A DNA stretch of 64,000 nt. It comes from Argopecten irradians (Eukaryota > Mollusca > Bivalvia > Pectinida > Pectinidae). The stretch spans positions 39,137,996-39,201,995 of the forward strand of contig NC_091143.1 in the NCBI RefSeq assembly GCF_041381155.1. The letters run 5' to 3'. This document shows positions 1 to 64,000 of this stretch, in pieces; the first letter of the stretch is position 1, and each line of letters opens with the position of its first letter. Under the pieces are notes generated by a model. That model was not told the DNA's origin. It ran no database searches and worked only from the letters and a program-made list of their open reading frames with translations. A program made the translations under genes and the position numbers.

Positions 1-768
1 TGACCAATCAGAGACGCGGTGGATGTTTACACACAAGGATATGAAAACATTTATCGTAAAACATGCATATTTATGGAATAAATGATGTTCTCTTTTAAAG
101 CTGCTTTCATCTGAGGACTCGGGTGATTCAAGCGTTTCATCAACAAACAAATGGATTGTTTTCACAGTAAACAACTCCAGCCATTTTACTGACATCAGCG
201 GAATGAGTTTTGGGTGTACAAAAATTATAGTAAAGATTTAAACAAAGGGTGCTCTGTTAGGGCCAGACCAGAGCTGAGACGAGAATGATAGTACAAGTCG
301 CTGGGTAATTTACTCAGTATCCATTTGGGGCTTTATCTGGTAATCTGACATGTGTATCTACCGTAAATCCACGCCTTGATATCCACCCCAGTATACCATA
401 CTATAAACGCTTCATTGTAAATTCGGTCTGATGCAAAAGAAAGTATAGGGTATTTGGATTCCATATTAGATAGTATAGGGTAGCGTGTATAAATGATTAA
501 GATTTTACGGAGCTGTGATAAAACACATCTTACCATTGTGTCTGTTATTTAGTCGGAACATCTAATCAGTTAACACAGTATCCATGTTTACTGTCTACAA
601 GTTTTCTATAGTCTTCATTATAATTCGACATCGTCATTAGCATAAGTCAGCATAGCATATTATCATCATTATAAGTCGAAATCGTCCTCAGTGATGGCAG
701 GGCTACATATATGTATATGAATTCTGAAGTACCTTTGCATTTTTGTTTTGTTCCTTTTATCAACATTC
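1..768. other. AT-rich upstream region, no gene recognised
   Basis: No exon with convincing coding character was found on either strand. It may hold upstream introns or 5' exons of the ankyrin gene. Confidence 0.4.
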
Positions 769-1120
769 AAAGATGCTCCACCGCCGACAAGGCATAAATG
801 ATATTCATCACTTGAACAATAATTGGTGTTTAATTGTGTATAAATATGTCTAATAAACACAAAAAATAATATAAAATAATTCATTTCGCCTTTGATGCAT
901 GCGCAATCAGTACTTCATTCCATATAGGATTTAGTGCCACGGATTTTTTTCGGGGATGCAACTTATTATTTTCCATATCTTTAACTTCAAGCAAAATTAG
1001 AAGTTCAATGGTGGTTTTGGTGTATAATAAGTAACTTTTGTAACTGAAGAAAAATACTAAATCGTCTGCTCCTGTTTTTGATGGTGAAAAAATACCATGT
1101 GGCAGCGGTGGAGCATCTTT
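769..1120. mobile_element. TIR element, AAAGATGCTCCACC family, copy A
   Basis: Terminal inverted repeats AAAGATGCTCCACCGC and GCGGTGGAGCATCTTT bound about 350 bp. A second full copy lies in inverted orientation at 54131-54490 and a decayed part at about 26332-26480. Non-autonomous; no ORF. Confidence 0.85.
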
Positions 1121-1237
1121 AACCTAGAGGTTTTTTTTGTTAGTTTTAAATTTTGGGCTTCCCTTTCCTTCGATATGAAATACCTTCTGAATGAAACAGC
1201 TGAAACGGTATAAAGTTGCAGTATACTATTGTTATAG

Positions 1238-1480
1238 GTCTCTGGAGAGCGCTGTCGGTGGAAGAGCCTGATCGAAAACTGGTTGAAAAACTTCTCAAAA
1301 ACTGGTGTCGACTTACCTGTATAAAAGACGGCAAAGTGACCAGCATCAAGTCTCTTGTAAAGGAGGATGTACGCAAAATCGACCTTCTGCACATGATTGA
1401 AGAGTATGAAAACGCCAACGAAATGGCCCTGGCTTTGAACGCTGGCTTTGGATTCATCGTTAAATCATGGATAAAGCAAG
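1238..1480 (+). CDS. Ankyrin gene, first visible exon
   Basis: Acceptor ...TTGTTATAG, donor CAAG|GTATTC, ending in phase 1 (CAA G). Residues 1-80 of the visible protein, starting GLWRALSVEEPDRK. An alternative acceptor GTTGCAG ending at 1221 would add YTIVI in the same frame. The entry phase requires an upstream exon that I could not identify. Confidence 0.75.
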
Positions 1481-4400
1481 GTATTCTAAATAATTACTAT
1501 GAAATAAAGTGTTTATTTTTACTGCTTTTATCTATGAAAATATTATATACACGAATAAGGAACGTTAAAATCCATTCATTAATCACTCTTTATTTTTGAT
1601 TGACAGGTACCGACTTAGTGAAATCTGTTGACCCGAACACTTCCGACTACTCATACCAATATAACTACCCAGACTCACCGGAAGTGCCACGCCCTTTGTT
1701 GGCGGCAGCATGGGAGACAAACAGCTATGACACTGTCGACGTTCTCATGGATATGAACCCTAACACTAGAGCGTTATACTCGAACGAACCAGATACCGTC
1801 AATCCCCCTAAACCGCTCTTCTTTCAGGTGAGAATATGACGTCCATTTCCGTAATCTAACATGTCTCAATGATCATTTTGCACATTTAAAGCCGAAAATA
1901 ACATCATTTTTTATATAATATTTCTAGTTATGTAATGGGTGTATTTAAGGATTAACTGGAACAGATTATATATGTTATGGTGATTTAAGACAAAAGAGCG
2001 CACTCTAAATAAACCGCTGATTATGGTGAAAGTAACCTCAGATATTTGTGTTATATCAAACAAATATTTTCGATAGTTTTTTTAATAAAACGTATATTAA
2101 ACTTCTGTTTTCTGTATACAACAATTTATTACAAGGTTAAAATATGTACATGATATGATCTGCAATTTGCATAACCATTAAAAAGTAGCAATGACAATGT
2201 CGTTGTGGCGAGAATAACTTTTTTGAAATATCAAGCCAAAACTTATGGTGGTAAAAAAACTGCTGCTAAAGCTGTTTCGGGTGAAAAAAATAAACCTTAT
2301 ATTTCACTCTGAAGAAATGTAATGAAATATGACATATCATTATCATATATGTATCAATGCTACAGAACAGAAGTTAAAAAAACGAAATAAATAGCTTAAT
2401 GAAGTCAAATGAATTTCTAATTACTTAAACATACTTTTTCATTTTTAAACTGTGTTGCAAATGTCCTCAACGTATTGGAGGAGTTAAAACGAAATAAATA
2501 TTTTGATGCTGTCAAATAAATTCTTGATAACTTAAACATACTTGTTCATTTTTCAATGTTGCAAATGTCTTCTACGTATTGGCAGCTTGTGTGTGGAAAT
2601 TCCATTCCCGCCGACGACAGAATTCTCCTGAGGATATTCCGAGGATCCGACCTACAAGCCAGAGACAGAGACGGACAAACGATTCTCCACAAAGTTATCG
2701 AACATCAAAAACCAGAGAACACTTTCCGTATTTTAATGACTTATGGGGCTGATATCGCGGCACGTGATCGTCAAGGTCGGACGGCACGTGATTTGGCTTT
2801 GAAATTGAACCGACCGGAATATAGCACGTGTGTTGATGAACACATAATTAAACTTGTGAAAGACAAAAAATTTGATGATATTGAGAGACTTATTCTGCAA
2901 AGTTATGACCAACTTTTGAACGTCACTGATAGTGCAAAACGAACAATGGTAGAAATTGCCAAGAAGTACGGAAATCGTCAAATCTATGAAGTTATTAAAT
3001 TGTCAGCAGCCATTCAGGTAAGTACAAGTGTAACTCATCATAATTATGTTTGGTAGCAACAACCGGACTTTGTGCGGCCTAAGTAGGATAAGGGGAGGTA
3101 ACTCTATTTTTAAGCTGAATTCTGTCTAACAGAACCCATCCTCAATACTCCAAGGGTTACTATAACTGACGTTGTATTCATACCTGGACTATCCCATACT
3201 GAAACTGCAGGCAGCTCAGGAGAAAAAAATCTGAACTAATTATAGGCCTGCAGATACTTTCTTTGAAAACTACAGAGAGAGCGACGCCCAACTTCAAAGA
3301 TACACAGTCAACCACAGTGTACCGTTCTACGACTCTTTTGATGTACATCAAAGGACTGAATTACATGTTCTGTTGCCTCCAGATTTACTATGAGATAGTG
3401 TCTACGTCAGTAGTAGTAACCCCTGGAGTATCAAGGATGACTAAAAACTAAAATATATCGATTGCCGTTGAAGTAACAATCCGTAATCTGTTTTTAAAGT
3501 ATTGATCCTGTTGTTCATACACATAAAATTGTTTCTGCTTAAACTTATTTTTTCCTTATTTCTACATAATATAACAAATTTGTTGAATTTGTACTCATAA
3601 TATTGGGATTATACTGATATGGATTCTACGTTCTAGTAGGGCCATTAAAAATTGTGAATTATTGGAAAAGATCCCGATCATACTGCGACATCATGTATCT
3701 AGAAAAACAAAAATTTAATAAAGACAGTTGAAAAATAAAACAAATAATACTCGATGAAAGCGACTTCGATTAAGTCACGGAGTACAACGGAAATATTCAC
3801 ATTTATGAAAATATCTGATGTTTTGGCATAACGATGTTTGTGTTGAAAGATGTGAACGTGATGGAATTTTATCATAGGCATATGTCAGGCGAGTGTTCCA
3901 AGCAGTAGCAGAGGACCAAATGGAGGACCTCAAGAAACTGCTATCTTGTAAAAAATATCACAACGTCCGAGACAAGTGTGGAAGGACGCTGCTACATAAA
4001 GCAGTTATGAAGAAGAGGTATACGATGGTGAAATTTCTCATTGAGGAATTCCCACAAAACCTCAACGTTGGCGACACGGTAAGAAGGCAGTGTATTTATA
4101 CAAAAAATCGTATAAATAAATGCTACTTCTTAAAAAAGCAATAGAAACCATTATAACAACGAATTTTCATTCACACAGTTTACGCGGTAAAAGAGAATGG
4201 CAAAATTCAAACCTAAATGGTTCGGAAGTGAATGCGTCCCTACTATAATAATATCCCATTTTCTATTGAGAGTATTGGGGCCAGCTCCTGATACTTTAAT
4301 TGAAACCATATTCTATATCATTTTAAGTATACAAATAATATGTTATAAAGTAAGGATTCAGAAAGAAGTATAAAATACCTGTATTAACCTGTCTCTGTTA

Positions 4401-7400
4401 TTTGACATGTGAAGGATTTTTTACTATCCATTTCACTGACAGATGGACCGTACACCTCTCCACTACGCCTACCTGTTCTGCGACGAAAGCGAGGACACAA
4501 TCACCGTGATGGTCAACAATGGTGCTAATGCTGAATTCTGCGATGCTGTAAGTTACTGTTGTTGGCTAATTTTGGTCTTTTAGCAGAAGAATTGATATAA
4601 ACTTGTTTTCCCATCCTAGCTGTACCTATTTGTTTGTGTATGTATATCTCCATTATCTATTTGAATAGAACATTGTAGAACTAATTTTGGTCCAGCCAAT
4701 TAAGGGAGATTTAAAATAATATATTTTTGAAATAATAATGATTCATAAAAGAAAAAGTTTCCTCTTATTATATTAATTATTTATACTAGAAAAATAAAAT
4801 CTAAGAAAAATACTTTTTAAATATATAGAACTGTACTTTCAGTTTATTATATTTATTAACAATACTTGAAATACGTTTTAAAATCGTACACTGTTCATTC
4901 CTCTTATTATATTAATTAATAATACTAGAGATACATAATCTAAGAAAATACAATGTACTATTTTGCAATAACATACTGTGTTGCTCGAGACCCAGTTGTT
5001 TCTGCGTTTTCGTTTCTTTTCCTAAATTACAAACCAAAGTATTTTCAGTATTTTGTATTGAAAGGCTTGTCTATAGACCAAAGTTAGTCTAAATCGCAAA
5101 TAATCGTAAACATTCGTTAGATTTACGAACATAAGTTGATTCAGATTATAACATGATATGTACTTTACAGTTCGGGATGCGGCCGTCGGATATGACAGCT
5201 GCAAAGTGTGGTAGTCAGAAACTCGCTCAGATACAAAAGGACGTGACTGATCTCGAGTTCAACATCTACCTGTCTGAGAAAGACTTCTTAGCGTCATTTT
5301 CATCAGCTATCCAGGTGAGTATTGTCGGGGAAACTGATTCTTAATCTCATTCTCATCAGCTATCAAGGTTAGTATTGTCGGGGAGAAAGACTTCTTAACC
5401 TTATTCTCATCAGCTATCAAGGATAGCATGGTCGGTGAGATAGACCTCCTAATCTCTTTCTCCTCAGCTATCAAGGTTGGTATTGTCGGGGAGAAAGACT
5501 TCATGACGTCATTCTCATTTGCTATCTAGGTTAGTATTATCGGGAGAAAAGACTTGTTAATCTCATTCTCCTCAGCTATCAAGGTTGGTATTGTCGGGGA
5601 GAAAGACTTCATGACGTCATTCTCATTTGCTATCTAGGTTAGTATTATCGGGAGAAAAGACTTGTTAGCCTCATTCTCATCAGCTATCAAGGTTAGTGTT
5701 GTCGGTGAGATAGACCTCCTAATCTCATTCTCATCAGATATCTAGATTAATATTGTTAGGGAGAAAGATTCTTAGCCTCATTCTCATCAGCTATCAAGGT
5801 TAGTGTTGTCGGTGAGATAGACCTCCTAATCTCATTCTCATCAGATATCTAGATTAATATTGTTAGGGAGAAAGATTCTTAGCCTCATTCTCATCAGCTA
5901 TCAAGGTTAGTGTTGTCGGTGAGATAGACCTCCTAATCTCATTCTCATCAGATATCTAGGTTAATATTGTTAGGAAGAAAGATTCTTAGCCTCATTCTCA
6001 TCAGCTATCAAGGTTAGTGTTGTCGGTGAGATAGACCTCCTAATCTCATTCTCATCAGATATCTAGGTTAATATTGTTAGGGAGAAAGATTCTTAGCCTC
6101 ATTCTCATCAGCTATCAAGGCTAGTGTTGTCGGTGAGATAGACCTCCTAATCTCATTCTCAATAGCTGTCTGGGTTAATATTGTTAGGGAGAAAGATTCG
6201 TAGCGTCATTCTCATCAGCTATCAAGGTTAGTGTTGTCGGTGAGATAGACCTCCTAATCTCATTCTCAATAGCTGTCTGGGTTAATATTGTTAGGGAAAA
6301 AGATTCGTAGCGTCATTCTCATCAGCTATCAAGGTTAGTGTTGTCGGTGAAAAAGACCTCCTAATCTCATTCTCATCAGCTGTCTAGGTTAATATTGTTA
6401 GGGAGAAAGATTCTTAGCCTCATTCTCATCAGCTATCAAGGTTAGTGTTGTCGGTGAGATAGACCTCCTAATCTCATTCCCATCAGATATCTAGGTTAAT
6501 ATTGTTAGGGAGAAAGATTCTTAGCGTCATACTCATCAGCTATCAAGGTTAGTGTTGTCGGTGAGATAGACCTCCTAATCTCATTCTCATCAGCTGTCTA
6601 GGTTAAAATTGTTAGGGAGAAAGATTCTTAGCCTCATTCTCATCAGCTATCAAGGCTAGTGTTGTCGGTGAGATAGACCTCCTAATCTCATTCTCAATAG
6701 CTGTCTGGGTTAATATTGTTAGGGAGAAAGATTCTTAGCCTCATTCTCATCAGCTATCAAGGCTAGTGTTGTCGGTGAGATAGACCTCCTAATCTCATTC
6801 TCAATAGCTGTCTGGGTTAATATTGTTAGGGAGAAAGATTCTTAGCCTCATTCTCATCAGCTATCAAGGTTAGTGTTGTCGGTGAGATAGACCTCCTAAT
6901 CTCATTCTCATCAGCTGTCTGGGTTAATATTGTTAGGGAGAAAGATTCGTAGCGTCATACTCACTATCTTTCTATGTTAGTACTGTCCTTTCTACTAATT
7001 GCTCATCACCTCGGGGATATACAGGTGTCCTTAAAAACATGTCCCGAGTTTGACGCTTTATAAAAATGTTTTGATAGACTGAGAAATTTGATCTATTTAC
7101 CATTAGAAAGTCGGGACATGTTTTTTGGAACACTCTGCATTTTCCGTTCGTAACTCATTCACCCATGAAAATTCATTATGGACTGGCCTAGTCTTTGATT
7201 AAGAACAGCCTCAATGTTTATTCGTGGGTGAATGAGTTTTATGACCTTATCTGTATTTAGAGGAATTTGTAATTTTGTGAATAATTACATTTTATTTCAT
7301 ACATTTTATTAAAGAAATCCGTAGAATAACATTGTTATGAAATTTATGTCAGAAATCCATAAAATGATAATGTTCAGAGAAAGAGCATGTAGCAGAATCT

Positions 7401-10400
7401 AAAGTTTCACTTTTCATAAACATTGAATCTTCACATGTATTTTCCATTCAACAGAAAGGTGACCTGGAGACAGTGAAAAGTCTGGTTTCAGGTCTCCGGG
7501 CTTTCGGGGACATGTCGCAGTTCAGCAAGTCTCTGTTCGAATGTATCGACCATAACCAAATAGAAATCGCAAAATTTCTCATCATGGCCGGCTTCAAAAC
7601 TGACATATATAAACAGGTAATGGGCGACTTCAATTGTAAAGTCTGTCAATCAATATCCTCAACTTCAAATTGTAAATTACTGTAATTATACGTACAAATG
7701 AAAATCACTATCAAAATAGCAGTCAGAATGTGTTTAGCTAAAGTTTTTTCATTCATGTTCAATTTCTTAAGCTCATGGATTTCATTGAAGTTAATACTGT
7801 TTCTGATAGGTATCGTATTCAGGACACCGATATCTCGAATCAAAAGTGCAGACTAAAGTTAAAACTTAAGTTTTTCTTCATATATATTGTGTGTGCAAAA
7901 TTTTGATGTAGGTTTGTTTTCAGAAATCGGGGCCAGTATTACTAGTCTGACGCTCAAATGATCGAGCTAAAGAGAAGTACTCTCTAGCTGAGTGGTGCAT
8001 AACGACTAGTATCAAGAGAGTTACTCTTAGAATTACAGATTTTTTTCCAATCTGTCAAAATGTATTGCTATTTCAGTACACCTCCTGTGACCCCGATGAC
8101 CCCATGTGTGCAATGATGGAGTGTGGTCATTCGATGACGTCATTGAAAGAGAGGGCAACAGAGAAAAAGTGTGATGACATTGTAACCCTTATCGAAGGCA
8201 TTTCAAATGGGAAGGTAATTATCATCACTGTAATGTTTTTAGATTCTCTCTGTTTTTCTTAAGGTTGGTTGAGTGCTTATTGACATCTGCTTCTAATTAT
8301 TGTATTATCCTTCGGTATTTGGTAGGTCTATATATTAAACCTTATATTTCAATATGTGATGAATTGAAGTTTGTTTTTTGATTATCCTGTCTCTGTTCTC
8401 TGTTTTATGTTATAGAGATGAACTTTTTAGGAATACTTTTATGATCCCTTATGAGGATTCTTCTAGAGATACATGTATCATTATTTATTTGTATATTTCA
8501 AACAACTTTCAAAGACACAAGTATATTGATGTAAAAATAGTCTTCAAGTGTTTTCTTTTGACCGACAAGTTTATTTTTATATATATTATTAATAAATCAA
8601 ATATTTAATAATATAAACATTTGTATATATGATCTTAAATGAGTGCTCACTATATATGGGATTTTCTGAAACGAGACTAAACGAGAAGTTTTTGTTTAAG
8701 TTTAAACTGCGTTAGACCATACAAAGGTTGGTTCACCTAAAACTGTCCAATTAGTTACCTGTAGCTGTCAAATAAGTTCTCAATAAGGATTCCACTTATT
8801 GGACATGTGCTAACAAGAAAGTTACAGGTATAACCCAAAGGACAAGTGTGGGTGAGGATTTTCCTCCACAGACTCTATTAACTTATTCCATGTCTTATCA
8901 TTATTATCGCCAAACTTGTCAAAATTGACAAAATTGTAAGTGATTATGATAGAAATAGTGAAATTTTGAATACATAACATATGGATGATAGGGTCCACAT
9001 TGTTTTGATCTTGACCCAGTGTCAAGTTGTTTAATATTGGGTTTGATATAGACCAAATATTTTCTCCCTGTTTCAATGTAGCTGCATTTGGACAGCGTTC
9101 TACATTTTATTTCTTACATCTAGATTCACCTCCGAGTGTAAGAACTTTTGACCTTCTGTAGATAGCCACGTCACGAATCACCGCCATACTATATACTCGA
9201 CAGTCACCTTATCACCTTTCTAACAACAATAGTCATCTGTTGCCTGCATCATGTATCGTATATTGTAGTGTTCTTCATCAATGTTCATTCGAGCCTGAGT
9301 AGTCACGGAGAAGGGTCTAATAGTAATAGTAGCAATTTAGCGGAAATACATTGACTTATAGCATATCCATTCTAAGATTTCCAATGCATCAAGAAACAAA
9401 TTTTAACATTTTCCATCATAATAGTGTGGTTAAATTTTGGTGAGTTTAAATTTGATATTTTCCTGTGTTTTATAATTGGCGTTTGAACGAAATGTAAAAA
9501 ATAAATCTAAAGATGATTTTGTTTCATTGGCCCATTTGCCGCATAGATCCATCAACATTGAAAAACTGACATTATTTGAACAGAAGCCATATTGATACTT
9601 CGACATCTCTTTGAAATCTTGGTCTTCAATAGAAGTGATTGATAATCTCTTACATTTATTTATACGTGTTTCCACAAAATAAGTAAATACTTGCACAGTT
9701 ACCGTTATTGCTTTTCTTCGATACTCCAGGTGTTACTATAACTTTCGTTATATCCACCCCTGAACTATCTCATTGTAAAACTGAAGGCTGTTTTGGAAAA
9801 AAAATTTTAAACACCAATCACAGGTCTGCAAAGACTTCCTTTGAGCATTACAGAGAGAGCGACGCCTAACATCAAAGCCACAAAGTCAATCACAGTTTAC
9901 GGCTCTTTTGATATACATCATAGCATCAATTTACCTGTGTATTCTTCTGTCTTCACTTTCACAATGAGATAGTCCAGGGGTGGACATTACGTCAGTGATA
10001 GTAACGCCTGGACTATCGAAGATGACCCGAGAGTAAATGGTTACAAAAGTGATCAACGACCCTTACAGTGTAACATTGTCATTCAATGAAACAAATCTGC
10101 ATGAGAAGACAACTAAGCCAGTTTCAACTACGTAAAGTTGCTGTCACTATAGCAACCATTGACGCCATACAAATCTTTGTGTGCATGACCATTGGAATTC
10201 TGTTCACGTTATTTGAATAATGTATACTTAAACCAAATTTATTATGAATAGCTGATAAAGACATGGAAATATGATAGGTCAATATTCACTTAAATGTTTG
10301 AACTGGAATTAAAACGTTTATAGTTTTCGGTGTAACAAAATCGTTAATCATCATGAAATGGATAATGATATCTTTATTATTACATTTTTCAGAGTGAAAT

Positions 10401-11146
10401 ATAAAGTTTAATGGTGAAAATATATGTAGTATTTTCACTCAATATTGACCTATCAGAACACAGCATTTACAGTAAAAATATTGTTTTGGCAGGAATGCCA
10501 TTTTTTAAATATCAAACCAAATGACATCGCGTATCTTTCCTATTATTTTTACGTTTTTAATTACTGAAGAATAAATATGTTGTCATCTTGTCACATTTTC
10601 CCTCAAAATCTGTGTCCAATATATAGAACTCATTTCCATTAGTAAGCGGGAGAATTGCGGCCTATTGAAATACATGTACTCGTATCAGTTGCCATAGTTT
10701 AGACCTACATTAGAATAGAGACGTGTAAGAAATTTAACAAATAGAATATTCCTTGTGGTTTGATAATTAACAGTTATATTTCATCTCGTTAGGTGGAAAC
10801 TTTTATATTTTTCAACAGTGCGGACCGATATCAGTTACTCTGTTAAATCTAACAATAGAGATGTAAAAATATAACATATAGGCTATTCATTGTTTGTTGA
10901 TGATGAACAGTCATAATACATCGAGTGGGGGTAGTTTTGATATTTTTCACAAGTGCAAGTTATATTTCATTTCGTGAGGTTGAACGTTTTATATTTTTCA
11001 CGAATGCTTTGCACTACAATGTAGATACCACCCCACTCGATAACATATAAATGTCATAAAAGCAATAATATCCTCTATATATCTTTTTGCAGGTAAAATT
11101 AGCCCGAGCAGAACCACAAAATGGACTTGGAGAATATGGAATATAA
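1238..11146 (+). CDS. Ankyrin-repeat protein, 3' part of a spliced gene (nine exons)
   Basis: Nine exons join in consistent phase to give 565 residues ending at TAA 11144-11146. The 5' end lies upstream or was not recognised. Ankyrin signatures are clear at residues about 182-213 and 215-235 (DGQTILHKVIEH, GADIAARDRQGRTARDLAL), 328-360 (DKCGRTLLHKAVMKKRYTMV) and 366-400 (DRTPLHYAYLF, NNGANAEFCDAFG). Weaker helical pairs follow at about 449-500 (KGDLETVKSLV, NQIEIAKFLIMAG). The first 150 residues are not recognised. There is no signal peptide or membrane helix in the visible part, so a cytosolic or nuclear protein-binding scaffold is likely, but no specific partner can be inferred. Exon coordinates are listed separately; all introns are GT-AG. 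The intron after exon 6 carries a 1.65-kb array derived from that exon's own 3' edge. Family call is firm; function is unknown. Confidence 0.85.
1607..1827 (+). CDS. Ankyrin gene exon 2
   Basis: Acceptor TTGACAG|GT completes the split Gly codon; donor TTTCAG|GTGAGA ends in phase 0. Encodes residues 81-154, including PLLAAAWETNSYDTVDVLMD, which resembles a degenerate ankyrin helix pair. Confidence 0.8.
1944..2027. mobile_element. Partial copy of the AAGGATTAACTTGAATAG TIR element
   Basis: TTTAAGGATTAACTGGAACA, then TATGTTATGG and the ATAAACCGCT core match one arm and centre of the element at 15304-15427. Lies in the ankyrin intron after exon 2; the other arm is not recognisable. Confidence 0.6.
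2586..3017 (+). CDS. Ankyrin gene exon 3
   Basis: Acceptor TATTGGCAG|CTT, donor ATTCAG|GTAAGT, phase 0 at both ends. Encodes 144 residues holding two clear ankyrin repeats (DRDGQTILHKVIEH and DRQGRTARDLALKL). Confidence 0.85.
3138..3440. mobile_element. TIR element, ACTCCAGGGGTTACTAT family, copy 1
   Basis: About 300 bp with ends ATCCTCAATACTCC and GGAGTATCAAGGAT. Other copies are at 9717-10020, 44037-44320 (one end missing) and 62598-62665 (one end only). Shared core: GAGAGCGACGCC, CAGTCAACCACAGT, TCTTTTGATGTA. In the ankyrin intron after exon 3. Confidence 0.85.
3878..4078 (+). CDS. Ankyrin gene exon 4
   Basis: Acceptor ATCATAG|GCA is the only nearby AG giving phase 0; the AG at 3888 would break the frame. 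Donor GACACG|GTAAGA. Encodes 67 residues with an ankyrin core RDKCGRTLLHKAVMKK. Confidence 0.85.
4443..4547 (+). CDS. Ankyrin gene exon 5
   Basis: Acceptor CACTGACAG|ATG, donor GATGCT|GTAAGT, 35 codons, phase 0. Encodes one ankyrin repeat, DRTPLHYAYLF through NNGANAEFCDA, continuing from the end of exon 4. Confidence 0.85.
5171..5314 (+). CDS. Ankyrin gene exon 6 (source of the adjacent intronic array)
   Basis: Acceptor ACTTTACAG|TTC, donor ATCCAG|GTGAGT, 48 codons, phase 0. Begins FGMRPSDMTAAKCG, the end of an ankyrin repeat. Its last ~40 bases plus the first ~15 intron bases are the unit of the tandem array that follows directly. Confidence 0.85.
5315..6965. repeat. Intronic array built from the ankyrin exon 6 donor edge
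   Basis: Tandem ~53-bp units, later as ~107-bp dimers. Each unit carries a degenerate copy of the exon 6 end (GAGAAAGACTTCTTAGCGTC, then TCATCAGCTATCCAG) and of the intron start (GTGAGTATTGTCGGG). The array starts at the real splice site and decays away from it. Many units keep a GT at the donor position (ATCAAG|GTTAGT). I estimate roughly 30 units. Confidence 0.95.
7022..7137. mobile_element. Short TIR element with mariner-like ends
   Basis: Ends CAGGTGTCCTTAAAAACATG and its inverse (CATGTTTTTTGGAACACTCTG), about 27-bp arms containing ACATGTCCCGA. Left flank is TA. CAGGGTGTCCC-type ends are typical of Tc1/mariner; family assignment is inference. Confidence 0.75.
7152..7240. mobile_element. 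Second short inverted-repeat element
   Basis: AACTCATTCACCCATGAA is inverted as TTCGTGGGTGAATGAGTT about 50 bp later. Lies 14 bp from the previous element, in the intron before ankyrin exon 7. Confidence 0.7.
7455..7616 (+). CDS. Ankyrin gene exon 7
   Basis: Acceptor TTCAACAG|AAA, donor AAACAG|GTAATG, 54 codons, phase 0. Encodes ankyrin-like helices KGDLETVKSLVSGL and NQIEIAKFLIMAGFKTD. Confidence 0.85.
8077..8214 (+). CDS. Ankyrin gene exon 8
   Basis: Acceptor CTATTTCAG|TAC, donor GGGAAG|GTAATT, 46 codons, phase 0. Rich in Cys and Met (YTSCDPDDPMCAMMECGHS) and ends with an ankyrin-like helix TEKKCDDIVTLIEG. Confidence 0.8.
9717..10020. mobile_element. TIR element, ACTCCAGGGGTTACTAT family, copy 2
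   Basis: Ends TTCGATACTCCAGGTGTTAC and CCTGGACTATCGAA; same core as the copy at 3138. In the last ankyrin intron. Confidence 0.85.
10918..11042. mobile_element. Small inverted-repeat element
   Basis: CATCGAGTGGGGGTA at one end and TACCACCCCACTCGAT at the other, with TTATATTTCAT-type inner repeats also seen at 10787. Possible MITE. Confidence 0.55.
11093..11146 (+). CDS. Ankyrin gene terminal exon
   Basis: Acceptor ATCTTTTTGCAG|GTA in phase 0, then 17 codons (VKLARAEPQNGLGEYGI) and TAA at 11144-11146. It follows a 2.9-kb intron that contains several inverted-repeat elements. Confidence 0.7.
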   Translation, partial: VKLARAEPQNGLGEYGI

Positions 11147-11170
11147 GCGGATGTGACATATGTATTAGAG

Positions 11171-11294
11171 CGGATATGACGTAAGCTGTTGTACTAACGG
11201 TCGGATATGACGTAAGCTGTTGTACTAACGGTCGGTATGACGTAAGCTGTTGTACTAACGGTCGGATATGACGTAAGCTGTTGTACTAACGGTC
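11171..11294. repeat. 31-bp tandem repeat, four units
   Basis: GATATGACGTAAGCTGTTGT followed by ACTAACGGTCG, four nearly identical copies, 25 bp past the ankyrin stop codon and so probably in the 3' UTR. Confidence 0.95.
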
Positions 11295-11756
11295 TATATT
11301 CCATGGAGAGTACAGTCAGTGAGAGTGTTGAATCTCAAATCGTGGTTTGTATTGAATACATTCGATGTGGATGACGAAGGACGATGGCATTTGTGACCCA
11401 ATGATGACAATTTAGATAGCATGCAGCATTCATTGTAAATATTAACACATATCACTGTAATGTCAGCGATGGTATGCCTCTGTGTTCATGTAATGTACGT
11501 CGTCATGTGAGTGAAGTAGATGAACTTGTATGTTTAAATATTAAAAAATCAAATTCATCATTATTAAATTGTAATTACACAATGTTCTAGATCCCATGCT
11601 ATTGTATTTTAATTACAGTCGCAATATATTTTCTTGGATTATTTTATTGTTTTCTTTTTATGTGATCTTTCTTGAAGATCAAAGCATGAAGGCCTTAATA
11701 TTTTCTTACGCAAGTTGTGATATCACTTTTATAACTGTAATAAAAATTATGTCATG

Positions 11757-11762
11757 AATAAA
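11757..11762 (+). promoter_or_regulatory. Probable polyadenylation signal of the ankyrin gene
   Basis: AATAAA about 610 bases downstream of the stop codon, in an AT-rich stretch typical of a 3' UTR. Inferred from position only. Confidence 0.45.
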
Positions 11763-12079
11763 GTTATAAATAGCAATTCCTGCTGTTAAATTAGTTACAA
11801 TGTTAAAATACTCAATGTCTCATCAACGTAATCAAATTATTACTCGTGTTAACTTTGGTGTATAAGTTTTGAATCTCGTCATTTGTTTCCGTTACATTTA
11901 TCATATACACAGACTCAAACAATGTTGTGAATATTCAAAGTATCAACATTTTCAGGTAAAACTGCCCTATCGAACCAAAATGTGTTCAGCATATTGTTTT
12001 AATTATTTCTATTCACAAAACAATGTATGCACCCATTTAATGAAAACACACTTCTTTTTATACTTACATGTAAATCAAC

Positions 12080-12715
12080 ACAAAGTAATACAAATTGACT
12101 CCATACAGCAATGCAAAGTGACTCAATATTGTAATATAAAGTGACTCAATACAGCAGTACAGAGTGACTCAATATTGTAATACAAAGTGACTCAATACAG
12201 CAGTGCAGAGTGACTCAATACAAGTATAAAGTGACTCAATACAGTAGTACAAATGACCCAATACAGAAATAAAAAGTGACTCAATACAGTAATACAAAAT
12301 GACTCAATACAGCAGTACAGAGTGACTCAATACATTAGTACAAAGTGACTCAATACAGTAATACAAAGTGACTCAATACAGCAGTATAAAGTGACTCAAT
12401 ACAGAAATGCAAAGTGACCCATTCAGTAGTACAAAGTGACTCAATACCGTAGTACAAAATGACTCAATACAGAAATAAAAAGTGACTCAATACAGTACTA
12501 CAAAGTGGCTCAATACAGAAATATAAAATGACTTTATCAGTAGTAAAAGGTGACTCAATACAGTAGTACAAAGTGACTCAATACAGACATACAAAGTGAC
12601 TCAATACAGAAATACAAAGTGACTCAATACAGAAATACAAAGTGACTCAATACATTAGTACAAAGTGACTCAATTCAGTAATACAAAATGACTCAATACA
12701 GTAGATACAGTAGTG
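12080..12715. repeat. 22-23-bp minisatellite
   Basis: About 28 units of the type GTGACTCAATACAGTAGTAC plus AAA, with scattered indels. Downstream of the ankyrin gene; no coding role seen. Confidence 0.95.
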
Positions 12716-13331
12716 CGAAGTTACTAAATACCAATTGATATCAATTGAGTAAAATAATCTGAGATACCGTATAGTCAGTATTTTTCGACAAGGTCATGAC
12801 TTCCAGTTTGAACGACAAAATGAACACTATAGAGAAGAAAGTGTTCCAGTCTCACAAATTGATCTACCAGTCTTTTTTCAGTATGTACGTTAGAATTTAT
12901 TCTATGGAAGGCTGGTAGAATGGTTGCATGTTAAGATATTTATGGGATAAGTCATCTTGTAATATGTTTCTTCTATTTGAAAGCTTGTAGTTCTTTGCAG
13001 TATTTATCGTGTAAATATAAACATTGCGTGGTATAGAAAAAAGGTTGTGATATGAATTCATTCATGTTACAATGCCAATGACTGAATCTTTTCAAAAGAC
13101 ATAACAGATATTGGCCTACGTGGTAATTAGTAAAACAATGTACTCCATTTAACACGAATAGAGTTGGTTATGGTGCATTTTTAGCAATGTCGTGATAGCT
13201 GTAATTAAGCGATGTAAAGATACTCCTTACCTTGTAACCTTGTATATGTGTAGTATATTGCATTGCGGTGTCGTGTGTCGTGTGAAGAGAGGTGCTACAG
13301 ATAGTGTTCAGGTGCAAGATAAATAGAATCT
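12716..13331. other. Intergenic AT-rich DNA, nothing recognised
   Basis: No consistent coding frame or repeat on either strand. Confidence 0.4.
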
Positions 13332-13476
13332 TACATGGGTCTGTCAAGTGGACAGGGGATGTCTCAAGCCAAGTGAAAAAATTCGTCTGGTCACCCCAAG
13401 CCATGACAAGTGTTGGCGGCCAAAATCTTTTACGAAGGGTGAGATATCCCTGTTCACTCGACAGACCCATGTGTGA
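13332..13476. mobile_element. Foldback element with ~40-bp arms
   Basis: TACATGGGTCTGTCAAGTGG and later its inverse (...CACTCGACAGACCCATGTGT); the arms continue inward through ACAGGGGATGTCTCA. Non-coding MITE-like element. Confidence 0.85.
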
Positions 13477-15303
13477 TTATTTTTCTCCCATATTGTAAAG
13501 AGAAAAAATCATTTATTTAGAATTATTTTATAGTGTCGACATCACAGAGACGTCGCAATACAAAAAATCTCCACATGTGTCAATGACGTGTTTGTCAAGC
13601 GCGTGTGAGCTGTCTTTTCCCTACTCCTTTCCCTAGCAACGGCGGGATAACCCTGTCAACAAGTATGTGGGAAAAGGACGTTAAGAAAAATCGCAAGATA
13701 ATAATAGTATCTGCATATTGAATAAAAATGCTTTCATTTCTCTGCTCATTGAATATTCGTCAAATGATTTATGATTTATGTTTGATAGAGGTATTATTGG
13801 TAAACTCGAATACTGGTGATATTTTTCTGTATTCGGTTGTAAAGAACGATTCGTAGTTGTAGACATCAACTGTAGATATACAATGGACATTTTTATTGAT
13901 GGCAAACTGGCCAGCAGATGTCAGTTTAGGGATAGTTGTTATTTGTTTATCAGTGCATCCAGTTGACCCTTGACTTTAAGCAGATTCAGGAGTAAAATCA
14001 AAATTTCTCAGAAATCTGAAATGTCAAAACGTATAATAGTCAGACGTGTGCTTAAAAATCAAGAGTCAAATCTGATTTTTGGGAGTCAAAAAGATGCTCT
14101 CAGAGGTCTACTGGATGCCTTGTTTAAGATGTTAATGCAATGAGGGATTTCGGGGAATGCTACCAGATACAGACGATGGCATAACTCAGCGGAGATCAAC
14201 CTTAAGTCTATGCTTGTGTTAACACGTATAGACCCTTATGCTCCTTTTGGGCTAAATAGATCAGTATGACATATATATCTTTAATGAATTGCTTTTTTAT
14301 TTGTTGTATACAAATATGATTGTTTCACCAGATACATGTTTAATCAAATGTGTTTCATGATGCTCTTAACAAAAATAGAATATACATTATAGTGATATAA
14401 TGAGAGGATGATGTTGATGTACGAGGGATAGTGTTTATAGCGTATATCTCTGTTACAGTTAATTGTTCATTCAATAGTTTGTCATGAATGAAAAAGACAT
14501 CATCATATGATCCATTAAAGTCTTCGCCTTAAACTGGATTTTTGTTGTTCATACAGATCGTAATGTCAAACATACCTTTTCTAACATATAAAAACATAAA
14601 TAGACCTAAATTATAGAGTATATTTTCGAAATTTGGCAGGCCTTTGCTTTGATTACGATAGTTGGTCTGCGAAAAAAAAGCCAGATTGCGAAATCTTAAT
14701 TCGTTTAAACATTTCCTTTTTTAAGTGGAAAAAAGACATTTTAGCTCCCTTGGGGGTAGGTATCCCTTGTGACGTCATAATTTTGTCGGCACAATTTTCG
14801 CCTTTTTTTTCTCCGGAAAGAATGACATTGTGATCGCATACACATGACGTCATAATAAATACCAGGTTGAAAAAATTATGTATAACATAAATTAAGCGTT
14901 TGAAAATGCTTACGAAAAGCTCTAAATCAAATGTCATTCACAGCAGAGTAAGCGATCGTCATCTAGGTCAATATACAATCCATATTGGCCAACAAGGAGT
15001 ACATTTTCTATTGTTTAATTATCACAAATCATGAAAATATTTTACAAAACACATACTCACAATAAAGTTATTAACCAGCATGGTTACGGATATACGAAAC
15101 GATAGATATAGATGTCTATTTTGTAAAAGCGTTAAGTTACATGTGTTCACAAGTTGTATATGTTTACCGTCAACTAAACATTTATTTAACAAACCATCGT
15201 TACCATTACCATGTGATTAACTACGTTTAAGGTTATCAATAGCTGTTGCAATTTCTTTTCTAGTAATAATTGAATCTAACTCATCACATATTACATGATC
15301 ATT
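13477..15303. other. Intergenic region, no gene recognised
   Basis: AT-rich with several short open frames lacking coding character or splice support. No strong repeat found. Confidence 0.4.
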
Positions 15304-15427
15304 TAAGGATTAACTTGAATAGATTTTTTATGTTATGGAGATATAACACAAAAATCTGAGTGTACTCTCATCATAAACCGCTTCGGTTATCTCCATAACA
15401 TAAAAAATCTATTCAAATTAATCCTTA
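15304..15427. mobile_element. Short palindromic TIR element
   Basis: Arms of about 40 bp (AAGGATTAACTTGAATAG... and its inverse ...CTATTCAAATTAATCCTT) around a short centre containing ATAAACCGCTTCGG. The almost perfect foldback suggests a recent MITE. Confidence 0.85.
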
Positions 15428-15924
15428 TAATTCATCTTACTAAAGATAATCTCTTCAACATTTAAAATTCATTTTGGGACTCTTTTGTCTATGAAATTAT
15501 TACGCCGTCATCTCAGCCAATCAGAAGCGACGTTACAAACGGCGACGCCATTTTTTCCTTTATGGGCTGATAAAGTAAATTTTTAAGCCAATGGAAATGC
15601 TCGTAACAAGCAAAATTGAATTATCATTGTCTAACATCATCATCAATATGATTAGCTGTGCAGTCAGTCAACTATTAGCATGGTTAGAGTCACCTTTGTA
15701 TCGAACATTTTACTGATCGAGCTTAACGGATTTTAGAACATTTCATTTCAATTGATATAATAAATTTGGTCTTTGAAAAACATATGTCATTATATTACAC
15801 ATATAGTTATTGTAAAAACCTACAGAAATCTTCCCGTGTGTTTTTCATTTCTTTCCAACCAGTATCTCACCAGTCCAACATCAATAGAAAGCCTACCGGC
15901 TTGTTAAGATATATATTATAAGAT

Positions 15925-16410
15925 TCTTTCATATGTGGATATGAAGGATAGAGATATTCTACCCGAGGGTCACAAAATGTAGTAAAACCCGAGGCTTGCC
16001 GAGGCTTTTGCAACATTATGTGTTCCCGAGGGTAGAATATCCCTATCCTTCATATCCACTTATGAAAGAGTATTTTTCTTTCATACCTCGACGTTTTATT
16101 GCAATTTTACAACTATAATATCCCGCCATTTTGAAATAAATTCGAAGAAATCAACGACTGGAAGTCAATTTTCCATACATGAAAAATTACGTGATATTTT
16201 CAACACAAATTCTGTTGTTTGCATCTTTTATAGTAAAACCAGTTAAATTTGTGATTTTTTTTTAAAATTTTACCGGGGAAATAAGAGATTTTGTTGACGC
16301 CGTGACGTCACTAGGCTTAATTGCAGCCATGCAATACAGCCTCAGGCGACATGAGTGTATTGCCCTAGACCAGCCAGTATTACACCCGTAGGTATGAAAG
16401 AATACTATTT
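15925..16410. mobile_element. Large foldback element
   Basis: CTTTCATATGTGGATATGAA...CTACCCGAGGGT is inverted as CCCGAGGGTAGAATATCC...ATCCACTTATGAAAG by 16071. A second CTTTCATACCTCGACG / CCGTAGGTATGAAAG pair runs from about 16079 to 16410 and contains TGACGTCA. Two abutting palindromes or one composite. Confidence 0.75.
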
Positions 16411-17960
16411 ACATTGATGGTTAAAAAATACAATGTGTGATTGCATATAAAAAGTTACTGGTACCTCACAGGTATATACACTATTTGTAGCTGTCCTAGT
16501 ATAGGTAGAGATTTCCTGACTTGGTTCTTCCAGTCATATCAACCACGATCGCTGTCGCACACGAATTGTTCTAATCGGCGGCACGAACCAACTGCTCACA
16601 TCACATGTAAATCGTGCAGACTTCGTGCGCACACCTCATGTCATTTTACGTTGCGCGATGGTACAACAGCACATTGTCCAGCGTTTAACCAAAATTTTAC
16701 ATCATTCTGACGTAAAAAGAGCATTCAGTTAACACATTTTGCCCCACGGCTGTCACACATGTACATATCTGTACAATAACGTATGTACATGATTCCCGAA
16801 ACGTGATTGTTTTTGCACGGGGAACTCCGTGTAATGTGTTCACACTATATCTGTTCCGTTTCTAAGGTTACGTCCGACTTTTCTGTGGTGTCGCTTGCTA
16901 GCGGGGATTTTAAAGTCCAGCGTTTTGGATTAACGTTATAAATTTCTTGTCTTCGAAAGGCCCTAGGAAGGGAAAGAACGCATACAACACTTCATTACAA
17001 ATCATATCGATTAGAATGATAGTAACCTTTCTACTGTTTGTTTTATACTTAAGCATCGATGTCACCAAATTGTTTTATCACTTCGAGGTATAAAAACAAT
17101 TTGTTTGCAAACTGTGAGAATATGCTACGCGGATGTTTTCATCACCATATGAAATTAAAAGATAGTGACATCAATGCCTCTTATTATATTAAGACTATTT
17201 ATTAAAAACAAAATACGGTTTAATGAGCGATTCCAATGGTTTTTCAAATCGATACGTAACGTCAATATTTCTATTGTGACGTCACGATAACGTTTGATTT
17301 TCGCGCCATTTTCGATTTTTTGTCATAGTACAAAAAAAATAAATAAAATGAAAGCCAGATTTAATAATAAAACAAAGAAAAATTAATTACAGGTCGATGG
17401 AACAAAATATAATATTGGTATAGCATTTTCTAATACTCAGTCAGGAAAGGAGTAAAACAAAGGTAATACTGATTGACCAAGTGCACGCTTTCGCACAGAT
17501 AAAGTTCTAATCTAGATACACTACTACGAGTAATATTCTATGAAAGAAAAGTATAAGAGACTTGCCAGAAGATTTATATATCTACACATATTGATAGACA
17601 AATCTTAAAGAGAAGGTTACCATCTGGACTCATAGGAAAATATTAACAATATAACATTACAAATTGCATATAGGGCTTATCACTAACTTGTGTTCGCCAT
17701 ACTAAGGCAGCTGAACGTAAATAAGGTCAGGGTGACCTAATTTTGCCAGTTCAGCATGACATGTTCTAGATAGCCAATATATCTTCAGGTCAATTTGACC
17801 TGAAATTCTTGATCTGAATTTACCTAAAGACTTTATGCCTGTGTATACAGACGGAATTTACAATTGTCCTTCTACGATATGTTAGAAGTAAGTCAGTGAA
17901 TTCAACATATTAAACAACTAAGAAAACGAAATGAAAGTATTAGTGGTAAACTCAAGTGAC
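16411..17960. other. Intergenic region downstream of the mucin gene
   Basis: No gene recognised. The stretch 17220-17385 shares a dispersed repeat with 50648-50830. Confidence 0.4.
17220..17385. repeat. Dispersed repeat, copy 1
   Basis: Shares TTTCTATTGTGA, CGCCATTTTCGA, GAAAGCCAGATTTA and AACAAAGAAAAA in the same order and spacing with 50648-50830. Class unknown. Confidence 0.65.
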
Positions 17961-19755
17961 TTACTTTTGCTTTCTATAGTAGAGTATGAAGGCTATGATC
18001 GCCATCAGGACCAAAGCTCCCAGCACCCCACCTACTATTGCAGGCCAATACTCCATTGGATCTTGAGATACGGTAGGGTCCAGTCCTGCTGTAGTTGTTG
18101 AGGGTTTTGTAGGCTCCAATAAAGGTGTTACATATCTAATATCAACCCCATCGTTACTGTTCGTACTCTGTTCTGTGGTTTTCGTACTTTGTTCTGTGGT
18201 TTTTGTTCCAGCCCCATCGTTACTGTTCGTACTCTGTTCTGTGGTTTTCGTACTTTGTTCTGTGGTTTTTGTTCCAGCCCCATTGTTACTGTTCGTACTT
18301 TGTTCTGTGGTCTGTGTTCCAGCCTCATTGTTACTGTTCGTACTCTGTTCTGTGGTCTGTGTTCCAGCCCCATTGTTACTGTTCGTACTCTGTTCTGTGG
18401 TCTGTGTTCCAGCCTCATTGTTACTGTTCGTACTTTGTTCTGTGGTCTTTGTTCCAGCCTCATTGTTACTGTACGTATTTTGCTCTGTGGTCCGTGTTCC
18501 AGCCTCATTGTTACTGTTCGTACTTTGTTCTATGGTCTGTGTTCCAACTTCATTGTTACTGTTCGTACTTTTTTCTATGATCTGTATTCCAGCCCCATTG
18601 TTACTGTTCGTACTTTGTTCTGTGGTCTGTGTTCCAGCCCCAATGTGACTGTTCGTACTTTGTTCTGTGTTTTTTGTTCCAGCCTCATTGTTGCTGTTCG
18701 TACTTAATTCTGTGGTCTTTGTTCCAGCCTCATTGTTACTGTTCGTACTTTGTTCTGTGGTCTGTGTTCCAGCCTCATTGTTACTGTTCGTACTTTGTTC
18801 TGTGGTCTGTGTTCCAGCCTCATTGTTACTGTTCGTACTTTGTTCTGTGGTCTGTGTTCCAGCCTCATTGTTACTGTTCGTACTTTGTTCTGTGGTCTGT
18901 GTTCTACCCCCAATGTGATTGTTCGTAGTTTGCTCTGTGGTCTGTGTTCCAGCCTCATTGTTGCTGTTCGTATTTTGTTCTGTGGTCTTCGTTCCAGCCC
19001 AAATGTTACTGTTTGTACTTAGTTCTGTAGCCTTAATTTGGTTCTTGCTAGAACTTGGGTTTGTGTTGGTAGTATGTATACCATTCCCTGTATTATCAAC
19101 AACATAGACAACTGTGCTGGAGTCTATTCCTATTGTATCAGTATTCTGTTGTGTAGAACTAATTTCTGTAATTTCAGTAGAAATGAGTTTTGTTTGTGAC
19201 ATTACTTTGGTGGTTGTTTCTTGAAAATCTACGTCTGTTGTTGACTTTTCTGGGTTCGATGTTGTTTTCATTGTGATTGCCGATAACTCCCCCGGCATTG
19301 TAGTGAATGGTGGTTGGGGTGGTTGTGTGATGGTATCACTGGTTGTAAAGAACATACTCTGAGTACCGAATACATCCACGACTGAATTGGTGGCATGGAG
19401 TGAAGCCCCGTTTGACATAGTTGGAGTGACAGTATCTTGACCTTGTGGTGTATTTCCATCTGTCACACCTGTATTATTACTATTTACCACAGTATCATTT
19501 CCACACAGATCGACTGGACTTCTGCTGCTATTTTCGTTTCCAGAAGTTAGATGTTTCCGAGTAAATCCGCAGCGCTTTTCCGTCGTTGCTCTCATAGGTG
19601 TTGTGGCTTGTAACAGCCAGTCTGTGACTCCGGTAAGCACAGGAGTAGTTGGGCTGTCAGGACAGTGTTGGCTATCCGGGTAAGTCAAACAGTCTATAGC
19701 GCAGTTCTGTCCGTAATATGACGGATCACAGCCATACCGGAACACCATCCGCAGT
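17961..19755 (-). CDS. Mucin gene exon 5: partial DSL, Thr/Ser repeats, TM helix
   Basis: Acceptor TTTTACAG|A completes a Glu codon, then LRMVFRYGCDPSYYG. It carries the partial DSL, the Thr/Ser linker, the 45-bp coding repeats and the helix IVGGVLGALVLMAIIAFIL. Stop TAA is at 17963-17961. The stop overlaps a consensus donor (AAAA|GTAAGT), so a longer, spliced cytoplasmic tail is possible. Confidence 0.85.
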
Positions 19756-22700
19756 CTGTAAAATAGTTCTTTATACACAATACCTACGTTTGCATGTATA
19801 TTTATCTATGTGACAACTCGTATTTTTAACATTGCAAAAGTAGTAGAGAATATCACAGCTCTAACGCACAAATATGTTACAGTTTAGAAATTTAAAACTT
19901 GTGAAAAATGTTATTTGTGTCTTTCATGGAAAGCATTAAATACAAATTATACTCTGATCGTCGGGATGTATAGTGTATATACTGGGGTGATAGAGAGGTA
20001 TTATTGGAATAACTGGAATTTTAGGGAGGTATCAGTATACTTACTCTGATGGATCATGTGATCGCATTCCCATTTCATGCATGTAGATAAAATCAAGAGA
20101 CGGTCCCTCATGCTCGAAGTTAAACAGGAACATGTCGATAAGTGTCAATGAAGAACCATTGTTATCATCGATATCGTACACGTCAACTGTTATATTGACC
20201 TGTCCCTGAAATATAATAATATCGTATACATCAACTGTTATATTAACCTGTCCCTAAAATATGTTAATATCGTAAACGTCAATTTTTATATTAACCTGTT
20301 CCTAAAATATGTCAATAACGTACAAGCCAAATGTTATATTGACCTCGCTTTAAATTTATATTAATATCGTGCACATCAACTGTCAAATTAATCCGTTTGC
20401 GGACGACGTCCATATGCACGTGATACAAATATTTACTTACCGGCCATCTGCGGAAAGTAAAGGTCAAAGGATTGGTCACTCCTTCCAATGACGTCGGAAA
20501 GAAAACGGCTTTAGCGTTATCTATGGGATGTTCTGATGGTCTGCTGGGGACACTGTAACAACATAAAAACATAAGTAATTTACATGTCTATTCAAATTAA
20601 GATACAGAAGTTAAGGCAAAAAATCTTAAGTTAAGGAGCCTTCTAACGTCGAGGTCGGGAGCCTTCCTAAAGCTTTCTTATAGAGAATTTTAAGTTAAGG
20701 AATTCCTAAAATTCAAGGAATGTTCGTGAGACTGGGACCTGGCGTCAAGAAACTTATGAACTTGCAAGACACTGCATACACGACACGAGAGGCCGTCCAT
20801 AGGACGTAAATATGATAACCAAACCAACCATTTTAAAGCATTTTTCCCAATATATATTTTGGGTCGATGAAGTCTCAAAAATCGGAAGGATATTCTTCAT
20901 TGACGCGAAGTGGGTATTTATTACGCATACATGTTTGTGCATTTACTTATTTTTACGTTAATATTCAGTTGCCTAAGTTAAATTTGGCCAAAGACTGTGC
21001 CGGTTTCTAAAAGTCCCCGTGAAAATGTTTCTCGTGTATGACGTCATAATATTCGACATACAATTCTTTAACACAATGGAAAATAACCTCAAACTTCTCA
21101 CCAATGAAAATGAGTGTAACAAAATAAATCAAATGATTATGTTGCACAAGGTATCACTCACCTGTCTATGCCTTTCAGCGAAACTTCAAATATCAAATCA
21201 CAGGAATCCAGACATCCCGTCTCTGTCCGAGGGCCATCACAACATTGGCCGGTGAAATTTAGGTTCTGGGGATTGATGAATCCCAAAAAGCCGACATAAA
21301 ACTGCCCTTTAGGTGATGCTAGATGTACCTGAAAGATTTCAATCGGTGAACATTAGGCGAGACTAGATAACCCTAAAGATTGTAATCGATGAACATAGGC
21401 GAAAAAAGCTCAGCTCTCTTGGGAATCACGAGCTCGTCTGTCTTTCTAGTCTGGTTTCAAATAAACTGGCTAAAAGCACTGATTACATTATATATGAGGT
21501 CGCCACTACTTACTCCATGTGTTTGTATTGTTATTTTTGTTTGTTTATTATTTTGTTTGCTTGTTTTGTTTGTTTCTTTTTTTGTAATATCCCATTGTAG
21601 AACTCTTCACAGTTGGAGGTACAATTTTAAAAGCAGCTCGTTCATGTCGTACTCAAAGCATGACGCGTTGTTTATTTCATGTCACACAAACACAAACAGA
21701 ATATATAATGGATGATCTCATAAAGCAGAAATATCACCCGGCAAAGCCCTGATACCCATTAAAACCACTCTAGAATGACCTCTCACCGTCAGGAGATGTT
21801 TTAGTCAGCTCGGCGTTACTAAGGCTGATCAGGGACGTGGTACCTTATCATGCCCGCTCCCACCGGGCACTCCCGTATAATTCGGTCCAAACCAATCACA
21901 GGAATGGGACTCATCAATGATAGGACTTTACACCACGATTCTACACAACCAGGGTAGGTGACATAGTGGATTGAGGAATGTCAAAAATGCACTGACTCAG
22001 TTTGAAATTCAGAAAGAATATTCGCTGTTACTTTTTGTTTATACATATATATTGTTTTGTAAATGCAAAAAAAAAAAAAAAAAAAAAAAAATCCGGTCTG
22101 GCCAAGACACGATCTCTTGTCTAAAAACAATATTTCTTAGGTCTTCTACTCCGTATGTCCGCTGTTATATCATGCAAACAGTTTGGAAAATGATTCTGTG
22201 TACGTTCGGTAGTCGGTGTTCCTGTTTGGCGGTTTTCCATTTTTTAATCTGATTAAAATACAGATCCTTATTATCACTACGTTGATAAGAGGATCTGACA
22301 ACATCCCATTAGGAGTCACGTTCTGGTGACCTTTGGAAATGGCCAATCAAATTGCTGCTGCAAGAATTTTGACTCGGGACGAAGTAGTTTGAGAAAGCTG
22401 TCAGAATTATATTCGTGTATATAGTCATCTCGCCAAAACAGCACAACAAAGCTAAATGTATATGTATACTGGGACGAAAATAAGTTATCAATTGACATAA
22501 CATTGTGTAGAAAATGCCTTTGATCTGAAGCACACGTTGGAAAAAGGTCATCCGAACATGACCCCTTATGGGATGTTGTCAGATGCTCTATTGAACGGAG
22601 TGGTTATAAGGATCTGAATTTTAATCAGATTGTACATTTTTCTGCTTTTTTTTCAATTCTGTCTCTAACGTGATATTTTGCTCGGAAAGTCATGTCATGT

Positions 22701-24190
22701 CCTTTTCGCATGTAGAACAGAACACTTGTTTGTCGTGTTAATTTGTTAATTGACAATGCGCGTTCGTTCCAATGATATAAGCTGCCGAATGTTAACGGGC
22801 GTTTTTCCTAAATTAACCCTGTTTTTGTTTGATAAATTCAAACATTTTTTGTTCATCTTTTTTTTTCTCTAGATTTTGGTTTCAGATCTAATCTGCAATA
22901 TTTATTTACTACTTCTTTTCAAGTGTCCATTTTATGAAACCAGCACTGGAAAACTACATTTTGAACACATGGCGTTTCGTGCTTGCCAAACGACGAAGTG
23001 GTTGTTTCGTCGATGAAGATTCCCTATTTGCTTTATTTCTCTAGGGTGAATCTACCATATTCGTGAATTAAATATTTTATATCACACACATTCTTCAGCA
23101 ATGCCAAGATGCCGGTGGCTTTTGCCTGCCTGATGGTTGCTGTCACTACTGTTGAACTCCAAAATTAAACATTATATTCCTTTTACACATTTTTGTCGAC
23201 GATAACTGGACACTGTTTTTTCATTAATGTTGTTGTTGTTGTAGAATTCACTGGTAAAAGAGTCATTAGATCAGGTGTCGAATTAACGAGCGTTGCGTCC
23301 CTTAGCTCACATTTCCAGAGAACAAAAGTTTCAGTTACCAACCAAAAAACCCGAAAGCACCGATTGTAATAATTTTTAGGTCAAAAAAGTGATTTTGTAT
23401 ATTTAGAATTTATCATATCTGGTTGCAACGATCCAGTCTTTTTTACCGTAAATGCTACTGAGCTGTTTCTGAAACAAGCATGTTAATTGATGTGGAATAT
23501 ATATGTGGAAGTGACCTGCCAATAGCACTAACACAACTGACCTAACAATTCCATAACCATACACCAACCTACTCGTGTGTTTCAGTTTGTTTGTCAATAT
23601 ACGTGCTTGTTTCACAAAATGAACTACCTCTGCTGGTTTCAATTTGATAACACTTGATCATTTTCGGTATGATAAAACATGTGTCGATCATTGCAACCAG
23701 AAAAATATACGAAATCGCACTTTTTGTCCCCAAATTTGTCTGGGAGAAGTTAATACATTGCTCGGGATTTCAGTTGAAATTATGGCAACCAATTTAATCT
23801 GTATTGGTTTAATGTGTATTGATTTCATTAAACATTAAATATTTAGGCAAGCATTAGAAATGTTCACCATTTTTTCCAATCACTATTAAATATCTCTAAA
23901 TTTGACTTCCCTCATAACATAAAATGAATCTTGCCAGCATCTACTTCTATAAATGAGGAATGTAGCGTTTAACAAAAAGTATAATTTCGTTTTCAATCCT
24001 GTTATATATTCATTTGTGGATGAACAATAAAAAAAAACATTGTTTCTTTATTGATAGAGAAATTTAATGTAACTGTATGAAATGAAATTTGTAATAAACC
24101 ATCTACTCTAATACAAACAAATGTACTTACCAGACAAGTGAAATAAATCAGAACACAGCTCGAGTACTGTCCTAGTTTCAGCAGTTGCAT
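17961..24190 (-). CDS. Notch-ligand-like (MNNL/truncated DSL) transmembrane mucin, complete spliced CDS
   Basis: Five exons (24190-24131, 21328-21162, 20552-20441, 20205-20045, 19755-17961) join in perfect phase to 764 residues. Residues 1-20 are a signal peptide (hydrophobic SSCVLIYFTCL). Residues 21-166 resemble the N-terminal MNNL region of Delta/Jagged ligands: Cys 49, 50, 59, 63, the FEVSLKG strand, and FTFRRWP|GQVNITVDV spanning an exon junction. Residues 168-189 match the start of a DSL domain (YGCDPSYYGQNCAIDC), but the rest of DSL and all EGF repeats are missing. Instead there is a Ser/Thr-rich linker, about twenty 15-residue repeats of the type STNSNNEAGTQTTEQ (about residues 413-700), a transmembrane helix (738-758) and a short basic tail YYRKQK. 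Family knowledge suggests a surface, heavily O-glycosylated protein; whether it binds Notch is unknown, since DSL is incomplete. Confidence 0.85.
18130..19025 (-). repeat. Coding minisatellite, 45-bp units (15-residue mucin repeat)
   Basis: About twenty units encoding variants of STNSNNEAGTQTTEQ, all in frame. Some units are shortened: a KTTEQST double occurs twice near the 3' end. The high copy similarity means the allele length is probably variable. Long open frames on the opposite strand here are shadows of this repeat. Confidence 0.95.
20045..20205 (-). CDS. Mucin gene exon 4, MNNL-like region
   Basis: Acceptor ATATTTCAG|GGACAG, donor TCAGA|GTAAGT in phase 2. Encodes GQVNITVDVYDIDDNNGSS through HDPSE, the second half of the MNNL-like domain. 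The 5' edge of this exon is repeated in degenerate form upstream (see 20206-20400). Confidence 0.85.
20206..20400. repeat. Degenerate tandem copies of the mucin exon 4 acceptor edge
   Basis: On the minus strand about four ~57-bp units repeat the acceptor and exon start (TTTCAG|GGACAGGTCAATAT, then AACAGTTGACGTGTACGATA). The two copies nearest the exon keep a usable AG (TATTTTAG|GGACAG, TATTTTAG|GAACAG); the distal ones are decayed. Confidence 0.85.
20441..20552 (-). CDS. Mucin gene exon 3, MNNL-like region
   Basis: Acceptor TTGTTACAG|T completes a Ser codon; donor TGGCCG|GTAAGT in phase 0. Encodes 37 residues ending FTFRRWP, the aromatic/WP motif that precedes the conserved MNNL strand. Confidence 0.85.
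20600..20745. mobile_element. Decayed TTAAGTTAAGGAA foldback element
   Basis: Contains TTAAGTTAAGGA twice in inverted context and ends GAGACTGGGACCTGG, like the element at 27453-27627 (GGGTCCAGTTTCATGAAC ... TTCATGAAACTGGGCCCA). Confidence 0.55.
21162..21328 (-). CDS. Mucin gene exon 2, MNNL-like region
   Basis: Acceptor AATCTTTCAG|GTA, donor GACAG|GTGAGT, ends in phase 2. Contains GQCCDG, GCLDSC and DLIFEVSLKG, resembling the cysteine-flanked strands of Notch-ligand N-terminal domains. Confidence 0.85.
21329..22244. other. Part of mucin intron 1, mostly unrecognised
   Basis: Contains a pure A tract of about 25 bases near 22068-22090. No repeat family was recognised in 21720-21970. Confidence 0.4.
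22245..22632. mobile_element. TIR element, CAATCTGATTAAAATCAG family, copy 1
   Basis: Arms of about 90 bp begin AATCTGATTAAAATACAGAT and end TTTTAATCAGATTG; inner arm motif ATCTGACAACATCCCATTAG with its inverse. Flanks TCCATTTTT and TACATTTTT are 9 bp with one mismatch, suggesting a 9-bp target duplication. In mucin intron 1. Confidence 0.85.
23383..23728. mobile_element. Inverted-repeat element
   Basis: Arm TATCTGGTTGCAACGATC near 23413-23434 is inverted as GATCATTGCAACCAG at 23687-23701, and AAAAAAGTGATTTTGTATAT as ATATACGAAATCGCACTTTT. In mucin intron 1. Confidence 0.7.
24131..24190 (-). CDS. Mucin gene exon 1, signal peptide
   Basis: ATG at 24190-24188 and 20 codons (MQLLKLGQYSSCVLIYFTCL), then donor CTG|GTAAGT in phase 0. 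The hydrophobic core and the phase match to exon 2 support this start. A 32-bp minisatellite begins just upstream of the ATG. Confidence 0.8.
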
Positions 24191-24194
24191 TTTA

Positions 24195-24740
24195 CGTTCC
24201 GTAAAAGAATAAATCCGTTAACAATAGATGTCTACTATGAATAAATCCGTAAAAATAGATGTGTTCTATTTATAAATCCGTAAACAATAGATGTCTACTA
24301 TGTATAAATCCGTAAACAATAGATGTCTTCTACGTATGAATCTGTAATCAATAGATGTCTAGTATGTACTATGTATAAATCCGTAAAACAATAGATGTCT
24401 AGTATGTATAAATCCAAAAACAATAAATGTCCAACATATATAAATCCGTAAACAATAGATGTCTACTATTTATAAATCCGTAAACAATAGATGTCTTCTA
24501 CGTATGAATCCGTAATCAATAGATGTCTAGTATGTACTATGTATAAATCCGTAAAACAATAGATGTCTGCTATGTATAAATCCGTAAACAATAGATGTCT
24601 TCTACGTATGAATCCGTAATCAATAGATGTCTAGTATGTACTATGTATAAATCCGTAAAACAATAGATGTCTAGTATGTATAGATCCAAAAACAATAGAT
24701 GTCCAACATATATAAATCCGTAAACAATAGATGTCCAGTA
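24195..24740. repeat. ~32-bp minisatellite next to the mucin start codon
   Basis: About 16 units of AATAGATGTCTACTATGTAT plus AAATCCGTAAAC, with a higher-order pattern (TAGTATGTACTATGTATAAA recurs). It begins a few bases upstream of the ATG, so the 5' UTR and proximal promoter consist of this repeat. Confidence 0.95.
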
Positions 24741-25083
24741 TAAGGTTGTTGTGACCAGGTCTACAGGGTTTAAGACCGATGAGGGATATTTTAGGGTAGG
24801 GGGGATCTTTATTACGAGGATAAACAAACTGACTGATAGCGAAACCTACCCGATAACTAGAGCGCTCTTGGCTCCTGGGAACAGCGGCATGTGCCCAAGC
24901 TAGCCTCGTATTCCTTTCCTGAAGTGTTCTAATTATAAAAGTGTGCTGTTTTCCCAAATTGTCCGGCTAATTATCCCATTGGTTGATATACGTAGTGTGT
25001 GAACGTATAAAAGGTAGTCAGACTTTTGTATTGGTTGGTGAGTAAGGCACTGGTTATTTTAGTTACAACAGTGAAATGCGTCT

Positions 25084-26270
25084 AGTTTTCAAGATTCAAG
25101 AGTCAAGAGTCAAGAAGTTTTATTTAGAGTCGCATACATGAGGAACATAATAACATTAGCACTGTAGTGCTATTCTTGCGACAAACATATGTAAAAATAT
25201 CACAGTACAAACAGGTAATATATATATAGACAGACAACAATTCAACCATAACAAGCATGCAATAGATACATGATATTTAGTTGGAAACAGCTATCACAGT
25301 TTAGCAGAAATAAGAAAATTTAATTTAAAGGTAATAACTTAATAATTACACTTGTATGTCACACGAATGTTACACAAAATAGGTTAAGACACTGAAGTGT
25401 AATGTACATAAATGCTAATATAGCAAAGCGTAAAAATTTACAGGATATACACTAACATAGTGTGAATCAAAAATAGATATTGAAGTCATAGGTAGAAAAC
25501 AATAAGCTAAAATAAGGTTTATAAAAGTAATGATCTTTGAAAAGGTTTGAAATATCACAGGTTGTATGGTATAATTTCAAGCAGGTAGATTCCAAAGGGG
25601 AACAACTCATCCTATATGGTGTGTACAGATGGTACAGGAGCAGATCTGTGTATGCAATTGTAGTTTTCAGCTAGCCGACATTCATTTGGCAGACTGTTCC
25701 ACACCTGAGAAGCAGCGAAACGAAAAGATTGTCCTGTCTAAGATTATAAAAAACTTCTTTCTTCTCAACAAGATTTTGTAAAATATGAGGAGAAATATCA
25801 TTTAAAATTTTAAAAACCTCAGAGGCCATATCTTTCATACGCTTTACATGTAAAAAACCAAGTTTGTGCCTCCTTACAATATCGAAGACTGGGGAAACAT
25901 AGTCATTGTCAATAAAACGAAGTGCTCTCTCCTGGACTTTTTCCATTTCTATTAGTATTTGTCATTGTACAAAAGTGCCAGGCAAGTGGACAATAGTTAA
26001 AATTTGAAAGTATAAAAGACTTAAAAATGGTAATTTTCCTCTTCTTTGTAAGATTATTTCCAAGTCTTTTTAGAATAGCAAGTTGTTTGGCAGCATTTCT
26101 ACAGAGTCGAGATATGTGTCCATCAATTTAAGAACAAAGTCAATATCTACACCTAAAAGTTTTACAGTATCTTCACACATAACCTCTAGGCCATCGATGT
26201 TAAAAAAATTTAATCGAATTTTTTGTCTTCTTTCCAAAACATATAGCCATATTCTTGTTCAGTAATGTAT
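25084..26270 (-). pseudogene. Non-LTR retrotransposon, 3' part of the reverse transcriptase ORF
   Basis: On the minus strand, frames with at least two frameshifts encode typical Jockey/CR1-group RT C-terminal motifs: VKLLGVDIDFVLKL, AAKQLAILKRLG, FKSFILSNFNYCPLAWHFCT, VQERALRFIDNDY and LHVKRMKDMASEVFKILN. The 3' end is a short CTTGACT repeat at 25084-25112, in place of poly(A), as in CR1/L2-like elements. Defective. Confidence 0.85.
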
Positions 26271-26331
26271 GTGTGGAGAATATCAGTAAACAGGACTTGT
26301 TCCGTGTGGAAATAATCACGAGACTTTAAAG

Positions 26332-26480
26332 ATGCTACACCGCTGACAAAGAGTTATTTCCCATCTAAAAAAGAAGACGAGGTATTTTTCTTCGGTTGTA
26401 AAATTTACTTTCATTACACCATTACCACCATTTTAAAAAGGGAAAAATACCACGAAATCAATATGAATATTGATACAATA
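26332..26480. mobile_element. Truncated AAAGATGCTCCACC-family element
   Basis: Starts TTTAAAGATGCTACACCGCT and retains part of the inner sequence (ACACCATTACCACCATT); the other end is lost. Confidence 0.6.
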
Positions 26481-27147
26481 AAAATAAGCTTTGTTAGTAT
26501 TTCACTGTTGTTTATAAGTGAAAATATTTATTTGCAGAGGTTTTTACCTTTCACAACTTCACAGAGGTTCAGCCGTGAAACTGTCCTGTTTTCTTTAATG
26601 CCTTGCATATGAATGTTGTTCAGTTGATTCGGCATCAATCCGAAGTGGTAAACATATCAAATTTAAATCTAAATTTGACAATAGATGAAAAGAATAGTTT
26701 CATTAAGAATGAAAACATCCAGAACCAATATCAATCAAATTAAGAAAAATTATTGATCTCTTTTTTACAATTTAACATGACGTTTTGACACAACATAATT
26801 CAACATAGTCGTTATTTTCAATGAAAAATGCTTACTTTTCATGATTTTCTTTCCATTGTCTTTCGTGTTGGCTCCTCAAATGAGCGACAGACTTTTGATC
26901 TGAAGTAAATAAGAAAATATTCTTTTATTTGAACATTGAAATCCAAAATAATGTAAATCGCCGTCAACCACATCGATAGTAAGGATTTATTGAATTGAAC
27001 AATTTACCGGTAATAGGTTTTAATATCTAATCACAGGAATTATCTGAATAAATAATAACTGTATATGTAGTGAACATAATGAAGCTGCATTAAGATTTGA
27101 GTTATAGTGATCATGCGGTATCCACAAATGTGTAATTTCTATTATCA

Positions 27148-27726
27148 CAATGTGATTGAAATACATATCCTTATTATCACTACGTTTGATAAGAGGAGGA
27201 TCTGACAACATCCCATTAGGGGTCACATCCAGATGACCTTTGGAAATAGCCAATAAAATTGCTGTCTTTATAATCCTGAAAGTGAATTTCAGGGGACAAA
27301 ACAGTTTCAAAAAGTTGTCAGAATCATTCCGTGTTGATAGTCATCTCGTCCAAAGAGCACAACAAAGCTAAATGTATATGTATACTGGGGCGAAATGTCG
27401 TTTACAGTTGATGTAGCAGCGTGTATAGAAAATACATTTGATCTGAAGTACAGGGTCCAGTTTCATGAACATTTCTTAACGTTACAAAATTCCTTAACTT
27501 AAAATTATCCATTACAGAAGTTAACGAAAACCCCTTAAGTTAAGGAACATTCCTTAAAATATGTAATGCTTACCTATGGAGCCAAGGAATTCCTTAAAGG
27601 TAAGGAATATTCATGAAACTGGGCCCAGGTAGTATAAAGGTCATATGAACATGACCCCTTATGGGATGTTGTCAGATCCACTATTGAACGGAGTGGTTAT
27701 AAGGATCTGTTTTTTAATCAGATTTG
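27148..27726. mobile_element. TIR element, CAATCTGATTAAAATCAG family, copy 2 (with nested element)
   Basis: Ends CAATGTGATTGAAATACATA and TTTTTTAATCAGATTTG; the arms share ATCTGACAACATCCCATTAG and TAAGGATCTG with copy 1. A second element is nested at 27453-27627. No clear target duplication was seen. Confidence 0.8.
27453..27627. mobile_element. Nested TTAAGTTAAGGAA foldback element
   Basis: GGGTCCAGTTTCATGAACAT at one end and TATTCATGAAACTGGGCCCA at the other, with inverted CCTTAACTTAA / TTAAGTTAAGG inside. Inserted into the preceding element. Confidence 0.85.
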
Positions 27727-28497
27727 TATAAAACAGACACTAGTGCTTGGATAAGGTTAGTCGTATTTTTGGTGGAAATTATATCACTTTCTGAAGTAGA
27801 AAGTATCAATACAAATTATCTTTCAATTCCATATCCTTAAATTTTGATTTATAAATTTCATTTTCCCAATTGGTTTCGTTGGCTGTCTGCTTTCAGTACT
27901 TCTTCAAGGGTATTTAGGTCCTCCATAAACTCAACTCTGCTGGGTTATTCCATTACTCCCATGGAGGTGCTCTACTTCCTACTGATGTAGGCTAGTATTT
28001 TCCTCATCCCGAGATTCAGTAACACAAACAAACACATGGATTTCTTCTGATATTCTAAATAAAGAAAAGTGACAGTTAATTACAATACACTTACTGTCAA
28101 AGTGTTTCTGGAAGCAAAAAAAAACAATTTCATTATAACATGTGTTCGCAGAAGAAAAAAAAGACATATTGGACCCATTGGTATTAATACATACAAGGAA
28201 TATTTCGGTGAAATTATTACACATTTAGATATCATAAAACTTGAAATACATGAAATGTCTCATTTTCTTGTGATAAAGGGAATGGGTTTACCCTTGGATC
28301 ATGAAGTCTACGCCTGATATTTGGAATGGACTGCCTTGCGGATGATCTATCAGATTGCGGTGATCTTGGAGATGGCGACCTTGATTTCTGTGTCCCACGC
28401 TGATGAGACCCTGGTCTTGGTGATTATCTTGGTATTCTCGTCATTTGTGGGATAGACGGCTTTTCTGATTTAGCGGAAGGTGATGTCCAGCTTAACA

Positions 28498-29677
28498 ATT
28501 GAAAAATAGTCATAGCATTAACATTTTTCAACCGAAGTAGACAAATGAGGTATCAAAATGATCATAATATAACAAAAAATTCATATCGGGACCACTTAAT
28601 TCAATATATGTAGTAATTTCTCCGCAGGAAATGAAAAAATAGGATTTTAAGCTCAAAAATGATAATTTTTTAGCAATTTCTTCATATTTGGCTTGACGCA
28701 GCTATAATTGTTTCCCAACAAGAAACTATTATTCGTAATCAGTTATTTGACCTCTTATCAATTAGTAAAACAATAAAATATATATAGAGATACAAAAAAG
28801 AATTATTGTTATACCATCATTAAAGTTTACAAAACATCACCGGGTGCGTATACTGGGTATATGCTATTTTTCTAACTCCAAACCGCTGACACTTCAGTTT
28901 CCTGGTGTATTATAAGTTCCTTAAATAAGTTTGACTACTGGCGATTTATAAGTAGGAAACATGAATGTAAAGTTGACAGAATATCTAGGGAGGACAAGTC
29001 ACAGTTTCTTTTATTTCCTATGCATATTATAAGCAAAATGTTAGATGGTTACCACAATGTCACATATTTCTTTCACTGGTTCTCAATTATAACCATTATC
29101 ATTGTGCGTGCTTTCCCACCTCACTGCACTATCCTCTGACGTGACTCGGCATGTCTGGTAGCTGGTACATGCAGTCCAAATCAGTGTAATCGAGATATCA
29201 GTATCCAATTCGTCGAAAGTCAGAGCGTCGTCTTCGATGTCGATGAGCTGAGGTGACACTACAATACCAGTGGTGATCTAGCCTGTCATCTTTCATGGCC
29301 CATTCATGTTAGTGAAATTCGAGATGGCGGCCATCTTGATGACGTCATAGCCGGAGCTTATACAATGTTAACATTGTTTGGTTTTTTTTTTTGTTGGTGT
29401 TGTTTTTACTGATTGATAACAGGTCAAATAACTGATAAGAAATAATAGTTTGCTGTTGGCATACATTTTTTGCTGCGTCAAGCCAAATATGAAAAATTTG
29501 CTAAAAAATTACCATTTTTGAGCTTAAAATCCGATTTTTTCATTTCCTACGTAGAAATAAACTACATATATTGGATTATATGGTCCTGATATGTATTTGT
29601 TGTTCTATTGTGGTCATTTTGATGCCTCATTTGTCTTCTTCGGTTGAAAAATGTCAATGTTATGACTATTTTTCAAT
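28498..29677. mobile_element. Long-TIR element, ~270-bp arms
   Basis: Left arm 28498-28766 is inverted at 29407-29677; shared blocks include ATTGAAAAATAGTCATA, CAACCGAAGTAGACAAATGA, TTGGCTTGACGCAGC and AGTTATTTGACCT. The 640-bp centre has no ORF. The right arm is flanked by a ~65-bp direct repeat (GAGATGGCGGCCATCTTGAT at about 29327 and 29693). Confidence 0.85.
29318..29385. repeat. Direct repeat flanking the right arm, copy 1
   Basis: GTGAAATTCGAGATGGCGGC...ATACAATGTTA recurs at about 29681-29752. Confidence 0.75.
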
Positions 29678-29680
29678 CTT

Positions 29681-29752
29681 TAGTGAAATTCGAGATGGCG
29701 GCCATCTTGATGCCATCATATCCGGAAGTTCATCCCAGTTTATACAATGTTA
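29681..29752. repeat. Direct repeat flanking the right arm, copy 2
   Basis: Same block as 29318-29385 with a small insertion (CATCCCAGT). Confidence 0.75.
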
Positions 29753-29924
29753 CATCTCAATTTCGTTATCAGTGGGTCATAAGGCTTCAGAAAAAAACAT
29801 TGGTTCGTTGGTTCGTTAAGTTGTGTGTGTGTGTGGGGGGGGGGGGGGGGGGGGGTGCACGTAGATCCCGGCCTATATATTCTGGAGCTATTGTGTTACA
29901 ATGTATCCGTAATCGTCTGTAACA

Positions 29925-29990
29925 GGAGAGGAGCGGCAGGACCTGGATTCGAACAAGTGACCTCCGAACACTACTGTAGCCTCAAAAAAT
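29925..29990 (-). mobile_element. Possible tRNA-derived SINE fragment
   Basis: On the minus strand TTGTTCGAATCCAGG matches a Pol III B box, preceded by GGAGGTCAC. No A box or mature tRNA fold was seen, so this is a fragment rather than a tRNA gene. Confidence 0.4.
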
Positions 29991-31450
29991 GATTTTATTC
30001 AAGAATAGTCATTACATACATATTATACATGTAATACTTGCCGTCTACCCTACTGAAAGGCTATATGGTCAGCATTTGATTGATATTAATCCTAATTAAT
30101 ATGCATTTTGATATCATATTTCAGATCATGGCAATCAAAATTCCTGTACAAGACTATAGCGGGACATATTTGATATTTAAAAAAAAATTCAAACAGAAAC
30201 ATATAAACATATATATGTGTTTCTGATTCAAACACCAGACGAAAAACCGGAACAAATTACTCTTATGCAGTTAAAGGAAGAAAGCGGTTATACCCAGAAA
30301 GAGAGGCAGAGGTATAACTTTTATTTTGGATATCGGGAGCGCAACAGACGGACCCTCTAATTTGGTTAAAAATAAAACCCGACATAGTTAATTAATTATT
30401 TTACGTTTTTGTCAATAACTACATGTACTATTGGGGCCCTACCAGAAGTCATGAAGGATCAGTAGTCGTGGTTTGGGAAAATTTAATTGTTTTCATATCA
30501 TGAAATACAATATTTCCACACAAACAAAACAACACCTTCATGAAGTATTCGTCAGCAGCTCCAGACATTAAATCTGGAGGCACAGTAGAATATGCACACA
30601 ATCACGACTACTGTTCCGTCAAGACTACTGATTGGGTCCCAGTAAGGAATGGAATAATTAACGCAATTCTCTTTTTTTAGATAATTTTGTGTTTTAATCA
30701 AGTTATTCTATATCGATTGTCCTCCTTACCTGCATGCTACAGAACGGAAATTCACACAATTCGTTCTGTATTCAACTTTTTGTGGATATGTTTTTAAATG
30801 TGTGGAATGCTTCGATTTTTAACCGAGAATAAAGATAAAGTTTTAGGAGCGTATCAGTAAATAATGATTTCAATTATTTCAGAAGGTATAAGCCGTTTTC
30901 ACCCACTGGTTTCTTCTTGCAAAATGAACAAAATACTCAGGTTATGTTAGAAATACAGGATAGAGGGGAATGTATTTGGAAATTTACGTGACACACGTCA
31001 ATCATGTCATTTTACGCCGGATAGTTTGCAACATAAAGGTCAACGGAACGGATTAAAAGTACTGACGACGATTATCAACCTGAAATCTTCCGTTTGTCGT
31101 CCATAGTTACAACATCACAACCTATCCGACTGGAATAAGTCAGGAAGATTGCTGATATATATAACGAACAATACAGGCTAAAGTACTGATCCTTGGGTTA
31201 CTCCTGATGTTACTTGTGTCTAGTTTCCACCCCGTATAACTTTTAGCGGATGCATTCAATTTGTTCTTTATGACTGCTTTTGATTTGATGTATAGTGAAT
31301 TCTGAATACAATGCCACTATAATTTGCAATGCAAGTAAAAGGATTATTTTTCAGAGATTTTGTGTATAAACGTTTTCTGATTCAGTTTTAAAATGCAAAT
31401 GATGTGGATGCACGGGAGTCTATGGTAGCTACGCGCCTGCGGTACCCTGG
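29991..31450. other. Intergenic region, no gene recognised
   Basis: A 23-base G tract lies just upstream at 29836-29855. No coding signal found. Confidence 0.4.
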
Positions 31451-31451
31451 T

Positions 31452-31700
31452 GATCCAGCTAGGATTTCCTACGGGAAGAGCTCGGACTAAGATCCGGCTA
31501 GGATTTCCCACGGGAAGGGCTCGGGGGAGGTTCCGGCTAGGATTTTCCGCGGGAAGAGCTCGGGTAAGATCCGGCTAGGATTTCCCACAGGAAGGGCTCG
31601 GGTAAGATCCGGCTAGGATTTCCCACGGGAAGGGCTCAGGGAAGATCCGGCTAGAGTTTCCCACGGGAAGGACTCGGATAAGACCGGCTAGCATTCCCTA
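31452..31700. repeat. ~38-bp minisatellite, about 6.5 units
   Basis: Units of the type GATCCGGCTAGGATTTCCCA plus CGGGAAGGGCTCGGGTAA; GC-rich against an AT-rich background. Confidence 0.95.
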
Positions 31701-32119
31701 CGGTAAAAGACACTTTTCATATCGACACAAGTCACTCAAAAATTCATTACAGAATAATCCTCGCGACACTGGCTCTAGTATCATGTCCTGATATCGGTTA
31801 TTAGTTTAAAGATGAGCGGACGGATAACTGTTTAGTAGAGAGAAATGTATCAATAATTAGGTAGAAACACAGGCGAATATTATAATTGTAGTGCTTGTTT
31901 AATGAACTGGAAAGTTGGTGTCTATGCGAAGTGACAACCAAAACAGAATTGGTTCCCTGCCGTCAATTCACTATATAGCTAGATACTACAATAAATGGAT
32001 TACATTTTGTTTAGGTAGCCAATGACAGTAGAGACTTTGCTGTGCTGTGTATTTTTACATCGTCAGAATAAATAAATTATATATATATATCAAGTTAATA
32101 TACCAGTCATACATGTAAG

Positions 32120-32290
32120 GTGTTTTGATTATTTTAGTTTTTTGTTTTATCAAAAGCCAGTGTCATGTAAGGAAGTGCCAGGTTTGATGATGAAGGAAAA
32201 CCGGATTACAAGGAGAAAAATCACCGACCAGCAATCTGCTGTGTGGATCTTCAATCGTGACTGGGGAGTCACAATGCCCTTTTTTTATCT
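32120..32290 (-). mobile_element. Decayed copy of the tRNA-type SINE seen at 58075
   Basis: Shares CAGTGTCATGTAAGGA, GTGCCAGGTTTG, GAGAAAAATCACCGACCAGC with 58075-58225 in the same order. The B-box end is decayed. Confidence 0.65.
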
Positions 32291-32359
32291 GTTTTAAATG
32301 ACTACGTAAGTATATAAGGAATTATAGGAATTAGTATTAACTCCTAGATGTCGATGGCT

Positions 32360-32790
32360 GTCAACGAAATCAACCGCACAGGACTGAATATTCGAGATAA
32401 CATTCTTAATGTTTTGTTCTATAACTTGAGGGAATTTAGAGCGCAGAGAAGAGAAGTGTCATCAGCGAAAGGTTTAGAAGTTTATCTAAATTATCAGTTA
32501 TATCGTTACTATATAGAATGAATAAGAGAGGACCTAGGACAGACCCCTGGGGCACCCCTGCCTTCGCAATTTTAATATTAGATTAAGCATTCCCCAGACA
32601 TACTTGATGCGATCTATCATTTTAAATATAATTAGTTAACCATATCAATATTTCCCTCGATAAACCATAACTAGTTAATTTGGCTTCAAATCCACTGTGT
32701 CACTCTCTGTCGAACGCCTTCGAAATATCATAAAACACTAAACGGGCTGGTTGTCCTTTTTTTCCAAATTATCACATATATTTTGAAAAA
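32360..32790 (-). pseudogene. Non-LTR retrotransposon fragment, RT palm region
   Basis: Minus-strand frames encode LVFYDISKAFDR, FEAKLTSYGLSREILIWL, AGVPQGSVLGPLLFILY and NDITDNL, the core RT blocks. In-frame stops and a frameshift before the expected catalytic AD-D block show it is dead. Confidence 0.85.
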
Positions 32791-33224
32791 TCTTTATAAG
32801 TTGCAGTGTATAATTTCAGTATGGTAATATGTTATCTGCAATATTAGGACAGGTGTTTCATTGATTTATTGATGGGGCTTGATGAGGTTTGTCAGATTTT
32901 TTTCTCTTGAATATGTTTTTTTAACATAAATTCTCATCTTTAAGATGTGTTGTCACCATTTAAGAAAATGCCACCGGTTCTGAATGCTTTGAGAATATTC
33001 GACATGTCGCCGTCGCGCGAAAATAATTCTGGACCTTGACCACACGCTAAGATTGTGATCACAAGTAAAAGAAACTATAGTGTAGTGTAAAACGTACTAC
33101 TATAGTATTACTGTGGTTTCGAGATTATTTCTCGTGAAGAGAAGAAAAGAATCGCGCTATTCGTTTTTGCTTTGTTTGAAAGTGGAAAGGGGATGCAACC
33201 CTTTAAAGAGGTGTCATTTTTTGT

Positions 33225-33225
33225 C

Positions 33226-33262
<37 letters not shown>

Positions 33263-33275
33263 GAGAGAGGGAGAG
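33225..33275. repeat. (GA)n microsatellite
   Basis: AGAGAGAGAGAGAGAG with a few interruptions. Confidence 0.95.
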
Positions 33276-34085
33276 AGAACCGCGTAGAGATGTGCTTCTT
33301 CTCAGACTAATGGCGGATTATATAAAACCATTATCTACCTAGCACTTATCTTCAAGGCTTTCTGGTGTACTCTATAGTGACCATCCATGTGTAAATCAGC
33401 AAAACACGCCTCATTAATATAAAATGGTTAGTTATTAACTGTACAGGGAATACCTGATTATCGATAAAACCTGCAAGCCACGTACGTATTAATTGTGACG
33501 GAGAATGGTTATTGAGCTATCGATCGATGTAACTCGGAGAATCACCAAAACTTTCTGTCAATCATGTACCAAGTATTATCCCAATCTCGTCCAGCCTTTC
33601 CTGTGGTTGTTTGGTGACCATCTAGACGAGAGCGCTCTATGATAGACATCATATCAATCAAGTTCCATCGACCGGGTGTTCGGAAATACTTTGTTACACT
33701 ACATATTCCTTAAGTATGGAAACAAGATCAGAAAGATCTTTCTTACACACCGGAGCGTTACCCTAATGTGAGTAATGAGATTTCGAATCCGATAAGAAGA
33801 GTCCGACTCGAAATAGCACAGCGTAAAAAATGATGCTTTTAAAATGTTTGTGGACTAGTGATATGGCGATGTGGGGTTCAATTACTGATTAACTACGGAC
33901 AGATGGCTATAAATATAAACCAGACACAATGGCGTGTACCTGTTTCTAATGCATCAGATAGAGAAATGATGTAACCAGTCGAATTGGAACAAGCCTGTTA
34001 TAAGGTTCTCATGATTACAACGAAGGGACTATGTTGTGAGAAAGTTCCAGGTGGGAAGATACTTGGTGGAGAATACAGTTATCAA
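33276..34085. other. Unique intergenic DNA before the satellite
   Basis: No gene recognised. An ATG frame starting MITTKGLCCEK at 34010 runs into the first satellite unit; it could be a 5' exon but there is no support. Confidence 0.35.
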
Positions 34086-37000
34086 CAACACATACTGAGG
34101 TAAGACGTACTACAGACACAACACATACTGAGGTAAGACATACTACAGACACAACACATACTGAGGTAAGACGTACTACAGACACAACACATACTGAGGT
34201 AAGACGTACTACAGACAACACATACTGAGGTAAGACGTACTACAGACACAACACATACTGAGGTAAGACGTACTACAGACAACACATACTGAGGTAAGAC
34301 GTACTACAGACACAACACATACTGAGGTAAGACGTACTACAGACACAACACATACTGAGGTAAGACGTACTACAGACACAACACATACTGAGGTAAGACG
34401 TACTACAGACACAACACATACTGAGGTAAGACGTACTACAGACACAACACATACTGAGGTAAGACGTACTACAGACACAACACATACTGAGGTAAGACGT
34501 ACTACAGACACAACACATACTGAGGTAAGACGTACTACAGACAACACATACTGAGGTAAGACGTACTACAGACACAACACATACTGAGGTAAGACGTACT
34601 ACAGACACAACACATACTGAGGTAAGACGTACTACAGACACAACACATACTGAGGTAAGACGTACTACAGACACAACACATACTGAGGTAAGACGTACTA
34701 CAGACACAACACATACTGAGGTAAGACGTACTACAGACACAACACATACTGAGGTAAGACGTACTACAGACAACACATACTGAGGTAAGACGTACTACAG
34801 ACAACACATACTGAGGTAAGACGTACTACAGACAACACATACTGAGGTAAGACGTACTACAGACACAACACATACTGAGGTAAGACGTACTACAGACAAC
34901 ACATACTGAGGTAAGACGTACTACAGACACAACACATACTGAGGTAAGACGTACTACAGACACAACACATACTGAGGTAAGACGTACTACAGACACAACA
35001 CATACTGAGGTAAGACGTACTACAGACACAACACATACTGAGGTAAGACGTACTACAGACACAACACATACTGAGGTAAGACGTACTACAGACACAACAC
35101 ATACTGAGGTAAGACGTACTACAGACACAACACATACTGAGGTAAGACGTACTACAGACACAACACATACTGAGGTAAGACGTACTACAGACACAACACA
35201 TACTGATGGTAAGACGTACTACAGACAACACATACTGAGGTAAGACGTACTACAGACAACACATACTGAGGTAAGACGTACTACAGACAACACATACTGA
35301 GGTAAGACGTACTACAGACACAACACATACTGAGGTAAGACGTACTACAGACAACACATACTGAGGTAAGACGTACTACAGACACAACACATACTGAGGT
35401 AAGACGTACTACAGACAACACATACTGAGGTAAGACGTACTACAGACACAACACATACTGAGGTAAGACGTACTACAGACAACACATACTGAGGTAAACG
35501 ACGTACTACAGACAACACATACTGAGGTAAGACGTACTACAGACACAATACATACTGAGGTAAAGACACTACAGACACAACACATACTGAGGTAAGACGT
35601 ACTACAGACACAACACATACTGAGGTAAGACGTACTACAGACAACACATACTGAGGTAAGACGTACTACAGACACAACACATACTGAGGTAAGACGTACT
35701 ACAGACACAACACATACTGAGGTAAGACGTACTACAGACAACACATACTGAGGTAAGACGTACTACAGACACAACACATACTGAGGTAAGACGTACTACA
35801 GACAACACATACTGAGGTAAGACGTACTACAGACAACACATACTGAGGTAAGACGTACTACAGACAACACATACTGAGGTAAGACGTACTACAGACACAA
35901 CACATACTGAGGTAAGACGTACTACAGACACAACACATACTGAGGTAAGACGTACTACAGAACTACAACAGACAACACATACTGAGGTAAGACGTACTAC
36001 AGACAACACATACTGAGTAAGACTACTAGAGAAGACAACACAACTGAGGTAAGACGTACTACAGACAACACATACTGAGGTAAGACGTACTACAGACACA
36101 ACACATACTGAGGTAAGACGTACTACAGACAACACATACTGAGGTAAGACGTACTACAGACACAACACATACTGAGGTAAGACGTACTACAAGACACAAC
36201 ACATACTGAGGTAAGACGTACTACAGACAACACATACTGAGGTAAGACGTACTACAGACACAACACATACTGAGGTAAGACGTACTACAGACACAACACA
36301 TACTGAGGTAAGACGTACTACAGACAACACATACTGAGGTAAGACGTACTACAGACAACACATACTGAGGTAAGACGTACTACAGACACAACACATACTG
36401 AGGTAAGACGTACTACAGACACAACACATACTGAGGTAAGACGTACTACAGACACAACACATACTGAGGTAAGACGTACTACAGACACAACACATACTGA
36501 GGTAAGACGTACTACAGACAACACATACTGAGGTAAGACGTACTACAGACACAACACATACTGAGGTAAGACGTACTACAGACACAACACATACTGAGGT
36601 AAGACGTACTACAGACACAACACATACTGAGGTAAGACGTACTACAGACACAACACATACTGAGGTAAGACGTACTACAGACAACACATACTGAGGTAAG
36701 ACGTACTACAGACAACACATACTGAGGTAAGACGTACTACAGACAACACATACTGAGGTAAAGACGTACTACAGACAACAACACATACTAGGTAAGACGT
36801 ACTACAGACACAACACATACTGAGGTAAGACGTACTACAGACAACACATACTGAGGTAGAACGTACTACACAACAATACTGAGGTAAGACGTACTACAGA
36901 CAACACATACTGAGGTAAGACGTACTACAGACAACACATACTGAGTAAGACGTACTACAGACACAACACATACTGAGGTAAGACGTACTACAGACAAACA

Positions 37001-40000
37001 CATACTGAGGTAAGACGTACTACAGACACAACACATACTGAGGTAAGACGTACTACAGACACAACACATACTGAGGTAAGACGTACTACAGACAACACAT
37101 ACTGAGGTAAGACGTACTACAGACACAACACATACTGAGGTAAGACGTACTACAGACAACACATACTGAGGTAAGACGTACTACAGACAACACATACTGA
37201 GGTAAGACGTACTACAGACAACACATACTGAGGTAAGACGTACTACAGACAACACATACTGAGGTAAGACGTACTACAGACAAACACATACTAGTAAGAC
37301 GTATACTGAGGTAAGACGTACTACAGACAACACATACTGAGGTAAGACGTACTACAGACACAACACATACTGAGGTAAGACGTACTACAGACACAACACA
37401 TACTGAGGTAAGACGTACTACAGACACAACACATACTGAGGTAAGACGTACTACAGACACAACACATACTGAGGTAAGACGTACTACAGACACAACACAT
37501 ACTGAGGTAAGACGTACTACAGACACAACACATACTGAGGTAAGACGTACTACAGACACAACACATACTGAGGTAAGACGTACTACAGACAACACATACT
37601 GAGTAAGACGTACTACAGACAACACATACTGAGGTAAGACGTACTACAGACAACACATACTGAGGTAAGACGTACTACAGACACAACACATACTGAGGTA
37701 AGACGTACTACAGACACAACACATACTGAGGTAAGACGTACTACAGACACAACACATACTGAGGTAAGACGTACTACAGACACAACACATACTGAGGTAA
37801 GACGTACTACAGACAACACATACTGAGGTAAGACGTACTACAGACAACACATACTGAGGTAAGACGTACTACAGACAACACATACTGAGGTAAGACGTAC
37901 TACAGACAACACATACTGAGGTAAGACGTACTACAGACAACATATACTGAGGTAAGACGTACTACAGACACAACACATACTGAGGTAAGACGTACTACAG
38001 ACACAACACATACTGAGGTAAGACGTACTACAGACAACACATACTGATGTAAGACGTACTACAGACAACACATACTGAGGTAAGACGTACTACAGACAAC
38101 ACATACTGAGGTAAGACGTACTACAGACAACACATACTGAGGTAAGACGTACTACAGACACAACACATACTGAGGTAAGACGTACTACAGACACAACACA
38201 TACTGAGGTAAGACGTACTACAGACACAACACATACTGAGGTAAGACGTACTACAGACAACACATACTGAGGTAAGACGTACTGAGTAAGAGTACTACAG
38301 ACAACACATACTGAGGTAAGACGTACTACAGACAACACATACTGAGGTAAGACGTACTACAGACACAACACATACTGAGGTAAAGACGTACTACAGTAAG
38401 ACACTACAGACAACACATACTGAGGTAAGACGTACTACAGACACAACACATACTGAGGTAAGACGTACTACAGACAACACATACTGAGGTAAGACGTACT
38501 ACAGACACAACACATACTGAGTAAGACGTACTACAGACACAAACTACTAAGACATACACATACTGAGGTAAGACGTACTACAGACAACAACATACTGAGG
38601 TAAGACGACAACACATATGAGAAGACGTACTACAACAACACATACTGAGGTAAGAAGACGTACTAAGACAGACAACACATACTGAGGTAAGACGTACTAC
38701 AGACAACACATACTGAGGTAGACGTACTACAGATACAACACATACTGAGGTAAGACGTACTACAGACAACACATACTGAGGTAAGACGTACTACAGACAA
38801 CACATACTGAGTAACGTACTACAGACAACACATACTGAGGTAAGACGTACTACAGACTCAGACAACACATACTGAGGTAAGACGTACTACAGACACAACA
38901 CATACTGAGGTATACAGAAACATACGAGTAAGACGTACTACAGACACAACATACTGAGGTAAGACGTACTACAGACAACACATACTGAGGTAAGACGTAC
39001 TACAGACAACACATACTGAGGTAAGACGTACTACAGACACAACACATACTGAGGTAAGACGTACTACAGACAACACATACTGAGGTAAGACGTACTACAG
39101 ACACAACACATACTGAGGTAAGACGTACTACAGACAACACATACTGATGTAAGACGTACTACAGACACAACACATACTGATGTAAGACGTACTACAGACA
39201 ACACATACTGAGGTAAGACGTACTACAGACACAACACATACTGAGGTAAGAGACGTACTACAGACACACAACACATACTGAGGTAAGACGTACTACAGAC
39301 AACACATACTGAGGTAAGACGTACTACAGACAACACATATACTGAGGTAAGACGTACTACAGACACAACACATACTGAGGTAAGACGTACTACAGACACA
39401 ACACATACTGAGGTAAGACATACTACAGACACAACACATACTGAGGTAAGACGTACTACAGACAACACATACTGAGGTAAGACGTACTACAGACAACACA
39501 TACTGAGGTAAGACGTACTACAGACACAACACATACTGAGGTAAGACGTACTACAGACACAACACATACTGAGGTAAGACGTACTACAGACACAACACAT
39601 ACTGAGGTAAGACGTACTACAGACACAACACATACTGAGGTAAGACGTACTACAGACACAACACATACATACTGAGGTAAGACGTACTACAGACAACACA
39701 TACTGAGGTAAGACGTACTACAGACACAAACACATACTGAGGTAAGACGTACTACAGACACAACACATACTGAGGTAAGACGTACTACACACACAACACA
39801 TACTGAGGTAAGACGTACTACAGACAACACATACTGAGGTAAGACGTACTACAGACAACACATACTGAGTAAGACGTACTACAGACACAACACATACTGA
39901 GGTAAGACGTACTACAGACAACACATACTGAGGTAAGACGTACTACAGACAACACATACTGAGGTAAGACGTACTACAGACACAACACATACTGAGGTAA

Positions 40001-41172
40001 GACGTACTACAGACAACACATACTGAGGTAAGACGTACTACAGACACAACACATACTGAGGTAAGACGTACTACAGACACAACACATACTGAGGTAAGAC
40101 GTACTACAGACAACACATACTGATGTAAGACGTACTACAGACACAACACATACTGAGGTAAGACGTACTACAGACAACACATACTGAGGTAAGACGTACT
40201 ACAGACACAACACATACTGAGGTAAGACGTACTACAGACAACACATACTGAGGTAAGACGTACTACAGACAACACATACTGAGGTAAGACGTACTACAGA
40301 CAACACATACTGAGGTAAGACGTACTACAGACAACACATACTGAGGTAAGACATACTACAGACACAACACATACTGAGGTAAGACGTACTACAGACAACA
40401 CATACTGAGGTAAGACGTACTACAGACAACACAATACTGAGGTAAGACGTACTACAGACAACACATACTGAGGTAAGACGTACTACAGACAACACATACT
40501 GAGGTAAGACGTACTACAGACAACACATACTGAGTAACAGTACTACAGACACACATACTGAGGTAAGACGTACTACAGAGACAACACATACTGAGGTAAG
40601 ACGTACTACAGACTACAGACAACACATACTGAGGTAAGACGTACTACAGACACAACACATACTGAGGTAAGACGTACTACAGACACAACACATACTGAGG
40701 TAAGACGTACTACAGACACAACACATACTGAGGTAAGACGTACTACAGACACAACACATACTGAGGTAAGACGTACTACAGACACAACACATACTGAGGT
40801 AAGACGTACTACAGACAACACATACTAAGAGTACTACAGACAAAATACTGAGTAAGAGTACTACAGACACAACACATACTGAGGTAAGACGTACTACAGA
40901 CAACACATACTGTAAGACGTACTACAGACAACACATACTGAGAGTACTACAGACAACATACTGAGGTAAAGACGTACTACAGACAATATATACTGAGGTA
41001 AGACTACTACAGACACAACACATACTGAGGTAAGACGTACTACAGGACAAACACATACTGAGGTAAGACGTACTACAGACAACACATACTGAGGTTAGAT
41101 TTACTACAGACAACACATACTGAGGTAAGACGTACTACAGACACAACACATACTGAGGTTAGATTTACTACA
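34086..41172. repeat. 7.1-kb satellite array of 31- and 33-bp units
   Basis: About 220 units of ACAACACATACTGAGGTAAG plus ACGTACTACAG, with an optional extra AC giving a 33-bp unit. Long stretches are identical; 38280-38950 and 40530-41100 hold many small indels. Each unit has a consensus 5' splice site (GAG|GTAAGA). Minus-strand frames stay open because the 33-bp form is a multiple of three; these are not genes. Confidence 0.98.
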
Positions 41173-41890
41173 GTCACAGAAATGGAAAAGATATGATATG
41201 TATACTTATTCAAACAGAGATAGAAGCAATATGATAATATATAAATTATAGAAATAGGGACAATGTAATTGTGTACTTAATATATATTTTAGAGACAGAT
41301 AAAATATGATTGTATATTTATGTATAGATAGAGACGATATGTGTGTATATATCTATAGAATTAGAGTAAATGTCATGGTTACCTCATAACCCCAACAAAA
41401 TAAAAAATATATTCCTTATATTTACAGTTTTTCACGTAAATGAATATTATTCATTCTCGCGACATTCGAAAATTTTCTATCAAAATACCCATATTTTGTT
41501 CTCTCCCGTGATCGTCAACACATTCGATGAAACAGCTGATTGAAATCAAGTCATTTATATGTTCCCACCAAAAGTGGGTTCATGACGACCCCACGTTGTT
41601 ACGTCAGCGACTATATTCCCGTAACAATAGAATCGCCGCACATGTTGTACTATCATTATACACTGATAATGATAATACTAGAAAGCATGGTTATTGAGTC
41701 CATGTCAGTGCAAACTACAGTTTGCAAAGAAAGAAACGAAATGATTGCATATTTTTAGAAATAGAGACAATGTAATTGTATACAGTGTATTTATAGAGAT
41801 AGAGACAATATGGCTATACGATATAGTTACATATTTAGAGAAATACAGATAATGTGATTGCATATTTTTAGAGAACGAAATAATATTATT
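41173..41890. repeat. Decayed ~33-bp AGAGATAGAGACAATATGAT repeat with unique insert
   Basis: Variants of TATAGAGATAGAGACAATAT recur at 41210-41360 and 41757-41880. The sequence between (41380-41740) is unrecognised. Confidence 0.6.
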
Positions 41891-42025
41891 TCATATTTTA
41901 CATGTATACAGTCGCTATGGAAACCGAGCTAATGATGACAAATATACAGCTGTCGCGACCCCAAAGGGCGGCCTGTCGCTGTGAGACCAGTAATGAGGTT
42001 AGTATCGAAAACGATGGGATCACCT

Positions 42026-43617
42026 CGGAGATTTCCGGTGTAACGTTGAAAATGGACCTCCGTTGAAAATTGACCTCGGATCAGTTTTCAACGTTGAAAA
42101 CGGACCCCGCATGCCGTTGAAAATTGACAGTGTCTAGGGTCAATTCTCAACGGCAGGTCTGTTGAAAAATGACCGTTGAAAAATGACCTTGGCAAACTAT
42201 CAACGGATGGTCTGTTGAAATATGATCCTAGTACATTCACATATATAACTGTTGCACAAACATAATTCTCGAATTCTGTTATCGCCATTCCTAATATAAG
42301 CGACCCTTCTGTGCTGGTATTTAAATTACGTAATCACCTCGATTTGAATTGAAATTTGGTATTGTTATCATCGTAACAAATACCTCATTTAAATATTTTA
42401 GGTGCTTGTATGTTTATTATGGAGAATACGGCACTACAAAACTTTCATTTTTTTTCTATAGTCATTTTGTTCGTCCGTGTAGATAATGTTAATTTAATTG
42501 TTCTCAGACTGAGGAATTGCTATATAACACTGAGGTAACGTAGTAAATAAAAAGGAATTGTTGTTATCAACTGCATGCAAAGTTTGTACTATGTGGTGTT
42601 CACTTCCGAGTACCAGTGGATAGTGTTACAAAACTATAATTATGGGATATTATTAATTTGTTTCTTAATGATTTTTTTATGATTATATTTTCCCTGCAAT
42701 ACAAGAATGCATGTATTATATATCTACGTATGGATCAGTTATGTTGTGTTCTGCGTATGGTTGTGTTGTTCTGTTGTTTTGTGGTTGTGTGTTGTTTTGT
42801 TGTGTGTGATGTTGTGTTGTGTGTGTGTTGTTGTGTGTTGTTTTGTTGTTGTGTGATGTTGTGTTGTGTGGTGTTGTGTTGTTGTTATGTGTGGTTGTGT
42901 CATGTTATTGTGTTGTGTGTCATTGGTGTGTTGTTGTGTTGTGTGTTGTTGTGTGCTGTGTGGCTGTGTTTTGTGTTGTGTTTGTTGTTCCGTGTTTGTG
43001 TAATGTGTTGTTCCGTGATGTTTTTGTGATGTGTTGTTGCGTTATGTTTTTGTGTATGTGTTGTTGTATGTGTTTGTGTTGTTGTTTGTTGTTGTTGTTG
43101 TGTGTTGTGTTGTGTGTGTGTTGTGTTGTATGATGTTTTGTTGTGATGTTGTGTTGTGTTGTGTAATGTTGTCTTGTGTGTGTTTTGTGTGTGTTTAGTG
43201 TGATGCGTTGTTGTGTTGTGTGATGTTGTGTTGTGTGATGATATGTATGGTTGTTTGATGTTGTATTGTGTGATATTGTGTTATTTTGTTGTGTTTTGTT
43301 GTGGTGATGTGATGTGTTGTTGTGTGGTGTTGTGTAGTGTTGTTGTATTGTGTAGTGTTGTTTTGTTGTTAGTGTGTTGCTGTGCTGTGTAATGTTGTGT
43401 GGTTTCGTGGTGTTGTGGTGTCGTGTTGTGTTGTTTTATAAAAACGAGTTCTTGTGGGGTCACTTTTCAACGGGGTCTAGTTTCAACGGGTCGGTGTAAA
43501 AAGTGCACTGAAAATTCAGTTTTCAACGGTTTTCGTGGTCATTTTTCAACGTTGAAAAATGACCCGAGGTCAGTTTTCAACGGGGGTCCATTTTCAACGT
43601 TACACCGGCAATCTCCG
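42026..43617. mobile_element. TIR element filled with a TGTTG-rich tract
   Basis: Left CGGAGATTTCCGGTGTAACG and right inverse CGTTACACCGGCAATCTCCG; arms continue about 70 bp and are built of GTTGAAAAxTGACC sub-repeats. The centre includes 42730-43440, a TGTTG/GTGTT low-complexity tract. No transposase frame. Confidence 0.85.
42730..43440. repeat. TGTTG-rich low-complexity tract
   Basis: Strong strand asymmetry (G and T only for long stretches, GTTGTGTTGTGTG type) on the plus strand. Confidence 0.95.
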
Positions 43618-44036
43618 CAAAACATATTTCCGAAGATTGCCGAAAATTCCTCCGAGATGTTGCGTTTGTCTATATTTTATGTAGATCAGTACATAAGTAA
43701 TTCTGGTAAAGACAAATATCATCAAATTCTAAATTAACAAAGCACAACCAATGCATGGGTTTAAGTCAAAGTTGAAGAGGTCATGAGGTTGCAAAACCTA
43801 TATTTAGACCGAAAATCAGGTAAAAGCATGTGTGTAACGTTGCATTTAATAACATCGTCTCATGTGAAAATTCATTGTAATTCAAAACTATAGTATGACA
43901 TTTTTATGAATATATATATATTATTTGTTTTAAGTTTGCATTTCAAACATTACAATAAGTAAGCTATTTCATTTGAAGTATACAGTGAATACTTAAACAT
44001 AGCTAATTACTACTTTATGAAGAAAAAAACCATGAA

Positions 44037-44320
44037 CTGGATTATCTCATAGTAACCTGAAAGCTCAAGAGAGAAAAAACTTACCAATCACAGGCCCGCA
44101 GATACTTCATTTGAAGATTGTAATTAGAGCAACTGTCGACTTCAAAGCTATGCAGTCAACCACAGTGTATCGTTATTTGATTCTTTTGATGTATACCGTA
44201 CATATCAAAGAACAACATTCGGCTGAAATTACCTGTGTCTTATGTTGCCTTCAGTTTTACTATGATATAATCTAAGGGTTGATATAACGTCAGTGATAGT
44301 AAACCATGGAGTATTGAGGA
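44037..44320. mobile_element. TIR element, ACTCCAGGGGTTACTAT family, copy 3, truncated
   Basis: Begins inside the family consensus (TATCTCATAGTAACCTGAAA) and ends GGAGTATTGAGGAT, 57 bases before the amine oxidase exon. Confidence 0.8.
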
Positions 44321-44377
44321 TTTATTTGGCTGTGATCAGAAATCTGCATTTTGACTCTAGATCTATTTATGTTTTAG

Positions 44378-46477
44378 ATTGTGGATAAGGAGCGACAGCG
44401 CGTGGTTCTGTTCCAGAGGTGTTTTGGTGTGTCAGTCGTATTAAACATCGTCTTACTGGTCACTCTGGCTTATCTGATGATCGCCGTGCTGCGGCACGAA
44501 ACGACCAGTATTACAGACATTTGTACAATGGAGGATTTAAGTTCTGCTGATCCACAACCTGGCGATATAGATAGTGCCTTTCACGACCTTACGATACAAG
44601 AGATTCACAAAGTCATCCGATACGTGTACTCTCACGCTGACATATTCGATGTTCGTCCTTCTATTTATTCCAATCTTTCGTCATCATTTATCTATTCAAT
44701 AGAACTTCTAACTCCATCAAAAGATGACGTCATTCGTTATATGTCGCAATCAGGGAGTAGACCGATCCGCGAGGCTCGAGTCATTATATTTAATGCCCAG
44801 CACCGAGTGGTTAATGAGTATTCTATAGGCCCGTTAAATCATTCTATATCCGCCATGTCGAGCCGTAAAACCTATATGACAAATTCCGTAGCCTTCAGAC
44901 TGAGGCAAGTGACATTCTCTGAACTATGGGCTTTACATACCGCCATAATGGAATATACGTCATTGCATGACGTCATGAGACAAAGTTTCGGTGCCACTTT
45001 ATATAACTGTATTGATACAAATAATACCAAACGATGTGCAAATATGTATAAACTGTATGTTCCTGTAATATATTCCAAAAAGAGAAAGTTGTGGGTTCAG
45101 TTTTATTTCGAGTTGGAGTTCTACACAGTACATCCGATAGACTTACAGCTTCTTATAAATGTTGACATTAACTCTACTAAATGGACGATAGAAAAAGTCT
45201 GGTGTGATCAAAAACTGTTCAATACATATGAAGAATTCATACATAGCTACAGAAATGGAACATTATCGAAAAGAAGACAACTTTTTCCAGACTCTAAAAC
45301 GAACCTTCAAAGACCGCACGGATCTTTGTGTCTTCCGAACACCTCCTGGAGTGAGGGCACGAAACGGCCGCCCGTTCAGTTAGAACCGGACGGTCACCGG
45401 TACCTTGTGATGGGCCAGACGATTAAATATTTACAGTGGAATTTTCATTGGATAAATTCCTTAAGGAAAGGACCTACTCTGTTTGATATACGATATGGTA
45501 ACGAGAAGATTGCACATGAAATGGGTCTGCAGGACATTGTAGTCTTATACACCGGAAATAATCCAGCAATGTCTCGCGCTTCTTTCGCGGATGGATTTAC
45601 TGGGTTAGGTAGTAAATCGGTCGGTTTAGTTCCCGGTGTGGATTGTCCAGGTCATGCGACCTTCCTTAATGTTACCATAGCAACTGAAGAATTTCAGGCT
45701 GGTGGAATCCTGCCGAATGCCATATGCTTGTTCGAGCACAATCTTGGTCGACCTTTACGGCGACATTATTCGACGATTGAAGCGGAGGGAGGGGTATTCT
45801 ACGGTGGATTAGTGGCTCATGCTTTCATCTTTCGAACAATTTATGTCATCAGTAATTACGACTATATACTAGATTATATGTTCTATGAGAACGGAGCCGT
45901 GAAAATCAAAATGTACCCGACAGGCTATGTTCTTACCGCATTTAATCACCCTTCTGAACGTCATTATGGATTCAAAGTGGGAACAGAATCTACTGCGCCA
46001 ATGCATCTCCATCTTTTCAATTTCAAACTAGACATTGACATATTAGGAACAAAGAATAGATACGAAACCTTAGATATTGGGGTTGAACAGTTCGAATACC
46101 CAAATTTAGAGGATCGGGGCTTTGATAAAAGTTACAGATATAAATTTGAACGCAGTCTCAAAAATACAGAACGAGAGGCAGCTTTCAAATTCAACTTTTC
46201 TCAACCGAAATACCATATTGTTTATAATGATGAAACGAAAAATGCTTTCAATGAACGTAGAGGATATAGAATACAGGCCTCCGGATTCGCCAATCAACTG
46301 CTGCCTCAAGACGTCGGTTTCGAGAGTGCTATTCCTTGGTCACGATACCAGATGGCTGTAACTAAGCATAAAGACACCGAGGAATCTAGCGGCTCCGCTC
46401 ATACCACACTCGACGCAGGTGAACCTGTGGTCAACTTTCAATCGTTTGTTAATGACGATGAAAACATTGTTGATGAG
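44378..46477 (+). CDS. Copper amine oxidase main exon
   Basis: Acceptor ATGTTTTAG|ATTGTG, donor GATGAG|GTAAGT at 46478, phase 0. Holds the anchor, the N-terminal domains, the Asp404, Tyr493, His542 and His544 active-site residues. Reading through the donor to TAA 46745 gives only intron-encoded residues, so the longer open frame is not the protein. Confidence 0.92.
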
Positions 46478-49331
46478 GTAAGTCACAACAAAACCATATT
46501 TAAGAATGTGTTTTCTCTTACCCCCAGACAGGGATATCCGCAATTTTACCGATGTGAGATTTTTCTAAGACAAGCTACGCGGGATCTTGCAAGAATCATT
46601 CACCTTTTTTTGGGCGAGACAGGAAATATCAACCCTTGGGATAAGATTCCCCAGCTGTCAAACACACCGCAAAGCATGTGTTTCTTACCACTCGACTGTC
46701 CAGAGATTCTCTTGTCTCACTCCAAAAAGGGTGAATTATTTTATTAAACTTGTGCTTGCATGTCTAAATCATTGTAAAGTTTTTTCTCTATACAAACCAG
46801 AAACAAAGGATGTTTGTCGACTCTAAAGTAAAATTATTCGCAAAAGTTAATACTGTAGCTTTTGGGGCTGTGTACAGTAAATTTTGACAATTTATGAAAA
46901 TAGGCACATGCCTTGGGAATCTAAATACATGTATCGCCATTTATTTAACTGTAGAAATACACGTACAAAGCATATTTTATATAATTGATCAACATTTGCA
47001 ATTACAATATGATATTTTGATAATGATTTGGACATTTTCTGCGCTAATTCATACATGTGAATACCATGCGTGGTAACTACAAAAATTGCATGAAAATTTG
47101 CAACATATCAGAATCTTTAGCCTAAAATTACAGAAAATCGAAGTCAAGTTGCTGACCTTAAATTGAGGATTTCTAGCACAATAGCAAAATAAGCTAATTT
47201 ATTTTTATCCTACAGATTTAAACAAAACATAATAGTGCCTGAATCCGCGCCAAGGATTTTGCTATAGCATTTCCGGTCGAGACGCACTTCCGGAGGAGCC
47301 CAAAATTGTAATATCCCATTTGAGTTACACCTTATGTTTATTAAAAAATGAAACTTTAATCAAACCCTCAACGTTGAATGTACCTTTTTAAAAAATATGT
47401 TTGATTTTTAATTTTTTAAAATGCGACCCAATCTACTGTAGACTTCAACCTTTGTGAACGAGTGTAGATTTAAGCACTTCACTTCATTCGTAGTCTGCCA
47501 ATGTGATCAATCTTCATTTAAAAACAAAATCAGATTTTGACGTTTGATAGGAAAAGAACAGAAACGCATACAAGCTATCAAGATAAATGCCACATGCAAT
47601 TTTTCAACGACAAAATTCAATCAAGAAACAATGACGATGTTTTACCGATAATAAAAGTATTAGGGAAAATATCGGTATTGTTGTCGGAAAGACAATCTTG
47701 GGTCTGTAAGGTTCAAGATTGTGATCTCATGTATTATGTTGGTCCATGCCACTACAACATGAGGTCTTCTAACAACAGTTAATCGGTATGACAAAATCGA
47801 TTCCTATTTATACAAATTACATTTCCATACATCATTGTATGGATCCGCTAGCTTATGATTGGACAGCACCCGTTATCACTATTCCAGCGTTTTCGGTGTA
47901 TGAACCGAAGTCTTACAATGGCGACCAACCTCATTGCCACGAATTACATCCGTTATTAGACTTCATTTAATAAGTCAATATCAGATCTGATTTCCCCATG
48001 ATCATCATTTTATTTTTTACTTTTCCACATTGTGTGTTGACAACATCTAAAGATTCTACATGCCTATTTGTACCGTATGTGAAATCAAAGTACTGCAAGT
48101 ACTGAATTTCTAAAAACTGTGTGTTTTTATGAGTTTGAGCTTTACAATTTGGCAATGGCGTGAAAATTGAATTTTTTCAATACGTGTAATATTGGTAAAA
48201 TAAATTAGTAGACTAAAAAACATCTTTATATAGAAATGAATGAGCAACATTATGACATGTTTTTTTTCATACCGGGTGACCTCCATGTCAAAGATTTGTT
48301 ATGAATTAAATGACATGTATTGTCATTTAAGGGATTACCTTTATATCGAAGTTTTGTAGCAATAATTTTCGCACACCTTTATAATGTATATAAATATAGT
48401 GTTCGTATATAATGCTTGTAAAAGAAAGTAGTGAATCAGTATTTGCTATTTCTTACCACTCAGCAACGAAATTAGGCCAAGGGTGTATACTGGAATCAGT
48501 TTATCCGTCGGTCAAGACTAACACGATCTTTGCTCGGAACATGCTAATAAAAATAGTCTACGCACTCATATATATGGAACGCCATAGCTGTCTTGTATGG
48601 TTCAAATATACTATAAGAATTTGTGTTTTAATTATATCATATGGTTTTATAATTATATGATTTGATCTTATCAATATATGGTATCATTTCATCAACATTT
48701 GATTTAATTTGACCAAAATACCATTTGCTTCCACCATTATTTTATTTTCATTTGTTAGGTAATTATTTTCTTGCATCATTATATCAATCGATTTCATTAT
48801 TATTTGGTTTGGTGTCCGGCCGGGTCCCGACCAAAAAGACTTAAAACCACATCAGAAGTACATCATAAGCCTAATCAGAAGATGTTGTGACCAACGCATT
48901 AGGATTGGAAACGGCATGACTGACCTGATACCATATTTAACCTCATCAACAGTCTTATTCCTATACCGATGTACATTTTATCATGCTGTAGCGAAGACAT
49001 AATGAATGGAATACTATTTTTGTTTCAGGATCTTGTTGTCTGGTTGACATTGGGCACCCATCACATTCCGAAAGCGGAGGATATACCAAACACAGCCACC
49101 ACAAGTAGTGATTTATCGATACTGCTCACACCATTCAATTTTTTCAACGAAGACCCGTCCATGTCGTCTGCTGACGGCGTCTACATAACTCCGAAATCCG
49201 CATTCCAGCCAAAAGAGGGCCTAAATATACAAAGTAATTTCGTTGGTAAAACAAATTCGTGTCTACCAAAGCTATTCAGCTTCGATCAGCTAAAGAAAGA
49301 CGGGACTTCTATATTCTTCCCATACTCATGA
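44378..49331 (+). CDS. Copper amine oxidase (TPQ-type), membrane-anchored, two coding exons
   Basis: The joined exons give about 800 residues (numbered from GTG 44381). They oxidise primary amines to aldehyde, ammonia and hydrogen peroxide in the known family. The topaquinone precursor is Tyr493 in NYDYILDYMFYENG. Copper ligands are His542 and His544 (MHLHLFNF) and His711 in HHIPKAEDIPNT, encoded by exon 2. The catalytic Asp is probably Asp404 (FADGFTGLG), followed by GVDCPGHATF. Residues 16-37 form a hydrophobic signal anchor, suggesting a type II membrane ectoenzyme with several N-glycosylation sequons. Sequence style is closest to diamine oxidase (AOC1)-like members. The exon begins after TTTATGTTTTAG with no in-frame ATG, so a short upstream exon must supply the start Met; it was not found. 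A TIR element sits exactly at the stop codon. Confidence 0.92.
46478..49028. other. Amine oxidase intron
   Basis: Two neighbouring plus-strand open frames at 47537-47782 and 47788-47970 (the latter containing DPLAYDWTAPVITIPAFSVY) have some coding look but no recognised family or matching splice sites. The rest is AT-rich. Confidence 0.4.
49029..49331 (+). CDS. Copper amine oxidase terminal exon
   Basis: Acceptor TTGTTTCAG|GAT, phase 0, 100 codons and TGA 49329-49331. Begins DLVVWLTLGTHHIPKAEDIP with the third copper-binding His, then LLTPFNFFNEDPS, both strongly conserved in the family. Confidence 0.92.
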   Translation, partial: DLVVWLTLGTHHIPKAEDIPNTATTSSDLSILLTPFNFFNEDPSMSSADGVYITPKSAFQPKEGLNIQSNFVGKTNSCLPKLFSFDQLKKDGTSIFFPYS

Positions 49332-49332
49332 T

Positions 49333-49652
49333 CAATCTAATTAAAATCAGATTTGGAATTCCACTACGATACTGTACGCAACGCTCCAATACAAGATCTA
49401 ACAACTCCCCATTCAGGGTCACATCAGTATGACCCCAGTGGTGAGCCAATCAGCGTGTCGACTATGAAATCTTCGATGTGGTGGAATCTTTCGGAAGTAT
49501 AAACGGCTACTAGTGCGTCTCGAGAAGTTCCGATTCTAGGCAAGAGGTCATGCTGAGGTGACCCTGAACGGGGCGTTGTTGGATCCTGTATTTGAGCGTA
49601 ACGTAAAGCATCGTAGTGGAGCGGAATTACAAGCCTGATTTTAATTAGATTG
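49333..49652. mobile_element. TIR element inserted at the amine oxidase stop codon, 9-bp TSD
   Basis: Ends CAATCTAATTAAAATCAG and CTGATTTTAATTAGATTG with ~110-bp arms. Flanked by perfect ACTCATGAT at 49324-49332 and 49653-49661; the left copy contains the TGA stop of the gene. Related to copies at 22245 and 27148. A 9-bp duplication fits Mutator-like elements. Confidence 0.92.
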
Positions 49653-49661
49653 ACTCATGAT

Positions 49662-51485
49662 AAGATTGCTTCATCTGTGTGTATCCATGCCATACTGACA
49701 ATCCACCAGTTATCTGCGCACAAACGTTTACAAACATAACTTCTAGGACTCGTGTCACAAAATCTTGTATGAAATGACCACTCATCATGATCCATTATGG
49801 CTTAGCGATCTTAGAACTAACGCGAACAATTCTATTCTTGAAAGGGTCCAAAATCTTATGCTAAGAGACTTACTTGGTCTTCTAGTCTAGCAATAAGATA
49901 TGAGTTCATAAGTATAATATTTCATTTTAAATTTATCATCAAGATACCTGTGATGTTAATACTTGTAAACAATATGTTAATCCAACCACTTTTCTAGGTT
50001 ATAAATACATGTACATTTTAGGATAAATGCCTTACTGAAAGAAACAATTTTCTTAAAGATACTGTATAATTCCTGAACATGATTTAACGTTTTTATTGTT
50101 TATCAGATTCATTTTAAAACAAGTGTGTGTGAGGTATGCAGGCGTGTTCTTCACAGATTGGGAGTGTATATATAACGCTAACTGTATGATAGAGTGTCAT
50201 TTCATGTGTTAAATTGACAGGTGCCAGTATATTATACAAGTTTGGAATTTAATTTATGGCATGAAAATCACACGTTTAGTCCAAATGTGTTTCTTTTGGT
50301 TTTCTAATCAAAGGCGCAAAAGTTGTTACCTGAAACAGCTAGATAACACTTATTTTCATTTAGTTCTTTTGCTTTCTGTGAAAAAAGTAAACTATCTATG
50401 TAACGTTGGTTCAGGTAAACCAGTGCCATTATACAAATCGCCCAGTGATTTTGTCTAGTTTTATATTAGCTTTAGTATTAACTAAGCCTTTTTATCACAT
50501 TTTTATTAATTTCAACTAGGTTTGAAAGATTTTTTTTGCTGTGTGAATCTGCAAATTTTATTTCATAACTCGATAGAATTTTAAAAATAAACCATTGACA
50601 TCCATGCCGATAATTAATTTTCTAGAATACTTGATAAAATAAAATAAGTAGGATTCCGTTGGTTTTCCAGGGGATTATTTTTCGAAATCAATACGCAATC
50701 TCTATGTTTCTATTGTGAGAATCATGATAACATCAGGTTTCACGCCATTTTCGAATTTTGATTCATAGTGGCATGAAAAAAAATATGTGGCCAATCAGAA
50801 AGCCAGATTTAGTTTGAAAACAAAGAAAAAATAAGTGTTGTAATGTAATGTTAATCGTTTTGGTATTAGTATATATGCTTTGTGAAAAAAACCTTACCGA
50901 TACTAAGACCACTGCTTCATGTCTTTAAACTAAAGCGTGAAAAAAAGATTGATATAACATTAATATGTTTGTAAAATTATTGTATATTTTTAACATTTCA
51001 AAGTAAATTGATGTACATGTATCAATGTATATGACGTGAAGTCACTTTAATAAAGAGGTACTGTTACTAGGCCAAACTGGTGAAAGATGTCTGTCATGGT
51101 GTTGAAGTTCGTTACAATTTTCATCATGATATTAACAGACTCTAGTCAGTGTCTTGTGTTTGGAAGATATACATTATGTACGTGTGTATCGAACGGACTA
51201 TGTATGGTTCGGGTGATTTGCCCCCAAATCCGTAAAATTTTCAAAACAGTTATTTAGTATTTAAATTGCTGAATTCGACATATTTGATTTATTTGTTTCT
51301 AGTACACCCCTGATTTAATTGTAATGATAATTTTCTGATTTTTCAGCTTCAATTACCATGCTAACCACTCGAAATATGCATAAATTTTGATATTGATGTA
51401 ATTTTGACAATTTTGGCCATTTTTTGCTAAGTTTTTGTCTAAGAAACCAAAGAGCGCATCTTTGAAAAAACTTTATATTTTTAGA
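49662..51485. other. Intergenic DNA between convergent amine oxidase and ClpX genes
   Basis: Contains the dispersed repeat at 50648-50830. No gene seen. Confidence 0.4.
50648..50830. repeat. Dispersed repeat, copy 2
   Basis: Same ordered blocks as 17220-17385, on the same strand, downstream of the amine oxidase gene. Confidence 0.65.
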
Positions 51486-51491
51486 TTTATT
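51486..51491 (-). promoter_or_regulatory. Possible ClpX polyadenylation signal
   Basis: AATAAA on the minus strand about 40 bases past the stop; another lies at 51288-51293. Position only; which one is used is unknown. Confidence 0.35.
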
Positions 51492-51530
51492 GATAAAATC
51501 ACATACAATAGTTTAACAGAGACTTCAGTT

Positions 51531-51647
51531 TTAGGAGCTAGTAAAATAGTTTGGGGGTTGGCAGCCCTGGACTACTTCCTTTGTGATAATTACTCTCTTG
51601 ATGTTTGATCTAGGCACTTCAAACAGCGCTTCCTCCAACAGGTTCTC
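51531..51647 (-). CDS. CLPX: ClpX terminal exon
   Basis: Acceptor TTTTATTTCAG|GAG, 38 codons and TAA 51533-51531. Encodes [20 protein letters not shown] and ends QPPNYFTSS, the expected small-domain end of ClpX with a short tail. Confidence 0.92.
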   Translation of the reverse strand, partial: ENLLEEALFEVPRSNIKRVIITKEVVQGCQPPNYFTSS

Positions 51648-54600
51648 CTGAAATAAAATAATATATAAGAAACTAGAGGCTCAATGGGCATAAACGGTCA
51701 TCTAAATATTAATGCAGCCTATTTGACCTATGTGACCGTGAATGATGGTCAAGTCCACTCCTGAAATAAAATAATACATAAGAAACAAGAGGCCTAATGG
51801 ATCTTAATGGTCATCTGACCTATCTGTAGCCTATTTGACCCATGTGACTGTGAATGATGGTCAAGGTCATTCATATGCAAAAAACGTGATAGCCCCTTTC
51901 ATCCCAGAATACTAGTCCCTTCTAGTTTCCTCTCGAAAAAAATCGTACGTTTACTGGGATCCGGAGAAGACGTTACAAATATCTGACGTCATACATAAAA
52001 GGGACGGGCGACGTTAAAGGTGTTAGCCAATTTAACTCCTGTGACCATGAATGAAGGCCGAGGATATCCATATGAACATACATAGTAACCCTTCTTCCAC
52101 GCTTGTTCCATGTCTAATCTCAGGTTTCTAGGGATATAAATCATTGGCAAGTCGTTTAAAGATCTAAGCATTTTTAACCCCCGTGACTTTGAATGATAGT
52201 CAATGTCATTCTTGGTAGTACTTCATCCAAGCATACTACAAACACAATATAAATACACTGGGTCTTTCGATTATTAAGGGAAGTCATTTGAATAAAAAGT
52301 TTACGCACGGCGGACGGCGCACGACCACGGATGAAGCATGGTGACATACTGTAAACTAACTTTCTTGCGCGGCCATTAAATTTCGCGATTTCATATTCAA
52401 AATACGTTGCGGAGATCACATGTTGTGGAATGAAAATAAATTAAAATATATGTTTAATATATATTTAGTATTGTTTTTTTTTATTTATTTGCAAAGATAA
52501 ATTTTCGCAAATTCATTTTGATCACGAAATCCTCGAGAGTAAATCGCACGCGAAAGAAAGGTGATTTACAGTATAGGTCATCCTGACCATTCGGGTCAGA
52601 TGACCTATAAAAAGGAATAAGGAAAAAAGGAAATAGTCCTCAGACCTCGAAATCATCTGATATGCTGGTCATACTTACCAAAGAAAGACTCCAACCTCGA
52701 GGTCAAACTTTCTTTTGATAGGCTAGCCATACTTACCAACAAAAGACTCCGACCTCGAGCTCCAACTTTCTTTTGATAGGCTGACCATACTTACCAACAA
52801 AGCCCTCAGACCTCGAGCTCCAACTTTCTTTTGATAGGCTAGCCATACTTACCAACAAAAGACTCAGACCTCGAGCTCCAACTTTCTTCTGATAGGCTAG
52901 CCATACTTACCAACAAAGCCCTCAGACCTCGAGCTCCAACTTTCTTTTGATAGGCTAGCCATACTTACCAACAAAAGACTCAGACCTTGAGCTCCAACTT
53001 TCTTCCGATAGGCTGGCCACACTTACCAACAAAGCCCTCAGACCTCGAGCTCCAAATCTTCTGATAGGCTAGCCACACTTACCAACAACGCCCTCAGACC
53101 TCGAGCTCCAACTTTCTTTTGATAGGCTGGCCACACTTACCAACAACGACCCTCAGACCTCGAGCTCCAACTTTCTTTTGATAGGCTGGCCACACTTACC
53201 AACAAAGACTCAGACCTCAGAGCTCGAAATCATCTGATAGGCTAGCCACACTTACCAACAACGCCCTCAGACCTCGAGCTCCAACTTCTTTTAAGCTGGC
53301 CACACTTACCAACAACGCCCTCAGACCTCGAGCTCCAACTTTCTTCCGATAGGCTGGCCACACTTACCAACAACACCCTCAGACCTCGAGCTCCAACTTT
53401 CTTTTGATAGGCTAGCCATACTTACCAACAACGCCCTCAGACCTCGAGCTCCAACTTTCTCTGATAGGCTAGCCATACTTACCAACAACGCCCTCAGACC
53501 TCGAGCTCCAACTTTCTTCCGATAGGCTGGCCATACTTACCAACAAAGCCCTCAGACCTCGAGCTCCAACTTTCTTCTGATAGGCCGAGTCCGCAATGGC
53601 GTGCAAAGCGTCTGGTGTGAGAACCAGCTGACACTGATAAAGATACATCACAAACGAAATTCAAATAACAGTACTTTTTGTGTTTCTATTGTCATTTTTA
53701 AACATATATCGCACATTAAAAGACACTGAAATCTCACATAACTTTCCGTTTTCTGACACATGCATTGGATTGTTGCCTGACCTTGGAGATCTTGGCGCAC
53801 AACCAAGAATGATCTGTCTGTCAATAGAAAGGATCTTAGCCATTCACTTGTTTCCTTTGTCCTTTGAATTATTTATAAATTTTGCATTGCAGCATGCACA
53901 CAATAAAATGGTCAAACTCAATACAGCCAACAGATGATTGAATTTGTTCCAAAATGGATATGAAGAACTGCTGACAAAACAAACCCTACAACAAGAATGT
54001 TTACAATCGGACAGACCACAGATGAAAAGTGATTTGAATAGCTAGCCAACAATCTTATAAAGGTGGATCAAAAACATGGATATATATGAATGCATGTGTG
54101 ATAAGCTATAACTAGAATGATTTAATAGTTAAAGATGCTCCACCGCTGGCAAATGGTATTTTTTCACTATCAAAAACAGGAACAGACAGTTTAGTATTTT
54201 CTTCAGTTACAAAAGTTATTTACTTTACACCATTACCACCATTGAAAAGTTTGAGCTTCTAATTTTACTTCAAGTTAAAAATATGAAACATAATAAATTG
54301 CATCCCGAAAAAATTCCGTGGCACTATATTCCATATGACATGAAGTACTGATTGCGCATGCACCAAAGGCGGAATAAATTATTTCATTTTATTTTTGTGT
54401 TAATTAGGCATATATATATACACGATTAAATACCAATCATTGTTCAAATGATGAATACCATTTATGCTCTGTCGGAGGTGGAGCATCTTTAATGTTATGA
54501 CTAATTAATATTTGTAATATATTCTTTGTACAAAAGAAAGTTTGCAAATCCATATTAGCTTACATTTTCTGTCCTAAATCTAGCAATAAACTGCTTGGCT

Positions 54601-57600
54601 ATGGCATTTTTTGGCTCTGTCAGAATTTTCACAAGCATTTCTGTAGAAAGTCCATGAAACGGCACCAGTATAGGCATACGACCACAAAATTCAGGGATCA
54701 TTCCAAACTTGACAATGTGCTCAGGCTCTACGTGGGACAACTGACAGTCCGTCTCTTCATTCAATAGTTGTCCAAAACCATACACCTACGCAAAAATGAT
54801 ATTTTAACAATATAAGGATTGGAATCATTTCAAGTCATATAGAGGGTTTTTGTTCTTTTTCTTTCTTTAATTCATGAAGGTAATACTTAAGATTGAGATT
54901 TCTTGTTCTCTTACTTTCTTTAATTCATGAAGGTCATACTTAAGATTTGTTTTCTTGCTCTCTTACTTTTTTTAATTCATGAAGGTCATACTTAGATTTT
55001 AGATAGGTTTATCAAGGTATAATATTCTAGTCCTGAATGTTATGATGTGTGACGTGACATACAATGTATATAGAAGACAGAAATAATTGGATAATTTCAT
55101 GTCATTTTTATCAATCACCAAAATTGCATTCATATTGAGTTAAATACACTACTGTACATTGCTTATAATAAATTACAGATAAAAGTAGGCATATGTTATC
55201 AGAATACTCCTTGGGTTCTTATCAACCGATGGGACTAATTCACGTACCGTGTGCCTGATTATGTTTCTGTAGAACTAGTATCGCGGGATATAATCTTTGA
55301 GGTCATTCCATCACAATAGAAACAATGGGTACAATCATTCATCACAATAGAAACAATGTCCTACAATGCTTTCCATCACCAATAGAAACCATATCACCGA
55401 AACGTCATCCATCACCAATAGAAACAATAGTCCCGTACAACGTCATTCCATCACCAATAGAAACAATAGTCCCATACAACGTCATTCCATCACCAATAGA
55501 AACAATAGTCCCATACAACGTCATTCCATCACCAATAGAAACAATAGTCCCATACAACGTCATTCCATCACCAATAGAAACAATGGTCCCGTACAACCTC
55601 ATTCCATCACCAATAGAAACAATGGTCCCGTACAACTTCATTCCATCAACAATAGAAACAATGGTCCCGTCCACGTACAACTCTCCATCACAATAGAAAC
55701 AATGGTCCCTACAACTTCATTCCATCAACAATAGAAACAATGGTCCCGTACAACTTCATTCCATCAACAATAGAAACAATGGTCCCGTACAACCTCATTC
55801 CATCACCAATAGAAACAATGGTCCCATACAACTTCATTCCATCACCAATAGAAACAATAGTCCCATACAACTTCATTCCATCACCAATAGAAACAATAGT
55901 CCCGTACAACGTCATTCCATCACCAATAGAAACAATAGTCCCATACAACCTCATTCCATCACCAATAGAAACAATAGTCCCATACAACCTCATTCCATCA
56001 CCAATAGAAACAATGGTCCCGTACAACCTCATTCCATCACCAATAGAAACAATGGTCCCATACAACTTCATTCCATCAACAATAGAAACAATAGTCCCGT
56101 ACAACGTCATTCCATCACCAATAGAAACAATAGTCCCATACAACTTCATTCCATCACCAATAGAAACAATAGTCCCATACAACGTCATTCCATCACCAAT
56201 AGAAACAATAGTCCCATACAACGTCATTCCATCACCAATAGAAACAATAGTCCCATACAACGTCATTCCATCACCAATAGAAACAATAGTCCCATACAAC
56301 TTCATTCCATCACCAATAGAAACAATGGTCCCATACAACCTCATTCCATCACCAATAGAAACAATGGTCCCATACAACCTCATTCCATCACAATAGAAAC
56401 AATGGTCCCGTACAACTTCATTCCATCACCAATAGAAACAATGGTCCCATACAACTTCATTCCATCACAATAGAAACAACAGTCCCATACAATCACAATA
56501 GAAACAAAGTCCCATACAACTCATTCCATCACAATAGAAACAACAGTCCCATACAACTCATCCATCACCAATAGAAAAACAATAGTCCCATACAACGTCA
56601 TTCCATCACCAATAGAAACAATGCCCGTACAACTTCATTCCATCAAACCAATAGAAACAATGGTCCCATACAACCTCATTCCATCACCAATAGAAACAAC
56701 AGTCCCATACAACGTCATTCCATCACCAATAGAAACAACAGTCCCATACAACGTCATTCCATCACCAATAGAAACCATAGTCCCTAAAAAAATATCATCA
56801 GGTGTTAGTGGTACGTGAATTAGTCCCATTGTAATCACCTTCTGGCCTCTGCTGTTCTCTATGATTTTTTCCAGACCATTGAAAGCTCCGGATCCCACAA
56901 ACAGGATGTCAGTGGTATCAATCTCTTTGTAGGAAGAAGGCATTGACCTTTTGTCAGGAACTCTGACCTTTGTACCCTCTAGGATCTTGAGTAGTCTCTG
57001 CTGAACTCCCTCTCCGCCAACATCTCTGTCAGAATTTGGAGATGTGGTTTTCTTAAGCTTATCGATTTCATCAAGGAAGATTATCCCTGTAGCAAACAAA
57101 TGTTTATTTTCTACAGTCCTGATATACTGTATTGGCCAAAATTGTAGCTGTAACTCATATAGTATTGGATACAATGCTGATGTTAGAGGCATCACATAAA
57201 CCATGGGATGGGGGAGTTTAGGGACCGCAGAATCAAACCAAAAATAGATTCCTGGAAATCCCCTTTTGGGCACAAGATTTCATAGAGAGGTGAATGTTTC
57301 GGAGCCTGCTGATTGGGTATTCAGGGCGCATCAGTTTCAAATGTTTAATGTATGGGTAGGGCACTACATGTAGATATAAAATATGTAAAGAAATTTTAAA
57401 ATTCTGTCAAGTGTGTGTCTGACAGGGGGAGGTAATCAATATTGGAATTTCATGAATATTTTGGTCAATTTTTGGTGCGGAATTCAACATAAGATGGAAC
57501 CCCCCACATAAAAGTTTAGCAAGATGGTAGATCTTTATTTCTTTTTATTCACAGGTATGCCAGATGCCATTCTTCAAAATTAGTGACAGGTGACCAGACT

Positions 57601-60600
57601 TGAAAACTCCATTTAACCTGGACAGCGGCAAACGTTAATATATCATATATAGCGAAATCATTTGGTTCTGCGGTCTCTATATGCAACTCCATCTCTTCTC
57701 CACAAAAAGGGGAGGGTCTCTTATAGGGAAGGGGCGCTAATTACGGCTAATTAAGTGGAAATGCATGACATTATGGCTAACCCCCTTATTATTTAATCAA
57801 GATAATATGCAATCCCTGATATGTTTATTTTTTTTTAATAGATAAATTTGTATTTGCCATCCCCCGATCAACAAAAACAACAGATGCTCATAAATGACTC
57901 ATACACACAGGACTACAATGTATGTATATGTACAGGTTTTTTTTATCCCAAATCCATCACAATTACTAATTTGTAGTAATATAAATGCTACCTGGCCATT
58001 TGTCTGATGAAGGTGACAGTTTATACACATGGTACTGGTCATTGAAACCTTACACATGAATGTAAGTGGGTTAGGGTTTAGTTATTTTAACGTCCTATTA
58101 ACAGCCAGGGTCATGGAAGGATGTGCCTAGTTTGTTGGTAGAGGAAAGTTCATGGAGAAAAACTATGGACCAGCGGTCAGCATCTGGCAACTGCCCCACA
58201 TGGGATTCGAACTCGCGACCCCAGAGGAATTTTAAGTAATAATGTTTAACATATCATTACATACATAAAACAACTGTGCATTTTAACAATATTTAGCTGA
58301 GCTTGCATTAATCCTAATTTTAAAAGTTATAGTGGCCGAGTTGTAAAGTGACAGATTTATGACAAACATCTCATCATACAGCGATATAATTATGGATACC
58401 GTATTCGACCCAATAAGCGCCCAGGGCGCTTAAAAAATTGATAAAAATGAAAAGGTGCTAATAAGTCAAAATTATTGCAAATCTATACAGTAACAGTTTT
58501 ATGTAGTTTTGGTCCTTATTTATGCCTGGGCAATTGCAACTGAGGCCTCAAAAAGGGGGAGGGGCGCTTATTGGGACATGGGCGCTTATTGGGTCGAATA
58601 AGGTACTATCATTATAGTCTATTATAGGATCGATGAAAATATATCATCTTAACTCTTGTTTAATATATACCATATTCGCCATAATTGTTAACAATTCATT
58701 TGCATTTTAACCTTTGAGACTTGTTATTATGTCATGATTCATAATGTTCATGTAATATGGGATACAATGCTGGTGTTAGAGGCATCACATGTTGTAAAAC
58801 ATATTGTTAAATCCATGGGATGGGGGTGTTTATACAACTTCAACTCTTCTCCAGAAAAGGTGAGGAGTGCTTATAGGGGGAAGGCCGCTAATTATGGTGA
58901 ATATGGTATGTGACATTGACCTATAACCCTGTGTGACCTATAACCCTGTGTGACCTTACCTCGTTGACATTTCTCTATGTCATTATTGGCGTTACTTAGA
59001 AGTCCAGATAACAAGGACTCCACATCCTCTCCTACATATCCAGATATCGTCAGGGAGGTACAGTCGCCGACGTAAAAGGGAACATCTAGAAACTTAGCCA
59101 CAGCATTAGCTAGTAAAGTTTTACCTGAAAAAAATACATTTGCTCATATTTGCTACTTTGTATTTGCATATACAGAGCTGTCTGCCCTTGTGGATAGGTA
59201 TTGATTGTGATGCCATGTGTTTACGAGCGTAACATCATTTTTTCTCACAAAACGACGTGAATGGAGTTCACAAAATAATGATGTCACAATAGATGCCTAT
59301 CCTAAGGGAGGAACCTCTATAGTATGCAAAGATAGATTATATGCTAATATTGATTTGAGAGTTCAAGATATTTTACATTTAGTTTTAGAAATATGACTGC
59401 ACAAGAAGGGAATAATATATATTTAAAGGACCGACTGACTGTTGCAAGGATCAAACCTTGAACCACTAACCAGATTGTGCCATCTATCAATAACATGCAG
59501 ACAAGTTACCATACTGCATTTCTATATTGTTTAGTAATTATACCTTTACCAACAAAATAGGAATTATTTATCTGAATAGTTTAAAAGCAACAAAAAAACC
59601 ACCAATATTTAACACAAACAAGGACATAGTCATTCAGATCCCCCGCCAATGGAGATATCAAAGCTGAAGTAAGTTTGATTGTGGAGACTTATGTGTATGA
59701 AAAAAAACAGGAAAAAGGAAGTTGAGCTAAAGAAAGATGGTGTATAATTCAAGTAGAGCGGGGCTGCAATTGTTGAATCAGGTATACAGCCTTGACATTT
59801 ATATTAGACTATATACACAAAGATGGGTGGAGTTTTGCAAAGTAACATTTACCATTTACCATGATATTTTCAGCAATGTTTCCATGGTAACGGAAAAAGT
59901 GCAAAAAATGAAAACCTAAAAATAGCAAAAGGTACAACTAGACCATAAAAAGAATGTGTCTATGAAGTTTCGTGGAAATATCTCTGCTGGTTTTAGAGTT
60001 ATGCTCCGGAAATGAACCTGCTACAAAAATATGATATTTTCAGCAATGTTTCTATGGTTACAGAAAAAAGCACGAAAAGTGAAAACCTAAAAATAGCAAA
60101 AGGCACTACTAGACTATAAGAACAATGTATCTATGAAGTTTCATGGAAATATCTCTGCTGGTTTTAGAGTTGTGCTCCGGAAACGATTCTTACGCAAAAA
60201 TCTGCCATTTTCAGCAATGTTTCCATGGTTACAGAAAAAAGTACAAAAAGTGAAAACCTTAAAATAGCAAAAGGCACTACTAAACCATAAGACTAATGTG
60301 CCTATGGAGTTCCGTGCATATATCTCAACCGGTTTTCCAGTTATGCTGCGGAAACGAACCTGGTACAAAAATATGATATTTTCAGCAATGTTTCCATGGT
60401 TACGAAAAAAGTGCAAAAAATGAAAACCTAAAAATAGCAAAAGGCACTACTAGACCATAAGAACAATGTGTCTATGAAGTTTCGTGGAAATATCTCTTCT
60501 GGTTTTAGAGTTATGCTCCGGAAATTATTCCATGGTTACGGAAAAAATGCAGACATTGAAAACCTAAAAATAGCAAAAGGCACTACTAGACCATAAGACC

Positions 60601-63454
60601 AATGTGTGTATTAAGTTTCGTGGAAATATTTCGACTGGTTTTAGAGTTATGCTCCGGAAACCATTCGTACGGACGGACGGAACCCATTTGTATATCCCCC
60701 GCCAACTTCGTTGGGCGGGGGATAAAAATGCTAAAAAATTTTGTGAAATGCATAGTTTTCCAACATCAAATATTTTTAAAAAGAAACATTGTTGCCCTTC
60801 TTCAAGAGTGTGAGCAATCCCTCAAACCTACTTGCTAGCTCCAAAATTTTATATATGCCCTGTTTAGTTTTTAAATACATATATTGAATCTAATAATAGT
60901 TCCAGAACAAGCGCATAGTTTGGAAACCACCATATCGAATTCGTGCAGGAGCACGCACTGACATTCAGGATGACATATTTCTTGTCGCCCTAGTACCTAC
61001 ACATATTTGCTATACATGGCTATACTGTACCTGATCCTGTTGGGCCAAGCAATAAAATATTACTCTTTTCTAAGATGGTATTCTTTTCAAACTTTGGACT
61101 GTCAGCCTCCAACAAATGTTGTAAATGGTTAGGGACCATAGAAGTTAAGGAGCCAGTCTGTCTCAGCAGTGACATGTGGGGATGGTCTGAAAAAAACAAA
61201 TATACGCACTTATAACTCAACATATATTTTTACTCTGCTTATAAAAATTTTGTGTAACCTTGTCAGTTACCAAATTTCATTTTATTTCACCGGCAGGGTC
61301 AAGGTCACAGAGCTAAAAAAATAGATAAATATATTTCACCGGCAGGGTCAAGGTCACAGAGCTAAAAAAATAGATAAATATACAGCAGTAACATTTTTAC
61401 TATTTGATTTATACATTCATACTTAAATTAAAATTGATCCTTATACTTTACCATAGATATGTAATAAGAAAATATGTCAAGGTCACATGCTCACAGAGGT
61501 CAAAAAAGTCAAAAATGAAAATTTTTAATCTTTTGTCAGAAGATTCAAGAATAATGTGGTGTAGTATATTATTCATGGGATGATAACCACTAAATGCATT
61601 ACTACTGCTTTATACCATAGCACAGCTTTGAAGGTGAATTAACAAAATTGAAATAAATGGGTTCTACTGGTGAGAAAATCAATGTAAATGGGGAAAAATG
61701 ACTATCTACTGCAATCCTTTCTGCTTAATATTGATATCATTTAAGCATTGAACGTCTTTCAGTTGGCATTCATAGCCAATATGAATGGCAACTTGACAGA
61801 GGCAAATTCCATGAAGCGCACTAGCGCTTCATTTTGGATTTGCGTCAGTCCAGTTGGCATTCATTTTGGCTATGAATGCCAACTGAAAGATGTTCAATGC
61901 TTATATTTACATTTGGTTACAATTTTATGTTGACACATCAAGGGATTTTGCATCTTTAATGAATCAATCATTCGTTATCGTCAAGGATGGAACAGCCATT
62001 TGAACCGCCATTTTCCGTGATCGCTGGCACGACAATTGTGACAACACAATTATAATGACGTAGTAAAAAGCAATTGAAGTTCATAGTCTATATGACTGCA
62101 AACTGCATTTGGTAAGGTTACCTAGTGGGACTGCATTGGAAATTTGAATATACTGATTTACAACTGATATTCAAATTAACTAAGAGCACAAATACAATAA
62201 TGATACCTATACTGTTAGCTTTGTCTGCTGCAGGCGATACAAAATCCAAAGACACTTACTTGAAGGATAGGCTGAGGAGGGTGGCTGCCGTTTGTACAAT
62301 GAAAGATGGGCCGGGGTTGGCTCTGCTCTGTATATATCTTTCTGCTGCTGGTTGTGCTGAATTCTTCGGTAATGGTAGTAAACAGCGGAAGAAAGAACTT
62401 TTTTTGCTCTCTCTTGCCCAACCACATGTTCTTCAAGGAAACTGAATATCTAGAACAGGCAGAAAATAACTGAAATTCAAAGTTTTAGATATGTCTGCAA
62501 ATTCTTCAGGCCTTAAATAAGCAGAGATTGGAAATACATGCAAGCTTCTTGGGGTACAATATCACCCTCCCTGTGATTGATTGAGTGACATCATAATCAT
62601 AACTATAAAATAGATCTAAGGGTGGATATAATGTCAGTGATAGTAACCCCTGGAGTAGCAATGATGGGACAACCCATGCCTATTTTTAACCTATAAAACA
62701 AGTAGACAAAAACTTTTGTAACTTTCGTAAAACTGCCAAGATTCAAAATGTGAAGAAGTAAAATTATTATTCTGAATTGTATTTAAAAATGTTTTGTGTA
62801 TACCCAAGGAATATTTTCAAAACTTTATCTCTATGGCAAAAATGTTACAATGCAGATCTAGATGGTATGGGAAATCATCATACCGGACGGACAGACAGAA
62901 AGACGGACAGACAAACTGATTACTATAGGGCAGCTGCATCTTGACACAGGTCCTAATAAACTGTTAAAAACAGTAGTTCCGTATTCTACCCAATAAACGC
63001 CCTTACAAAATTGTAGCAAATAAGGGGGCGCTTCATAGAAACAAATTTGGACTAGCCTTTCATAAAATTATTCTACAAAGTAAGTCATAAATCAATTGAC
63101 CAAATAATCAGTTAAGAAACCAACACAGTTTTTATATTTTCAGTCTGTATTTAATTCTAAGTAAGTGAAATTGAAGCCTTAAAAAAATGGCTGAGGGCAT
63201 TTATATGGATGGGGGCGCTCACTGAGACGAATATGGTATATAGTCATGACCAATATGAATGTAATTTGAGTGTCCTCAGCAACAGTTCCTTAGAGCTTCC
63301 TGCTACCTCAAGTCAAAGCTTTGACTGTTCCCTTTATACCTACCAATGCAAACATAGATTGAACATATCAATTCAAACATTTTAGCTCTTACCTCCTTAG
63401 GGCTTGGCACATCATAATGTACCTCACGACTCTTTGATATCTTGTCTAGACCAC
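51531..63454 (-). CDS. CLPX: ClpX-type AAA+ unfoldase, probably mitochondrial (eight 3' exons, N-terminus outside window)
   Basis: Exons 63454-63393, 62449-62260, 61186-61031, 59124-58960, 57086-56839, 54785-54564, 53633-53541 and 51647-51531 join in phase to 416 residues plus stop. ClpX unfolds substrates and feeds them to ClpP. Visible motifs: [11 protein letters not shown]; Walker A GPTGSGKT (split between two exons); pore loop GYVG; Walker [23 protein letters not shown]; sensor-1 region [12 protein letters not shown]; arginine finger region MIPEFCGR; sensor-2 [12 protein letters not shown]. The segments before Walker A and after the ClpP-binding loop are shorter than in vertebrate ClpX, and the loop reads YGF where LGF/IGF is usual, so this may be a divergent paralogue. 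The N-terminal targeting peptide and zinc domain would lie beyond 64000. Confidence 0.93.
51645..51868. repeat. Tandem duplication carrying the acceptor of the last ClpX exon
   Basis: A ~110-bp unit occurs twice: CTCCTGAAATAAAATAATA at 51645 and again at 51755, followed in both by AGAAAC(T/A)AGAGG...CCTATTTGACC...GTGAATGATGGTCAAG. Each contains TTATTTCAG|GAG on the minus strand. Further decayed copies of GTGA..TGAATGA.GG lie to about 52200. Confidence 0.85.
52660..53540. repeat. Intronic array built from the ClpX sensor-2 exon donor edge
   Basis: About 15 units of ~58 bp. On the minus strand each repeats the exon end (CTATCAGAAGAAAGTTGGAG, CTCGAGGTCTGAGGGC) and the donor TTGTTG|GTAAGTATGGC. 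Most units keep a perfect GTAAGT. The array begins exactly at the real exon at 53541. Confidence 0.95.
53541..53633 (-). CDS. CLPX: ClpX exon with sensor 2
   Basis: Acceptor CTTTATCAG|TGT, donor TTTGTTG|GTAAGT, 31 codons in phase 0. Encodes [17 protein letters not shown] and [12 protein letters not shown]. The 3' 40-odd bases and the donor are the seed of the array that follows. Confidence 0.92.
54131..54490. mobile_element. TIR element, AAAGATGCTCCACC family, copy B
   Basis: Same TIRs as copy A, in the ClpX intron between 53633 and 54564, reversed relative to copy A. Flanked by TTAA-like ends (GTTAAAG ... CTTTAAT). Confidence 0.85.
54564..54785 (-). CDS. CLPX: ClpX exon with ClpP-binding loop and arginine finger
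   Basis: Acceptor TTTTGCGTAG|GTG, donor GAAAAT|GTAAGC, 74 codons in phase 0. Encodes VYGFGQ (ClpP-contact loop position), [16 protein letters not shown] and [11 protein letters not shown]. Confidence 0.92.
54786..55230. other. ClpX intron segment with a short tandem repeat
   Basis: TTCTTTAATTCATGAAGGT is repeated three times between 54860 and 55000 (~65-bp unit). Confidence 0.65.
55231..56827. mobile_element. TIR-flanked 39-bp minisatellite element in a ClpX intron
   Basis: GGGACTAATTCACGTACC at 55231-55248 is inverted at 56810-56827. Between them lie about 37 units of TCCATCACCAATAGAAACAA plus TAGTCCCATACAACGTCAT. It resembles tandem-repeat-bearing non-autonomous elements known from bivalves (pearl-type); that link is inference. 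Confidence 0.85.
55310..56785. repeat. 39-bp minisatellite
   Basis: A multiple of three, so both strands read open (for example [13 protein letters not shown] on the minus strand); these frames are not coding. Confidence 0.95.
56839..57086 (-). CDS. CLPX: ClpX exon with Walker B
   Basis: Acceptor TTTGCTACAG|GG gives [13 protein letters not shown]; ends IIENSRGQK at donor AAG|GTGATT, a weak donor. The next exon in phase 0 begins VYGFGQLL, which fits ClpX. A 1.6-kb TIR-flanked minisatellite begins 11 bases past the donor. Confidence 0.9.
57124..57751. mobile_element. Composite TIR element in a ClpX intron
   Basis: Shares ATACAATGCTG.TGTTAGAGG, CCATGGGATGGGG and GGGGCGCTAATTA with 58667-58909, but has extra sequence in the middle. 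Outer limits are approximate. Confidence 0.5.
58075..58225 (-). mobile_element. tRNA-derived SINE
   Basis: Minus-strand reading starts with GTCGCGAGTTCGAATCCCAT (Pol III B-box type) then GTTGCCAGATGCTGACCGC and the tail region. A decayed second copy lies at 32120-32290. It is not an intact tRNA gene. Confidence 0.75.
58397..58605. mobile_element. TIR element, CGTATTCGACCCAATAAGCG family
   Basis: TACCGTATTCGACCCAATAA and inverse TTATTGGGTCGAATAAGGTA; inner GGGCGCTTA motifs. A diverged relative is at 62978-63240. Confidence 0.85.
58667..58909. mobile_element. TIR element, ATACCATATTCGCCATAATT family
   Basis: ATACCATATTCGCCATAATT at one end and AATTATGGTGAATATGGTAT at the other. Its inner sequence is shared with 57124-57751. 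Confidence 0.85.
58960..59124 (-). CDS. CLPX: ClpX exon with Walker A Lys-Thr and pore loop
   Basis: Acceptor TTTTTTCAG|GTAAAA gives [16 protein letters not shown], then [11 protein letters not shown]; donor CAACGAG|GTAAGG in phase 1. Confidence 0.92.
59163..59330. mobile_element. TIR element with ~50-bp arms
   Basis: TTTGCATATACAGAG...GGATAGGTATTGATTGTGAT and the inverse ATGTCACAATAGATGCCTAT...AGTATGCAAA. In a ClpX intron. Confidence 0.8.
59636..60724. mobile_element. Tandem-repeat element with ATCCCCCGCC ends and terminal hairpin
   Basis: Begins CAGATCCCCCGCCAATGG and ends ATCCCCCGCCAAC-TTC-GTTGGGCGGGGGAT, a strong hairpin. Inside are five ~170-bp units (GTTATGCTCCGGAAA recurs at 59999, 60170, 60340, 60510, 60646; the fourth is short), then ACGGACGGACGGAAC. 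I associate this type with mollusc introns. Confidence 0.85.
61031..61186 (-). CDS. CLPX: ClpX exon with the first half of Walker A
   Basis: Acceptor TTTTTTTCAG|AC, donor GGATCAG|GTACAG in phase 1. Ends [16 protein letters not shown], so the P-loop is split at the intron. Confidence 0.9.
61265..61385. repeat. 47-bp direct duplication
   Basis: TTTCACCGGCAGGGTCAAGG...AGATAAATATA occurs twice in tandem, nearly identical. In a ClpX intron. Confidence 0.9.
61742..61903. mobile_element. Near-perfect foldback element
   Basis: AAGCATTGAACGTCTTTCAG and the inverse CTGAAAGATGTTCAATGCTT; arms run about 55 bp and include TTGGCATTCATAGCCA; an inner GCGCACTAGCGCTT palindrome. In a ClpX intron. Confidence 0.9.
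62260..62449 (-). CDS. CLPX: ClpX exon with the [11 protein letters not shown] motif
   Basis: Acceptor GTTCTAG|ATA (phase 0, chosen because the AG at 62442 breaks the frame), donor TCAA|GTAAGT in phase 1. Encodes [20 protein letters not shown], the N-terminal helix of the AAA+ large domain. Confidence 0.88.
62598..62665. mobile_element. Fragment of the ACTCCAGGGGTTACTAT family
   Basis: Only one end remains: GGGTGGATATAATGTCAGTG followed by ATAGTAACCCCTGGAGTAG. In a ClpX intron. Confidence 0.65.
62868..62946. mobile_element. End of a GGACGGACAGACAG-type repeat element
   Basis: ACCGGACGGACAGACAGA...AGACGGACAGACAAACTG then ATTACTATAGGGCAGCTGC, an end that I associate with common bivalve repeats. 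Start not delimited. Confidence 0.5.
62978..63240. mobile_element. Diverged TIR element, CGTATTCGACCCAATAAGCG family
   Basis: TCCGTATTCTACCCAATAAA and GCTCACTGAGACGAATATGG ends, with GGGGGCGCTTC inside. Confidence 0.7.
63393..63454 (-). CDS. CLPX: ClpX exon ([21 protein letters not shown])
   Basis: Acceptor TTATTGACAG|GT, donor AAGGAG|GTAAGA, enters in phase 1 and leaves in phase 0. The ending PSPKE followed by [12 protein letters not shown] matches the start of the ClpX core. Confidence 0.85.
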
Positions 63455-64000
63455 CTGTCAATAAAATGATTTCAATTGGCGTGAAATGTGAAATGCACAC
63501 ATGTAAAGCTTGTAGTTAATTTTTCATTGTTTGCATGCATATACTTCATATAGCATCAGACTGGTTAATTTTTTTTCTCTCCTATACTCCCATTGAAAAA
63601 TTCTTGTTTGTTAACTTTTGTAAGAATGTGCCAATCAGCATCATACAGTTTTCAAACCAAATAAGGTAAGAAAAAAAAACCAACAGGTTCATGGGACTTA
63701 AGGATGGCCAGATTTCTGATACAAAATGAACCAAAGACATATAAACAGTATACATTGCACCCATCAGGCTCTTGAAATCAATCAGGCCTATTGATATAGT
63801 GCCAAAATGGCCCAAATGAGACGAAAGATCTAAAAATTAAACATGAGAGCCCAGAGGGATCTTGGAGCCTACCAAAGAATGATCACTGTCTGAAACTTGA
63901 AAGATGGATCTTTTCTCTGCTTTTCAAAATTAAGTTCTTTCTGGGAAATAGCATTAACAAGAATTGTTATTGTCGACGCAATAATATGCTGATGTAGTGA
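63455..64000. other. ClpX intron or upstream sequence
   Basis: No further ClpX exon was recognised. A block GAGCCCAGAGGGATCTTGGA at 63846 looks like a dispersed repeat. Confidence 0.4.

Follow-up and report, generated by a model that had tools for sequence, protein, structure and literature searches.

An intron of a ClpX gene in this bivalve genome is occupied by a tandem array whose unit is a copy of the adjacent exon's 3′ edge together with its splice donor, and junction arrays are present in at least eight other genes of the same genome. We consider it probable that these are "mirage"-type minisatellites, that is, passive tandem duplications of splice junctions that have hit many genes and are tolerated while the exon-proximal site is used. 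The window analyzed here is a stretch of 64,000 nucleotides (G000:C10:39137996-39201995) from an assembly of 845.8 Mb.

ClpX lies on the minus strand of the window, where its exons are recognizable in order by eye. The exon that is the source of the repeated unit (53541..53633, minus strand; 5′ edge assigned by eye to TTTATCAG|TGT) is followed by an exon with the acceptor TTATTTCAG (51570..51647, minus strand, far end not fixed). Joined, the two give a Pfam match to ClpB_D2-small with an E value of 9e-9, which becomes 8.1e-10 with the addition of one more exon; the exon at 53541-53633 is real. The array covers 52656..53585 (minus strand) in 16 units, the exon-nearest of which is the exon's own 3′ edge, and TRF returns for this interval a period of 58, 16.2 copies, and 89% matches. 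Sixteen GGTAAG sites are found on the minus strand, from the authentic site at 53540 to 52678, and because they are spaced 54–59 bp apart every internal unit carries a donor; beyond 52678 there is a truncated final piece without one. The preliminary description had read this intron as about 15 copies of the exon edge and donor, with both elements in every ~58-bp unit and the array starting at the real exon. That reading was confirmed, with 15 further copies (54–59 bp) that each comprise the last ~44 nt of the exon and 14 nt of intron. The alignment of units to exon 53541-53633 that it had proposed was run, and identity is 81–97% in 14 of the 15 copies and 70% in the other.

TTG|GTAAGT is kept in 16/16 donors, the real one included, and the longer GTAAGTATGGC is exact in seven of the 16. 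When the units were aligned, the nine donor columns were invariant and 37 of 61 columns were variable, a result equaled by 0 of 20,000 column shuffles for a region picked after inspection and units cut at GGTAAG. Recent homogenization of the array would give the same pattern. Another array beside a ClpX donor, at 55335-56784, was rejected as a junction copy, its unit not being exon-derived by eye.

The authentic donor (TTG|GTAAGT; 53535..53540, minus strand) is the sole one of the 16 that keeps the ClpX frame. In a frame test, the exon as far as each donor was linked with the opening 75 nt of the ClpX exon that follows, and a premature stop resulted with each of the 15 GTAAGT decoys (52673..53482, minus strand). 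The earlier suggestion that the copies act as reserve donors is refuted by these stops, as none of the 15 decoys gives a productive mRNA. With a simple donor matrix set from general knowledge, 14 of the 15 decoys score equal to the authentic site (the scan offset one unit by a base). Since decoys and authentic site are equal by this measure, position, not strength, must decide.

Three other boundaries in the window had been described as behaving alike, and two of them do. In an ankyrin-repeat gene, a donor-side junction array (5294..6963, plus strand) holds 31 copies of a ~54-bp unit consisting of the exon's last 39 nt and the donor. Its source exon (5170..5314, plus strand, start approximate), ending ...SEKDFLASFSSAIQ|GTGAGT, is preceded by open frames with ankyrin repeats, one of which matches Ank_5 (E 6.7e-8). 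The decoys are decayed: the authentic donor is CAG|GTGAGT and the decoys are mostly AAG|GTTAGT or TAG/TGG|GTTAAT, with GT kept in 25/31 units and the donor hexamer in 0/31 decoys. The second is an acceptor-side junction array (20171..20391, minus strand; 48-bp unit, about 4.6 copies) that repeats the acceptor along with ~33 nt from the start of the exon GQVNITVDVYDIDDNNG... (20044..20205, minus strand; far end approximate, no Pfam match); going outward, 44, 41, 35, and 31 of 50 bases are like those of the real junction. At the third boundary, 51645..51868 (minus strand), there is a two-copy intronic duplication at an acceptor, with TTTCAG|GAG in copy and original and 56 of 100 upstream bases alike in an ungapped comparison. 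GAG is all that it has in common with the exon, and the absence of exon sequence past GAG rules it out as a fourth junction copy. Splice-like units also occur at 34085-41178 and 31452-31703, but no adjoining exon was seen by eye and neither is counted as a junction array.

The search was extended to a random sample of twenty 10-kb stretches (195 kb without N) whose positions were fixed before inspection. A rule of period 20–120 and at least 3 copies gave 21 arrays in this sample and nine more in the window; the ClpX array is left out of these 30 because its best row has a period of 173. Inspection covered the eight of these 21 whose units are splice-like, and an exon edge is copied in at least four of the 21: a PEX14 donor array (L009; two open frames upstream, when joined, match Pex14_N at E 8.8e-15, the exon itself named by eye), a kinesin acceptor array (L011; Pfam E 3.7e-9, PDB E 8.6e-10), a dynein heavy chain donor array (L013; DHC_N2 in a downstream open frame, E 2.3e-10, the exon itself having no Pfam match), and a donor array (L026) whose exon has no Pfam match and which shows AG/GT signals in 6/11 units and the donor hexamer in 3/11. 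The units at L016:5468, L017:6479, and L020:2369 are splice-like, with no exon alongside by eye. A 51-bp array at L013:3709-4108 begins 5 nt past a dynein heavy chain donor and does not include it.

Under an assumed, not measured, density of 0.4–1.2 junctions per kb, 0.4–1.2 junction arrays would be expected in the random sample as compared to the four or more found (P(≥4) 0.0007–0.03). Donor scores of at least 9 were reached by 5 of the 30 arrays (window included), whereas random segments gave 0.8 ± 0.8 and reversed units gave 0; only two of these five (L009 and L026) adjoin an exon. The corresponding acceptor score was reached by 4/30 arrays (random 1.2 ± 1.2, up to 6), and only the kinesin array is an acceptor-side copy. 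In a 7-mer ranking of array units from a 264-kb sample, GGTAAGT was unremarkable.

Kinase exons provided a further sample. A family search gave 142 matches, from which we took 20 exons with an open frame little longer than the match, each with 240 bases on either side, and added two 300-base flanks of a 21st; eight loci (L033-L040) were left out. Junction arrays are found at 2 of up to 42 exon edges (a match does not necessarily end at a splice junction), namely L051 (...KLADFGVAGQLT|GTAAAA, 95 bp × 2.3) and L056 (...LALDYLQTYNIIHR|GTAAGTC, 39 bp × 6.6), and the interval for 2/40 edges is 0.6–17%. A 25-bp × 2.8 array at L052:454-523 ends at a kinase acceptor without exon sequence and was not counted. 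Two kinase matches of identical score, one on a small contig (G000:C255:26713-28047) and one on C6 (C6:3135321-3136655), probably represent a second haplotype remaining in the assembly.

Five GGTAAGT arrays on C1 were inspected for neighboring exons, and two adjoin a plausible one. In enolase the junction array is donor-side, and its exon has a PDB match (E 1.4e-10); at L031 the exon is supported by V4R at E 0.012, below the cut-off, and contributes only ~8 nt to the unit. No exon was found in the 300 bases upstream of the arrays at L029 and L032, and L030 has another array, and no exon, directly upstream. The L031 exon (IKEKRTAAHELACMAASGDDNKFRIVAEGG) is present twice, at 95-214 and 1451-1570, 1,356 bp apart, with 207/220 bases alike and an array after each copy; exon and array were probably duplicated together. 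A dispersed repeat (AAAGATGCTYCACCGCTG...) is, by eye, common to L032 and 54130-54480 of the window. Across ClpX, ankyrin, 20171, enolase, PEX14, dynein, kinesin, L026, and the two kinases, the exon portion of the unit is roughly 17–44 nt by eye. The claim that junctions are amplified recurrently in this genome is thereby upheld, the same anatomy having been found in other genes such as enolase, PEX14, kinesin, and the kinases.

Nine clear arrays are at donors (ClpX, 5294, PEX14, L013, L026, enolase, L031, L051, and L056) and two at acceptors (20171 and kinesin). Enolase and L031 were found through a donor word, so this tally leans toward donors; the two samples selected without regard to arrays give a ratio of 5 to 1, which is not significant (p 0.22). 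Junction arrays are apparently commoner at donors than at acceptors. It would fit that transcription reaches the authentic site ahead of the decoys in a donor array, but only after them in an acceptor array, where decoys would do more harm. Copy identity falls with distance from the junction at the 20171 acceptor; the fall is weak in 5294 (rho -0.47) and not significant in ClpX, L013, L026, L031, or L056.

In a word test on both strands of the whole genome, we counted occurrences of three word copies 25–55 bases apart (24–54 for 8-mers). The donor word GGTAAGT gave 27,965 such triples versus 7,820 for its reverse TGAATGG; single counts, made for these two words only, are 141,817 and 129,344, respectively. 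GGTAAGT is the first of ten 7-mers, and the broken donor word GGTCAGT, with 23,334 (TGACTGG, 11,934), attains 83% of its count. The other triples number 6,136 for GGATAGT and 13,267 for TGATAGG, 5,480 for GGAAAGT and 2,510 for TGAAAGG, and 3,967 for the acceptor word TTTCAGG and 2,852 for its reverse GGACTTT. As 8-mers, the donor AGGTGAGT gave 5,171 versus 1,256 for its reverse and the acceptor TTTTGCAG 182 versus 1,057; neither acceptor word is clearly enriched in whole-genome triples. Identical pairs occur among the four counts of the TTTCAGG run (1906/1906) and of the AGGTGAGT run (628/628).

Distinct arrays on C1 were counted by eye among the matches listed, a procedure that favors words with long arrays early on. 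The counts were 5 in 2.35 Mb for GGTAAGT, 3 in 2.93 Mb for GGTCAGT, 13 in 39.5 Mb for TGAATGG, 9 in 34.5 Mb for GGATAGT, 9 in 26.5 Mb for GGAAAGT, 2 in 7.15 Mb for TTTCAGG, and 12 in 41.3 Mb for AGGTGAGT. Among these matches the density for GGTAAGT, 2.1 per Mb, is above the 0.26–0.34 of four words (p 0.0013–0.0123) and not distinct from that for GGTCAGT (1.0 per Mb, p 0.25). Word counts alone are no proof of junction bias because GGTCAGT comes near GGTAAGT. The assertion of the preliminary description that such arrays exceed chance is made likely by the random sample (at least 4/21) but is left unproven by GGTCAGT, which comes close to the donor word in count and does not differ significantly in density. 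A genome-wide bias of arrays to junctions is likely, not proven.

Arrays of this kind most likely match the "mirages" of amphioxus, so far described mainly in lancelets. These are minisatellite-like repeats across the exon-intron boundary (Adh3, the globins BflGb6 and BflGb9, troponin C, PGBD5) that occur at either boundary; splicing is regular and the repeats are unstable in length (PMC3087553; PMC3902484). The present arrays likewise cross the boundary and include exon sequence, duplicate both 5′ and 3′ boundaries (the acceptors of 20171 and kinesin L011), and keep AG/GT in many, not all, units (ClpX 16/16, ankyrin 25/31, L026 6/11). Regular splicing is reported for amphioxus, whereas the bivalve arrays are known here from the sequence of one assembly. 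Unit sizes are 31–95 bp in the bivalve, and are given as 150–160 bp for the amphioxus globins and 10–72 bp for Adh3; the bivalve arrays affect at least nine genes of one genome, with the donor side ahead 9 to 2. Canestro et al. 2002 is said to be the first report of mirages. The host here is a bivalve (exons of scallop myosin light chain, PDB 1b7t, are found on C11 at 73, 86, 90, and 85% identity), not a cephalochordate, and the host is not part of the defining mechanism; this is therefore a new lineage for a known kind of repeat. Against PDB chains, the scallop light chain scores 329 bits with itself, 168 with a squid chain, and 147–160 with others that are apparently vertebrate smooth-muscle or non-muscle chains. 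Among the matches listed by searches of the openly accessible literature, which does not include subscription papers, no mollusc report of such arrays was found.

Two other systems are comparable in part. To judge by its title, the IFI6 type (1995) is a tandem repeat supplying several donors, as in the ClpX array. Unlike such a functional multiple-donor minisatellite, the ClpX decoys destroy the frame, with 0/15 productive. The alternative donors of the IFI6-type repeat are reportedly used. In human segmental-duplication genes, variable internal tandem repeats at exon-intron boundaries alter introns, and about half of the repeats lie in coding exons of recently duplicated paralogues (PMC2812944). 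Boundary repeats there can form new introns (PMC2812944), whereas the bivalve exons were found intact, several of them in conserved genes.

The "mirage" reading would begin with a short tandem duplication across an exon-intron junction. The inner copies would then multiply in the intron by slippage or unequal exchange, and the outermost copy, which serves as the working edge of the exon, would for that reason not change. If the spliceosome goes on using the exon-proximal site, mRNA and protein would be unchanged and the array therefore tolerated.

Several alternatives assign the arrays either no biological reality or a function. We give hardly any credence to an assembly artefact: assembling tandem arrays is difficult and the number of copies is that of the assembly, but the copies differ from one another and from the exon, and the pattern is present in at least nine genes. 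It is very improbable that the arrays are U1-binding sites kept by selection to shield long introns from premature polyadenylation. Two donor words are indeed commoner in tandem than their reversed forms, with acceptor words not clearly so; against this, decoy donors decay in several arrays, acceptor-side arrays exist, and the donor excess over GGTCAGT is small. Also improbable, if somewhat less so, is that the ClpX decoys are functional and lower or switch ClpX output via unproductive splicing and mRNA decay. The identical donor core of all 15 decoys and the premature stop that each of them causes are what a poison switch would give. Yet the donor hexamer is lost from every decoy of the sister 5294-6963 array and kept by so few at L026, arrays occur in unrelated genes and at acceptors too, and recent homogenization would also yield the ClpX donor identity.

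The remaining alternatives concern how junctions come to be copied. Ordinary minisatellite turnover with no junction preference, in which some seeds happen to straddle a junction and so attract notice, is a possibility that we regard as doubtful. The genome is array-rich (~24% of the window consists of tandem arrays), arrays contain the broken donor word almost as often as the real one, at a density not significantly different, the 7-mer ranking shows no bias, and there are just four random-sample arrays and two at the kinase edges. These points are countered by the excess of the four over expectation, although 13 of the 21 arrays were uninspected, and by the C1 density of GGTAAGT arrays among the matches listed, which is higher than for four words, not for GGTCAGT. 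At the other extreme, a process aimed at donors and coupled to transcription or splicing (e.g., through R-loops or a paused polymerase at the 5′ splice site) might go on copying 5′ exon edges into the intron. Some ten thousand junction arrays would then exist in this one genome as raw material for new introns and exons. We think this rather unlikely. Extrapolation of four junction arrays per 195 kb gives ~17,000 genome-wide, or a few per cent of splice junctions.

New introns have been proposed to arise when entire splice junctions are copied in tandem, something seldom observed, and a genome with many arrays at varied stages of decay would open that route to testing. The way in which decoys are passed over, the course of their decay, the donor versus acceptor rate, and whether any copy turns into a new exon could be followed there. 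It would also show that the "mirages" of lancelets are not peculiar to them.

Two other repeats of the window were noticed. The 7-kb array at 34085-41178 has a 33-bp unit whose frame (TTHTEVRRTTD...) is open in the short stretch translated, and it perhaps encodes a threonine-rich repeat. On the minus strand, 17964-19805 is a 614-codon open frame that contains a 45-bp serine/threonine-rich repeat and has a weak DSL match at its start (E 0.12, below the cut-off), perhaps a membrane mucin-like protein.
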